Shown here: positions 1-41,875 of the stretch, piece by piece
How the letters are laid out: every line of letters starts with the position of its first letter
Numbering within the stretch: position 1 is the stretch's first letter
Assembly (NCBI GenBank): GCA_016744615.1
Contig: JADGEA010000009.1
Location: 1-41,875, forward strand
Length of the DNA stretch: 41,875 nt
Direction: 5' to 3'
From: Flavobacteriaceae bacterium
GTDB taxonomy: Bacteria > Bacteroidota > Bacteroidia > Flavobacteriales > Flavobacteriaceae
Notes under the pieces: model-generated
What the model saw: the letters and a program-made list of their open reading frames with translations, nothing else
What the model was told of the DNA's origin: nothing
Databases searched by the model: none
Position numbers and translations under genes: made by a program

Positions 1-648
1 CAATGCCAAAACGCCATAAGGAGCGGCAAGCATGATCAGATCGATCATTTTTAAGATTACCTCATTAAAACCATCAAAAAAATCTTTTACAGGTTTTGAT
101 TTATCCTCCGGAATCAAAATAAGTCCAACGCCAAAAAATATAGCAAAGAAAATAACTTGTAACATATTCTTGTTTTCTCCAGCAGCTCCAATAATATTTT
201 GAGGAACCATATCTACCAAAGCCTGAAGCGGACCACTATCCTTTTGACTTGCGGCTTCATCTTTATACTTTTGCGTACTTTCCGTATAGCTACCAACCAA
301 TTCTGTTCTGGTTTTTTCTGAAATTGAATTTCCTGGTTTAATGGTATTTACCAAAAATAATCCAATAGAAACGGCTATAACTGTTGTTAATATATATATC
401 AAAATTGTCTTACCACCCATTTTTGATAGCTTGGAAATATCTTTAAGGTCTGATACACCCTTAATTAAAGAACCAAGAATTAACGGAACTGCAATTAACT
501 TTAAAGAATTGATAAAGATTGTTCCAAAAGGCTTTACCCAGTCTTGAACAATCTCTTCACCTCCATCTATACTTGATGCAGTGAAACCTAGTAAAATACC
601 AAGCATCATCCCTAATAAAATCTTCCAGTGTAGAGCTAGCTTTTTCAT
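1..648 (-). CDS. Dicarboxylate/amino acid:cation symporter (DAACS family), 3' part outside window
   Basis: The reverse strand is open from an ATG at 648 to the window edge, giving the first 216 residues. It reads as the N-terminal part of a GltP/DctA-type Na+ or H+ coupled symporter for dicarboxylates or glutamate. Visible are a first membrane helix (MKKLALHWKILLGMMLGILL), the conserved stretch with LIAVPLILGSLIKGVSDL, and a hydrophilic loop rich in Lys/Glu/Gln. Another helix follows (VIFFAIFFGVGLILI), then the conserved PVKDFFDGFNEVILKMID segment. The protein sits in the inner membrane. Family assignment is secure; the substrate cannot be told because the binding hairpins HP1 and HP2 lie outside the window. 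It is transcribed divergently from the DUF937 gene. Confidence 0.88.
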   Translation of the reverse strand, partial: MKKLALHWKILLGMMLGILLGFTASSIDGGEEIVQDWVKPFGTIFINSLKLIAVPLILGSLIKGVSDLKDISKLSKMGGKTILIYILTTVIAVSIGLFLVNTIKPGNSISEKTRTELVGSYTESTQKYKDEAASQKDSGPLQALVDMVPQNIIGAAGENKNMLQVIFFAIFFGVGLILIPEDKSKPVKDFFDGFNEVILKMIDLIMLAAPYGVLAL

Positions 649-731
649 TTGGTTTTAAATTTTCCCGGAAGGTAATAAATAAATTTTGTATTTTTACGTT
701 CAATCAAATCATTAACCAAAAAATTTATATT

Positions 732-1367
732 ATGAGTGGAATTTTAGATCTATTAAATAGTAGTATGGGTAAAGAACTTATCAATGGAATGAGCAATCAG
801 ATGGGTTTAAACAAAGCAAGTACAGCATCAGCTTTAGGTGCAGCATTACCTATGATTTTAGGTGCATTGGGTAATAATGCATCCTCATCAGGAGGAGCCT
901 CGGGTTTACTTAAAGCTTTGGGCGGCTCAAATCACAGTGGTGGTATTTTAGATAATATTGGTAGCATATTAGGTGGTAGCGGAATAGATGATAACGTAAT
1001 GAAAGATGGCGGAAATATCTTAGGACATGCTTTTGGTGGTCAGGAGAGTAATGCTGCAAATGCTGTTAGTAAATCAAGTGGTATTGATCTTGGAGCAGCA
1101 ACAAACATAATGAAAGCTGCAGCACCTTTTGTAATGGGATATTTAGGTAAACAAATGCTAAGTAGTAATGTTTCTGACCAAGGTGGACTTCAAAGTATGC
1201 TAGGAGGTTTACTAGGCGATGACAATGATGCCCAAAAGGATATTGCATCTAGAATTCAAGGTTTCGATAACAACGATGACACCATTGATGATCTTGCCAA
1301 ACTTGTTGGTAATATGGGAAAACAATCAGGAGGAATAACAAATTTACTTTCGGGATTGTTTAACTAG
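732..1367 (+). CDS. DUF937 domain protein
   Basis: This 211-residue protein is rich in Gly, Ser, Asn and Ala. It starts MSGILDLLNSSMGKELINGM and has the DUF937 pattern of short helices separated by glycine-rich turns (LGAALPMILGALGNNASSSGGASGLLKALGG and later SMLGGLLGDDNDAQKDIASRIQGF are typical). There is no signal peptide or membrane helix. DUF937 proteins are widespread in Bacteroidota and Proteobacteria (YidB-like) and have no established biochemical role. The gene is monocistronic: it diverges from the symporter gene and ends 15 nt before a perfect palindromic terminator. Family confidence is good; function unknown. Confidence 0.85.
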   Translation: MSGILDLLNSSMGKELINGMSNQMGLNKASTASALGAALPMILGALGNNASSSGGASGLLKALGGSNHSGGILDNIGSILGGSGIDDNVMKDGGNILGHAFGGQESNAANAVSKSSGIDLGAATNIMKAAAPFVMGYLGKQMLSSNVSDQGGLQSMLGGLLGDDNDAQKDIASRIQGFDNNDDTIDDLAKLVGNMGKQSGGITNLLSGLFN

Positions 1368-1381
1368 TTCATCTATTTATT

Positions 1382-1430
1382 ATTTACAAAACAAAAAGCT
1401 TTCTTAAGGAAAGCTTTTTGTTTTGTAAAT
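1382..1430. terminator. Perfect 22-bp inverted repeat, bidirectional terminator
   Basis: Arms 1382-1403 and 1409-1430 are perfect complements around a 5-nt loop (TTAAG). The stem has a GC-containing centre (AAGCTTTC/GAAAGCTT) flanked by A-rich then T-rich sequence, so it can act as an intrinsic terminator on either strand. On the plus strand it ends the DUF937 transcript. Confidence 0.85.
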
Positions 1431-1475
1431 TTTTAACAGTAAAAAAATACTATTTTTACAAAAATTTATTTCTAA

Positions 1476-1790
1476 ATGAAAAAGTTGAAACAACGTTGGG
1501 GATTAACATCTAATTGGCAGGTGGTTGCTATTATTATAGTTTTTAGTTTGAATGGATCTTTTGCAACTTGGGTAGCTAAACCCGTTACCGAGTTTTTTGG
1601 ATTAAGTGCTGAGACAACTGAACCTTATATTTTGTATTTAATGTTAAGAATATTATTGATATTTCCTATTTATCAAATAACACTACCATTAGTAGGTTGG
1701 CTTTTCGGACAATTTAAATTCTTTTGGGCTTTTGAAAAAAAAATGATTTATCGTCTTGGACTGGGAAAATTATTTAACTTAAAAGACTGA
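1476..1790 (+). CDS. Small membrane protein (DUF6787-like)
   Basis: The gene encodes 104 residues with two hydrophobic helices, at about residues 16-35 and 50-75. The N-terminus is basic (MKKLKQRWGL) and the C-terminal tail is aromatic and basic (FKFFWAFEKKMIYRLG). This pattern matches a short integral-membrane family common in Flavobacteriia and often auto-annotated as DUF6787 or, loosely, as a diacylglyceryl transferase. I see none of the Lgt catalytic residues, so no enzymatic role is proposed. It lies convergent to the membrane-protein gene ending at 1808. Confidence 0.7.
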   Translation: MKKLKQRWGLTSNWQVVAIIIVFSLNGSFATWVAKPVTEFFGLSAETTEPYILYLMLRILLIFPIYQITLPLVGWLFGQFKFFWAFEKKMIYRLGLGKLFNLKD

Positions 1791-1807
1791 AAATTTATAA
1801 AAAGAAT

Positions 1808-2059
1808 CTACTCTTTTTTCTTCCATTTATATACATACAACCATACTAAGGTAAAGGTTGGAAAAAAATCGAGACCTGGAATTGCCTCTTCCAAAAAGGA
1901 TATTACCCCTCCTACTTTACCCACATTTCCTTTGTATAATTTGGTTACCAAATATGCAGAAACTGGTGCCCAAACTACATCTGCAACAGGAAACACATAT
2001 GAAATCATTCCCATAAGGTCAAAAACAATTCCAATATAGAGTTTTTGCTTTTTAGTCAT
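1808..2059 (-). CDS. Small membrane protein downstream of hemJ
   Basis: This is an 83-residue protein with two or three hydrophobic segments and a lysine-rich C-terminus (YKWKKKE). Its start overlaps the end of hemJ by 8 nt (2052-2059), so it is very probably translated from the hemH-hemJ transcript. I do not recognise a family. The Gly/Val-rich turn GNVGKVGGVISFLEEAIPG in the middle is distinctive and could be used to find relatives. A link to haem synthesis is suggested only by position. Confidence 0.75.
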   Translation of the reverse strand: MTKKQKLYIGIVFDLMGMISYVFPVADVVWAPVSAYLVTKLYKGNVGKVGGVISFLEEAIPGLDFFPTFTLVWLYVYKWKKKE

Positions 2060-2606
2060 TCTTATCCCAGCTTTTTTTACTTCTTATTCTTTTATAAAGT
2101 TTTATTCCTAACATTAAAGCCACAGATACACCAACAATTCCAATTACACCAAAAATCCATCCCAATGAATTTTTTAAAATAACTAAAAAAACACAAGCAA
2201 ACAAAATAATTGTTGCAACTTCATTCCATATTCGCAAAAAAAATGATGAGTATTTTAAATCCCCTTTTTCCATCTGATTGTACATAATCTGACAAGACCA
2301 ATGGTAGGCAAACAACAATGCTACAAATACCAGCTTGATTAGCATCCAGTTAGCTTGTAACCAAAAAGGCTGTAATACCAATAACCATACTGCAAATATT
2401 GTTGCTAAAACTGCTGAAGGCCAAGTGATAATGTACCACAATCTTTTGGTCATTAGTGTGTATTGCTCTTTTAAAATTGCTTTAGCAGGTTCTTCTTTCT
2501 CTTCTGCTTCTTTAAAATAAATAAAAAGCCGAATAATATAAAATAATCCTGCAAACCAAGTGGTTACAAAAATAATATGTAGAGATTTTATATATAAATA
2601 ATCCAT
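2052..2606 (-). CDS. hemJ: HemJ-type protoporphyrinogen IX oxidase
   Basis: This is a 184-residue integral membrane protein of the HemJ/UPF0093 family, often listed as a CopD-family protein. It oxidises protoporphyrinogen IX to protoporphyrin IX at the inner membrane. The N-terminus (YIKSLHIIFVTTWFAGLFY, then IRLFIYF) carries the conserved His in the first helix and the following Arg expected of HemJ. Three more helices follow, with a lysine/arginine-rich C-terminus. The next gene upstream on the same strand, hemH, ends 6 nt before this start, so the last two steps of haem synthesis are co-transcribed. No hemG or hemY is seen in the window, which fits HemJ filling that step. Confidence 0.88.
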   Translation of the reverse strand: MDYLYIKSLHIIFVTTWFAGLFYIIRLFIYFKEAEEKEEPAKAILKEQYTLMTKRLWYIITWPSAVLATIFAVWLLVLQPFWLQANWMLIKLVFVALLFAYHWSCQIMYNQMEKGDLKYSSFFLRIWNEVATIILFACVFLVILKNSLGWIFGVIGIVGVSVALMLGIKLYKRIRSKKSWDKND

Positions 2607-2612
2607 CTTTCT

Positions 2613-3653
2613 TTAATTAACAATTCCTACATTTTCCCAATTTTTCACCCATTTACACATAACATCTACCCAATCATCATTATCATTAATACAAGGTATA
2701 TATTTAAATTGAGTACCTCCTGCATTTAAAAAATCTTCTTTACCTCTTATCCTCAATTCCTCCAAAGTTTCCAAACAATCTGTAACAAAAGATGGAGCGA
2801 TTACAGCTAATTTTTTTATGCCTTTTTTAGGAAACTTTTTTAGTTCAAAATCTGTATAAGGTTTTAACCAGGGATCTTTTAACAATCTTGATTGAAATGA
2901 ATTACTGTAAGTACCTTCTTTCAATTCTAAAAGTTTAACAATTTCTTCAGTAGTTTCAAAGCATTGGTGTCTGTAACAAGTTTCATGAGCTATTGATTGA
3001 ATATCACAACAGGTACCGTCAATTTTACAATGATTTTTCGTTGGATCAGATTTTAAAATATGACGTTCAGGGATTCCGTGATAAGAAAATAAAAGATGAT
3101 CATAATCAAAACCTTCCAAATGATCTATTAAATTATTAGCCATAATCTTAATATAATCTTTTTGATTATAAAAAGTCGGCATTACATCCAAATTAATTCC
3201 GGGAAAATATTTCAACTTGATATCCTTTGCCTTTTCAACCACCGTTTCAAAAGAAGACATGGCATAATGTGGGTAAAGAGGTATCAACAAAACATCATCT
3301 ACTCCTTGATCAAACAAATCCTGCATCCCTTTACGTATAGACATATTTATACTTCCATATCGCATACCCAAAGCAACTTGAATTTCTAATTTAGCTTCGA
3401 GTTTTCTTTTAAACTTTTCAGAGATTACTACTAATGGCGAACCTTCTTTTTGCCAGATCTTTTTATAGGCTTCTGCCGATTTTTTTGGACGGATATTTAA
3501 AATAATTCCTTTGATAAGCAAAAATCGTTTCCAGTAAGGAATATCAATTACCCTTTCATCCATCAAAAATTCATCTAAATACCTCCTAACATCTTTTGTA
3601 CTAGTTGATTTAGGAGAGCCTAAATTTACCAAAAGAACGCCTTTTTTGCTCAA
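2613..3653 (-). CDS. hemH: Ferrochelatase
   Basis: The enzyme inserts Fe2+ into protoporphyrin IX, the last step of protohaem synthesis. Family motifs are clear: KKGVLLVNLGSP at the N-terminus, SYHGIPERH with the catalytic His, and APSFVTDCLETLEE near the C-terminus. Length is about 346 residues, normal for bacterial ferrochelatase. The frame is open from a TTG at 3689, but a promoter-like TAnnTTTG box covers 3687-3694, so that codon would not be transcribed. I chose the TTG at 3653, which places the start just before the conserved KKGVLLVNLG. Three cysteines in the segment HCKIDGTCCDIQ could belong to a cluster-binding loop seen in some ferrochelatases; I infer this only from spacing. First gene of the hemH-hemJ unit, divergent from hemA. 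Confidence 0.93.
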   Translation of the reverse strand: MSKKGVLLVNLGSPKSTSTKDVRRYLDEFLMDERVIDIPYWKRFLLIKGIILNIRPKKSAEAYKKIWQKEGSPLVVISEKFKRKLEAKLEIQVALGMRYGSINMSIRKGMQDLFDQGVDDVLLIPLYPHYAMSSFETVVEKAKDIKLKYFPGINLDVMPTFYNQKDYIKIMANNLIDHLEGFDYDHLLFSYHGIPERHILKSDPTKNHCKIDGTCCDIQSIAHETCYRHQCFETTEEIVKLLELKEGTYSNSFQSRLLKDPWLKPYTDFELKKFPKKGIKKLAVIAPSFVTDCLETLEELRIRGKEDFLNAGGTQFKYIPCINDNDDWVDVMCKWVKNWENVGIVN

Positions 3654-3686
3654 ATTAATGTGTGATTTTAAACAGTTAACAGCAAA

Positions 3687-3713
3687 CAAATATAATATTC
3701 TTATAAAGAATAC
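3687..3713 (-). promoter_or_regulatory. Predicted Bacteroidota-type promoter of hemH-hemJ
   Basis: On the minus strand TATATTTG (3687-3694) matches the -7 consensus TAnnTTTG. TTG triplets lie 18 and 21 nt upstream, at the -33 distance. The start of transcription would fall near 3680, which rules out the TTG at 3689 as the hemH start. Confidence 0.55.
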
Positions 3714-3815
3714 AACAAAAAAATTAAAAATTTTATAGCGATACTTTTTTCAATTCAATCGACATTTTAGATGGAAATATGTAGTTATTTTTACATGATT
3801 TTTTTTACTCATTTT

Positions 3816-5063
3816 ATGATTGAAGATATAACAATAGATTCTTTTTATGTAATAGGATTAAGCTATAAAAAGGCAGATGTTTCTATACGTAGTAAATTTA
3901 GCCTAAGTGTTGAAAATCAGGAAAAATTATTATTAGAAGCAAAAGAATCAAATATTTCTGGAGTTATAATTATTTCAACTTGTAACAGAACAGAGATCAT
4001 GGGTTTTGCAAAAAACCCTTATGAATTTATTTCCTTACTATGCAAATATTCAAAAGGCTCTATTGATGAATTTGCTAAAGTTTCCTATGTATACAAAAGC
4101 AATGATGCCATTGAGCATTTTATTAATATCGCTACAGGTTTAGATAGTCAGATCATTGGTGATTATGAAATTGTTGGTCAGCTAAAAGGTTCTTTTCAAC
4201 ATGCAAAAAAAATAGGAACCACCAATAATTATATTGAAAGGTTATATAATATTGCTTTGCAGGCAAGCAAAGAAGTAAAAAATAAAACTACATTAAGTAC
4301 AGGAACAACAACGGTTTCATATGCTGCAATACAATATATCAAAGACCATTATACAAATCATAACGATCTTAACATATTGATATACGGATTAGGTAAAATA
4401 GGTAGTAGCACTGCTAAAAGTTGCACTAAGTATCTGAAAAATAGCAATACAACAATTATCAACAGAACAAATAACATTGCTGTTGAACTAGCAAAAGAAG
4501 TTGGTTTACAGTCAAAAGATCACAAAGACCTTGACCAAGAAATTTCTAAAGCAGATGTTCTTATTGTAGCGACCAGTTCCCCATCTCCAACAATTTATAC
4601 TTTTCAGCTTCAATCGAATAAAAGGCAATTAATTATTGATCTTTCCATTCCCAGAAATGTTGCATTAGATGTCGATCTTTTAGATTATAAAACCTTGATA
4701 AATGTAGATTTATTATCCCAAAAAACAAAGAGCACAATTGAGGACAGAAAAAAGCAAATTCCTTTAGTTGAAAAGATCATTCAAAAACATAAAAAAGAAT
4801 TTTTAGACTGGTTACATTTTAGAAAAAATACACCTGCAATCAATTCTTTAAAAAAATCATTAGAGAATATACAAAAAGATGCCATATTTTTGCAGGCAAA
4901 GAAATATCAGAATTTTAATACAAATCATGCCGAAAAAATTAGTTCGGCAATTATCAATAAGATCGTTTCAAAATTTGCATTGCATTTAAAAGAAGACAAT
5001 GAACATGCCAATCAAACCATTCAAATAATGAAAAAGGTTTTTAAGGTAGAGGTTGAAAACTAA
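3816..5063 (+). CDS. hemA: Glutamyl-tRNA reductase
   Basis: HemA reduces glutamyl-tRNA(Glu) to glutamate-1-semialdehyde with NADPH, the first committed step of the C5 pathway. The catalytic cysteine is C56 in the hallmark ISTCNRTE. The Rossmann-type NADPH domain follows (LIYGLGKIG), then the C-terminal helical dimerisation domain. Length is 415 residues from the ATG at 3816, close to the family norm. An upstream ATG at 3771 adds 15 residues of unusual hydrophobic sequence with no family counterpart, so I prefer 3816. It is the first gene of the hemA-hemCD-hemB run; the next gene starts 4 nt after its stop. Confidence 0.93.
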   Translation: MIEDITIDSFYVIGLSYKKADVSIRSKFSLSVENQEKLLLEAKESNISGVIIISTCNRTEIMGFAKNPYEFISLLCKYSKGSIDEFAKVSYVYKSNDAIEHFINIATGLDSQIIGDYEIVGQLKGSFQHAKKIGTTNNYIERLYNIALQASKEVKNKTTLSTGTTTVSYAAIQYIKDHYTNHNDLNILIYGLGKIGSSTAKSCTKYLKNSNTTIINRTNNIAVELAKEVGLQSKDHKDLDQEISKADVLIVATSSPSPTIYTFQLQSNKRQLIIDLSIPRNVALDVDLLDYKTLINVDLLSQKTKSTIEDRKKQIPLVEKIIQKHKKEFLDWLHFRKNTPAINSLKKSLENIQKDAIFLQAKKYQNFNTNHAEKISSAIINKIVSKFALHLKEDNEHANQTIQIMKKVFKVEVEN

Positions 5064-5067
5064 AAAT

Positions 5068-6645
5068 ATGGATAAAATAATACGGATTGGGACTCGTTCA
5101 AGCGAGTTAGCTTTATGGCAAGCAAATATTGTTGCCGAACAATTAAACCACCTTGAATATAAAACTGAAATCATTAAAATTGATTCAATAGGTGATGAAG
5201 TTTTAAACAAACCAATCTATAAAATAGGCACTACAGGTGTTTTTACCAAAAATTTAGATACAGCTTTATTAAATAATAAAATTGATATTGCTGTAAATTC
5301 TTTAAAGGATGTCCCTACCAATCTACCCAAAGGAATTGTACAGGCTGCAGTACTTAAAAGAGGCAATTTTAACGATGTACTGGTTTTAAAGAACAATGAA
5401 GATTTTTTTGCAAATAAAACTGCGATCATAGCAACCGGAAGTTTAAGAAGAAAAGCACAGTGGCTATATAGATATCCAAACCACAAAACTACTGATCTTA
5501 GAGGGAATCTGAACACTCGATTGCAAAAGCTAAAAGATAACGATTGGGATGGAGCAATTTTTGCCTTGGCAGGATTGAAAAGAATTAAATTATTACCCAA
5601 AAATAATTTAAAATTAGATTGGATGATCCCTGCTCCTGCACAAGGAGCTGTGATGATTGCTGCTTTAGAAAAAAATAAAGAGATTATTACGATCTGTCAA
5701 GAATTAAATGATAAAGAAACAGAAATTTGTACCACCATTGAACGTGAATTTTTAAATGCTTTAGATGGCGGGTGCTCTGCTCCTATTGCAGCCTTAGCTA
5801 CCATTAATGAAGAAGAACTCAAATTTAAAGGGGCTGTTTTTAGTCCGGATGGTTCTAATAAACTTGAATTTTCCAAGGAAGTACCAATTGATCATACCAC
5901 AGATATAGCACAATTTGCAGCAAAGTTTATTTTAGACAGAGGAGGTAAAAAAATAATGCGACAGGAACATGACATTGAAAAAGAAACATTGATCTTTTCC
6001 ACAAAAAACCTCTCCATTAACCAAACAAGCACATTGAATTCTTCTATTGGAATTAATATGAGTGATTTTATATCTATTCAATACAATAGACTAAAACTAA
6101 ATATTGTAAAACACCCTATTGAAAATATAATATTTACCAGTCAAAGTGCTGTAGAATCTGTTTTAAATAGTTTTGATAAATCAGAATTACATTTTACAAA
6201 TATTTATTGTGTGGGACGCAGAACCAAGCGTTTGATCGAAAGAAATATTGGCAAAGTGAAACATGTAGAAAATTCAGCTGCAAAACTTGCTAATTACTTG
6301 ATAGAAAACCTAACAACCAAAGAAGTTACTTTTTTCTGTGGAAACATAAGAAGAGATGAACTACCTGATATACTGACCAAAAATGATATTCAGGTTAATG
6401 AAATAGAAAGCTATAAAACAAATTTAACTCCAAGAAAAATTGACCCAAAATACAAAGGGATTCTATTTTTTAGCCCATCGGCTATTGAGAGTTATTTAAC
6501 GGTAAACACAGCAGGAGAAGAACCAGCTTTTTGTATTGGAGATACAACTGCTTCTGAGGCAAAAAAATATTTTAAAAATATTATTACTGCCAAAACACCT
6601 ACAGCTGAGAGTATATTAAAAGCAGTAAATGAGCATCTTACATAA
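5068..6645 (+). CDS. hemCD: Bifunctional hydroxymethylbilane synthase / uroporphyrinogen-III synthase fusion
   Basis: One 525-residue protein covers two consecutive steps. Residues 1 to about 305 are porphobilinogen deaminase (HemC): [14 protein letters not shown] at the start, [11 protein letters not shown], and the dipyrromethane-cofactor cysteine C236 in [12 protein letters not shown]. After a short linker, the remaining ~200 residues have the HemD pattern: [41 protein letters not shown], and [13 protein letters not shown] near the end. HemD closes the unstable linear tetrapyrrole made by HemC, so a fusion makes sense for channelling. The ATG at 5068 is preferred over a TTG at 5053 that overlaps hemA. 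The 3' end overlaps the earliest hemB ATG. Confidence 0.92.
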
Positions 6646-6655
6646 ATTACCCATT

Positions 6656-7624
6656 ATGATAAATAGAACAAGACGACTACGCAGGACAGAAAATATCCGA
6701 AGACTAGTTAGAGAAAATCGATTGAATATTGACGATTTGATTTATCCGTTGTTTATTGAAGAAGGTGAAAACATTGAGGATGAAATTATTTCTATGCCAG
6801 GAGTTAAACGATATTCACTAGATAAATTGCCCAAAGAATTAGATGAAATTGTTGCCTTAAAAATTCCTGCTGTAATTCTTTTCGGAATACCATCACATAA
6901 AGATGAAATTGGTTGTGAAACATGGAATGATAAAGGTATTATTCAAAAAGCAATTCGTTTAATCAAAATTAATCATCCAGATCTTTATGTAATTACAGAT
7001 GTATGCTTTTGCGAATATACCAGTCATGGTCACTGTGGAGTAATCCATGACCAGGATGTTGACAATGATGCCACACTTATTAATTTGGCAAAACAGGTTA
7101 TCTCTCATGCAAAGGCTGGTGCCGATATGGTTGCCCCGTCATGCATGATGGATGGTATGATAGCGACAATTAGAGAAGCTTTAGACCAAACTGGTTTTCA
7201 AAACATACCTATCATGTCTTATGCCGTAAAATATTCCTCTGCTTTTTATGGACCGTTTAGAGATGCTGCAGATTCTGCGCCTTCATTTGGAGACAGAAGA
7301 ACTTATCAAATGGATCCTGCCAATAGAGATGAAGCTTTACGGGAAGCAACATTTGATGATCAGGAAGGTGCTGATATTTTAATGGTAAAACCGGCACTAT
7401 CCTATTTAGATATTATCAGAGATATTAAAAATAACTTTGACCGACCTGTTGCTTGTTATAATGTAAGCGGTGAATACGCCATGATCAAAGCAGCCGGTGA
7501 AAAAGGATGGATTGATGAAGAACGCGTAATGATGGAAAGTTTGTTATCCATGAAAAGAGCTGGTGCTGATATCATTATCACGTATTTTGCCAAAGATGTA
7601 GCCAAATTATTATTGAATCATTAA
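6656..7624 (+). CDS. hemB: Delta-aminolaevulinic acid dehydratase (porphobilinogen synthase)
   Basis: HemB condenses two 5-aminolaevulinate molecules into porphobilinogen. Schiff-base lysines are K191 (in [14 protein letters not shown]) and K244 (in [13 protein letters not shown]). The metal site has three cysteines, C117, C119 and C127 ([14 protein letters not shown]), so this is the zinc-dependent type and not the Mg-only Asp-rich type. Length is 322 residues from the ATG at 6656. An ATG at 6629 lies inside hemCD and would add nine residues (MSILHKLPI) not expected in the family; translational coupling through it cannot be excluded. The gene order hemA-hemCD-hemB on one strand with tiny or negative gaps indicates an operon. 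Confidence 0.93.
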
Positions 7625-7625
7625 A

Positions 7626-7633
7626 TATATTTG
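7626..7633 (+). promoter_or_regulatory. Possible -7 promoter element of hemL
   Basis: TATATTTG matches the Bacteroidota -7 consensus TAnnTTTG and lies in the 65-nt gap between hemB and hemL, 57 nt before the hemL ATG. No TTG is found at the usual -33 spacing, so this is a weak call. If real, hemL can be transcribed separately from hemA-hemCD-hemB. Confidence 0.35.
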
Positions 7634-7689
7634 TTTAATGGTATTATTAAGAACCCTTAATCTTCAGTAATCCACTGAAAATAAAAAAA

Positions 7690-8988
7690 ATGAAAATAGA
7701 AAAATCACTTGAATACTATACCAAAGGGCTAAAGCATTTGGTAGGAGCAGTTAATTCACCGGTAAGAGCTTTTAAATCTGTTGGTGGTATTCCTATATTT
7801 ATAAAAAAAGCTAAAGGAAGTAAGATCTATGATGTAGATGATAATGAATATATTGATCTGGTTTTATCCTACGGACCAATGATATTGGGTCATAGAAATA
7901 AAAAAGTTGAAAATGCTGTTAAAAAGGCATTGAAAAAAGGTACTACTTTTGGTGCATCCACAAAAGGTGAAATTGATTTAGCAGAAATAGTTTGTAAGGC
8001 TTTTCCGGGAATGGATAAAGTTCGTTTTGTGAATTCGGGTACCGAAGCAGTTCTTAGTGCAATTCGTTTGGCAAGAGCTTTTACCGGAAATAATAAGATC
8101 ATAAAATTTGCGGGTTGTTATCATGGCCATTCAGATGCTTTATTGGTAGCTGCAGGCTCTGGGTTAGCTACACTGAGTATTCCGGGTAGTAAAGGAGTAC
8201 CAGATGAAGCTGTAAAAAATACACTAATAGCCGATTTTAATAATATTGAAAGTGTTAAAAAGCAAATAACAAAACATAAAGATATTGCAGCAGTAATCAT
8301 TGAACCTATTGCAGGTAATATGGGTGTTATACAACCAAGTTCAGCATTTATCAAGGAATTGAGAACCCTTACCAAAGAACACAATATTTTGTTAATAGTG
8401 GATGAAGTGATGACCGGATTTCGTTCTAAATTTGGTGGAGCTCAGGAGTTATTAGGTATTGAAGCTGATATCACCTGCTTAGGAAAAGTTGTAGGTGGTG
8501 GTTTCCCAGTTGGTGCTTATGGAGCAAAAAATGAAATCATGGAAATGGTTTCTCCATTAGGAGATATGTACCAGGCAGGAACACTTTCAGGTAACCCTAT
8601 TGCAATGGCTTGCGGAATTGCAACTTTGAAAGAATTAAAGAAAAAAGATCCCTATAAAAAGTTTGAAAAAACAGCAGAAGAAATTGAAACTATTTTATTA
8701 GATGCCGCTAAAATATATAAAGTTGATTTACAGGTAAACCGTTTTGGATCAATGATCAACCCTTTCTTTACTAAAGAAAAAGTTATTGATTTTAAAACAG
8801 CCCAAACCAGTGATACAAGTAAATTCAAAACATTCTTTTGGAAAATGATTGAAAATGGGGTGTTCCTACCTCCTTCTCAATTTGAATCCTGGTTTTTGTC
8901 CACAAAATTGAATGAGGAGGATTTGACTAAAATTAAAAAAGCAGTGGAAAAGGGAATGAAAGCTGTTAGTAATAGTAGTAGAAAGTAG
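7690..8988 (+). CDS. hemL: Glutamate-1-semialdehyde 2,1-aminomutase
   Basis: HemL converts glutamate-1-semialdehyde to 5-aminolaevulinate, the partner of HemA in the C5 route. It is a class III PLP aminotransferase of 432 residues, normal length. The cofactor lysine is K266 (CLGKVVGGGFPVGAYG), with the PLP-ring aspartate D238 in LLIVDEVMTGFR. The N-terminal LVGAVNSPVRAFKSVGG and the CYHGHSDALL segment are diagnostic for HemL over other aminotransferases. The gap to hemE downstream is unusually large and holds repeats, a MITE-like element and an S23-type gene. Confidence 0.95.
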   Translation: MKIEKSLEYYTKGLKHLVGAVNSPVRAFKSVGGIPIFIKKAKGSKIYDVDDNEYIDLVLSYGPMILGHRNKKVENAVKKALKKGTTFGASTKGEIDLAEIVCKAFPGMDKVRFVNSGTEAVLSAIRLARAFTGNNKIIKFAGCYHGHSDALLVAAGSGLATLSIPGSKGVPDEAVKNTLIADFNNIESVKKQITKHKDIAAVIIEPIAGNMGVIQPSSAFIKELRTLTKEHNILLIVDEVMTGFRSKFGGAQELLGIEADITCLGKVVGGGFPVGAYGAKNEIMEMVSPLGDMYQAGTLSGNPIAMACGIATLKELKKKDPYKKFEKTAEEIETILLDAAKIYKVDLQVNRFGSMINPFFTKEKVIDFKTAQTSDTSKFKTFFWKMIENGVFLPPSQFESWFLSTKLNEEDLTKIKKAVEKGMKAVSNSSRK

Positions 8989-8990
8989 CA

Positions 8991-9018
8991 GGTAACTGGT
9001 ATCAAGTATCAAGTAATT
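8991..9018. repeat. Heptad repeats, four units (inverted relative to 9654-9716)
   Basis: Directly after hemL, four consecutive 7-nt units read GGTAACT-GGTATCA-AGTATCA-AGTAATT. They are the reverse complement type of the nine TGATACC/TAATACT heptads on the other side of the S23-type gene, so the two arrays form an interrupted inverted repeat around 9019-9653. Confidence 0.6.
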
Positions 9019-9040
9019 GGCATTTGAATTTTATCTAAAT

Positions 9041-9203
9041 AGTGCTTGGTCGGAAATAGACAAATCTTTCTAAATTGAAAAATTTTTGATAAGATTTTTA
9101 CTTTTTTATATGAAATGATGCCATAGTATCAGGTAATTATAAAAAAATTAAAAGATTGCAAAAAGAAACAATTTGAATTTTGGTGTATTTCCGACCAAGC
9201 ACT
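9041..9203. mobile_element. MITE-like element, 163 bp, complete copy
   Basis: The ends are perfect 18-bp inverted repeats: AGTGCTTGGTCGGAAATA at 9041-9058 and its complement at 9186-9203. A 4-bp AAAT is repeated directly outside each end (9037-9040 and 9204-9207), like a target-site duplication. There is no ORF inside. Two degenerate relatives occur at about 15528-15616 and 15914-16048. The element is non-autonomous; I cannot name the transposase family that moved it. Confidence 0.7.
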
Positions 9204-9282
9204 AAATGGGTGAGTTATTAATATAATTTTTACGAAATGATTTTGAATTGATATTTAGAACTTACTAATAACACTATTTAAT

Positions 9283-9639
9283 ATGCATAATTTCAAAGAA
9301 TTAACAATTTGGAAAGAAGCTAAAGATCTTAGCATTACTATTTATAAACTAACAAACTCATTTCCAAAATCAGAAATTTATGGAATAATTTCTCAAATAA
9401 ATAGAGCATCTGTTTCTATTCCATCTAATATTGCAGAAGGAGCCGGAAGGAACACAAATAAAGATTTTTCTAGATTTATTTCAATAGCCATTGGATCTTC
9501 CTTTGAATTAGAAACCCAATTAATTATAGCACATGAAATTGGATATATTGGAGAAAAACCCTTTAATGAATGTATCGAAAAATTATCCTTGATTCAGAAA
9601 AAACTTGTGAATTTTAATAAATATTTAAAAAGTAACTAA
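9283..9639 (+). CDS. Four-helix-bundle protein (S23/bAvd-like family)
   Basis: This 118-residue protein belongs to the TIGR02436 four-helix-bundle family, known from open reading frames inside 23S rRNA intervening sequences and related to the Avd accessory protein of diversity-generating retroelements. Diagnostic segments are FKELTIWKEAKDLSI at the start, ISQINRASVSIPSNIAEGAGR in the middle and FELETQLIIAHEIGYI near the end. It is not in an rRNA gene here: it sits alone between hemL and hemE, with heptad repeats on both sides and a MITE-like element just upstream. No reverse transcriptase or template/variable repeat is visible, so a retroelement role is not supported. The molecular function is unknown; the setting suggests an inserted cassette. 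Confidence 0.88.
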   Translation: MHNFKELTIWKEAKDLSITIYKLTNSFPKSEIYGIISQINRASVSIPSNIAEGAGRNTNKDFSRFISIAIGSSFELETQLIIAHEIGYIGEKPFNECIEKLSLIQKKLVNFNKYLKSN

Positions 9640-9653
9640 AGTACAGAAAACCT

Positions 9654-9716
9654 TAATACTTGATACCAGATACTTGATACCTAATACTTGATACCTGATA
9701 CCTGATACCTAATACT
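9654..9716. repeat. Tandem heptad repeat, nine units
   Basis: Nine back-to-back 7-nt units with the consensus T-R-A-T-A-C-Y (TGATACC five times, TAATACT three times, AGATACT once) fill 63 nt between the S23-type gene and hemE. The array is inverted relative to the four units after hemL. Confidence 0.8.
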
Positions 9717-9736
9717 CAAAACAAAATTTTACAAAA

Positions 9737-10756
9737 ATGAAAAACGATCTATTTTTAAAAGCATTAAAGGGTGAAACTGTTGAACGTCCTCCAGTTTGGA
9801 TGATGCGACAGGCAGGTAGATATTTGCCTGAATTTATGGCAATTCGTAAAAAATATGATTTTTTTACTCGCTGTCAGACTCCTGAATTAGCCGCTGAAAT
9901 CACTGTACAGCCCATTCGCAGGTATGGAATGGATGCTGCAATCTTGTTTTCGGATATACTGGTTATTCCACAGGCAATGAATATTCCTTTCGAAATGGAA
10001 GAAGGCTTGGGTCCTTATTTACCTAACCCTATTCGATCACAAAAAGATGTGGATCAGACCGTTGTACCTGACATTCAGGAAACTTTAGGATATGTAATGG
10101 ATGCTATCAAACTAACCAAGGAGATGCTAAATAATGAAATTCCACTTATTGGATTTGCAGGTTCTCCCTGGACTATTCTATGCTATTGCGTTCAAGGACA
10201 AGGATCTAAAACATTTGATAAAGCCAAAGAGTTTTGTTTTACCCAACCTATTGCAGCACATACTTTATTGCAAAAAATAACAGATACCACTATCGCTTAT
10301 TTAAAAGAAAAGGTAAAAGCTGGAGTAGATGTGGTACAAATATTCGATTCATGGGGAGGAATGTTATCACCGGTAGATTATCAGGAGTTTTCTTGGAAGT
10401 ATATCCAACAGATTATTGAAGCTTTAAAAGAAAGTGCACCAGTTATATCTTTTGCAAAAGGATGTTGGTATGCTTTAGAAGAAATGAGCAAATCAAATGT
10501 TTCTGCATTAGGTGTTGACTGGACTATTTCTCCACAAATAGCAAGAAAATTCACCAATAATAGCGTGACTTTACAAGGTAACCTTGACCCCACCCGACTG
10601 TTGTCTCCACCAAAAGAAATTAAAAGATTGGTTACCCAAATGATCAACGATTTTGGTAAAGATAAATATATTGTTAATTTAGGTCATGGTATTTTACCAA
10701 ATATTCCATTAGATCATGTACAAGCATTTATTGATGCGGTGAAAGAATATAAATAG
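9737..10756 (+). CDS. hemE: Uroporphyrinogen decarboxylase
   Basis: HemE removes four carboxyl groups from uroporphyrinogen III to give coproporphyrinogen III in the cytoplasm. The N-terminal signature [16 protein letters not shown] is complete with the substrate-binding arginines, followed by [15 protein letters not shown] with the catalytic aspartate. Later segments [29 protein letters not shown] and [11 protein letters not shown] are all as expected. Length is 339 residues, normal. The start is at the first ATG, 20 nt after the heptad repeats. It forms a pair with hemN downstream, which starts 55 nt after its stop. Confidence 0.95.
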
Positions 10757-10811
10757 TTATGACTTCTGAGTTAAATTCTGAATAAAGAATTAATTTATAG
10801 CATATAATTAA

Positions 10812-12170
10812 ATGAAGAATCTAATCCAAAAATATAATATTCCTGGTCCGAGATATACAAGCTATCCAACCGTACCGTTTTGGGATAAAGAAGGTATTTC
10901 ACTAGCCAATTGGGAAAAATCTGTGGTCAAATCTTTTAATGAAAGTAATGATACCGAAGGAATTAGTTTATATATTCATTTGCCATTTTGTGAAAGTTTG
11001 TGTACATTTTGTGCCTGCCATAAACGTATTACAAAACGCCACAGTGTTGAAGAACCATATATCACTACGGTTTTAAAAGAATGGAATATATATTGTGATC
11101 TGCTCATCAAAAGACCAAAAATAAGAGAAATCCATTTAGGAGGAGGAACACCTACTTTTTTTTCTTCTGCTAATTTAAAACTATTGATTAACGGCATTTT
11201 TAAAAGAGCTGATAAATTTACAGATTTTGAATTTAGTTATGAAGGTCACCCAAATCATACTACCGAAGAACAATTACAAACGCTTTACGATCTAGGCTCT
11301 CGAAGAAATAGTTTTGGCATTCAGGATTATGACCCTGTGGTACAAAAGGCAATACACAGAGTGCAAAGTTTTGAGCAGGTTAAAAAAGTAAATGATTTGT
11401 CAAGAAAAATTGGTTATACATCCATTAGCCATGATCTGATTTTTGGACTTCCGTTACAAACGGAAAAAAGCATCAGAAATACAATTAAAAAGACCATCGC
11501 TTTAAAACCGGATAGAATTGCCTATTACAGCTATGCACATGTACCATGGATCAAAGGTGTAGGACAAAGAGGTTTTGACAAAAACGATTTACCAAAAGAA
11601 AATGAAAAACGTTTTTTATACGAACTTGGTAAGCAATTATTTTTTGATGCAGGTTATATTGAAATAGGTATGGATCATTTTTCATTACCAAGCGATCCTC
11701 TCTACAAAGCCATGAAAAACAAAAAGTTACATCGTAATTTTATGGGTTATACAGCGGGAAAAACACAATTAATGATTGGTTTAGGCATGTCTTCCATTAG
11801 TGATTCCTGGTATGCTTTTGCCCAGAATGAAAAGACTTTGGAAGCCTATACCAAAAAAGTAAACCAAGGTACTCTTCCCATTTTCAAAGGACATTTATTA
11901 ACAAATAAGGATCTGATCATCAGAAAGCATATTTTAAATTTGATGTGTAATATGGAAACCAGTTGGGATATCGATTTAACTGAGAAAGTTAAAAAAGAAA
12001 TACTAAACCGACTTCAGGAAATTATAGATGACGGATTGATTGATCTTACAAACGACAAAGTTTTAGTAAAAGAAGAAGGAAGGATGTTCGTTCGGAATAT
12101 ATGTATGGCATTTGATCTTAAACTTATTGAAAACAAACCGGATACCAGAATTTTCTCCATGACTATATAA
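10812..12170 (+). CDS. hemN: Oxygen-independent coproporphyrinogen III dehydrogenase (radical SAM)
   Basis: HemN oxidatively decarboxylates coproporphyrinogen III to protoporphyrinogen IX without oxygen, using S-adenosylmethionine and a [4Fe-4S] cluster. Cluster cysteines are C60, C64 and C67 in the CxxxCxxC motif, with the extra C69 typical of true HemN (FCESLCTFCAC). The N-terminus YNIPGPRYTSYPTVPFW and the GGGTPTFF motif also mark HemN over HemW. The C-terminus ends KPDTRIFSMTI, as in flavobacterial HemN. Length is 452 residues. No oxygen-dependent HemF is present in the window, so this step of the local pathway is the anaerobic-type enzyme. Confidence 0.94.
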   Translation: MKNLIQKYNIPGPRYTSYPTVPFWDKEGISLANWEKSVVKSFNESNDTEGISLYIHLPFCESLCTFCACHKRITKRHSVEEPYITTVLKEWNIYCDLLIKRPKIREIHLGGGTPTFFSSANLKLLINGIFKRADKFTDFEFSYEGHPNHTTEEQLQTLYDLGSRRNSFGIQDYDPVVQKAIHRVQSFEQVKKVNDLSRKIGYTSISHDLIFGLPLQTEKSIRNTIKKTIALKPDRIAYYSYAHVPWIKGVGQRGFDKNDLPKENEKRFLYELGKQLFFDAGYIEIGMDHFSLPSDPLYKAMKNKKLHRNFMGYTAGKTQLMIGLGMSSISDSWYAFAQNEKTLEAYTKKVNQGTLPIFKGHLLTNKDLIIRKHILNLMCNMETSWDIDLTEKVKKEILNRLQEIIDDGLIDLTNDKVLVKEEGRMFVRNICMAFDLKLIENKPDTRIFSMTI

Positions 12171-12460
12171 AAGGTACATCTGATTATTCATAAAAATTGC
12201 TTTCTATCTAGCGGAATCGAAGTATCTCATTTTATAATTTATTGACAAGCATATAGGCTCGTTCCTTCTACAGGAGAAGTAATTCTTTTTTTATTTAATC
12301 AAAAAGAATTACTCACCCCTCTGGGTCGGGGTATCCGATAAAATGTCATCCCCTAAAAGGGGATCTAAATAATAAATTTCAAATTTTGATCTTCAGATCA
12401 AAACATGTGCCCAACTCGATTGGGTGTGAAACCAGCGAAATACCTCGATGGTTCTACCTT
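12171..12460. other. Intergenic DNA with several small palindromes
   Basis: No coding frame is convincing here. I see a hairpin with 13-bp arms (12278-12290 and 12301-12313, AGTAATTCTTTTT type), an ATCCCC-TAAAA-GGGGAT stem near 12346-12362, a TTTTGATC/GATCAAAA stem near 12381-12400 and a CCCAA/TTGGG stem near 12411-12425. The composition looks like accumulated repetitive extragenic palindromes rather than a gene. The first hairpin could help end hemN transcription but has no T-run after it. Confidence 0.4.
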
Positions 12461-12468
12461 TAGATTTG
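12461..12468 (+). promoter_or_regulatory. Possible -7 promoter element
   Basis: TAGATTTG fits the TAnnTTTG consensus. It lies 36 nt before the ATG of the tiny hydrophobic ORF at 12505. No -33 TTG is seen at the usual spacing. Confidence 0.35.
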
Positions 12469-12504
12469 TAAAGTTATATTTAAAGAAAAGAAGAATTTAA
12501 AAAG

Positions 12505-12609
12505 ATGATGATGTTGATGTTGAAATTTCTTTTTTGCTTACTTTTTTCTTTGTTAATAAGTATAACTTTGTTAATAAAAAAGAACGGGGTGAACTCAGTG
12601 GCTCTGTAG
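12505..12609 (+). CDS. Tiny hydrophobic ORF, 34 codons, possible small membrane peptide
   Basis: The frame from ATG 12505 encodes 34 residues: a methionine-rich start (MMMLMLK), a single hydrophobic helix (FLFCLLFSLLISITLLI) and a short tail with two lysines (KKNGVNSVAL). A -7-like box lies 36 nt upstream. A terminator-like stem begins inside its last codons (12577-12589 pairing with 12639-12651). The architecture resembles small membrane peptides, including type I toxin-like ones, or a leader peptide with an attenuator; the sequence does not decide between these. No biosynthetic gene follows, which argues against a working attenuator. Treat as a candidate only. Confidence 0.35.
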   Translation: MMMLMLKFLFCLLFSLLISITLLIKKNGVNSVAL

Positions 12610-12651
12610 ATTCACAAAGATCTAACCGAGGTATTAGTCCCCATTCTTTTT
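12577..12651 (+). terminator. Long terminator-like hairpin with inner structure
   Basis: Positions 12577-12589 (AAAAAGAA-C-GGGG) pair with 12639-12651 (CCCC-A-TTCTTTTT), 13 positions with one mismatch. The T-rich arm is at the 3' side on the plus strand. The 49-nt interior can form a further weak stem (GTAGAT with ATCTAAC). Confidence 0.45.
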
Positions 12652-12652
12652 A

Positions 12653-12760
12653 AATCAGGCTGCAAAGGACCAAATAGAATTCATCTTTATCTACAAAAGA
12701 AATATCAACAGAAATCATATTATTTTGTAATATTTTATTACCAATCAGTTTCATGTATCG
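12653..12760 (-). pseudogene. Short open frame, possible gene remnant
   Basis: The minus strand reads MKLIGNKILQNNMISVD followed by ISFVDKDEFYLVLCSLI and a stop, about 35 to 40 codons with protein-like composition. Upstream the frame closes at a stop next to a run of seven T and seven A, which could mark a frameshift. I do not recognise the family. It may be the tail of a decayed gene. Confidence 0.25.
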
Positions 12761-13040
12761 TTCAATATTTTTTTAAAAAAACACACTGCTATTAGCAAGT
12801 TTGAAGAGTTGTTAATAAAATTTTTAACATATAAATCTTTCGTTAATTGTCAAACGTTAAAAAAAGGTTGAGACATTAATCCCGTCTTAATTTATTAAGC
12901 TAAATCTACCTAATACTTTTCAATACCAATAATCATTGGTAGCGTTTAACTAAAAAAAACAATCATAAACTTTGTATTGCATTATTTTTTATTATTTTGC
13001 TAAAGATTTTTTTATAAAAAATTATTACGGCACAAAATAT
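12761..13040. other. AT-rich intergenic region upstream of the MscS-type channel
   Basis: I see no gene. The stretch just before 13041 contains an approximate promoter (TTATTTTG-like box near 13000) but no exact consensus. Confidence 0.3.
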
Positions 13041-15476
13041 ATGAAACATAATACTAAGAACTTTTACAAGTCTACATTCCTATTTTTTTTATTCACAGTA
13101 TTCCTATTTTTTAGAGTACAAGGTCAAAGCAAAGATATTCAGGTAACTGATAGCACTCAAGTAATTGATAAAGCTATTTCTATTGGTAATATTTCAGAGG
13201 AATCAGAAATATTAGACCAGCGAATTATTAAATTAAGGGAAATTCTTAAACCTAGTGCTAAAATTATTGAAGTTGATTCCTTACTAAATCTTGCATTTGA
13301 AGAAATTAAAAACAATAAAGATTCTCTTTTGAAACTTATAGATCATATGAACCGTAGAGATCTAAAAGTAAGCAAAATAGAATGGAAAGAGTATCATTCA
13401 AATGTAAGAAATGCGCAAAGTATTCTTAAAGACCGTACGGAAGAGGTAACTAATATTCATGATGAAATAGATCTTGCATTAAATAAATGGAGAAAGGCAA
13501 AGGAAAAACTTGTAAGTACAAATGAATCTAAAGATATTCTTACAAGTCTGGAATATATTATCCAAACACTTCAAGAAATTTCACAAGCAACCTATGAACG
13601 ATTGAATAGTGTTTTTAGCATTCAAAAAGAACTAACAAAACAGATATTAACTATTGATGAAGCAATAACAGAGATTGGGTTAGCTGAACTCCAAATACAA
13701 AAAGATTATTTTGTTTTTGATAGTGAGCCTATTTGGAAGTCTAAAAATGTAGGAATAACGGTTTTGGATTCAACAACAGTAAAATCTAATAGTTTTTCAG
13801 ATCGGATTCAATCAGGATTAAAAAAGAATAAGGATCAAATAAATGAGTTTATATCACAAAATTCTAAAACTGCAATATTGCAAATTCTTTTTATATTAAC
13901 AGTTCTTGCGCTAATATTCAGAGTAAACAGTAACTGGAAAAATCATGTAAATGAATTGATAAATCCAATCGAAAAACAGGCAGAGGTCGTTCTTTCCAAC
14001 CCTATATCCGCTTCTGTAGTTCTAGGAATATTAATTTCAGCATTTTTCTATGATAGGCTTGTTCCTGCATTTGCTGAGCTTCATATTTTATTGATTTTAA
14101 TTGGAACTATAATCTTATTACCAAAACTTACAAATAAAAGATTTAGACTCTTTCTTTATTTGATCTTTTTCGTTTATCTCTTCCATACTTATGAAGTATT
14201 ATTGGATTCTAAGACGAATCTATTAAGATGGGGCATGATCATGGAAGCTATTGTTTTAATCATATCACTTGTACTTGGGGCAAGAATAATAAGAAAAACA
14301 CCTGAACTATTTGAACCAATTAACAAAATATTTAATGTTTTTGCTTTAATTTATATAACAATCTTGATTGTTTCAATTTTGGCTAATATTTTTGGAATGG
14401 TTAGTTTATCCGGATTGTTAATTAACGGTATTCTTACATCTACAGTACTGGGATTAGTTGTTTATCTTTCTATAAAAATAGTTACCAGTCTTGTTTTGTT
14501 ATTTTTCAAACTACGTAAAAACTATAATATCCAGGCATTATCAACAATGGTTAACGCAACCAATCAGAGAGTTCGGCCAATTCTAAACTGGGTAGGTTTA
14601 TTTGTTTGGTTTATGTTTACTTTAAAAGGATTTGATGTATATAAATTTATTTTCACAGGGATCAATGATTTGATGCTGGTGACTTGGGAAATTGGAAAAA
14701 TGACGATTTCATTAGGTGGAATGCTTTCTTTTTTGACTATTTTCATTGTAACGCTTATCCTTGCAAAACTGATAGCTACCATTTTTTTAGATGATTGGAT
14801 GATAAAAATACTTCCCCGTGGTGTTGCTCCAGCTATCTCACTTGTTTTAAGAATAATGGTTGTTGGCATTGGCTTATATATAGCACTATCAGCTGCTGGA
14901 ATAGATTTGAGTAAACTTAGTTGGATGTTTGGCGCTTTAGGTGTAGGTATTGGTTTTGGACTACAGAATATTGTTTTAAATTTTATCTCAGGTCTTATTC
15001 TCGCTTTTGAAAGACCTATCAACCTTGGAGACACTATTGAAATTGATCAGGAAATGGGAATTGTTACCAATATTGGCATTAGGTCAAGTAATATTAAATC
15101 TTATTCAGGTTATGAAGCAATTATCCCAAACGGTGATTTGATCTCAAAAAAGGTTATTAATTATACTTTAAGTAATCGAGACAGAAGGAGTAAAATATTA
15201 ATGAAAACAGCTCCAAATGCTGATCCTGAAAAGGTAATCACTTTATTCAATGAAATGGCTTTAGATGATCCTAGAGTACGATCTAATCCAGCACCTAAAA
15301 CCTATTTTTATGGTTATGATGAAAATGGAAGTTTGAGTTTTGCTTTGTTATATTGGACAACTTTTTCAGATACCCTTAAAACAGATAGTGCAATTGCATT
15401 AAAAATATTTGCTAAATTAAAAGAAGAAGGTATTCAGTCTCCAGCTCCTGTTAGACGAATTGTTAAGGAAAAATAA
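13041..15476 (+). CDS. Large MscS-family mechanosensitive ion channel
   Basis: The product is about 811 residues. A signal peptide (residues 1 to about 30, ending FFRVQGQS) leads into a ~240-residue Glu/Lys-rich, probably coiled-coil periplasmic region. About ten membrane helices follow from around residue 275. The C-terminal part is the conserved MscS pore and beta domain: GALGVGIGFGLQNIVLNFISG, LAFERPINLGDTIEI, and IPNGDLISKKVINYTLSNRDRR. This resembles the MscK/YbiO-type large channels that open on membrane tension during hypo-osmotic shock. An earlier ATG at 12972 adds 23 residues without family support; the ATG at 13041 gives a clean signal peptide. The gene stands alone. Confidence 0.88.
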   Translation: MKHNTKNFYKSTFLFFLFTVFLFFRVQGQSKDIQVTDSTQVIDKAISIGNISEESEILDQRIIKLREILKPSAKIIEVDSLLNLAFEEIKNNKDSLLKLIDHMNRRDLKVSKIEWKEYHSNVRNAQSILKDRTEEVTNIHDEIDLALNKWRKAKEKLVSTNESKDILTSLEYIIQTLQEISQATYERLNSVFSIQKELTKQILTIDEAITEIGLAELQIQKDYFVFDSEPIWKSKNVGITVLDSTTVKSNSFSDRIQSGLKKNKDQINEFISQNSKTAILQILFILTVLALIFRVNSNWKNHVNELINPIEKQAEVVLSNPISASVVLGILISAFFYDRLVPAFAELHILLILIGTIILLPKLTNKRFRLFLYLIFFVYLFHTYEVLLDSKTNLLRWGMIMEAIVLIISLVLGARIIRKTPELFEPINKIFNVFALIYITILIVSILANIFGMVSLSGLLINGILTSTVLGLVVYLSIKIVTSLVLLFFKLRKNYNIQALSTMVNATNQRVRPILNWVGLFVWFMFTLKGFDVYKFIFTGINDLMLVTWEIGKMTISLGGMLSFLTIFIVTLILAKLIATIFLDDWMIKILPRGVAPAISLVLRIMVVGIGLYIALSAAGIDLSKLSWMFGALGVGIGFGLQNIVLNFISGLILAFERPINLGDTIEIDQEMGIVTNIGIRSSNIKSYSGYEAIIPNGDLISKKVINYTLSNRDRRSKILMKTAPNADPEKVITLFNEMALDDPRVRSNPAPKTYFYGYDENGSLSFALLYWTTFSDTLKTDSAIALKIFAKLKEEGIQSPAPVRRIVKEK

Positions 15477-15527
15477 AAGGCATTAAACTTCTGGGCAAAC
15501 CCTGAACCCATTCCGTAGGAAGGTTAG

Positions 15528-15616
15528 GTAATGTCATAGTATTAGTCGATTATAAAAAAATGAAAAGATTACAAAAAGAAACGATTTAAATTTTGGTGTA
15601 TTTCTGACCAAAGACT
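15528..15616. mobile_element. Degenerate MITE copy, right part only
   Basis: This stretch aligns with the right half of the complete element at 9041-9203. It has the AGTATTAGTCGATTATAAAAAA stretch, the AAAGATTACAAAAAGAAACGATT stretch and the terminal ATTTTGGTGTATTTCTGACC, ending at AAAGACT (15616). The left half is missing and replaced by unrelated sequence. Confidence 0.6.
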
Positions 15617-15913
15617 ATTTAGACCCCCTTTCCCGTTTTCACGGGAATGACAAATGGGATGACACTTCGACTTTGCTCAGTGCAGGCTATTTCATCGGAA
15701 TCCCACAGTGGGTCGAGAAATTCTTTCCGCTTGATACCTCGACCCAAGGGTACGAGATATCAAGCGGAAAGAATTTTATTTTTATAAATACCTTGGGTTT
15801 TCAAACTTTCTTCTTGACCACCGGCGCAAGCGTCAGGGAATTCTTTTGATTAAAGAAGTTGGAATAATAAAAATAGACCAATTAAAATATTTAACTTTGA
15901 ATCTCCATTAGAT
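15617..15913. repeat. Non-coding spacer with a strong 24-bp hairpin
   Basis: Between the two MITE remnants lies GC-richer, non-coding DNA. Arms 15718-15741 and 15753-15776 pair with a single mismatch (core CTTTCCGCTTGATACCTCG), leaving an 11-nt loop. Smaller palindromes include CCCGTTTTCACGGG near 15632 and a CCCACAGTGGG stem near 15702. These look like repetitive extragenic palindromes. No ORF is supported. Confidence 0.55.
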
Positions 15914-16048
15914 AGTGTCTGGTCGGGAATAGGAAAATTTCTCTAAATTGAATTATTTTTGATAAGATTTTTCCTTTTTTATATGAGGGGATACCGTAGT
16001 ATCAGTCGATTATAAAAAAGTGAAAAGATTGCAAAAAGAAACGATTTA
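15914..16048. mobile_element. Degenerate MITE copy, left and middle part
   Basis: The left end AGTGTCTGGTCGGGAATA matches the 18-bp terminal repeat of the 9041 element with three changes, and the interior follows it closely (TTTTTGATAAGATTTTT, AAAAGATTGCAAAAAGAAAC). The right terminal repeat is absent; the similarity stops about 25 nt before the start of the gene at 16073, so the element forms the upstream region of that gene. Confidence 0.65.
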
Positions 16049-16072
16049 ATTTTTAATAACAATGTTTAGCCA

Positions 16073-17494
16073 ATGAGTTTTAATAAATTATTTGAACAAA
16101 CGGAAAATTCAATAAAAATAGAATTTTTAAAGAGTATTCTTACTGAACATCCAAGCTTACGGAAAATGTTTTTAGAATATATTCCGGAAGTTGCACCTGA
16201 TATTCATGACAAGAACATAAATATCTCCGATTTTACAAAAAAAGTAAATGTATTGTTCAAAAGCTTTATGGAATCAATAGAGGCACTTAATTTTGAAGAT
16301 TTTGATTGGGAGAATTATATACCGCCACACAGTGGTTATATGGAGGAATGGGAAGCCTGCGATAGTATAGCCGAGCAAAAAATTGAAGATGCTTTTGGTG
16401 GCTTTGAAGAGATACTACTTGAAAATCTATTGCAAGGAAACCTTATTGAGATCATGATTGATATTTTGGCTTTTTATCGTGCTGCCACAGATGCTAAGAT
16501 CAACAACCCTTATGATGTACTTGAATCGGTTAACGACTATTTGATTGATACCAAATTAAGAGACTGGGTAGATTTCGCAACTAAGAAAATAAAGGTTACA
16601 CCATTATCTGACGAAAATATCATAAATACTATTATGCTGTTTTTCAAATATTTTGATTCTCAGATGCAAGGCTCTGCTAAATCTATACATTTTTTTGAAA
16701 ATTTTCTGATTGCCTTGATCAACAAAATATCAAACAAAAGTACCATTCCAAAGTTAGATAAAATAACATCTATAGATATTACAAATTTTCCCAGTTTTGC
16801 AAATGCTGTGATAAAAAATACTGGTTCCCTTGCTGATTGGGAAAATATTGCCCTTCATTTGTATCTTGTTAACAAACAAATTGCAGAAGAATTACTTGAC
16901 TATTACACTAAGACCAAACAACATAAAAAGTATCTTAAAACCGCAAAAAAATTGTTTACCGATGATAAAACATATTGGTGTATAACAATTCAAAAGTCTA
17001 TTTCTACAAAAGACGACCAGCAATTTTATATTGATGTGAATTTACAATGCAGTACTACTACTTCAAAAGTAAAGTATTACAAAAATGTAAAAGAGTTAAT
17101 CTCAAGTGATGAAAAAGATAGTTTTATCAAAAATTCAAAATACAATACAGAGCTAAAAGCCCTGATTTTTAAAGAAGATGGAGATTATGAAAAAATTAAA
17201 CCTCTGATAAAATCACTCGACAGTTTATGGAATTCAGCAGAAAAGATATTAGATACCATTAAAGACATTTATCCTGCATTTGTATTTAAAAAAATCCTTC
17301 AACATATCAATTCTCTGATGTCAGATTCCAATAGAAATCGTCATTCTTATGTAACAATTGCCAACTGGCTAAAATATGCAAATCAAATTCCGGAGCAAAA
17401 AGATAAAACAATGAAACTAACAACTAAATTATTTAATCATAAACCCAATTTACCGGCATTGAAAGATGAATTCAGAAAAGCAGGAATTATATAA
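16073..17494 (+). CDS. Unrecognised 473-residue helical protein, first gene of a pair
   Basis: I do not recognise this protein with confidence. It is soluble (no signal peptide or membrane helix), acidic and almost entirely predicted alpha-helical. The last ~90 residues (RNRHSYVTIANWLKYANQIPE, then a KL-FNHKPNLPALKDEFRKAGI ending) resemble the helical-repeat tail found in SWIM zinc-finger proteins. No zinc-finger cysteine pattern exists here. A conserved-looking N-terminal patch is DFDWENYIPPHSGYMEEWEACD. The next gene follows 25 nt downstream and encodes a long coiled-coil protein, so the two are probably one operon. The upstream region is a MITE remnant. Function unknown. Confidence 0.75.
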   Translation: MSFNKLFEQTENSIKIEFLKSILTEHPSLRKMFLEYIPEVAPDIHDKNINISDFTKKVNVLFKSFMESIEALNFEDFDWENYIPPHSGYMEEWEACDSIAEQKIEDAFGGFEEILLENLLQGNLIEIMIDILAFYRAATDAKINNPYDVLESVNDYLIDTKLRDWVDFATKKIKVTPLSDENIINTIMLFFKYFDSQMQGSAKSIHFFENFLIALINKISNKSTIPKLDKITSIDITNFPSFANAVIKNTGSLADWENIALHLYLVNKQIAEELLDYYTKTKQHKKYLKTAKKLFTDDKTYWCITIQKSISTKDDQQFYIDVNLQCSTTTSKVKYYKNVKELISSDEKDSFIKNSKYNTELKALIFKEDGDYEKIKPLIKSLDSLWNSAEKILDTIKDIYPAFVFKKILQHINSLMSDSNRNRHSYVTIANWLKYANQIPEQKDKTMKLTTKLFNHKPNLPALKDEFRKAGII

Positions 17495-17519
17495 ATATTA
17501 ACACAAAATCAATATTAGC

Positions 17520-18533
17520 ATGGAACAAGAAATTTCAACAAAAAACACAAAGGCACAAATAATGGTCGCATACGATGAACTACTATTAAAAGTTCAAAAT
17601 GCAAAAGCCGAAGTACCAAAAAAGGCACAGGAAGAAAAACAACGTGAAGAAAAAATCAATAAATCGGAAAAAATATCTGATACAGGTATTGTATCTGAAA
17701 TTTCAACATTGAAAAGTAAAGTTGGCTCTTCGCTTGAAGAGTTGGAAAGTAAACTTCTTGAAGAGTTTAAAAAACTAGAAGAGCTTAGAGAAGCTATCTT
17801 AATTGAAAAAGAAAACCTTAAAGACATTTACTCATTAACTGTCACTACTGATTCTCTTGCAGCAATGCTATTAGCTCAAAAAGAAGAAAAAGAAAAATTT
17901 GATGCAGAAGTGAAAGTCGTACGGGAAACATTTGAAAATGAAATGAATGAACTAAAAGAAAAATGGCGGACGGAAAAAGAAAAGCATTTGAATGAAGAAA
18001 AAGAAACTACTGAAACACTTAAAAAAACACATAAACGTGAAGAGGAAGAGCATCAGTATCGATTAAAAACAGATCGACAAAAAGAAAAAGATGAATATGA
18101 ATCAAAAAAAGCAAAACTCAAAAAAGAACTTGAAGAGAAAAAAGCTACTTTCGAGCAAGAAATGTCAGATCGTGAATCTAATCTTAAAAGTGCCGAACAA
18201 GAACTGATGGCATTAAGAAAAAATAATGAAGAGTTTCCCTCAAAACTTGAAAAATCACTTACTGATAAAGAGAAGGAAGTTGCACAAAGAATAAAAATAC
18301 AATATGATTTTGAGAGCAAGTTAATTGCCAAACAAAATGAGGGTGAGTTAAAATTAAAAGAACAAACAATTGTTTCGCTTAAAGAGAAAATTGGAGAGAT
18401 GCAACAAGTAATTAAGCAACTTACCGATAAAGCCAATATCGCTGAAGTTAATGTAAAAGACATTGCCATGAAAGCAATTGAAAGCTCTTCAAAAATTCAG
18501 GTATTTCCTGCTAAAAAGAATGAAGAAGATTAA
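17520..18533 (+). CDS. Long coiled-coil protein, second gene of the pair
   Basis: This 337-residue protein is dominated by charged heptads. After a short N-terminal segment (MEQEISTKNTKAQIMVAYDELLLKVQ), residues 25-110 and about 120-310 are Glu/Lys-rich coiled coil with few breaks. One break, around residues 105-120, has a less charged sequence (LTVTTDSLAAMLLAQKEE). The C-terminus returns to a globular or amphipathic stretch (VNVKDIAMKAIESSSKIQVFPAKK). No signal peptide, nucleotide-binding motif or hinge cysteines are seen, so it is not an SMC or Rad50 protein. Operon context with the helical protein at 16073 suggests the two form a complex. Function unknown. Confidence 0.78.
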   Translation: MEQEISTKNTKAQIMVAYDELLLKVQNAKAEVPKKAQEEKQREEKINKSEKISDTGIVSEISTLKSKVGSSLEELESKLLEEFKKLEELREAILIEKENLKDIYSLTVTTDSLAAMLLAQKEEKEKFDAEVKVVRETFENEMNELKEKWRTEKEKHLNEEKETTETLKKTHKREEEEHQYRLKTDRQKEKDEYESKKAKLKKELEEKKATFEQEMSDRESNLKSAEQELMALRKNNEEFPSKLEKSLTDKEKEVAQRIKIQYDFESKLIAKQNEGELKLKEQTIVSLKEKIGEMQQVIKQLTDKANIAEVNVKDIAMKAIESSSKIQVFPAKKNEED

Positions 18534-18586
18534 TAATAGTTCGGTTCTACAATGTGTTTAATGCGGTTCTACTATTTTTATCAACT

Positions 18587-18617
18587 CTCCGAGATCAATA
18601 GACTCTCGGAGGTTTTA
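18587..18617 (+). terminator. Weak intrinsic terminator after the coiled-coil gene
   Basis: CTCCGAG (18587-18593) pairs with CTCGGAG (18605-18611), followed by GTTTTAA on the plus strand. The T-run is short, so efficiency is uncertain. Two CGGTTCTAC copies lie just upstream, at 18542 and 18564. Confidence 0.45.
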
Positions 18618-18633
18618 ACTTATTGACATAATT

Positions 18634-19143
18634 TTATTTATAATATTCATGATATTCATATTGTAAATAGTCATGAAATCCCCAACCAATATTTTTTGTT
18701 TTATTGACTATTTCTAATGCTCTGTCTTTAAATTTTTTCAAAACTCCTTCCTTATACATTAATTCAAGAGATGTTTCATAAGCGTTTTCTATGCTTGTAT
18801 AAAAATTATCATCAATATCCCCAAATTCATTTGTCAATTCAACTCCACATTCTACATAATACATCAATAAATCTGCTATACTTTCTTTTGAAGTGCCTAA
18901 CTTTTTAAAATCGTTTATTGCTTTTCTTGAAATTGACAATCTTAACTTATATCCACGTTTGGGATAAAAACCTTCTCTTACTTTCTTCCTATATTGTTCA
19001 ATAATTTTACTCTCATCAGGATTGATATAAAAATCAAAATATTCTTTTACCGGCTTAAACTTTTTATAGAGTTCTGAAATATGTTTTATCAAAGCATCTT
19101 TTTCAAGTTTATTTAGTTCTGATTTTACTTCTCTTAATCCCAT
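18634..19143 (-). CDS. DUF6155 family protein
   Basis: This 169-residue soluble protein matches the DUF6155 pattern: MGLREVKSELNKLEKDALIKHISELYKK at the start, PVKEYFDFYINPDE, then KAINDFKKLGTSKESIADLLMYYVECGVE and a C-terminal GWGFHDYLQYEYHEYY. The family is found across Bacteroidota and Firmicutes and has no known function. The gene is single, convergent to the coiled-coil gene. The upstream region (19144-19405) is full of palindromes and holds no obvious promoter. Confidence 0.82.
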   Translation of the reverse strand: MGLREVKSELNKLEKDALIKHISELYKKFKPVKEYFDFYINPDESKIIEQYRKKVREGFYPKRGYKLRLSISRKAINDFKKLGTSKESIADLLMYYVECGVELTNEFGDIDDNFYTSIENAYETSLELMYKEGVLKKFKDRALEIVNKTKNIGWGFHDYLQYEYHEYYK

Positions 19144-19179
19144 AATTCCTTTCTTAAATTTTCACCATTAGTAAAATCA

Positions 19180-19342
19180 CACCTTCTAAGAAGGTGGCTT
19201 TAAAAAGCCCCTAAAAGGGGCAATGCTCAACTAAACGTTTTTACAATGAATAAGAATCAAGAAATAATACCCAATAAATATCAAAACAAAATTCAGGCAA
19301 AGCCGTCAGAACATGACCACCTGCAAAGCAGGTGGTTTTTTA
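19180..19342. repeat. Palindrome-rich block with a tiny ORF, possible mobile-element remnant
   Basis: Three stems follow one another: CACCTT-CTAAG-AAGGTG (19180-19196), GCCCC-TAAAA-GGGGC (19207-19221) and ACCACCTGC-AAA-GCAGGTGGT (19316-19336). The last is followed by six T, a good plus-strand intrinsic terminator. A plus-strand ORF of 35 codons starts at ATG 19246 and runs through the last stem. Hairpins at both ends of a short unit recall IS200/IS605-type ends (palindrome-associated elements), but no transposase is present. Confidence 0.45.
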
Positions 19343-19405
19343 AGTTGAAATAAAAAAGTAGTTTATCCTGTGCATATTCTATAAAATATAATTCATCTCA
19401 TCAAT

Positions 19406-20023
19406 TTATTTCAATTTTGAACTATATTTTTTAACAAACTTATCTAATTTTGGATTGATCACAGCCCTACAATAACCTTGATTCTTATTGTTGTTATAAT
19501 AATTCTGATGATAGTCTTCAGCAATATAAAACTTCTTAATAGGTGCAATTTCTGTCACAATTTTATTATCATATACTTTTTCTGCCTCTAATTGAGCAAT
19601 TATAACTTCAGCATCTTTTTTTTGTTTCTCATCATGATAAAAAACAGCAGACCTGTATTGGGTTCCGGCATCTGCTCCCTGTCGGTTTAAAGTGGTTGGA
19701 TCATGTGTATAAAAAAACACATCCAACAACTCACGATAAGAAATGATCTTTGGGTCATAAGTGATCTGAATCGCCTCTGCATGACCTGTTGTACCATAAC
19801 AAACTTCTTTATAACTCGGGTTTTTTATGCTACCTCCGGTATAACCGGGAATTACTTTTTCAACACCTTTTAGCCGTTGAAAAATAGCTTCTGTACACCA
19901 AAAACAACCATTCCCAAAGGTTGCTTTTGATAGATTATCGTTCATATGCTTTTGATTTTTTTGTGCTAACAAATTAAGTGATAATAATAGAAAAGTTAAT
20001 ATAAATACATTTTTATTCTCCAT
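19406..20023 (-). CDS. msrA: Peptide-methionine (S)-S-oxide reductase, exported
   Basis: MsrA repairs oxidised methionine (the S-epimer of the sulfoxide) in proteins. The active-site motif GCFWC is present with catalytic C40, followed by GVEKVIPGYTGG and the HAEAIQITYDP segment that positions the catalytic pocket. The C-terminal YCRAVINPKLDKF carries a possible resolving Cys. An N-terminal signal sequence (residues 1-21, FILTFLLLSLNLLAQ) indicates an exported, periplasmic enzyme, so it would protect envelope proteins. Length is 205 residues, normal with signal. Its start lies 63 nt from the end of the threonine aldolase gene on the same strand, so read-through from the pxp operon is possible. 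Confidence 0.92.
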   Translation of the reverse strand: MENKNVFILTFLLLSLNLLAQKNQKHMNDNLSKATFGNGCFWCTEAIFQRLKGVEKVIPGYTGGSIKNPSYKEVCYGTTGHAEAIQITYDPKIISYRELLDVFFYTHDPTTLNRQGADAGTQYRSAVFYHDEKQKKDAEVIIAQLEAEKVYDNKIVTEIAPIKKFYIAEDYHQNYYNNNKNQGYCRAVINPKLDKFVKKYSSKLK

Positions 20024-20086
20024 GATATTAATTTGTTTCTAAGACGAGTAACAACTATGTACTTTACAAATATTCAATTATTTAAT

Positions 20087-21112
20087 TCAAATCTTTAATT
20101 TGGAAAGTACTTTAACAACGATTTCCAGCATTTCTTCTGTAAAATCCAGATGTGTGACCATTCTTAATTTACCATCCCCCATAGAAATGATTAATATTTC
20201 CTTTTCTTTTAAAGCAGCTACAAAATCATTTTCATTCACATCATCATTCACATAAAAAATTATGATATTGGTTTCAATAGGCTCCACTTTCTTTATAAAT
20301 CTCAAGTTCTTTAAAGCCGTTCCAATCTTTTTTGCCCGATTATGATCTTCTGCCAGTCTATCAACATGATGATCTAAAGCATAAATTCCAGCTGCAGCTA
20401 GGTAACCCACTTGACGCATAGCCCCGCCATATAATTTTCTTATTCTAACTGCTTTTTTGATGACTGCTTTTGTACCCAATAAAACCGAACCTATGGGAGC
20501 TCCCAACCCTTTAGACAAACAAATAGATATGGTATCAAAAAGTTCCCCATATTGTTTTGGATTTTCACCTGTTGCAACCATAGCATTAAATAAACGTGCT
20601 CCATCTAAGTGATATGCCAGATTATTTTCATCACATACTTTTCTAATTTTCTGTAATTCTTTAAAATCCCAACAAGCTCCACCACCCTTATTAGTCGTAT
20701 TTTCAACTGCCACCAAACTTGTTATGGGAATATGATAGTTTTCTGGATCATTGATAGCAGATCTCACCTGCTCAGCAGTAAACATTCCTCTTTCTCCATC
20801 TAATAAAAAGCAAGAAATACCCGAATTAAATGCAGCTCCTCCTCCTTCAAAATTATATACATGTGCCCATTTATCACAGATCATTTGCTCTGCAGGTTGT
20901 GTATGAATTTTAATAGCTGTTTGGTTCGCCATGGTGCCCGAAGGAAAATACAAAGCGGCTTCCTTTCCAAACATTTCTGCCATTTTTTCTTGCAATTGAA
21001 TCACTGTAGGGTCTGCACCAAAAACATCATCACCAACTTTTGCTGCCAGCATTGCTTCCAACATTTTTTGTGTTGGTCTTGTAATGGTATCACTTATTAA
21101 ATTTATTTCCAT
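20087..21112 (-). CDS. ltaE: Low-specificity L-threonine aldolase (PLP-dependent)
   Basis: This 341-residue fold-type I PLP enzyme cleaves L-threonine or L-allo-threonine to glycine and acetaldehyde. The start NLISDTITRPTQKMLEAM, the motif ALYFPSGTMANQTAI and the cofactor lysine K201 in ICLSKGLGAPIGSVL are diagnostic; the AYHLDGARLFNA segment holds the PLP-binding aspartate. It starts 4 nt after the stop of pxpC, so it is the last gene of the pxpA-pxpB-pxpC operon. Why a threonine aldolase should travel with 5-oxoprolinase is not evident; glycine supply for glutathione-type metabolism is only a guess. Confidence 0.92.
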   Translation of the reverse strand: MEINLISDTITRPTQKMLEAMLAAKVGDDVFGADPTVIQLQEKMAEMFGKEAALYFPSGTMANQTAIKIHTQPAEQMICDKWAHVYNFEGGGAAFNSGISCFLLDGERGMFTAEQVRSAINDPENYHIPITSLVAVENTTNKGGGACWDFKELQKIRKVCDENNLAYHLDGARLFNAMVATGENPKQYGELFDTISICLSKGLGAPIGSVLLGTKAVIKKAVRIRKLYGGAMRQVGYLAAAGIYALDHHVDRLAEDHNRAKKIGTALKNLRFIKKVEPIETNIIIFYVNDDVNENDFVAALKEKEILIISMGDGKLRMVTHLDFTEEMLEIVVKVLSKLKI

Positions 21113-21116
21113 ATAA

Positions 21117-22019
21117 TTAATCTTTAAATCTGTATACTAATCTGCTTAAAAAATTAAAACTGCTTTCCAGTTCAAACTTAAATGTATCACCTGTTCTTTT
21201 TTGAGCCAATTGATTGATGGCAATATCTGTTAATTGTAAAACTCTTGGATACCCTCCGGTTGTAGGGCAGTCTCGCATCATAATGATCAATTTACCAGAA
21301 GGTGTAAGTTGTACCGTCCCCGGAATTACAATGGAAGTTATAATTTCACTATTTTCAATACTCGGGAATTTGTTCTTTATTTGATAGCCCATTCTATCGT
21401 TTAAAGCATCAATGGTAAATTCTCGTTTAAAAAGAATTAAACGATGCCTTTTTGTTAATCTGTTAAACTCAGGTCCTTTTGTTACTTCTAATTTCTTTGT
21501 AGTAAAATGTAATTTCTTTACTTTCAACTTAGATGCAGAAGCATGAAATTCAGGATTGTAGGCCGTAATTTGCAAGCGATCACCCTTTTCAATTTTATCT
21601 TTTTTGGTAATTCCTGAATAAAAGGATCTGCTGTTTAGTTTGGTTTCTGTCAAAAATCCACCTTTAACTCCCAAATATGTTCTCGATCCAAAAACCAGTT
21701 TACCAAAATTCAAAACATCTCCTGATTTTACTTTATGCACCAAATTAAGCTCAATGGGTTCGCCATTTAACTCAGGTGATAGATTTGCACCAGTAATAAC
21801 AATAAATGTTTCGTCTTCAAAAAACAAATTCGATCCACTGCAAGTCATTTCCAGTACAGGTAGTCCTTCATCATTGTTTAACAACTTATTAGCCAATATA
21901 GCGCTATACTTATCCATAGCACCAGAAATAGGAACTCCAAAACATCTAAAACTTTTTCTACCAAGATCCTGGATACTACTTTGCAATCCAGATGACAACA
22001 CAAGAATATTACTGTCCAT
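21117..22019 (-). CDS. pxpC: 5-oxoprolinase subunit C (biotin-dependent carboxyltransferase-like)
   Basis: PxpC, also called KipA, works with PxpA and PxpB to hydrolyse 5-oxoproline (pyroglutamate) to glutamate at the cost of ATP. Family segments are GLQSSIQDLGRKSFRCFGVP at the N-terminus, SGAMDKYSAILANKLL, and MMRDCPTTGGYPRVLQL near the C-terminus. About 300 residues, normal. I chose the ATG at 22019 over a TTG at 22034; either way the start overlaps the end of pxpB, implying coupled translation. Confidence 0.91.
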   Translation of the reverse strand: MDSNILVLSSGLQSSIQDLGRKSFRCFGVPISGAMDKYSAILANKLLNNDEGLPVLEMTCSGSNLFFEDETFIVITGANLSPELNGEPIELNLVHKVKSGDVLNFGKLVFGSRTYLGVKGGFLTETKLNSRSFYSGITKKDKIEKGDRLQITAYNPEFHASASKLKVKKLHFTTKKLEVTKGPEFNRLTKRHRLILFKREFTIDALNDRMGYQIKNKFPSIENSEIITSIVIPGTVQLTPSGKLIIMMRDCPTTGGYPRVLQLTDIAINQLAQKRTGDTFKFELESSFNFLSRLVYRFKD

Positions 22020-22743
22020 AATCCTTACTTTCAATTATATAAGTTTTTGCTTTAACCTTACTCAATATTTTTTCATATGCACTTTTATCCACAGCAACAA
22101 ACTTTAATCTGTCACCGGCGCTGGCAAAACATGGTCGTTCTTGATTTACATCAAAAAAATCTATAGGGGAATTTCCAATAATATTCCATCCTCCCGGACT
22201 TTCTCTTGGATAAATTCCGGTTTGACCACCAGCAATTCCTACAGCACCCTTTTCAATTATTTGGCGGGGTTTTGATTTTCGATCAAAATGAATTTCTACA
22301 GGTAATCCACCTAAATATAGAAACCCGGGTAAAAAACCAATAAAATGCACATCGTAAATTGTAGAACTATGCAATTGAATTATTTCTTCTTTAGACATAT
22401 CTCTCAACTTTGCCATTTCATCAAGATCAATTCCAAATGATTCATCATAACAAACCGGAATTTTCCATAACTTATATGGCAACTTCAGATCTTTATATTT
22501 CATTTCATAAATTTCCTTCGCTTTTTTTACAACTCCGGAGTATTTGATCTTGGAGGTATCAAAAAAAATGGTCAGAGAATTATATGCCGGAACTGTGTCT
22601 AATAAATAATCAGCCATTTCCGTTTTTATTTTTCTTTTAAAGAGAATTCTATTCTTTAAGACATCTCTATTGATCTCTTTAGACCATTCGATCAATATCG
22701 CTGTACTGCCGTATGGTTTAAATCGTAACTTATATTTATTCAT
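22009..22743 (-). CDS. pxpB: 5-oxoprolinase subunit B (KipI-like)
   Basis: This 244-residue protein is the PxpB/KipI subunit of the 5-oxoprolinase. The conserved segments HSSTIYDVHFIGFLPGFLYLG, KGAVGIAGGQTGIYP and SPGGWNIIGNSP are all in place. In Bacillus the homologue also inhibits the sporulation kinase KinA, but that has no meaning in this lineage. The stop of pxpA and the start of pxpB are adjacent (22744/22743). Confidence 0.91.
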   Translation of the reverse strand: MNKYKLRFKPYGSTAILIEWSKEINRDVLKNRILFKRKIKTEMADYLLDTVPAYNSLTIFFDTSKIKYSGVVKKAKEIYEMKYKDLKLPYKLWKIPVCYDESFGIDLDEMAKLRDMSKEEIIQLHSSTIYDVHFIGFLPGFLYLGGLPVEIHFDRKSKPRQIIEKGAVGIAGGQTGIYPRESPGGWNIIGNSPIDFFDVNQERPCFASAGDRLKFVAVDKSAYEKILSKVKAKTYIIESKDYGQ

Positions 22744-23451
22744 TTATTCTCTAATCAATTTAGATAAACTTTTTACAATTTTAACTGCATTTGGGTTGTC
22801 GCCATGCACACAAATCGTATCTGTTTCTATTTTTATATTATTTCCCTGAACTGTATTTACTGTTTTCAAATCTATCAATTGTTCTACTCTTTGTAAAACA
22901 CTTTCCGGTTTTTCTATCACTGCTCCTATTTCTTTTCTTGACATCAAAGACAAATCATCTAAATACATCCTATCAGCAAAATATTCGCAATAAAAAGGTC
23001 TATTCCTTCTTTTTAATTCATTCGCCATCAATGATCTAAATGGAACATACAATATCAAACCATCGCCAAATGATTGTACTGCATCAATTACAGTGTTTGC
23101 TATATTCACATCTTTAGCTGCCATATTATATAAAGCTCCATGAGGTTTTACATGGTGTAAAACTACTCCCTGCTTCTCTGCTATTTCTTTTAAAACAGAT
23201 ATCTGATCAATAATTTGCTCAATCAACAGATCCTTGGGAACATACATTTCTTTTCTACCAAAATTTTCTCTATCCAAAAAGGATGGGTGAGCACCAATTT
23301 TAACCTTAAATCTTTTAGCTAAAAGAACGGTTGTATTCATCAGGTTTTTATCACCTGCATGTGCTCCACAGGCAATATTACATGAAGTGATAAATGGCAT
23401 AATTTGCGCATCATTTTTTAAACCTTCCCCTAGATCACAATTGATATCCAT
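22744..23451 (-). CDS. pxpA: 5-oxoprolinase subunit A (LamB/YcsF family)
   Basis: PxpA is the third 5-oxoprolinase subunit. MDINCDLGEG at the start, FITSCNIACGAHAGD, KIGAHPSFLDRENFGR and HHVKPHGALYN are the family signature. Length is 235 residues, slightly shorter than E. coli PxpA. It is first in the minus-strand run pxpA-pxpB-pxpC-ltaE. Just upstream is a short remnant of a membrane protein, probably the transporter that often accompanies this cluster. Confidence 0.92.
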   Translation of the reverse strand: MDINCDLGEGLKNDAQIMPFITSCNIACGAHAGDKNLMNTTVLLAKRFKVKIGAHPSFLDRENFGRKEMYVPKDLLIEQIIDQISVLKEIAEKQGVVLHHVKPHGALYNMAAKDVNIANTVIDAVQSFGDGLILYVPFRSLMANELKRRNRPFYCEYFADRMYLDDLSLMSRKEIGAVIEKPESVLQRVEQLIDLKTVNTVQGNNIKIETDTICVHGDNPNAVKIVKSLSKLIRE

Positions 23452-23460
23452 CTCATTTTC

Positions 23461-23616
23461 TTAAAATGTTTCCAACACCTTCCAAATACTTTTTAATCCT
23501 AAAAAAATTGCGAGTCCTAAGGTAATAAATCCAAAAATATTTTGAATGACATTATTGGTATATTTACAATTCCGTCCTAAACGGTTATAAAACACCTTTA
23601 CAAACCATCTATTAAA
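23461..23616 (-). pseudogene. Remnant of a membrane transporter, probably NRAMP-type C-terminus
   Basis: Ending 9 nt upstream of pxpA, the minus strand is open for about 51 codons and ends in a stop at 23461. It reads FNRWFVKVFYNRLGRNCKY, then a TNNVIQNIFGFITLGLAIF helix and LGLKSIWKVLETF. There is no start codon with a sensible N-terminus, and the frame is closed by a stop upstream. One hydrophobic helix with this flanking pattern looks like the last helix of an NRAMP-type divalent metal transporter, which is often encoded beside pxpABC in Bacteroidota. Length is far too short for a working transporter. Family assignment is tentative. Confidence 0.45.
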
Positions 23617-23654
23617 TCATTTGATTCTTAATTTCACAATCATGACCAAGCTTT

Positions 23655-24737
23655 CTATTTAATAGAATTCAAAGCGTAGATTGCAAAAGAACCCAACCAA
23701 TGCCCCCCTTCATAATTTCCATCAATAATATTTGGTAATGAATAATTAATATGCTCTATAGCATTATTTTTAAGATGCTTGTATGTTGGATATTTGTTTG
23801 CTATTTCATTCAAACACCAGGCACGACTAAAGTTAACTCCGTCTAAATGAACCAGTTTCCCATCCGTTCTGTCAGAAACAATACCAGGCTCCAATGAATA
23901 ATCTATAGCTGATAGTTCAGGCAAAAACAATGATAACCAGTTTATATATTCTTTCTCTGGCAATACTCTTAACATCATGGCGGCTTCTTCAAAACATGGA
24001 GATAGGAAATCAGATCCACCAGGCTCCCATGACATTGGACAAGAAATATCATTTAAATAAAAATCTCTTGATCGATTTTCAATCAATTCTTTTAAAACTA
24101 TATTACCGGTTGTATTTGCATAATCCCATGCAAAAGACATTCCGAATGCCGTGTTTGGATGTTCCCCAACTCTTATCGGATAATGTAACTTAGGCAGAAA
24201 TTCCAAATATTTATCTACGATCATTTTTGTTAGTGGCTGTAAATTCTCCTCTAATTCTTTCGCCAAAGGATCATTCCAGGTATGGAGTTCCTCTGCTAAT
24301 TTTAATAACCATGCCCAACCATAAGTTCTTTCATATATTTTATTGTGTTTTCCTTTGAAATATTGAACTTCTTGTTCTATATTTTCTTTAGAAATATTTT
24401 TTAAAAGGTTTTTTCTAATCTGATCAGCATTTTCAATATCAGGGTATTGTTTTAGCAAACTTACCAGTGACCAATGACCGTGAACGGAAGAATGCCAGTC
24501 AAAACATCCGTAGAATGCTGGGTGTAATGACTTCGGACCTCGCAAATCCTCTGCGTCTCCCAGAGTCTGCCCTAACTTGTTCGGATATTCCGTATTCATA
24601 CATTTGATTGGTAATTTTGAAAGTCTGGTTGCCTGTTCTAAAGACAATTCAGGAATTTTCATCTCTTTAGCAACCTGAGATGAAATAGGTTGTATTGTCA
24701 ATATAAAAATACCTAAGCTTAAGATCAATTTTGACAT
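23655..24737 (-). CDS. Secreted DUF2891 family protein
   Basis: About 360 residues with a signal peptide (MSKLILSLGIFILTIQPISS). DUF2891 proteins adopt an alpha/alpha toroid-like all-helical fold by prediction, and a conserved set of aromatic and acidic residues is seen here: HPAFYGCFDWHSSVHGHW, YGWAWLLKLAEELHTW, HPNTAFGMSFAWDYA and EPGGSDFLSPCFEEAAMM. The fold resembles helical-barrel glycosidases and lyases, but no activity is established. I chose the ATG at 24737; an ATG at 24779 would put 14 polar residues before the signal peptide. Divergent from prfB. Confidence 0.85.
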   Translation of the reverse strand: MSKLILSLGIFILTIQPISSQVAKEMKIPELSLEQATRLSKLPIKCMNTEYPNKLGQTLGDAEDLRGPKSLHPAFYGCFDWHSSVHGHWSLVSLLKQYPDIENADQIRKNLLKNISKENIEQEVQYFKGKHNKIYERTYGWAWLLKLAEELHTWNDPLAKELEENLQPLTKMIVDKYLEFLPKLHYPIRVGEHPNTAFGMSFAWDYANTTGNIVLKELIENRSRDFYLNDISCPMSWEPGGSDFLSPCFEEAAMMLRVLPEKEYINWLSLFLPELSAIDYSLEPGIVSDRTDGKLVHLDGVNFSRAWCLNEIANKYPTYKHLKNNAIEHINYSLPNIIDGNYEGGHWLGSFAIYALNSIK

Positions 24738-24817
24738 GTTATAACTATTTTCAGTAAATCTATAAAAAAGGTTCGACAAATTAAATACATATAAATATCA
24801 TATCTTATTTTTTAGCT

Positions 24818-24825
24818 TATTTTTG
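24818..24825 (+). promoter_or_regulatory. -7-like promoter element abutting the prfB start
   Basis: TATTTTTG fits TAnnTTTG exactly but ends only 4 nt before the prfB ATG (24830). If used, the transcript would be leaderless or nearly so. No TTG at the -33 distance. Confidence 0.35.
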
Positions 24826-24829
24826 CTTT

Positions 24830-25933
24830 ATGGTTACATTAGATCAAATAAAACAACTCAACGATAGAATTGGCAAGCTAAAAAGCTATCTGGATATTGA
24901 TAAAAAGTTAATTCAGATCTCAAATGAAGAAGAAAAAGCTTCTGATCCTGAATTTTGGAACATTCCGAAAGAGGCAGAAATTGCAATGAGATCCCTTCGT
25001 GGAAAGAAAAAATGGGTAGAAGATTATAATCAAGTAAAATCAGACGGAGAAGATTTGAGTGTTTTATATGAGTTTTATAAAGAAAATGAAGCTACGGAAG
25101 AAGATGTGGTCAATCAATTTGATAAAACATCTAATTTACTGGAATCATTGGAATTCAAAAATATGCTTTCAGAAGAAGGAGACATTCTAAGTGCTGTAAT
25201 TCAAATAACAGCTGGTGCCGGAGGAACCGAAAGTTGTGACTGGGCAATGATGTTAATGCGGATGTACATGATGTGGAGCGAAAAACAGGGTTATAAAATA
25301 AAAGAATTGAATTATCAGGAAGGTGATGTTGCTGGAATCAAAACCGTTACTCTTGAAATTGACGGTGAATATGCCTTTGGTTATTTAAAAGGTGAAAATG
25401 GAGTTCACAGATTAGTTAGAATTTCTCCATTTGACAGTAATGCCAAACGACATACTTCTTTTGCCTCCGTTTACGTATACCCTTTAGTGGATAATACCAT
25501 TGAAATTGAAATAAATCCTGCAGATATTACATGGGATTTTGCCAGATCAGGTGGAGCCGGTGGTCAAAATGTAAATAAAGTAGAGACAAAAGCTATTTTA
25601 CGACATAAACCTTCCGGAATCATGGTTGTGAATTCTGAAACCAGATCTCAATTGGAAAATAGAGAAAAAGCCATGCAAATGCTTAAATCTCAACTCTATG
25701 AAATTGAATTGCAAAAGCAACGTGAAAAGCGAGATTCCATTGAAGCCGGTAAAATGAAAATTGATTTTGGATCACAAATAAGAAATTATGTAATGCATCC
25801 TTATAAATTGGTAAAAGATGTAAGAACGGGTTTTGAAACGGGCAATGTTGATGCTGTAATGGATGGTGATATTGATGGTTTTATAAAAGCCTTTTTAATG
25901 GAAAATAATGAAAAACCAAACAACGAACTATGA
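24830..25933 (+). CDS. prfB: Peptide chain release factor 2
   Basis: RF2 releases the finished peptide at UGA and UAA stops. The anticodon-like tripeptide SPF ([16 protein letters not shown]) marks RF2 over RF1, and the catalytic GGQ is in [11 protein letters not shown]. Length is 367 residues. In many bacteria prfB needs a programmed +1 frameshift at CTT-TGA-C near codon 25. Here the matching place reads CTG-GAT in SYLDID, so the gene is a single open frame without autoregulatory slippage. The stop overlaps the start of the HAD gene by 4 nt (ATGA). Confidence 0.95.
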
Positions 25934-26556
25934 AAAATAATATAGATACCATCATTTTTGACTTAGGAGGAGTGCTGATCGACTGGAACCCTGAATATGT
26001 TTACAAAGATGTTTTTAATGGTGATCAGAAAAAAGTAGATTGGTTTTTAAACAACATTTGCACCTCTGACTGGAATGTAGAACAAGACGCAGGAAGAACT
26101 TTAAGTGAAGGAACGGAAATACTTGTAAATCAATTTCCTGAATATGAAAAACTAATTCGTTATTTTTATGACAGATGGGAAGATATGATCGGTGGAGTAA
26201 TAAAAGAAACCGAAGATATTTTATATAATTTAAAACGTCAGGATAAACACAAACTATATGCTTTAACCAATTGGAGTCACGAAACTTTTCATATTCCTTT
26301 TGAACGTTATACTTTTTTTAAGTATTTTGAAGGCATTGTAGTATCAGGTGATGAAAAGACCAGAAAACCTTTCCCAAAGATCTATAAAACACTATTAGAT
26401 CGATATCATTTAAAACCAGAAAACTGTGTGTTTATTGATGACAACCACGATAATATTCTAACAGCAGAGAAAATGGGAATTAATGGCATTCATTATAAGG
26501 GTACAGAGCAACTTTTAAACGATTTGTCTCGATATGGTGTTCATATCGATCAATAA
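25930..26556 (+). CDS. HAD-superfamily phosphatase (YihX-like)
   Basis: This 208-residue HAD hydrolase has nucleophile D11 in [12 protein letters not shown]; motif I is DxG instead of DxD, as in the glucose-1-phosphatase YihX and relatives. Motif II is [10 protein letters not shown], motif III lysine is in TRKPFPKIY, and the late motif is [11 protein letters not shown]. Substrate unknown; a small phosphorylated sugar is plausible from family. It is translationally coupled to prfB by a 4-nt overlap. Confidence 0.9.
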
Positions 26557-26691
26557 CTAAATTCTTTTTTTACATACTTCAAAGACTTCACTATTTTTCA
26601 TTCCAATGGCATTGAAGCTGAAATTTATTTCGGTGAGATCTAGCTTTAGATTCAGACTATAATTTATCAAAAACCATGGGAAAATTGACAA
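26557..26691 (-). pseudogene. C-terminal remnant of an unrecognised gene
   Basis: Directly after the HAD stop, the minus strand carries a 44-codon frame that ends in a stop at 26557. It reads LSIFPWFLINYSLNLKLDLT, then EINFSFNAIGMKNSEVFEVCKK. The composition is protein-like but there is no start or family I can name. Confidence 0.35.
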
Positions 26692-26699
26692 TTACAAGA

Positions 26700-26779
26700 A
26701 AATACCCACTATAGAAATATTCTATAGTAGATATTTAACTTTTTAATATCTATATAATTACATTAATTATATAAAGTAT
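26700..26779. other. AT-rich non-coding stretch
   Basis: Contains the palindrome ACTATAG-AAATATT-CTATAGT around 26711 and little else. It separates two gene remnants. Confidence 0.35.
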
Positions 26780-27230
26780 CTATTTAAGTTGCTGTAAAAG
26801 ATTATTTACAGCTTTCTTTAATTGTAGATCCTTCCATTTTACTTTGCTATACAGATTATTTTTAATAATAAAATCAGGTACAACTCCACGGAATTTCATA
26901 TTATTTTATGAAGCTTTTATATATCAACTCCTAAATGGCATTCGTACAGACGACCCATCTATCAATCTTTTAGAATCCATAGAGATCACCGCACCAAAAG
27001 TTAGAGTTCCAATCAAAGACCCAATATCTGAATTTTTATAGGTATAAAAGATTTCTGCATTTGAGTAACTGGACTCATTACAAAGTCAGGGCAAACGCAT
27101 TAAAACAAATTCCCCACCGGCAAACGAAGTAACCTGCACCTATTTTATATATTTGATTCATATCAATTTTAACAGCACCTATAGTCTTAATCCCCTTTTT
27201 ATCCTCCTTTTTCTTTTCATCTTTCTCATC
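26780..27230 (-). pseudogene. Decayed S41/tricorn-type peptidase, C-terminal part
   Basis: The minus strand holds a degenerate but readable peptidase tail. The pieces are: a charged linker (DEKDEKKKEDKKGIKTIGAVKID), FAGGEFVLM, then LCNESSYSNAEIF with the nucleophile-type serine, GTLTFGAVISMDSKRLIDGSS with VRMPFR, and finally FRGVVPDFIIKNN ending KKAVNNLLQQLK and a stop at 26780. The reading is interrupted by in-frame stops after RLP, FRS and KAS, and by a frameshift near 27130. This order matches the end of S41 family (tricorn protease-like) serine peptidases. The remainder of the gene, including any beta-propeller, is gone. Confidence 0.65.
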
Positions 27231-27346
27231 TTAGATCATTTACATATATCTAATCTTAAATCGAAAACAGGTTAAATGATTAAAATTATACACCCTTTTC
27301 ATTCAGCTCAATTATATTTAGTAAATTCGTATAAAATCGATCATTT

Positions 27347-28483
27347 ATGAAACAAATCATACTCCTTTTTTCAATACTATTTATAGTTGGAAAATCATAT
27401 TCAACTCCAATAATTCCCGTTAACCATACTGATAAAGACAACACATCCAAAATAAAAATTGTTCTTATCAATCCCGATGTCTTTTATTTAAAGTCTATAG
27501 CTTACATGACAAAGAATGGTATAATCAATGCTGAAAATATTGAATATCTCGCTGTTTTTTATACCAAAAGTGAAATAAAATATAGTGAAGCCAAAAAATT
27601 TGTTGATGAGAACGATATTAAGTTTATAAAATTCAAGGAAATATATGGCAACCTAGATATCAACAATATTTATACAAAGAATGAATGTACAGATGATTTT
27701 CGTGATGTTTTCAAAAATTCTGATGGCATTATTTTTTTTGGAGGATGGGATATTCCGCCAGTTTATTACGGACAAAAGACAAAACTAACAGTCGGAATAA
27801 AAACACCAAACAGACATTTGTTTGAATTGAGTTTTCTTTTTCATTTATTGGGAGGAAATCAAAATGGTGGTTTTAATAATTTTTTAGAAGAAAATCCAAA
27901 TTATCCCGTGATGGGAATATGTCTTGGTATGCAAACCATGAATGTAGCAACCGGTGGAGATATGTATCAAGATATACCTTCAGATATTTATGGACTCAAG
28001 TATGTTGAAGATGTAATAGATCTTGGTGCAGATCAAATGCATAGAAACTACAACAAACATCTTTATCCGGAAGCAGAGATCAATAACCATAGTTTTCATC
28101 ATGTGAAAATTATAGATAAAAAATTAAGAAAAAAACTTAAGCTAAAAAATGAGTTCAACCCCGTAGTTGCAAGTAGCCACCATCAGGCTGTAAAAAACTT
28201 AGGAAAAGACATCATAGTAGCCGCTACCTCTACGGATGGAAAAGTGATTGAAATGCTTATTCATAAGAAATATCCAAATGTTATTGCTCCACAATTTCAT
28301 CCAGAATTTTTTTACCTTCATGATCCAGACTCCAAAAAGAGGAAATTTCATCCAGACGAAAAAGAAATGCTTTCAGAACATGAAGTATTGGTAAAACACA
28401 ACAGTTATCAGTTCCATTTAGACTATTGGAAGCTATTTATAGAATCAGTTAAAACATTTGATAAATTAAATACAATCAGATAA
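27347..28483 (+). CDS. Secreted class I glutamine amidotransferase-like protein (peptidase C26-like)
   Basis: This 378-residue protein has a signal peptide (MKQIILLFSILFIVGKSYS), unusual for an amidotransferase. The catalytic triad is readable: nucleophile C192 in GICLGMQTMNVATGG, and H318 with E320 in PQFHPEFF; SSHHQAVKNLGKDI is the usual substrate-side motif. The arrangement resembles gamma-glutamyl hydrolases or PuuD-type C26 peptidases. Those cleave gamma-glutamyl amides, so an exported enzyme could act on gamma-glutamyl peptides in the periplasm; this is inference. Decayed genes lie on both sides. Confidence 0.85.
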   Translation: MKQIILLFSILFIVGKSYSTPIIPVNHTDKDNTSKIKIVLINPDVFYLKSIAYMTKNGIINAENIEYLAVFYTKSEIKYSEAKKFVDENDIKFIKFKEIYGNLDINNIYTKNECTDDFRDVFKNSDGIIFFGGWDIPPVYYGQKTKLTVGIKTPNRHLFELSFLFHLLGGNQNGGFNNFLEENPNYPVMGICLGMQTMNVATGGDMYQDIPSDIYGLKYVEDVIDLGADQMHRNYNKHLYPEAEINNHSFHHVKIIDKKLRKKLKLKNEFNPVVASSHHQAVKNLGKDIIVAATSTDGKVIEMLIHKKYPNVIAPQFHPEFFYLHDPDSKKRKFHPDEKEMLSEHEVLVKHNSYQFHLDYWKLFIESVKTFDKLNTIR

Positions 28484-28484
28484 A

Positions 28485-28616
28485 AATGAGGAGATTATAA
28501 AATTACTTTCTTTTAAAAAGGAATGGCCTGAATTTATTAAAAAAATCCCTGCTTATGCCATTGGCTCCATAGCTGCATTTTGGCTGATTGAAAGAGTGAT
28601 TAGATTTTGGGAATAA
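28485..28616 (+). pseudogene. Short C-terminal remnant with a membrane helix
   Basis: After the amidotransferase stop, the plus strand is open for 43 codons: NEEIIKLLSFKKEWPEFIKK, then the helix IPAYAIGSIAAFWLIERVI and RFWE before the stop. There is no start codon. It looks like the tail of a larger protein whose front has been deleted; I cannot name the family. Confidence 0.35.
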
Positions 28617-28892
28617 AAATATACGATAATCTCTAAAACAATTGATAAAGGCTTTGATATATTTGAATTAATTGATTCTCAAAGTTATATCTTGGTTGTG
28701 ATTTAAATCATTGGTGATAAAGTTTCGGAAATTGCGATGGTCAATGTAATTTTAGAATTGCTGAATTTATAATTAATGAGTAATAGCTATTTCGCACAGA
28801 TTCACAAAGTAAACACAGAGTATAGCAAAGAAAAATACAGTTTTCCCTTGATAAATATTCTGCTTCCGCCTTCCAACCTCTTTTTTTTAAGT
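28617..28892. other. Non-coding stretch with faint coding residue
   Basis: Short protein-like fragments in the plus direction (such as DKGFDIFELIDSQSYILVVI followed by a stop, and GDKVSEIAMVNVILELLNL) suggest a further decayed gene. Nothing intact is present. Confidence 0.3.
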
Positions 28893-28900
28893 TAACTTTG
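28893..28900 (+). promoter_or_regulatory. -7 promoter element of the GH20 gene
   Basis: TAACTTTG fits TAnnTTTG. The predicted start of transcription near 28907 gives a leader of about 32 nt before the ATG at 28939. Confidence 0.45.
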
Positions 28901-28938
28901 TAAAACAATTTTAGTAAATTTCATTGATAAAAATAAAA

Positions 28939-31143
28939 ATGAAAAAAATAATATTTATAATTACAATTTTTTGTTTTTTGGTCAGTTTAAGTATTCAAGC
29001 TCAAGATATTATACCAAAACCAAATAGTTACAAAACCAATGGAGAAGTTTTTAAACTTACCCAAGGTGTTCATATCTATTATTCAGGAGATTTAAAAGAA
29101 ATGGCAGGATTTCTTGCCAAATCACTCTCTTTACCTACAGGTTGGGATTTTGCTATAAAAAAATCTAAATCAATAAAAGATAGATCTATTTTCATTTCAA
29201 CAGATAATTCTAAAAATATTGAAAAGGAAGGGTATGAACTTTCTGTTAAAAATAATTCTGTTAAAATTGTTGGATCAAGTCAGGCGGGAGTTCTAAACGG
29301 AATACAAACTTTACTGCAAATGTTACCCATTGAAATTTACAACAAAAAACGTCAAAATAATATAAATTGGGCAATTACTGGTGCCGAAATTTCAGATGCT
29401 CCACTGTATCAATGGAGAGGAATAATGTTAGATGTAAGTCGGTATTTTTATGATAAAGACTATGTTTTGCATTTGATTGATATGATGGCAATGTATAAAA
29501 TGAATGTTCTTCATTTGCATTTAATAGACGATGCTGGGTGGAGATTGGAAATAAAAAAATATCCAAAATTAACTTCAGTAGGTGCATGGCGTGGAGAAGG
29601 GCACGAACGCGTTGGAGGATATTACACCCAGGAAGACATTAAAGAAATTGTTACATATGCTTCATTACGTAATATTGATGTAATTCCTGAAATTGAGATT
29701 CCGGCACATACACTTGCAGCTATTTCTGCATACCCATGGTTGTCGTGCACAGAAAAAAAACACGTAGTACCAACACAACATTTTATTAGTCGGGATTTAT
29801 ATTGTGCAGGGAAAGAGTCAACTTTTGAATTTTTAGAGAATGTTTTTAAAGAGACCTTTGAATTGTTTCCTTCCAAATATTTACATATAGGAGGGGATGA
29901 AGCTAAATATGATCGTTGGATAGACTGCAAACATTGCCAGGCACGCAAAAAAAAACTTGGACTAGCTTCTGAAAAAGAGTTACAGGTTTATTTTACAAAA
30001 CGAGTTCAAAAAATAGTTGCAAAATATGGTAAAACAATTGTTGGCTGGGACGAGATTATTGAGAGAGGATTAGATGATAAAGCAGTTGGAATGGTTTGGC
30101 ATGACCAAAACAAAGCAATTTATGGCGCTAAGAATGGTCATGACCTTGTGATGGCTTTAACGGAACACTGTTATTTTGATGTAGCAGAAAGTAATATTCC
30201 TGGCGAAGTTAAGGCTGCAACCTGGTTAAAACCCATATCATTAGAAAAAGTTTATCAACTTGATCCTATGGTCGAGGGATTAGATGAAAAATATCGTTCA
30301 CAGGTTTTAGGCGCTCATGCTACTTTATGGTCTGATCAATTTATTCACGGAACGATCTTACAGGAGATAACCCCCATAAATGAAAACCGCTCAGAGAAAT
30401 ATTTTGACTACCTTACTTTCCCCCGTATGGCAGCTTTGGCTGAAGTATGTTGGACTCCACGTGATTTACAAAGTTGGGATGATTTTGAAAATCGAATGAA
30501 ATCACATTATCCCAGGTTAAGTGAGGCTGGATATGGATATCGTGTTCCACAACCTAAACTTATTAAGAAAAATAAAATTGATGGAGGTTTTGAAATTGTT
30601 TTAGAGAATATGGTAGATGGAGCTGAAATCAGGTATTCAACAGATGGAACTCCTGCAAATGTCTATTCAAACGTTTATAAAAACCAAATAACAGTAAAAA
30701 AATTAAATCAATTTCAGGCAATTACAGTTATTAACCGGCATCATTTTTCCTTACCATTATATTTTCCCGAAAAGTTTGACAAATATAAGAAGTATGGAAC
30801 TTTAGTTGCAGAATGGAACTCCAATAATATCCAAGGAAAAGGGTTTAAAGAATTTGAAATAAATGCTACCGGAAAAATAAATCAAAATGGAAAATACGAA
30901 TTATCATTTTGGTATATTGAAGGTTCAAACGGACTGGATATAAAAAATATAGAGGTTTTCAAAAACAATATAAAAATAGCTGAAGATAGCCACCCTGCAT
31001 TCACCAAAACAAATTCAAAGAACAATATTTATTCTTTTGAAATTGATAATTATGAAACAGGAGCAGCTTATACAATAAAAGCAAATATTCGTGGAAATTT
31101 TGGAAACGATTCAAAAGGAGTAGTTTTCCTTAAAAGGAAATAA
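28939..31143 (+). CDS. Beta-N-acetylhexosaminidase, GH20, secreted
   Basis: This is a 734-residue exo-glycosidase that removes terminal GlcNAc or GalNAc. A signal peptide (MKKIIFIITIFCFLVSLSIQA) is followed by the GH20b N-terminal domain (to about 145) and the TIM barrel (WRGIMLDVSRYF onward). The catalytic pair is D320-E321 in HIGGDEAKYDRW. After the barrel, around residue 545-600, is a chitobiase C-terminal-like domain (GAEIRYSTDGTPANVYS), and the last ~110 residues form a beta-rich extension, possibly a carbohydrate-binding module. ATG 28939 is preferred to a TTG at 28924. It is convergent with the PNGase F-like gene, and together they suit stepwise N-glycan degradation. Confidence 0.93.
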   Translation: MKKIIFIITIFCFLVSLSIQAQDIIPKPNSYKTNGEVFKLTQGVHIYYSGDLKEMAGFLAKSLSLPTGWDFAIKKSKSIKDRSIFISTDNSKNIEKEGYELSVKNNSVKIVGSSQAGVLNGIQTLLQMLPIEIYNKKRQNNINWAITGAEISDAPLYQWRGIMLDVSRYFYDKDYVLHLIDMMAMYKMNVLHLHLIDDAGWRLEIKKYPKLTSVGAWRGEGHERVGGYYTQEDIKEIVTYASLRNIDVIPEIEIPAHTLAAISAYPWLSCTEKKHVVPTQHFISRDLYCAGKESTFEFLENVFKETFELFPSKYLHIGGDEAKYDRWIDCKHCQARKKKLGLASEKELQVYFTKRVQKIVAKYGKTIVGWDEIIERGLDDKAVGMVWHDQNKAIYGAKNGHDLVMALTEHCYFDVAESNIPGEVKAATWLKPISLEKVYQLDPMVEGLDEKYRSQVLGAHATLWSDQFIHGTILQEITPINENRSEKYFDYLTFPRMAALAEVCWTPRDLQSWDDFENRMKSHYPRLSEAGYGYRVPQPKLIKKNKIDGGFEIVLENMVDGAEIRYSTDGTPANVYSNVYKNQITVKKLNQFQAITVINRHHFSLPLYFPEKFDKYKKYGTLVAEWNSNNIQGKGFKEFEINATGKINQNGKYELSFWYIEGSNGLDIKNIEVFKNNIKIAEDSHPAFTKTNSKNNIYSFEIDNYETGAAYTIKANIRGNFGNDSKGVVFLKRK

Positions 31144-31291
31144 AAATCTATTGATTCAATTATTTTAAATACCTAATAACGATACCAACAAACAATTTAC
31201 CTTGTAATAGAATGATTTTTGATCGTAAATTCAAATCTTCTAAAATAATACTATTTTTAATGGTAGATAAATAAAATAAAAAACGGTTCTA
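31144..31291. other. Gap between convergent GH20 and PNGase genes
   Basis: AT-rich, no ORF and no clear hairpin terminator on either strand. Confidence 0.4.
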
Positions 31292-32965
31292 CTATTCTTC
31301 AAATTGACCTGTCAAAACACCTGTAACTCCCCAATGATTAAAACTTGACCCATCATCATCTCCTTGTTCTATAACTACCTGAATGATATGTTTTCCTTGT
31401 TTTAAACTATTCAGTGGAATTATTTTTGGAGGAGTAAGCGTTGCCGGACACCAGTTTGAACGGCTTAAATCACTTGATGATAGCCCATTAGAGAAGTTTC
31501 CAGAAGATGGGTTTGAAAGGCGATATGTTGCACAATCTGTTCTCCATGGCACTTCATTATATATCAATTTTCCATCCACAAAAATCTTATTCAATCGTTG
31601 GTTAAACTCATCACCTCCACCCCAGCCTCCATGACCTGTTGAAGTATAAAGCAACTTTAAATTCTCTACTTTATCCGGAATATCAAACTCAGCAGTAAGT
31701 GTATCTGTTTTAAATAGTCTTCCATAATTTTGACCTGACATTTCTAAAATATTTACCGTACTAAATAATGGATTGATATACTTTTTCTTTACTTCAGATT
31801 TCTCCCAGGCAGGATAAAAATTCAAATCGAGACTTACCTTATGCCCTCCTTTATCATAATTACCTATAAAAACTCCTATCCATATCTCATTTTCGTTATT
31901 TGGTATCAACGAAGTTATTTCTTGTTTATAAACTACTGAATCTCTCCATTTATAATTATTAATTTCTCTTTTTTTATTAAAATGAGAAACACCAAATGAG
32001 GTAAAAAATCGCATCAACTCAACAGGGACTTCATAATCTGCTTTACTCACTATTCCCTGATATTCTTTGCCATTTTTATCCTTATACACAGGTAATTCTT
32101 TTATTCCTTTTTCAATAGCATCTAAAACAGATTTCTGTCTGTCATTTTTTATGGTAAATAAACTACAGGTTCTATCATAGGCATCTCCGTTAGACCAGTT
32201 TGTCAAAGTAGCAAATACGCTAGCTCCTTTCTTAGCAATTTCTGGTAATATAATTTTTTTTAAAATCACAGTTCCATTAGAACATCTAAAGCTTTTATTA
32301 ACACCTTTTAATTTACTGATTTCTAATTTTGTATCAAAATTTATTTGCTGCTTTTTAAATACTGACATTGTGACATATCTCAACTTAATTTGCAACTCTC
32401 TTAGCTCTGCCATAGTAATTTCGTTAGCTACATCCATAGGGTTAAAAAGATCTGATTCTTTTTCCAAATCATGAATATCTGTAGCGATCAATCTTAAATT
32501 TCCGTTGATTTTAATTTTTAGAACAAGGCTATTTTTTGGTAAATAATTTTTATAAGGAGATCCTTTTGCGTTTGCTTTATCTGTATACCAAACTTCAATG
32601 GTATTTGAAAAAGCTTTAAAAACAGCCTTTTTACAGGCATAACCTAATATGTTCTCTGTTTCGTTGTGAAGTACTGGTTGAGGCAAAGAGTCAAAACTTT
32701 CTATTGTTTTATAATATTCACCTTTATATTTGATCATATCTACAACAAACTCTTTTTTATAGTCTATAAATGAAAAGGTCTTATCACTGCTGTTTGATAA
32801 ATAAGCAACATTATCATAAAAAACAACTGTAGCACTAGGCTTTTCTCCTTTATCTTCTTCACTTTTGTGATAAATAATCTCAACTGGATTTTGTGCGTAA
32901 CTACTTACAAAAACCATAAAATATACAATGGAAATAATTAGTTTTAAAAGGCTTATCTTTTTCAT
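31292..32965 (-). CDS. PNGase F-like peptide-N-glycosidase with GLPGLI-like N-terminal domain
   Basis: The product (557 residues) should cleave the bond between asparagine and the first GlcNAc of N-glycans. A signal peptide (residues 1-24) is followed by a ~150-residue domain of GLPGLI type (ILGYACKKAVFKAFSNTIEVWYTD, YKNYLPKNSLVLKI). The remaining ~320 residues resemble the two jelly rolls of PNGase F. By alignment in my head, D264 in GDAYDRTCSLF corresponds to D60 of Elizabethkingia PNGase F, and E453 in GGGDEFNQR to E206. The segment WRTDCATYRLSNPSSGN with SSSDLSRSNWCPAT matches the cysteine-containing end of that enzyme. The extra N-terminal domain recalls the bowl-like domain of PNGase F-II. 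It starts 2 nt after the sulfatase stop, so they are co-transcribed. Confidence 0.85.
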   Translation of the reverse strand: MKKISLLKLIISIVYFMVFVSSYAQNPVEIIYHKSEEDKGEKPSATVVFYDNVAYLSNSSDKTFSFIDYKKEFVVDMIKYKGEYYKTIESFDSLPQPVLHNETENILGYACKKAVFKAFSNTIEVWYTDKANAKGSPYKNYLPKNSLVLKIKINGNLRLIATDIHDLEKESDLFNPMDVANEITMAELRELQIKLRYVTMSVFKKQQINFDTKLEISKLKGVNKSFRCSNGTVILKKIILPEIAKKGASVFATLTNWSNGDAYDRTCSLFTIKNDRQKSVLDAIEKGIKELPVYKDKNGKEYQGIVSKADYEVPVELMRFFTSFGVSHFNKKREINNYKWRDSVVYKQEITSLIPNNENEIWIGVFIGNYDKGGHKVSLDLNFYPAWEKSEVKKKYINPLFSTVNILEMSGQNYGRLFKTDTLTAEFDIPDKVENLKLLYTSTGHGGWGGGDEFNQRLNKIFVDGKLIYNEVPWRTDCATYRLSNPSSGNFSNGLSSSDLSRSNWCPATLTPPKIIPLNSLKQGKHIIQVVIEQGDDDGSSFNHWGVTGVLTGQFEE

Positions 32966-32967
32966 TC

Positions 32968-34386
32968 TTACTTATTTAATAGTTTGATAAAATCCGGATT
33001 CAATTGTTTAGGCACTGGCGCTTGTGTTCTTGCTCTCCAGTTATTCATCATTTTTAACAACTCCTTAGCCTTTTTAGGCTCCGCCTTTGCCAAGTCATTA
33101 TTTTCACTTATGTCTTTTTGTAAATCATACAATTCAATATCATTATCCTCAAAATAATGATGCAATTTCCACTTCCCATATCTTATGGTGGTACCCGGAC
33201 GCGTTCTAAACAAAGGATCTCTTCCAGTTTTTTCATTATAACCCCTACTCGCTTCCAAATAAATTGGAAAATGCCAGAACAATGGTCGATTTATAAACTG
33301 ACCTTTCCCAAACAATATTGGTGATAAGCTCTCTCCATCTAAAATCAATTCTTTATCAGGATGAATATTTGCAACCTCAAGAAAAGTAGGATAAAAATCT
33401 ATATTCATTACCGGTATTTTAGAAATAGTATTTGGTTTGATTCTTCCATCCCATCTAACAATTAGTGGAATTCTTACCCCGCCTTCATAGTAAGATCCTT
33501 TTCCGTATTTTAATGGAAACTGCTCAGATACAGTAAATAAACCACCGTTATCTGAAGTAAAAATAATCATTGTGTTTTTCGTTAAATCCAGTTTTTCCAA
33601 AGTATTGATAAGCCTCCCAACATTACGATCCATTGCTTCAACCATTGCTGCATAGGTTGTGTTTTTATGGTATTTAGATATTGGCTTCTTTCGATATTTC
33701 TCTATCAGATCCTGTTTCCCCTGAATAGGAGTATGCACCGTATAATAGGTCATATAAAGAAAAAAAGGATTGCCTTTATTGCTCTCTATAAAGGATATTC
33801 CTTCATTTGTCAATCTATCCGTTAAATATTCCCCAATAGGACCATCCTCCAAGTTTTTATTTTTATACGGACTAAAATAAGTTTTTGGATGACCTGCATG
33901 GTTTCCTCCAATATTGATATCAAATCCTTGTGTTTTAGAATCCTGCCCTAAATGCCATTTTCCCATAGAAGCCGTAATATAACCAGCTTTTCTTAGGGTC
34001 TCTGCAATAGTAACAACACTATCTGGCAATATTGTTCTGTTTTTTACCGGAATAAGCTTTCTGTCTTTCGATTTTCCCCTTTCGGAAGTTCCAACTGTAT
34101 AAATCCCATGTCTTGGACCATATTGCCCAGACATTAGCCCTGCCCTACTAGGAGCACAATTCGCAGCAGATGCATAGGCATCTGTAAATTTTAATCCCAT
34201 AGAAACCAACCGATCAATATTTGGAGTTTCATAGTAAGTACTACCATAACAGGAAAGATCAGTCCAACCCAGATCATCAATATTGATATACACAATATTG
34301 GGTTTATCTTGGGCATTTAGATCATTCCGAAAAGTAAAAAACTGTAAAGCTAAAATTATTATAAAAAAAGAGAAATCCCGGATCAT
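32968..34386 (-). CDS. Secreted S1-family sulfatase
   Basis: This is a 472-residue formylglycine sulfatase with a signal peptide (residues 1 to about 25). The modification motif CxPxR is present as C77-A-P-S-R in NCAPSRAGLMSG. Metal ligands are D37 and D38 (INIDDLGW) and the DN of FTSDNGGL; GKWHLG supplies the Lys and His of the active site. The C-terminus is normal (YGKWKLHHYFEDNDIELYDLQKD). Maturation needs an anaerobic or FGE-type sulfatase-maturating enzyme that is not in this window. Substrate subfamily unknown; the neighbouring GH20 and PNGase suggest sulfated HexNAc on glycoproteins. First gene of the sulfatase-PNGase unit, divergent from the beta-helix gene. Confidence 0.92.
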   Translation of the reverse strand: MIRDFSFFIIILALQFFTFRNDLNAQDKPNIVYINIDDLGWTDLSCYGSTYYETPNIDRLVSMGLKFTDAYASAANCAPSRAGLMSGQYGPRHGIYTVGTSERGKSKDRKLIPVKNRTILPDSVVTIAETLRKAGYITASMGKWHLGQDSKTQGFDINIGGNHAGHPKTYFSPYKNKNLEDGPIGEYLTDRLTNEGISFIESNKGNPFFLYMTYYTVHTPIQGKQDLIEKYRKKPISKYHKNTTYAAMVEAMDRNVGRLINTLEKLDLTKNTMIIFTSDNGGLFTVSEQFPLKYGKGSYYEGGVRIPLIVRWDGRIKPNTISKIPVMNIDFYPTFLEVANIHPDKELILDGESLSPILFGKGQFINRPLFWHFPIYLEASRGYNEKTGRDPLFRTRPGTTIRYGKWKLHHYFEDNDIELYDLQKDISENNDLAKAEPKKAKELLKMMNNWRARTQAPVPKQLNPDFIKLLNK

Positions 34387-34591
34387 TAGACTATGATTAA
34401 TTTATTTTTATTGTAATAATTAAAAACATAAAAATAATTATTTTTTTACTATTGAAATACTATTTTAGACAAACAACAAAAAAAACCATTAGAAAGGGAT
34501 AAAAGCCCATCACAAATCATTTAATAATTAAATATTTTGTACTTTTAAAAGTAAAATTAATTCTACTTAGGGCTAAAATAAATCCACAAAA
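34387..34591. promoter_or_regulatory. Divergent intergenic region, sulfatase and beta-helix genes
   Basis: Very AT-rich. It must carry promoters for both directions, but I find only approximate boxes (AATATTTTG near 34540 on the plus strand). No regulatory protein gene lies nearby. Confidence 0.3.
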
Positions 34592-36724
34592 ATGACCATT
34601 ATATTGAGAAATAGCAATCTACCAGTCAAATATCGCCTATTATTTCTTTTTATTTTTATGCTTGTGACCACAGACATAAAGGCTCAATTTTATATTGCGC
34701 CAAATGGTAGGGATTCTAATCCAGGAACGAAAGAAAAACCATTTGCTTCCTTGATAAGTGCACGAAATGCTGTAAGAAAATTAAAAAATAGATCTCCTCA
34801 AAATAAAAATATCGTTATTCATATTGCCGAAGGAGTTTATATTATGGATGAACCTTTGATATTAAATACTGAGGATGGAGGGTCAGATAAATATCCTATA
34901 ATTTATCAAGCTGAAAAAGGAAAGATGCCAATTTTTAGCGGCGGAAAACAAATTAACGGTTTTAAAGTAAATAAAGATGGTATTTGGGAAGTACAAATTC
35001 CAAATATCAAATATCGACAATGGAGATTTGATCAATTATATGTCAATGGCAATAGAACTGTACTTGCTAGAACTCCTAACAAAGGTTTTCTAAAAATTAA
35101 TGAAATAAATGAAAATGTGCTAGTAAAAGGAACAGGGCGTGCTCCAGAAAGAGCAACACAGACTATTTTATTTGATACAGAAGATTTTAGTTTTGCTAAA
35201 AATATTGCTAATCATGAAATAAAAAACGTACGTTTCAGAACCTTTCATCACTGGGATTTTACATTACGATTCTTAGATAGTATTGACAATAATCAAATGG
35301 CTATTTATACAACCGGACAAGGTATGAAACCATGGAATCCTATCAAAAAAGATGGTAGGGTTATGTTTGAGAATTTTAGAGCCGCTTTGGATAATGCTGG
35401 AGAATGGTTTTTAAATGATGAGGGCACATTATATTATATCCCTCTACCAGACCAAACTCCTGAAAATACAGTGATAATCGCTCCTGTTCTGGAAAATCTG
35501 ATCTCTTTTAATGGAGATGCAAAATCAGGTAATTTTGTAGAACATATCCATTTTGAAGGTATTTCATTTCAACATTGCGCCTACAACATACCTACTACAG
35601 GGTCTGAACCAAATCAGGCAGCAGTATTGATAAATGCAGCTATTATGCTGGAGGGGTCAAGAGATATTTCTTTTAGGAATTGTGAGGTTTCAAAAACCGG
35701 ACAACATGCCATTTGGTTTAAAAAAGGGTGTAATAATTCTGTTGTTGAAAATTGCTACATAAATGATATCGGTGGTGGCGGAATTTATTTGGGAGACACA
35801 AAACCTCACGAAGGCATAGAGCACACAAAAAACATACAGATAAAAAATAATATCATCCATACCGGTGGACGTGAATTTCCATCAGCAATCGGAATCTGGG
35901 TTGGACATAGTTCTGATAATTTGATCACCTATAATGATATTGGCAATTTTTATTATACCGGTATTTCCGTAGGCTGGATTTGGGGTTACAAACCAAGTTT
36001 GTCAAAGAGAAATACAATTACTTATAATAACATTCATCATATTGGTTGGGATCTGTTAAGTGATATGGCAGCTGTTTATACTCTTGGAAAATCAGAAGGT
36101 ACCATAATCAGCAATAACGTCATTCATCATATCCATGCTTATTCTTATGGAGGCTGGGGATTGTATACAGATGAAGGATCTTCTGGCATTTTAATGGAAA
36201 ATAATCTTGTTTACAGTACAAAAACCGGTGGATTTCACCAACATTATGGAGAAAACAATACCATTAAAAATAATATTTTTGCTTTTGCAAAAATGTTTCA
36301 GGTACAATGTACACGAGTAGAAGATCATCTGTCATTTAGTTTTCATAATAATATCATATTATTTGAAGAAGGTACAGTATTGAAAGGTTCGTGGAATAAG
36401 ATCCACATTGAAATGGATCAAAATCTGTACTGGAATATTTCCGGAAATGATTATAATTTCAATGAGAAATCATTTGGGAAATGGCAGCGATCAGGTCATG
36501 ATACAAACAGTTTTATTACTGATCCTAATTTTAAAGACCCAATGGCATTTAATTTTAAATTAAAAAATAAAAAATCCATAAAAAGAATTGATTTTAAACC
36601 TTTTAAATATAAAAAAGCAGGGGTTACCGGTAGTAAAAAATGGAAGAAAAAAGCAATATTACCAGATAATATTATTCAAGAATTTGACCGTGTAGTAGAG
36701 GTCAATATCATGAAAACCAAATAA
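34592..36724 (+). CDS. Secreted right-handed beta-helix protein, possibly a GH141-like glycosidase
   Basis: This 710-residue protein begins with a signal peptide ending near TDIKAQ. The start of the mature protein (FYIAPNGRDSNPGTKEKPFASLISARNAV) is typical of Bacteroidota parallel beta-helix proteins. An N-terminal domain with ADKYPIIYQAEKG-type sequence and GGKQINGF leads into the helix itself. From about residue 320 the coils are visible as repeating N-N-x-I units (VVENCYINDIGGGGIYLGD, IQIKNNIIHTGG, NTITYNNIHHIG, IISNNVIHHIH, GILMENNLVYS). This architecture is shared by GH141 (alpha-L-fucosidase and xylanase activities) and several lyases. The context of GH20, PNGase and sulfatase would fit a fucosidase, but that is inference. 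Confidence 0.82.
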   Translation: MTIILRNSNLPVKYRLLFLFIFMLVTTDIKAQFYIAPNGRDSNPGTKEKPFASLISARNAVRKLKNRSPQNKNIVIHIAEGVYIMDEPLILNTEDGGSDKYPIIYQAEKGKMPIFSGGKQINGFKVNKDGIWEVQIPNIKYRQWRFDQLYVNGNRTVLARTPNKGFLKINEINENVLVKGTGRAPERATQTILFDTEDFSFAKNIANHEIKNVRFRTFHHWDFTLRFLDSIDNNQMAIYTTGQGMKPWNPIKKDGRVMFENFRAALDNAGEWFLNDEGTLYYIPLPDQTPENTVIIAPVLENLISFNGDAKSGNFVEHIHFEGISFQHCAYNIPTTGSEPNQAAVLINAAIMLEGSRDISFRNCEVSKTGQHAIWFKKGCNNSVVENCYINDIGGGGIYLGDTKPHEGIEHTKNIQIKNNIIHTGGREFPSAIGIWVGHSSDNLITYNDIGNFYYTGISVGWIWGYKPSLSKRNTITYNNIHHIGWDLLSDMAAVYTLGKSEGTIISNNVIHHIHAYSYGGWGLYTDEGSSGILMENNLVYSTKTGGFHQHYGENNTIKNNIFAFAKMFQVQCTRVEDHLSFSFHNNIILFEEGTVLKGSWNKIHIEMDQNLYWNISGNDYNFNEKSFGKWQRSGHDTNSFITDPNFKDPMAFNFKLKNKKSIKRIDFKPFKYKKAGVTGSKKWKKKAILPDNIIQEFDRVVEVNIMKTK

Positions 36725-36785
36725 TACTTGTTTTATTTTAGCTTTATCATTTGTGAATTTAATACTAAATTTATGGCAGTACCCT

Positions 36786-37358
36786 TTATTCTTTGATCAG
36801 TACATCCAGCATGTCTCTTACTTTTCCACTATTCCAGTCTGCAGCACCTGTTTTATCCACAACAATCTTACCTTTTTTATTGATGATATAAGTGGTTGGC
36901 AATGAATTACTCAACAATTCTTTAGGAGCTTCAGTCAACTGATAATAAACAGGGTGTGAATAGTTTTTATCCGCAATAAACTTTTTTACTTTTTTAGGAT
37001 CATCGTTAGCAACAAATAAAAACACCACATCATTTTTATAATCCTGATAAAGATCTTCAAATGAAGGCATTTCTGCAATACAAGGTGGACACCAAGTTGC
37101 CCAAAAATTAACAACAATCACTTTGCCTTTATATTGCTCAAAAGTTGATTCCTCACCCTCAATATCCATTAATTTCCAATCGTAAGAGTTTAATTTTACC
37201 CTATCAGATTTATCAATTTCCATATTGAATACACGGGTAGTAACAAAGGAAACTCCTTTGATCAATGTTGCTCTAACAGGTAATCCGAAAGGCGTGAATA
37301 AAAATATAATAAAGGCAAAAAACAGTATATTGGATAAGTTCTTTTTTAAAAATTCCAT
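36786..37358 (-). CDS. TlpA-family thioredoxin-like protein, membrane-anchored
   Basis: This 190-residue protein has one N-terminal membrane helix (about residues 8-25) and a periplasmic thioredoxin domain with the redox motif C90-P-P-C93 in VNFWATWCPPCIAEMP. The cis-proline is in NSLPTTYIINKKGKI. It is of the TlpA/ResA reducing type, typically serving cytochrome c maturation or periplasmic thiol reduction. Partner genes for cytochrome c assembly are not adjacent. It is convergent with the beta-helix gene and divergent from the phosphofructokinase. Confidence 0.88.
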   Translation of the reverse strand: MEFLKKNLSNILFFAFIIFLFTPFGLPVRATLIKGVSFVTTRVFNMEIDKSDRVKLNSYDWKLMDIEGEESTFEQYKGKVIVVNFWATWCPPCIAEMPSFEDLYQDYKNDVVFLFVANDDPKKVKKFIADKNYSHPVYYQLTEAPKELLSNSLPTTYIINKKGKIVVDKTGAADWNSGKVRDMLDVLIKE

Positions 37359-37375
37359 TTTCTTTTAATTTCTGT

Positions 37376-37383
37376 CAAATTTA
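37376..37383 (-). promoter_or_regulatory. -7 promoter element of the TlpA-like gene
   Basis: On the minus strand TAAATTTG fits TAnnTTTG, 18 nt before the ATG at 37358. No -33 TTG at the usual distance. Confidence 0.4.
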
Positions 37384-37522
37384 ACGAATTACTAGTTACT
37401 TTTTTTTAAATTTACAACAGTTTGTTCCAATTCTTCATTATTTCCAATTTGTTATACTTGAATTAAAGTTTTATGGAAATAATATTGGACAATTTTTATA
37501 ATAATTTTAAATAATTTTTTAA

Positions 37523-38728
37523 ATGGCACATGTGAATAAAATAAAAGGGGTTATTGCAATCTTAACCGGAGGAGGTGATGTTCCGGGGCTAAACCCTGCG
37601 ATTAGAGCAATTACAATCAGAGCTAACCGTGAAGGGTATAAAGTTATCGGTTTACGCCGTGGATGGGCAGGTATAACGGAACTTATAAGAGATAAAAAGG
37701 TAGATAATAGTCGAAATTATATTAAACTAACCAATGATATCGTAAATAAATCAGGTCGTACTGGTGGTACCTTCTTACATTCATCAAGAACAAAACCAAG
37801 TCACATGCCTAAAGACAAAGTACCTGAACACTTACAAGATACTTACAATAAAGAGTTCAATGATCTTACGCCTGAGATTATAAAAAATCTGGAATGGTTA
37901 GGCGTTGATTTTTTAATTCCTATCGGAGGTGATGATACATTAAGTTATGGAGTGAGAATGTACAAAGAAGGCGTGAAGGTTGTTGCCATACCAAAAACTA
38001 TGGACAATGATGTACCTGGTACAGATTATTGTATAGGATTTAGTACCTGCGTTACCCGAACTATTTCAATGACCAATAATTTGCGAACATCGGCAGGTTC
38101 TCATGAAAGAATTCTGGTAATGGAAGTTTTTGGAAGATATGCTGGTTTTACAGCCATGTTACCTACCATGGCAGGTGCTGCCAACAGATGTGTGATTCCT
38201 GAATATAATTTTGACATTGAACACCTTACAGAATTGTTAGTACAAGACAGGAATAACAATCCAAGTAAATATTCTGTTGTTTTAGCCTCAGAAGGAACCT
38301 TATTTAAGGGAGAAGAAATGATTTATCAGGATGCCGAAAAAGATATGTTTGGACATGCAAAATTAGGAGGAGTTGGTGATATGATCTCCGCAGGAATCAA
38401 AAGCCATACTGCTAAATTTAACAATGGTAACACCATAAATATCATCAACCAAAAACTTGGTTATCTGGTTAGAGGTGGAGATCCTGATGCGGTAGATTCT
38501 ATTGTTCCTATGGCATTTGGAAATCTGGCACTGGATCTTATTCTTGGAGGTTTTCACGGAAGATTGGTTGTACTTAAAAACGGAAGGTATGATGATGTTC
38601 CTTTAGAAGTAGTGACCAGTACTAAGAAAATTGTAAATATTGAAAAATACTATAATATAGAAAGATTAAGACCTCATTATCATAGGTTTGAAATGAAACC
38701 TATGTTTTTAATGGCAGCAGATTCTTAG
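37523..38728 (+). CDS. 6-phosphofructokinase with pyrophosphate-type active site
   Basis: This 401-residue phosphofructokinase (PFK-A superfamily, long form) phosphorylates fructose-6-phosphate. Phosphate-loop motifs are ILTGGGDVPGLNPAIR and the substrate motif is TMDNDVPGTDYCIGFSTC. Two positions decide the phosphoryl donor. The ATP enzymes have Gly in GGDGS, while here the motif is GGDDT with D138. The ATP enzymes have PGTIDND, while here it is PKTMDND with K158. Asp plus Lys is the pattern of PPi-dependent PFKs. The reaction would then be near-equilibrium and reversible. A standard ATP-PFK may exist elsewhere in the genome. Confidence 0.88.
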   Translation: MAHVNKIKGVIAILTGGGDVPGLNPAIRAITIRANREGYKVIGLRRGWAGITELIRDKKVDNSRNYIKLTNDIVNKSGRTGGTFLHSSRTKPSHMPKDKVPEHLQDTYNKEFNDLTPEIIKNLEWLGVDFLIPIGGDDTLSYGVRMYKEGVKVVAIPKTMDNDVPGTDYCIGFSTCVTRTISMTNNLRTSAGSHERILVMEVFGRYAGFTAMLPTMAGAANRCVIPEYNFDIEHLTELLVQDRNNNPSKYSVVLASEGTLFKGEEMIYQDAEKDMFGHAKLGGVGDMISAGIKSHTAKFNNGNTINIINQKLGYLVRGGDPDAVDSIVPMAFGNLALDLILGGFHGRLVVLKNGRYDDVPLEVVTSTKKIVNIEKYYNIERLRPHYHRFEMKPMFLMAADS

Positions 38729-38740
38729 TAGAACTAATTT

Positions 38741-38780
38741 AAAAAAATACCCGATAAAATTAATTATCGGGTATTTTTTT
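38741..38780. terminator. Bidirectional intrinsic terminator between pfk and acn
   Basis: A perfect 17-bp stem, arms 38741-38757 and 38764-38780 (AAAAAAATACCCGATAA and complement), with a 6-nt loop. Runs of seven A and seven T on the two sides allow termination of the PFK transcript on the plus strand and of the aconitase transcript on the minus strand. Confidence 0.88.
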
Positions 38781-38797
38781 GTTTATGTATTGACTAT

Positions 38798-41056
38798 CTA
38801 CTGATTCTCCTTTTTAATCAAATTCAACGCACTACCCTCCTTAAACCATTCTATTTGATTATCATTATAAGTATGGTTCAATTTAATAGCATCATTGCTT
38901 CCATCGGCATGAATGATCTCTAAAGTCAATTGTTTACCAGGAGCAAATTCATTCAGATCAACAAAGTTAAAGGTATCATCTTCCTTAATCAGATCATAAT
39001 CGCTTTCATTAGCAAATGTAAGACCTAACATTCCTTGCTTTTTTAAGTTTGTTTCATGAATTCTAGCAAATGATTTAACAATTACAGCAGCAACTCCCAA
39101 ATGACGTGGCTCCATTGCTGCATGCTCACGTGAAGATCCCTCTCCATAATTATGATCTCCAACTACAATCGAATAAACATTAGCTGCTTTATATGCTCTT
39201 GCAGTATCTGGCACAGGGCCGTATTCACCTGTCAATTGATTTTTTACACTATTTGTTTCTTTGTTAAATGCATTTACCGCTCCAATCAACATGTTATTTG
39301 AAATATTATTCAAATGACCTCTAAAACGTAACCATGGCCCAGCCATTGAGATATGATCTGTTGTACATTTCCCAAATGCTTTGATCAATAGTTTAGCATT
39401 ATTTACTTCCTTTATTGGCTCAAAAGGAGTTAATAATTGTAGTCTTTCAGAATCACCATTCACAACAACATCTACCTTTGAACCATCTTTAACAGGAGCA
39501 ACAAATCCTGGATCATCCACATCAAAACCTTTAGGAGGTAATTCAAAACCTGTTGGTTCTTCTAACATGATCTCTTCACCATTTTTATTGATTAGCTTAT
39601 CAGTCATCGGATTAAAATCCAGTCTACCCGAAATTGCTACTGCTGCAACCATTGACGGAGATGCTACAAAAGCATGGGTATTTGGATTTCCATCAGCCCT
39701 TTTTGAAAAGTTACGGTTAAAAGAGTGAATAATTGAATTTTTCTTTTGCTCTCCTGCTCCTTCTCTCTCCCACTGTCCGATACATGGTCCACATGCATTC
39801 GTGAATATTTTCGCATCCAGATCTTCAAAAATTTGCAATAAACCATCTCTTTCAGCAGTAAATCTTACCTGTTCAGATCCCGGATTGATACCAAATTCTG
39901 CTTTAGCAACAATACCTTTATCCACCGCTTGTTTTGCAATGGAAGCAGCTCTTGACAAATCTTCATAAGAAGAATTGGTACATGAACCTATCAATCCCCA
40001 TTCCACATCCAGTGGCCATCCATTTTTGGTGGCTTTCTCATTAACTTCTCCTACAGGAGTAGCTAAATCAGGACTAAAAGGACCATTGATATATGGCTTA
40101 AGTTCAGATAAATTAATTTCAATAACCTGATCAAAATACTTTTCAGGATTTTCATATACTTCATCATCACCGGTTAAATAAGGTGCAATCTTATTTGCTT
40201 CATCCGCTATTTCACCTCTATCTGTAGCTCTTAAATATCGCTCAATAGAGTCGTCATATCCAAAAGTAGATGTGGTAGCTCCAATTTCAGCTCCCATATT
40301 ACAAATAGTTCCTTTTCCTGTTGCTGATAGAGCTTTTGCCCCTTCACCAAAATATTCTACAATGGCTCCTGTTCCTCCTTTTACAGTTAAAATACCTGCA
40401 ACTTTTAAAATAACATCTTTTGCAGATGTCCAGCCACTTAATTTACCTGTTAATTTTATACCAATTAATTTAGGAAATTTAAGTTCCCATGCCATATCAG
40501 CCATAACATCAACAGCGTCAGCACCTCCTACACCAATAGCAATCATTCCTAATCCTCCTGCATTTACGGTATGAGAATCTGTACCAATCATCATTCCTCC
40601 TGGAAATGCATAATTTTCCAAAACAACCTGATGAATAATCCCTGCCCCAGGTTTCCAGAAACCAATTCCATATTTATTAGAAACTGATCCTAAAAAGTTA
40701 AAAACCTCACTACTTGTATTGATCGCATTTTGCAGATCTTTATCTGCTCCAACTTTCGCCTGGATCAAGTGATCACAATGAACAGTAGTTGGCACGGCAA
40801 CTTTTTTCTTTCCTGCCTGCATAAATTGCAATAATGCCATTTGTGCAGTTGCATCCTGACAGGCAATTCTATCGGGGGCAAAATCAACATAATCTTCACC
40901 TCTTTTATAGGAAATATCTGCTTTACCATCCCAAAGGTGATTATACAATATTTTTTCTGCCAGGGTTAATGGTCTGCCAACAATAGTTCTTGCAGCATCC
41001 ACACGGTCTACCATTCTTTCGTAAACCTTTTTTATCATTTCAACATCAAAAGCCAT
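38798..41056 (-). CDS. acn: Aconitate hydratase
   Basis: This 752-residue aconitase isomerises citrate to isocitrate in the TCA cycle. The [4Fe-4S] cysteines are C359 ([15 protein letters not shown]) and C422 and C425 ([12 protein letters not shown]). The length, the N-terminal [28 protein letters not shown] and the swivel domain with [18 protein letters not shown] are of the mitochondrial-type aconitase used by Bacteroidota. A -7-like box (TACTTTTG, 41102-41109 on the minus strand) lies 46 nt upstream of the ATG. Confidence 0.95.
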
Positions 41057-41101
41057 ACTAAATATTTATTTTTTTGAGTAATTATTAAATTTAAAAGGTC
41101 T

Positions 41102-41109
41102 CAAAAGTA
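41102..41109 (-). promoter_or_regulatory. -7 promoter element of aconitase
   Basis: Minus-strand TACTTTTG fits TAnnTTTG; transcription would start around 41095, leaving a leader of roughly 40 nt. Confidence 0.45.
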
Positions 41110-41248
41110 CAAAAATTAAAGCTGATTTTAGAGATAATTCAATAGAAATAGGTGCTTTATCAATATAAATTATTCATTAGGTAATATAATATTTATAAAG
41201 TAATAAATAGATAAATAAAGGGTGACTATTTGCGAATTTGATAAAAAA

Positions 41249-41576
41249 AAGTAAGTCTATAAGCCGGATTCTGTATCATACCAAAAGTATGACTCTTATC
41301 ATTTATCTACGTTACAAATTACTTTGCAACTCTAGCTGCTTACCCCTTGAAATTGAGCGAGTAGCTCTTACCCAAAAGGGACTTCAATATACATAGCATT
41401 GCACCGCATAGAGTTTACCTGGTTTCACTACAGCCGAACTGTACATACTTTCTGTTGCACTTGTCCTACCCCGAAACCCGGGGTGACGGATGTTATCCGC
41501 TATGCTACTCTTTGGTGTCCGGACTTTCCTCTTTATGCAAACTTAAGTCAACACAAAGCGATAAGACGACTTACTT
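41249..41576 (-). ncRNA. rnpB: RNase P RNA
   Basis: The minus strand has the universal landmarks of bacterial RNase P RNA. Near the 5' end is GAGGAAAGTCCGGAC (41517-41531), and near the 3' end ACAGAATCCGGCTTATA (41258-41274). The ends pair as helix P1: 41568-41574 with 41251-41257, extendable by four A-T pairs. The length of about 328 nt is normal for type A. As the catalytic RNA of RNase P it matures tRNA 5' ends. It lies downstream of two small-RNA-like units on the same strand, and its own 3' end is followed by a T-run. Confidence 0.95.
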
Positions 41577-41609
41577 TTTATGTTGTAAAAATACATTTAA
41601 ATTCAGTGA

Positions 41610-41684
41610 AAAAAAAATCCCACTCTTGAAAACAAAAGTGGGAAAATTGCTATGAAAAAGAATATTACTATAAAAGTAATATAA
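41610..41684 (-). ncRNA. Candidate small RNA, copy A
   Basis: On the minus strand a promoter (41690-41719) is followed by a 7-bp hairpin (41676-41682 with 41662-41668, ATATTAC type). Next comes a 19-nt unpaired CU-rich core (CTTTTTCATAGCAATTTT) and then an intrinsic terminator (41634-41642 with 41619-41627, one mismatch). An A-run on the plus strand supplies the U-tail. Predicted size is about 75 nt. The 26 nt at 41637-41662 are identical to 41790-41815 in copy B. No protein frame of note lies on this strand. Confidence 0.6.
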
Positions 41685-41689
41685 TGCCT

Positions 41690-41719
41690 CAAAAATACAA
41701 TATTTTAAATAATATTCAA
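41690..41719 (-). promoter_or_regulatory. Promoter of small RNA copy A
   Basis: Minus-strand TTG (41717-41719), exactly 19 nt, then TATTTTTG (41690-41697). This matches the Bacteroidota -33/-7 consensus in both elements and spacing, and is the best promoter match in the window. Confidence 0.65.
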
Positions 41720-41770
41720 CTTTTTTCATAAAAAATATTATAAAATTTTTAATAAATGCTTTTTTGTAAT

Positions 41771-41844
41771 AAAAAACCCACTCATTTAGAGTGGGAAAAT
41801 TGCTATGAAAAAGAAAAAGTTGCTGAATTTTAGAAATTCAGCAA
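41771..41844 (-). ncRNA. Candidate small RNA, copy B
   Basis: It has the same architecture as copy A. A -7 box TATATTTG (41847-41854 on the minus strand) precedes an 11-bp hairpin (41834-41844 with 41820-41830, TTGCTGAATTT type). The shared unpaired core CTTTTTCATAGCAATTTT follows, then a 7-bp terminator (41789-41795 with 41777-41783, CCCACTC) and a run of six T. The 5' hairpin differs from copy A in sequence while the core is identical. The -33 element would fall at the window edge and cannot be checked. Confidence 0.6.
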
Positions 41845-41875
41845 AACAAATATAATAAATTATTTACATAAAATC

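Follow-up and report, generated by a model that had tools for sequence, protein, structure and literature searches.

A candidate family of sibling small RNAs, usually encoded behind dnaJ, in the Flavobacteriaceae

Described small RNAs and the anatomy of the locus

To our knowledge, few small RNAs (sRNAs) have been described in the Flavobacteriaceae, a major group of aquatic bacteria. Four described systems come closest to the locus considered here. In streptococci, the CiaR-dependent csRNAs (RF02379) are sibling copies that share one seed and are built of two hairpins around an unpaired anti-start stretch (PMC4507080). The FopS sRNAs of Bacteroides thetaiotaomicron are paralogous and multicopy, and they use a common seed to bind the start codon and block translation (PMC11697453). 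Within the Flavobacteriaceae, several mRNAs of secreted proteins are predicted pairing targets of the sRNA Rfp18 of Flavobacterium psychrophilum; the pairing is ascribed to the third stem-loop of Rfp18, and deletion of Rfp18 lowered two target mRNAs (PMC9723704). The same source names Flavo-1 (RF01705), a Bacteroidota RNA motif that is widespread in Flavobacteriaceae (PMC9723704).

The locus lies near the end of a 41,875-nucleotide stretch of DNA, which is called the window below. A preliminary description of this DNA had proposed two homologous small-RNA-like units on the minus strand, and both sequence and predicted fold place the pair there, at 41854-41609. In each unit, a sigma-A-type box is followed by a hairpin, then by the unpaired core, and last by an intrinsic terminator. 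The features are as follows.

41847..41854, minus strand: promoter of unit A, sigma-A-type -7 box TATATTTG, from sequence; predicted +1 at 41842
41822..41842, minus strand: 5' hairpin of unit A, from the fold; starts at the predicted +1
41796..41813, minus strand: unpaired core of unit A, CTTTTTCATAGCAATTTT, the proposed anti-start seed; unpaired in the fold
41771..41795, minus strand: intrinsic terminator and T run of unit A, from sequence and fold; stem CCCACTC/GAGTGGG at 41795-41777, T run at 41776-41771
41690..41697, minus strand: promoter box of unit B, TATTTTTG, from sequence; predicted +1 at about 41685
41662..41682, minus strand: 5' hairpin of unit B, from the fold
41643..41660, minus strand: unpaired core of unit B, identical to that of unit A, from sequence and fold
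41609..41646, minus strand: intrinsic terminator and T run of unit B, from sequence and fold; stem at 41646-41618, T run at 41617-41609
41244..41577, minus strand: rnpB, the RNase P RNA, next gene downstream and given for context only (RF00010, 194.6 bits, E 1.3e-61)

The predicted +1 positions follow from a box position of -12 to -5 (PMC9723704), and in both units the 5' hairpin begins at, or a few bases from, the start expected from the box. The predicted folds, two hairpins around the unpaired core, have energies of -23.6 and -21.8 kcal/mol for the two units and are more stable than those of shuffled sequences (z of -6.56 and -8.14, with 0 of 200 shuffles as stable). The stretch identical between the units, TTCTTTTTCATAGCAATTTTCCCACT, has the length of 26 nt first reported for it; in the predicted fold of unit B, the last four bases of the core fall inside the terminator stem. 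From the T run of unit B to the start of rnpB there are 31 nt. The TAnnTTTG box proposed for both units is present in both, but its strict form in unit B is local to the window genome, as the listed orthologs of unit B have a TATTTTTA-like box instead. These orthologs (L004-L021) often carry TGTATTTTTACA, which forms a short inverted repeat across the promoter box, has been lost in the window copy (41690-41698), and could be a regulator site.

Whether the units represent a known RNA such as Flavo-1 or a new one had been left undecided in the preliminary description, and the comparison with Rfam speaks against the former and for the latter. At curated thresholds, rnpB was the only match in the window, and among 20 further loci with the element it was again the only one, found in 7 of them. 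With E values up to 10, the window element drew 14 matches and a dnaJ-type copy 15, all far below the cut-offs and none of them to Flavo-1. Membership in a known Rfam family was rejected, there being no match at the thresholds nor one near the cut-offs up to E 10. No earlier report of the family was found in searches that covered one library of open-access papers and Rfam.

The likeness to the csRNAs is one of plan rather than of descent. Both have two hairpins around an unpaired stretch, which in the csRNAs contains UUUUUUCAU, but the csRNAs belong to another phylum, and the core kept here holds AUG and its flanks without an anti-Shine-Dalgarno stretch. The csRNA model scores 18.6 bits (E 4.2) on unit A and 17.3 bits (E 4.0) on L100, against a gathering score of 57. 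FopS is of the same phylum as the window, is multicopy, and has a common seed at the start codon, the role proposed here from sequence for the core. As it is described in PMC11697453, however, FopS is found within the Bacteroidaceae and carries its seed on single-stranded RNA at the 5' end, ahead of the terminator, whereas in the window family the 5' end is taken up by a hairpin, as in both units and 194 of 196 related ones, and the seed comes after this hairpin. The Rfam matches up to E 10, from a library that possibly holds no FopS model, included no FopS entry. Rfp18 is likewise set apart by its description (PMC9723704) as pairing through a third stem-loop, where only two hairpins are predicted here. 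The units would form a new family of a known kind, that of sibling trans-acting sRNAs; what is unusual is its breadth, its usual place behind dnaJ, and a hardly changing core beside a hairpin that is free in sequence but not in fold.

Conservation, covariation, and gene order

In the genus of the window, a 22-nt sequence that spans the core and the beginning of the terminator is found unchanged in 20 of 22 genomes, several of which are incomplete, and in two copies in 18 of them. A 22-mer kept to this degree means that the window units are not a product of chance. Beyond the genus, the family was traced with R1, a covariance model of core and terminator built from 15 sequences and applied with a match threshold of E <= 0.01. 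R1 matched 218 of the 248 genomes sampled from the bacterial family, only two of them weakly (G223 and G254, E 0.002-0.005), and 206 of 235 genera, so that the core, which the preliminary description had expected to be conserved, is indeed kept well beyond the window genome. In a sample of the phylum, 26 of 296 genomes matched; 15 of these matches are strong (E 4.4e-7 or better) and all lie in the window's family, and the other 11, with E between 0.002 and 0.01, may be due to chance. The highest copy number, eight strong matches, was seen in one genome of the phylum sample (G353), and in the same sample one genus of the family, g127, had a match in 2 of at least 17 genomes. The exact 13-mer TTGCTATGAAAAA is present anywhere in the genome in 217 of 218 R1-positive and 9 of 30 R1-negative genomes, a comparison that is supportive only, since R1 itself favors an unchanged core.

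A scan of named genomes yielded at least 118 loci with the element. Genera among the matches listed include Polaribacter, Tenacibaculum, Winogradskyella, Maribacter, Aquimarina, Salegentibacter, Mesonia, Dokdonia, several Flavobacterium, Myroides, and others, together with metagenome-assembled genomes labelled Flavobacteriaceae, Flavobacteriia, Flavobacteriales, Bacteroidetes, or Bacteroidota; because of these names, the bacterial family that carries the sRNA is taken to be the Flavobacteriaceae. As far as the named records show, the units would accordingly represent a new sRNA family of Flavobacteriaceae. The core pattern was also seen in three viral contigs. One of these, L470 (IMGVR_UViG_2634166274_000001, classed as viral), has a window-type core, a 5' hairpin, and a terminator, and may be a prophage or a prophage flank.

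The features flanking the core were compared in 196 units that have the exact core, after deduplication and removal of those with less than 60 nt upstream, less than 70 nt downstream, or no GGG-T terminator end; this collection, like the model R1, is biased toward an unchanged core. A 5' hairpin of at least six pairs is found in 194 of the 196 and a terminator hairpin in all 196. Of 195 units, 171 have the TAnnTTTG box at its expected distance; 50 rounds of shuffling gave 5.9 such units on average and never more than 12. Where it was measured, the start of the hairpin is no more than 4 nt away from the predicted +1.

As MAFFT was unable to align the diverse 5' hairpins column by column, covariation was assessed by arm swapping and by hairpin-centered counts. 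The halves of the 5' region, compared without folding, pair within a unit with a median energy of -10.0 kcal/mol and across units with -2.5 kcal/mol, and only 2.4% of the cross-unit arm pairs reach the median of the self pairs, with the 5' arms averaging 31% identity among related units. In 102 hairpins that were chosen by folding, seven stem positions each show all six standard pair types, the seventh having 27 unpaired cells as well. The terminator stem also covaries, with three of eight pairs changed on both sides and 99.2% of cells paired in 15 sequences. The proposal that the divergent 5' hairpins keep their fold is borne out by this covariation, in which arms fit within units and not across them; the hairpin thus appears to be free in sequence and constrained in pairing.

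The gene order of the family differs from that suggested by the window. Among 18 loci read, chosen mostly from one-copy genomes and with genes named from their sequences rather than by a model, the sRNA gene stands just behind dnaJ on the same strand in 17, the exception (L079) being cut at a contig end, and an ABC transporter ATPase gene usually comes next. Among the matches listed in named genomes (120 copies in 118 loci), dnaJ is upstream in 92, at a median of 70 nt from stop to core; 16 of the remaining copies lack enough upstream sequence and 12 lie elsewhere. Only 18 of the 120 have rnpB within 700 nt downstream, so an element specific to rnpB was rejected. The position upstream of rnpB given in the preliminary description therefore holds for the window and the genus, but the widely conserved neighbor is dnaJ. 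In the genus, the tandem pair lies between the two: rnpB is downstream in all 19 loci L004-L022, dnaJ is upstream in 18 (L015 is cut), and in the 17 loci with unit A the core of this unit follows the dnaJ stop at 88-110 nt, the window itself ending before dnaJ. Given this order, the window pair would most simply be explained as a tandem duplication of a dnaJ-linked gene, with rnpB next to it. A different arrangement was seen in L043, where four copies with nearly the same 5' hairpin (of the GGTAGGAG...CTCCTACC type) stand within about 1.1 kb, away from dnaJ and rnpB within the sequence examined.

Candidate target sites

The complement of the core, AAAATTGCTATGAAAAAG, comprises a start codon and its surroundings. 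In the 22 genus genomes, TTGCTATGAAAAA occurs 90 times, 38 of these being the sRNA genes, compared with 13 occurrences of the reversed pattern. All 52 of the other sites were read: 37 open an open reading frame (ORF) of at least 100 amino acids (in L135, inside a longer frame), and 7 more (L122, L149, L151, L160, L172, L179, and L180) open a leader of 12-14 codons whose end meets or overlaps the start of NADP-specific glutamate dehydrogenase, with NCBIfam run on one of the seven. By resemblance, the sites include 16 DUF2911 and 9 DUF6646 proteins, with Pfam run on two of the former and one of the latter. The candidate targets are thus DUF6646 and DUF2911 proteins with signal-peptide-like starts, lipoprotein-like proteins, and the leader ORF of glutamate dehydrogenase, a set that cannot by itself show selection because most of these genus sites were found by the motif.

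The DUF6646 orthologs were instead fetched by a protein search that ignored the motif and were found in 20 of the 22 genus genomes; as the query was the protein of a motif site, the choice of gene, not that of its orthologs, was led by the motif. Directly before the ATG, TTGCT is present in 14 of the 20 and TTGYT in 17. Upstream positions -5, -4, -3, and -1 are kept in 85-95% of the orthologs, and only one other of 45 upstream positions, -17 at 90%, is as conserved. For 19 of the 20 orthologs, the duplex predicted between the core and the DUF6646 start has an energy between -13.7 and -18.8 kcal/mol; among 801 background start regions, 0.37% pair as well as the median of these energies. The poor duplex (-10.9 kcal/mol) is that of G012, which is 74% complete and is one of the two genus genomes without a core hit. 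With the core complement at the start codons of conserved genus genes, pairing through a conserved single-stranded core, as originally proposed, gains support short of proof. Also before DUF6646, a CGTT box is seen about 30-42 nt from the start, at a similar distance, in 19 of 20 orthologs (L391, L392, and L451-L468), and recalls the CGT box that PMC9723704 assigns to ECF sigma factors; G012 has neither this box nor TTGCT before DUF6646.

Across the family, the motif was counted after subtraction of R1 copies and compared with the mean of three control motifs. Relative to this mean, the non-self motif is 1.63-fold as frequent in the 159 genomes with a single copy (201 against 370/3) and 1.73-fold as frequent in all 218 RNA-carrying genomes (290 against 504/3); in the 30 genomes that lack the RNA, the ratio is 0.73 (10 against 41/3). 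The Fisher p values for the excess, 0.015 and 0.009, are optimistic, as the genomes are related. These counts suggest a modest excess of the motif, confined to genomes with the RNA. ORFs of at least 100 amino acids are opened at 13 of 34 and 6 of 16 non-self sites versus 6 of 20 control sites, which is no clear difference. TTGCT was absent before the start in all DUF6646 and DUF2911 homologs read outside the genus and its sister genus g146 (30 loci each, one DUF2911 locus being unreadable). The targets are therefore not fixed and, if real, would turn over between genera. In five loci, TTGCTATGAAAAA has one site in a 3' untranslated region (UTR), directly before a terminator-like hairpin, behind genes for fasciclin (L301, L332, and L334), peroxidase-domain (L362), and DUF2383 (L369) proteins; such sites could be sponges for the sRNA.

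Proposed mechanism, alternatives, and implications

We consider it probable that the two units are genes of sibling trans-acting sRNAs that measure some 72 and 77 nt and have separate sigma-A-type promoters and intrinsic terminators; the sRNAs would pair at start codons and block the initiation of translation. The 5' hairpin, conserved in its fold alone, would probably protect the 5' end, and the unpaired core would pair with mRNAs at UUGCU-AUG-AAAAA and mask the start codon together with the bases that immediately precede it. Computation shows how the units are built, that they are conserved and covary, which genes stand beside them, and that conserved genus genes have complementary start sites; beyond this, we infer that the sRNAs would be transcribed, would pair in the cell, and would act by repression. 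Translational repression is the favored mode of action by analogy, on account of the plan and seed of the csRNAs and of the start-codon block by FopS in the same phylum.

The core might instead be chiefly the site of an RNA-binding protein, such as a Bacteroidota RRM protein, which the sRNAs would titrate or carry, the complementarity to start codons being secondary or incidental. Such a site would suit a core that is U-rich and kept while its flanks vary; the FopS sRNAs bind the protein RbpB in Bacteroides (PMC11697453), and the family-wide position test did not favor start codons. Yet the complement stands directly before the ATG in 17 of 20 genus DUF6646 orthologs, if the G-U compatible TTGTT is allowed, and the excess of the non-self motif tracks the presence of the RNA, so that this explanation is conceivable but unlikely. 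The usual position behind dnaJ, on the same strand and at a median of 70 nt from the stop in the 92 named copies among the matches listed, raises the prospect of a 3'-UTR-derived sRNA, processed from the end of the dnaJ mRNA and made together with the chaperone. An independent gene is indicated, however, by the box at its expected distance in 171 of 195 units, by hairpins within 4 nt of the predicted +1, by 12 of 120 named copies among the matches listed that lie away from dnaJ with enough upstream sequence, and by the place of unit B behind the terminator of unit A; a processed dnaJ 3' end is in our judgment rather improbable.

That the units serve merely as transcription terminators or spacers around dnaJ and rnpB, with no function in trans, would fit their position between genes and their terminator ends, but a spacer needs no kept unpaired core, no covarying 5' hairpin, and no promoter box of its own, and we regard this as very unlikely. 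On the plus strand, every copy also shows ATGAAAAAG in a context like that of a start, as it would if that strand encoded a short peptide and the minus-strand features were by-products. The genus ORFs that open there run from 5 to 68 codons with unlike sequences, however, and the box, the T run, and the unpaired core belong to the minus strand; a peptide, with neither length nor sequence kept, was rejected and is barely credible.

On the reading of the units as trans-acting sRNAs, a broader and decidedly tentative proposal is that the family, encoded behind dnaJ, is a post-transcriptional regulator common to nearly all Flavobacteriaceae, which would silence a changing set of envelope and metabolic genes through their start codons and be countered by sponge sites. 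If this is true, the Flavobacteriaceae would have a shared regulator of this type that is open to laboratory tests, present in most sampled genera, hardly changing in its core, and usually placed behind dnaJ. Flavobacteriaceae are known to rely little on Shine-Dalgarno pairing, and the family would then show how an anti-start seed works in bacteria of this kind.
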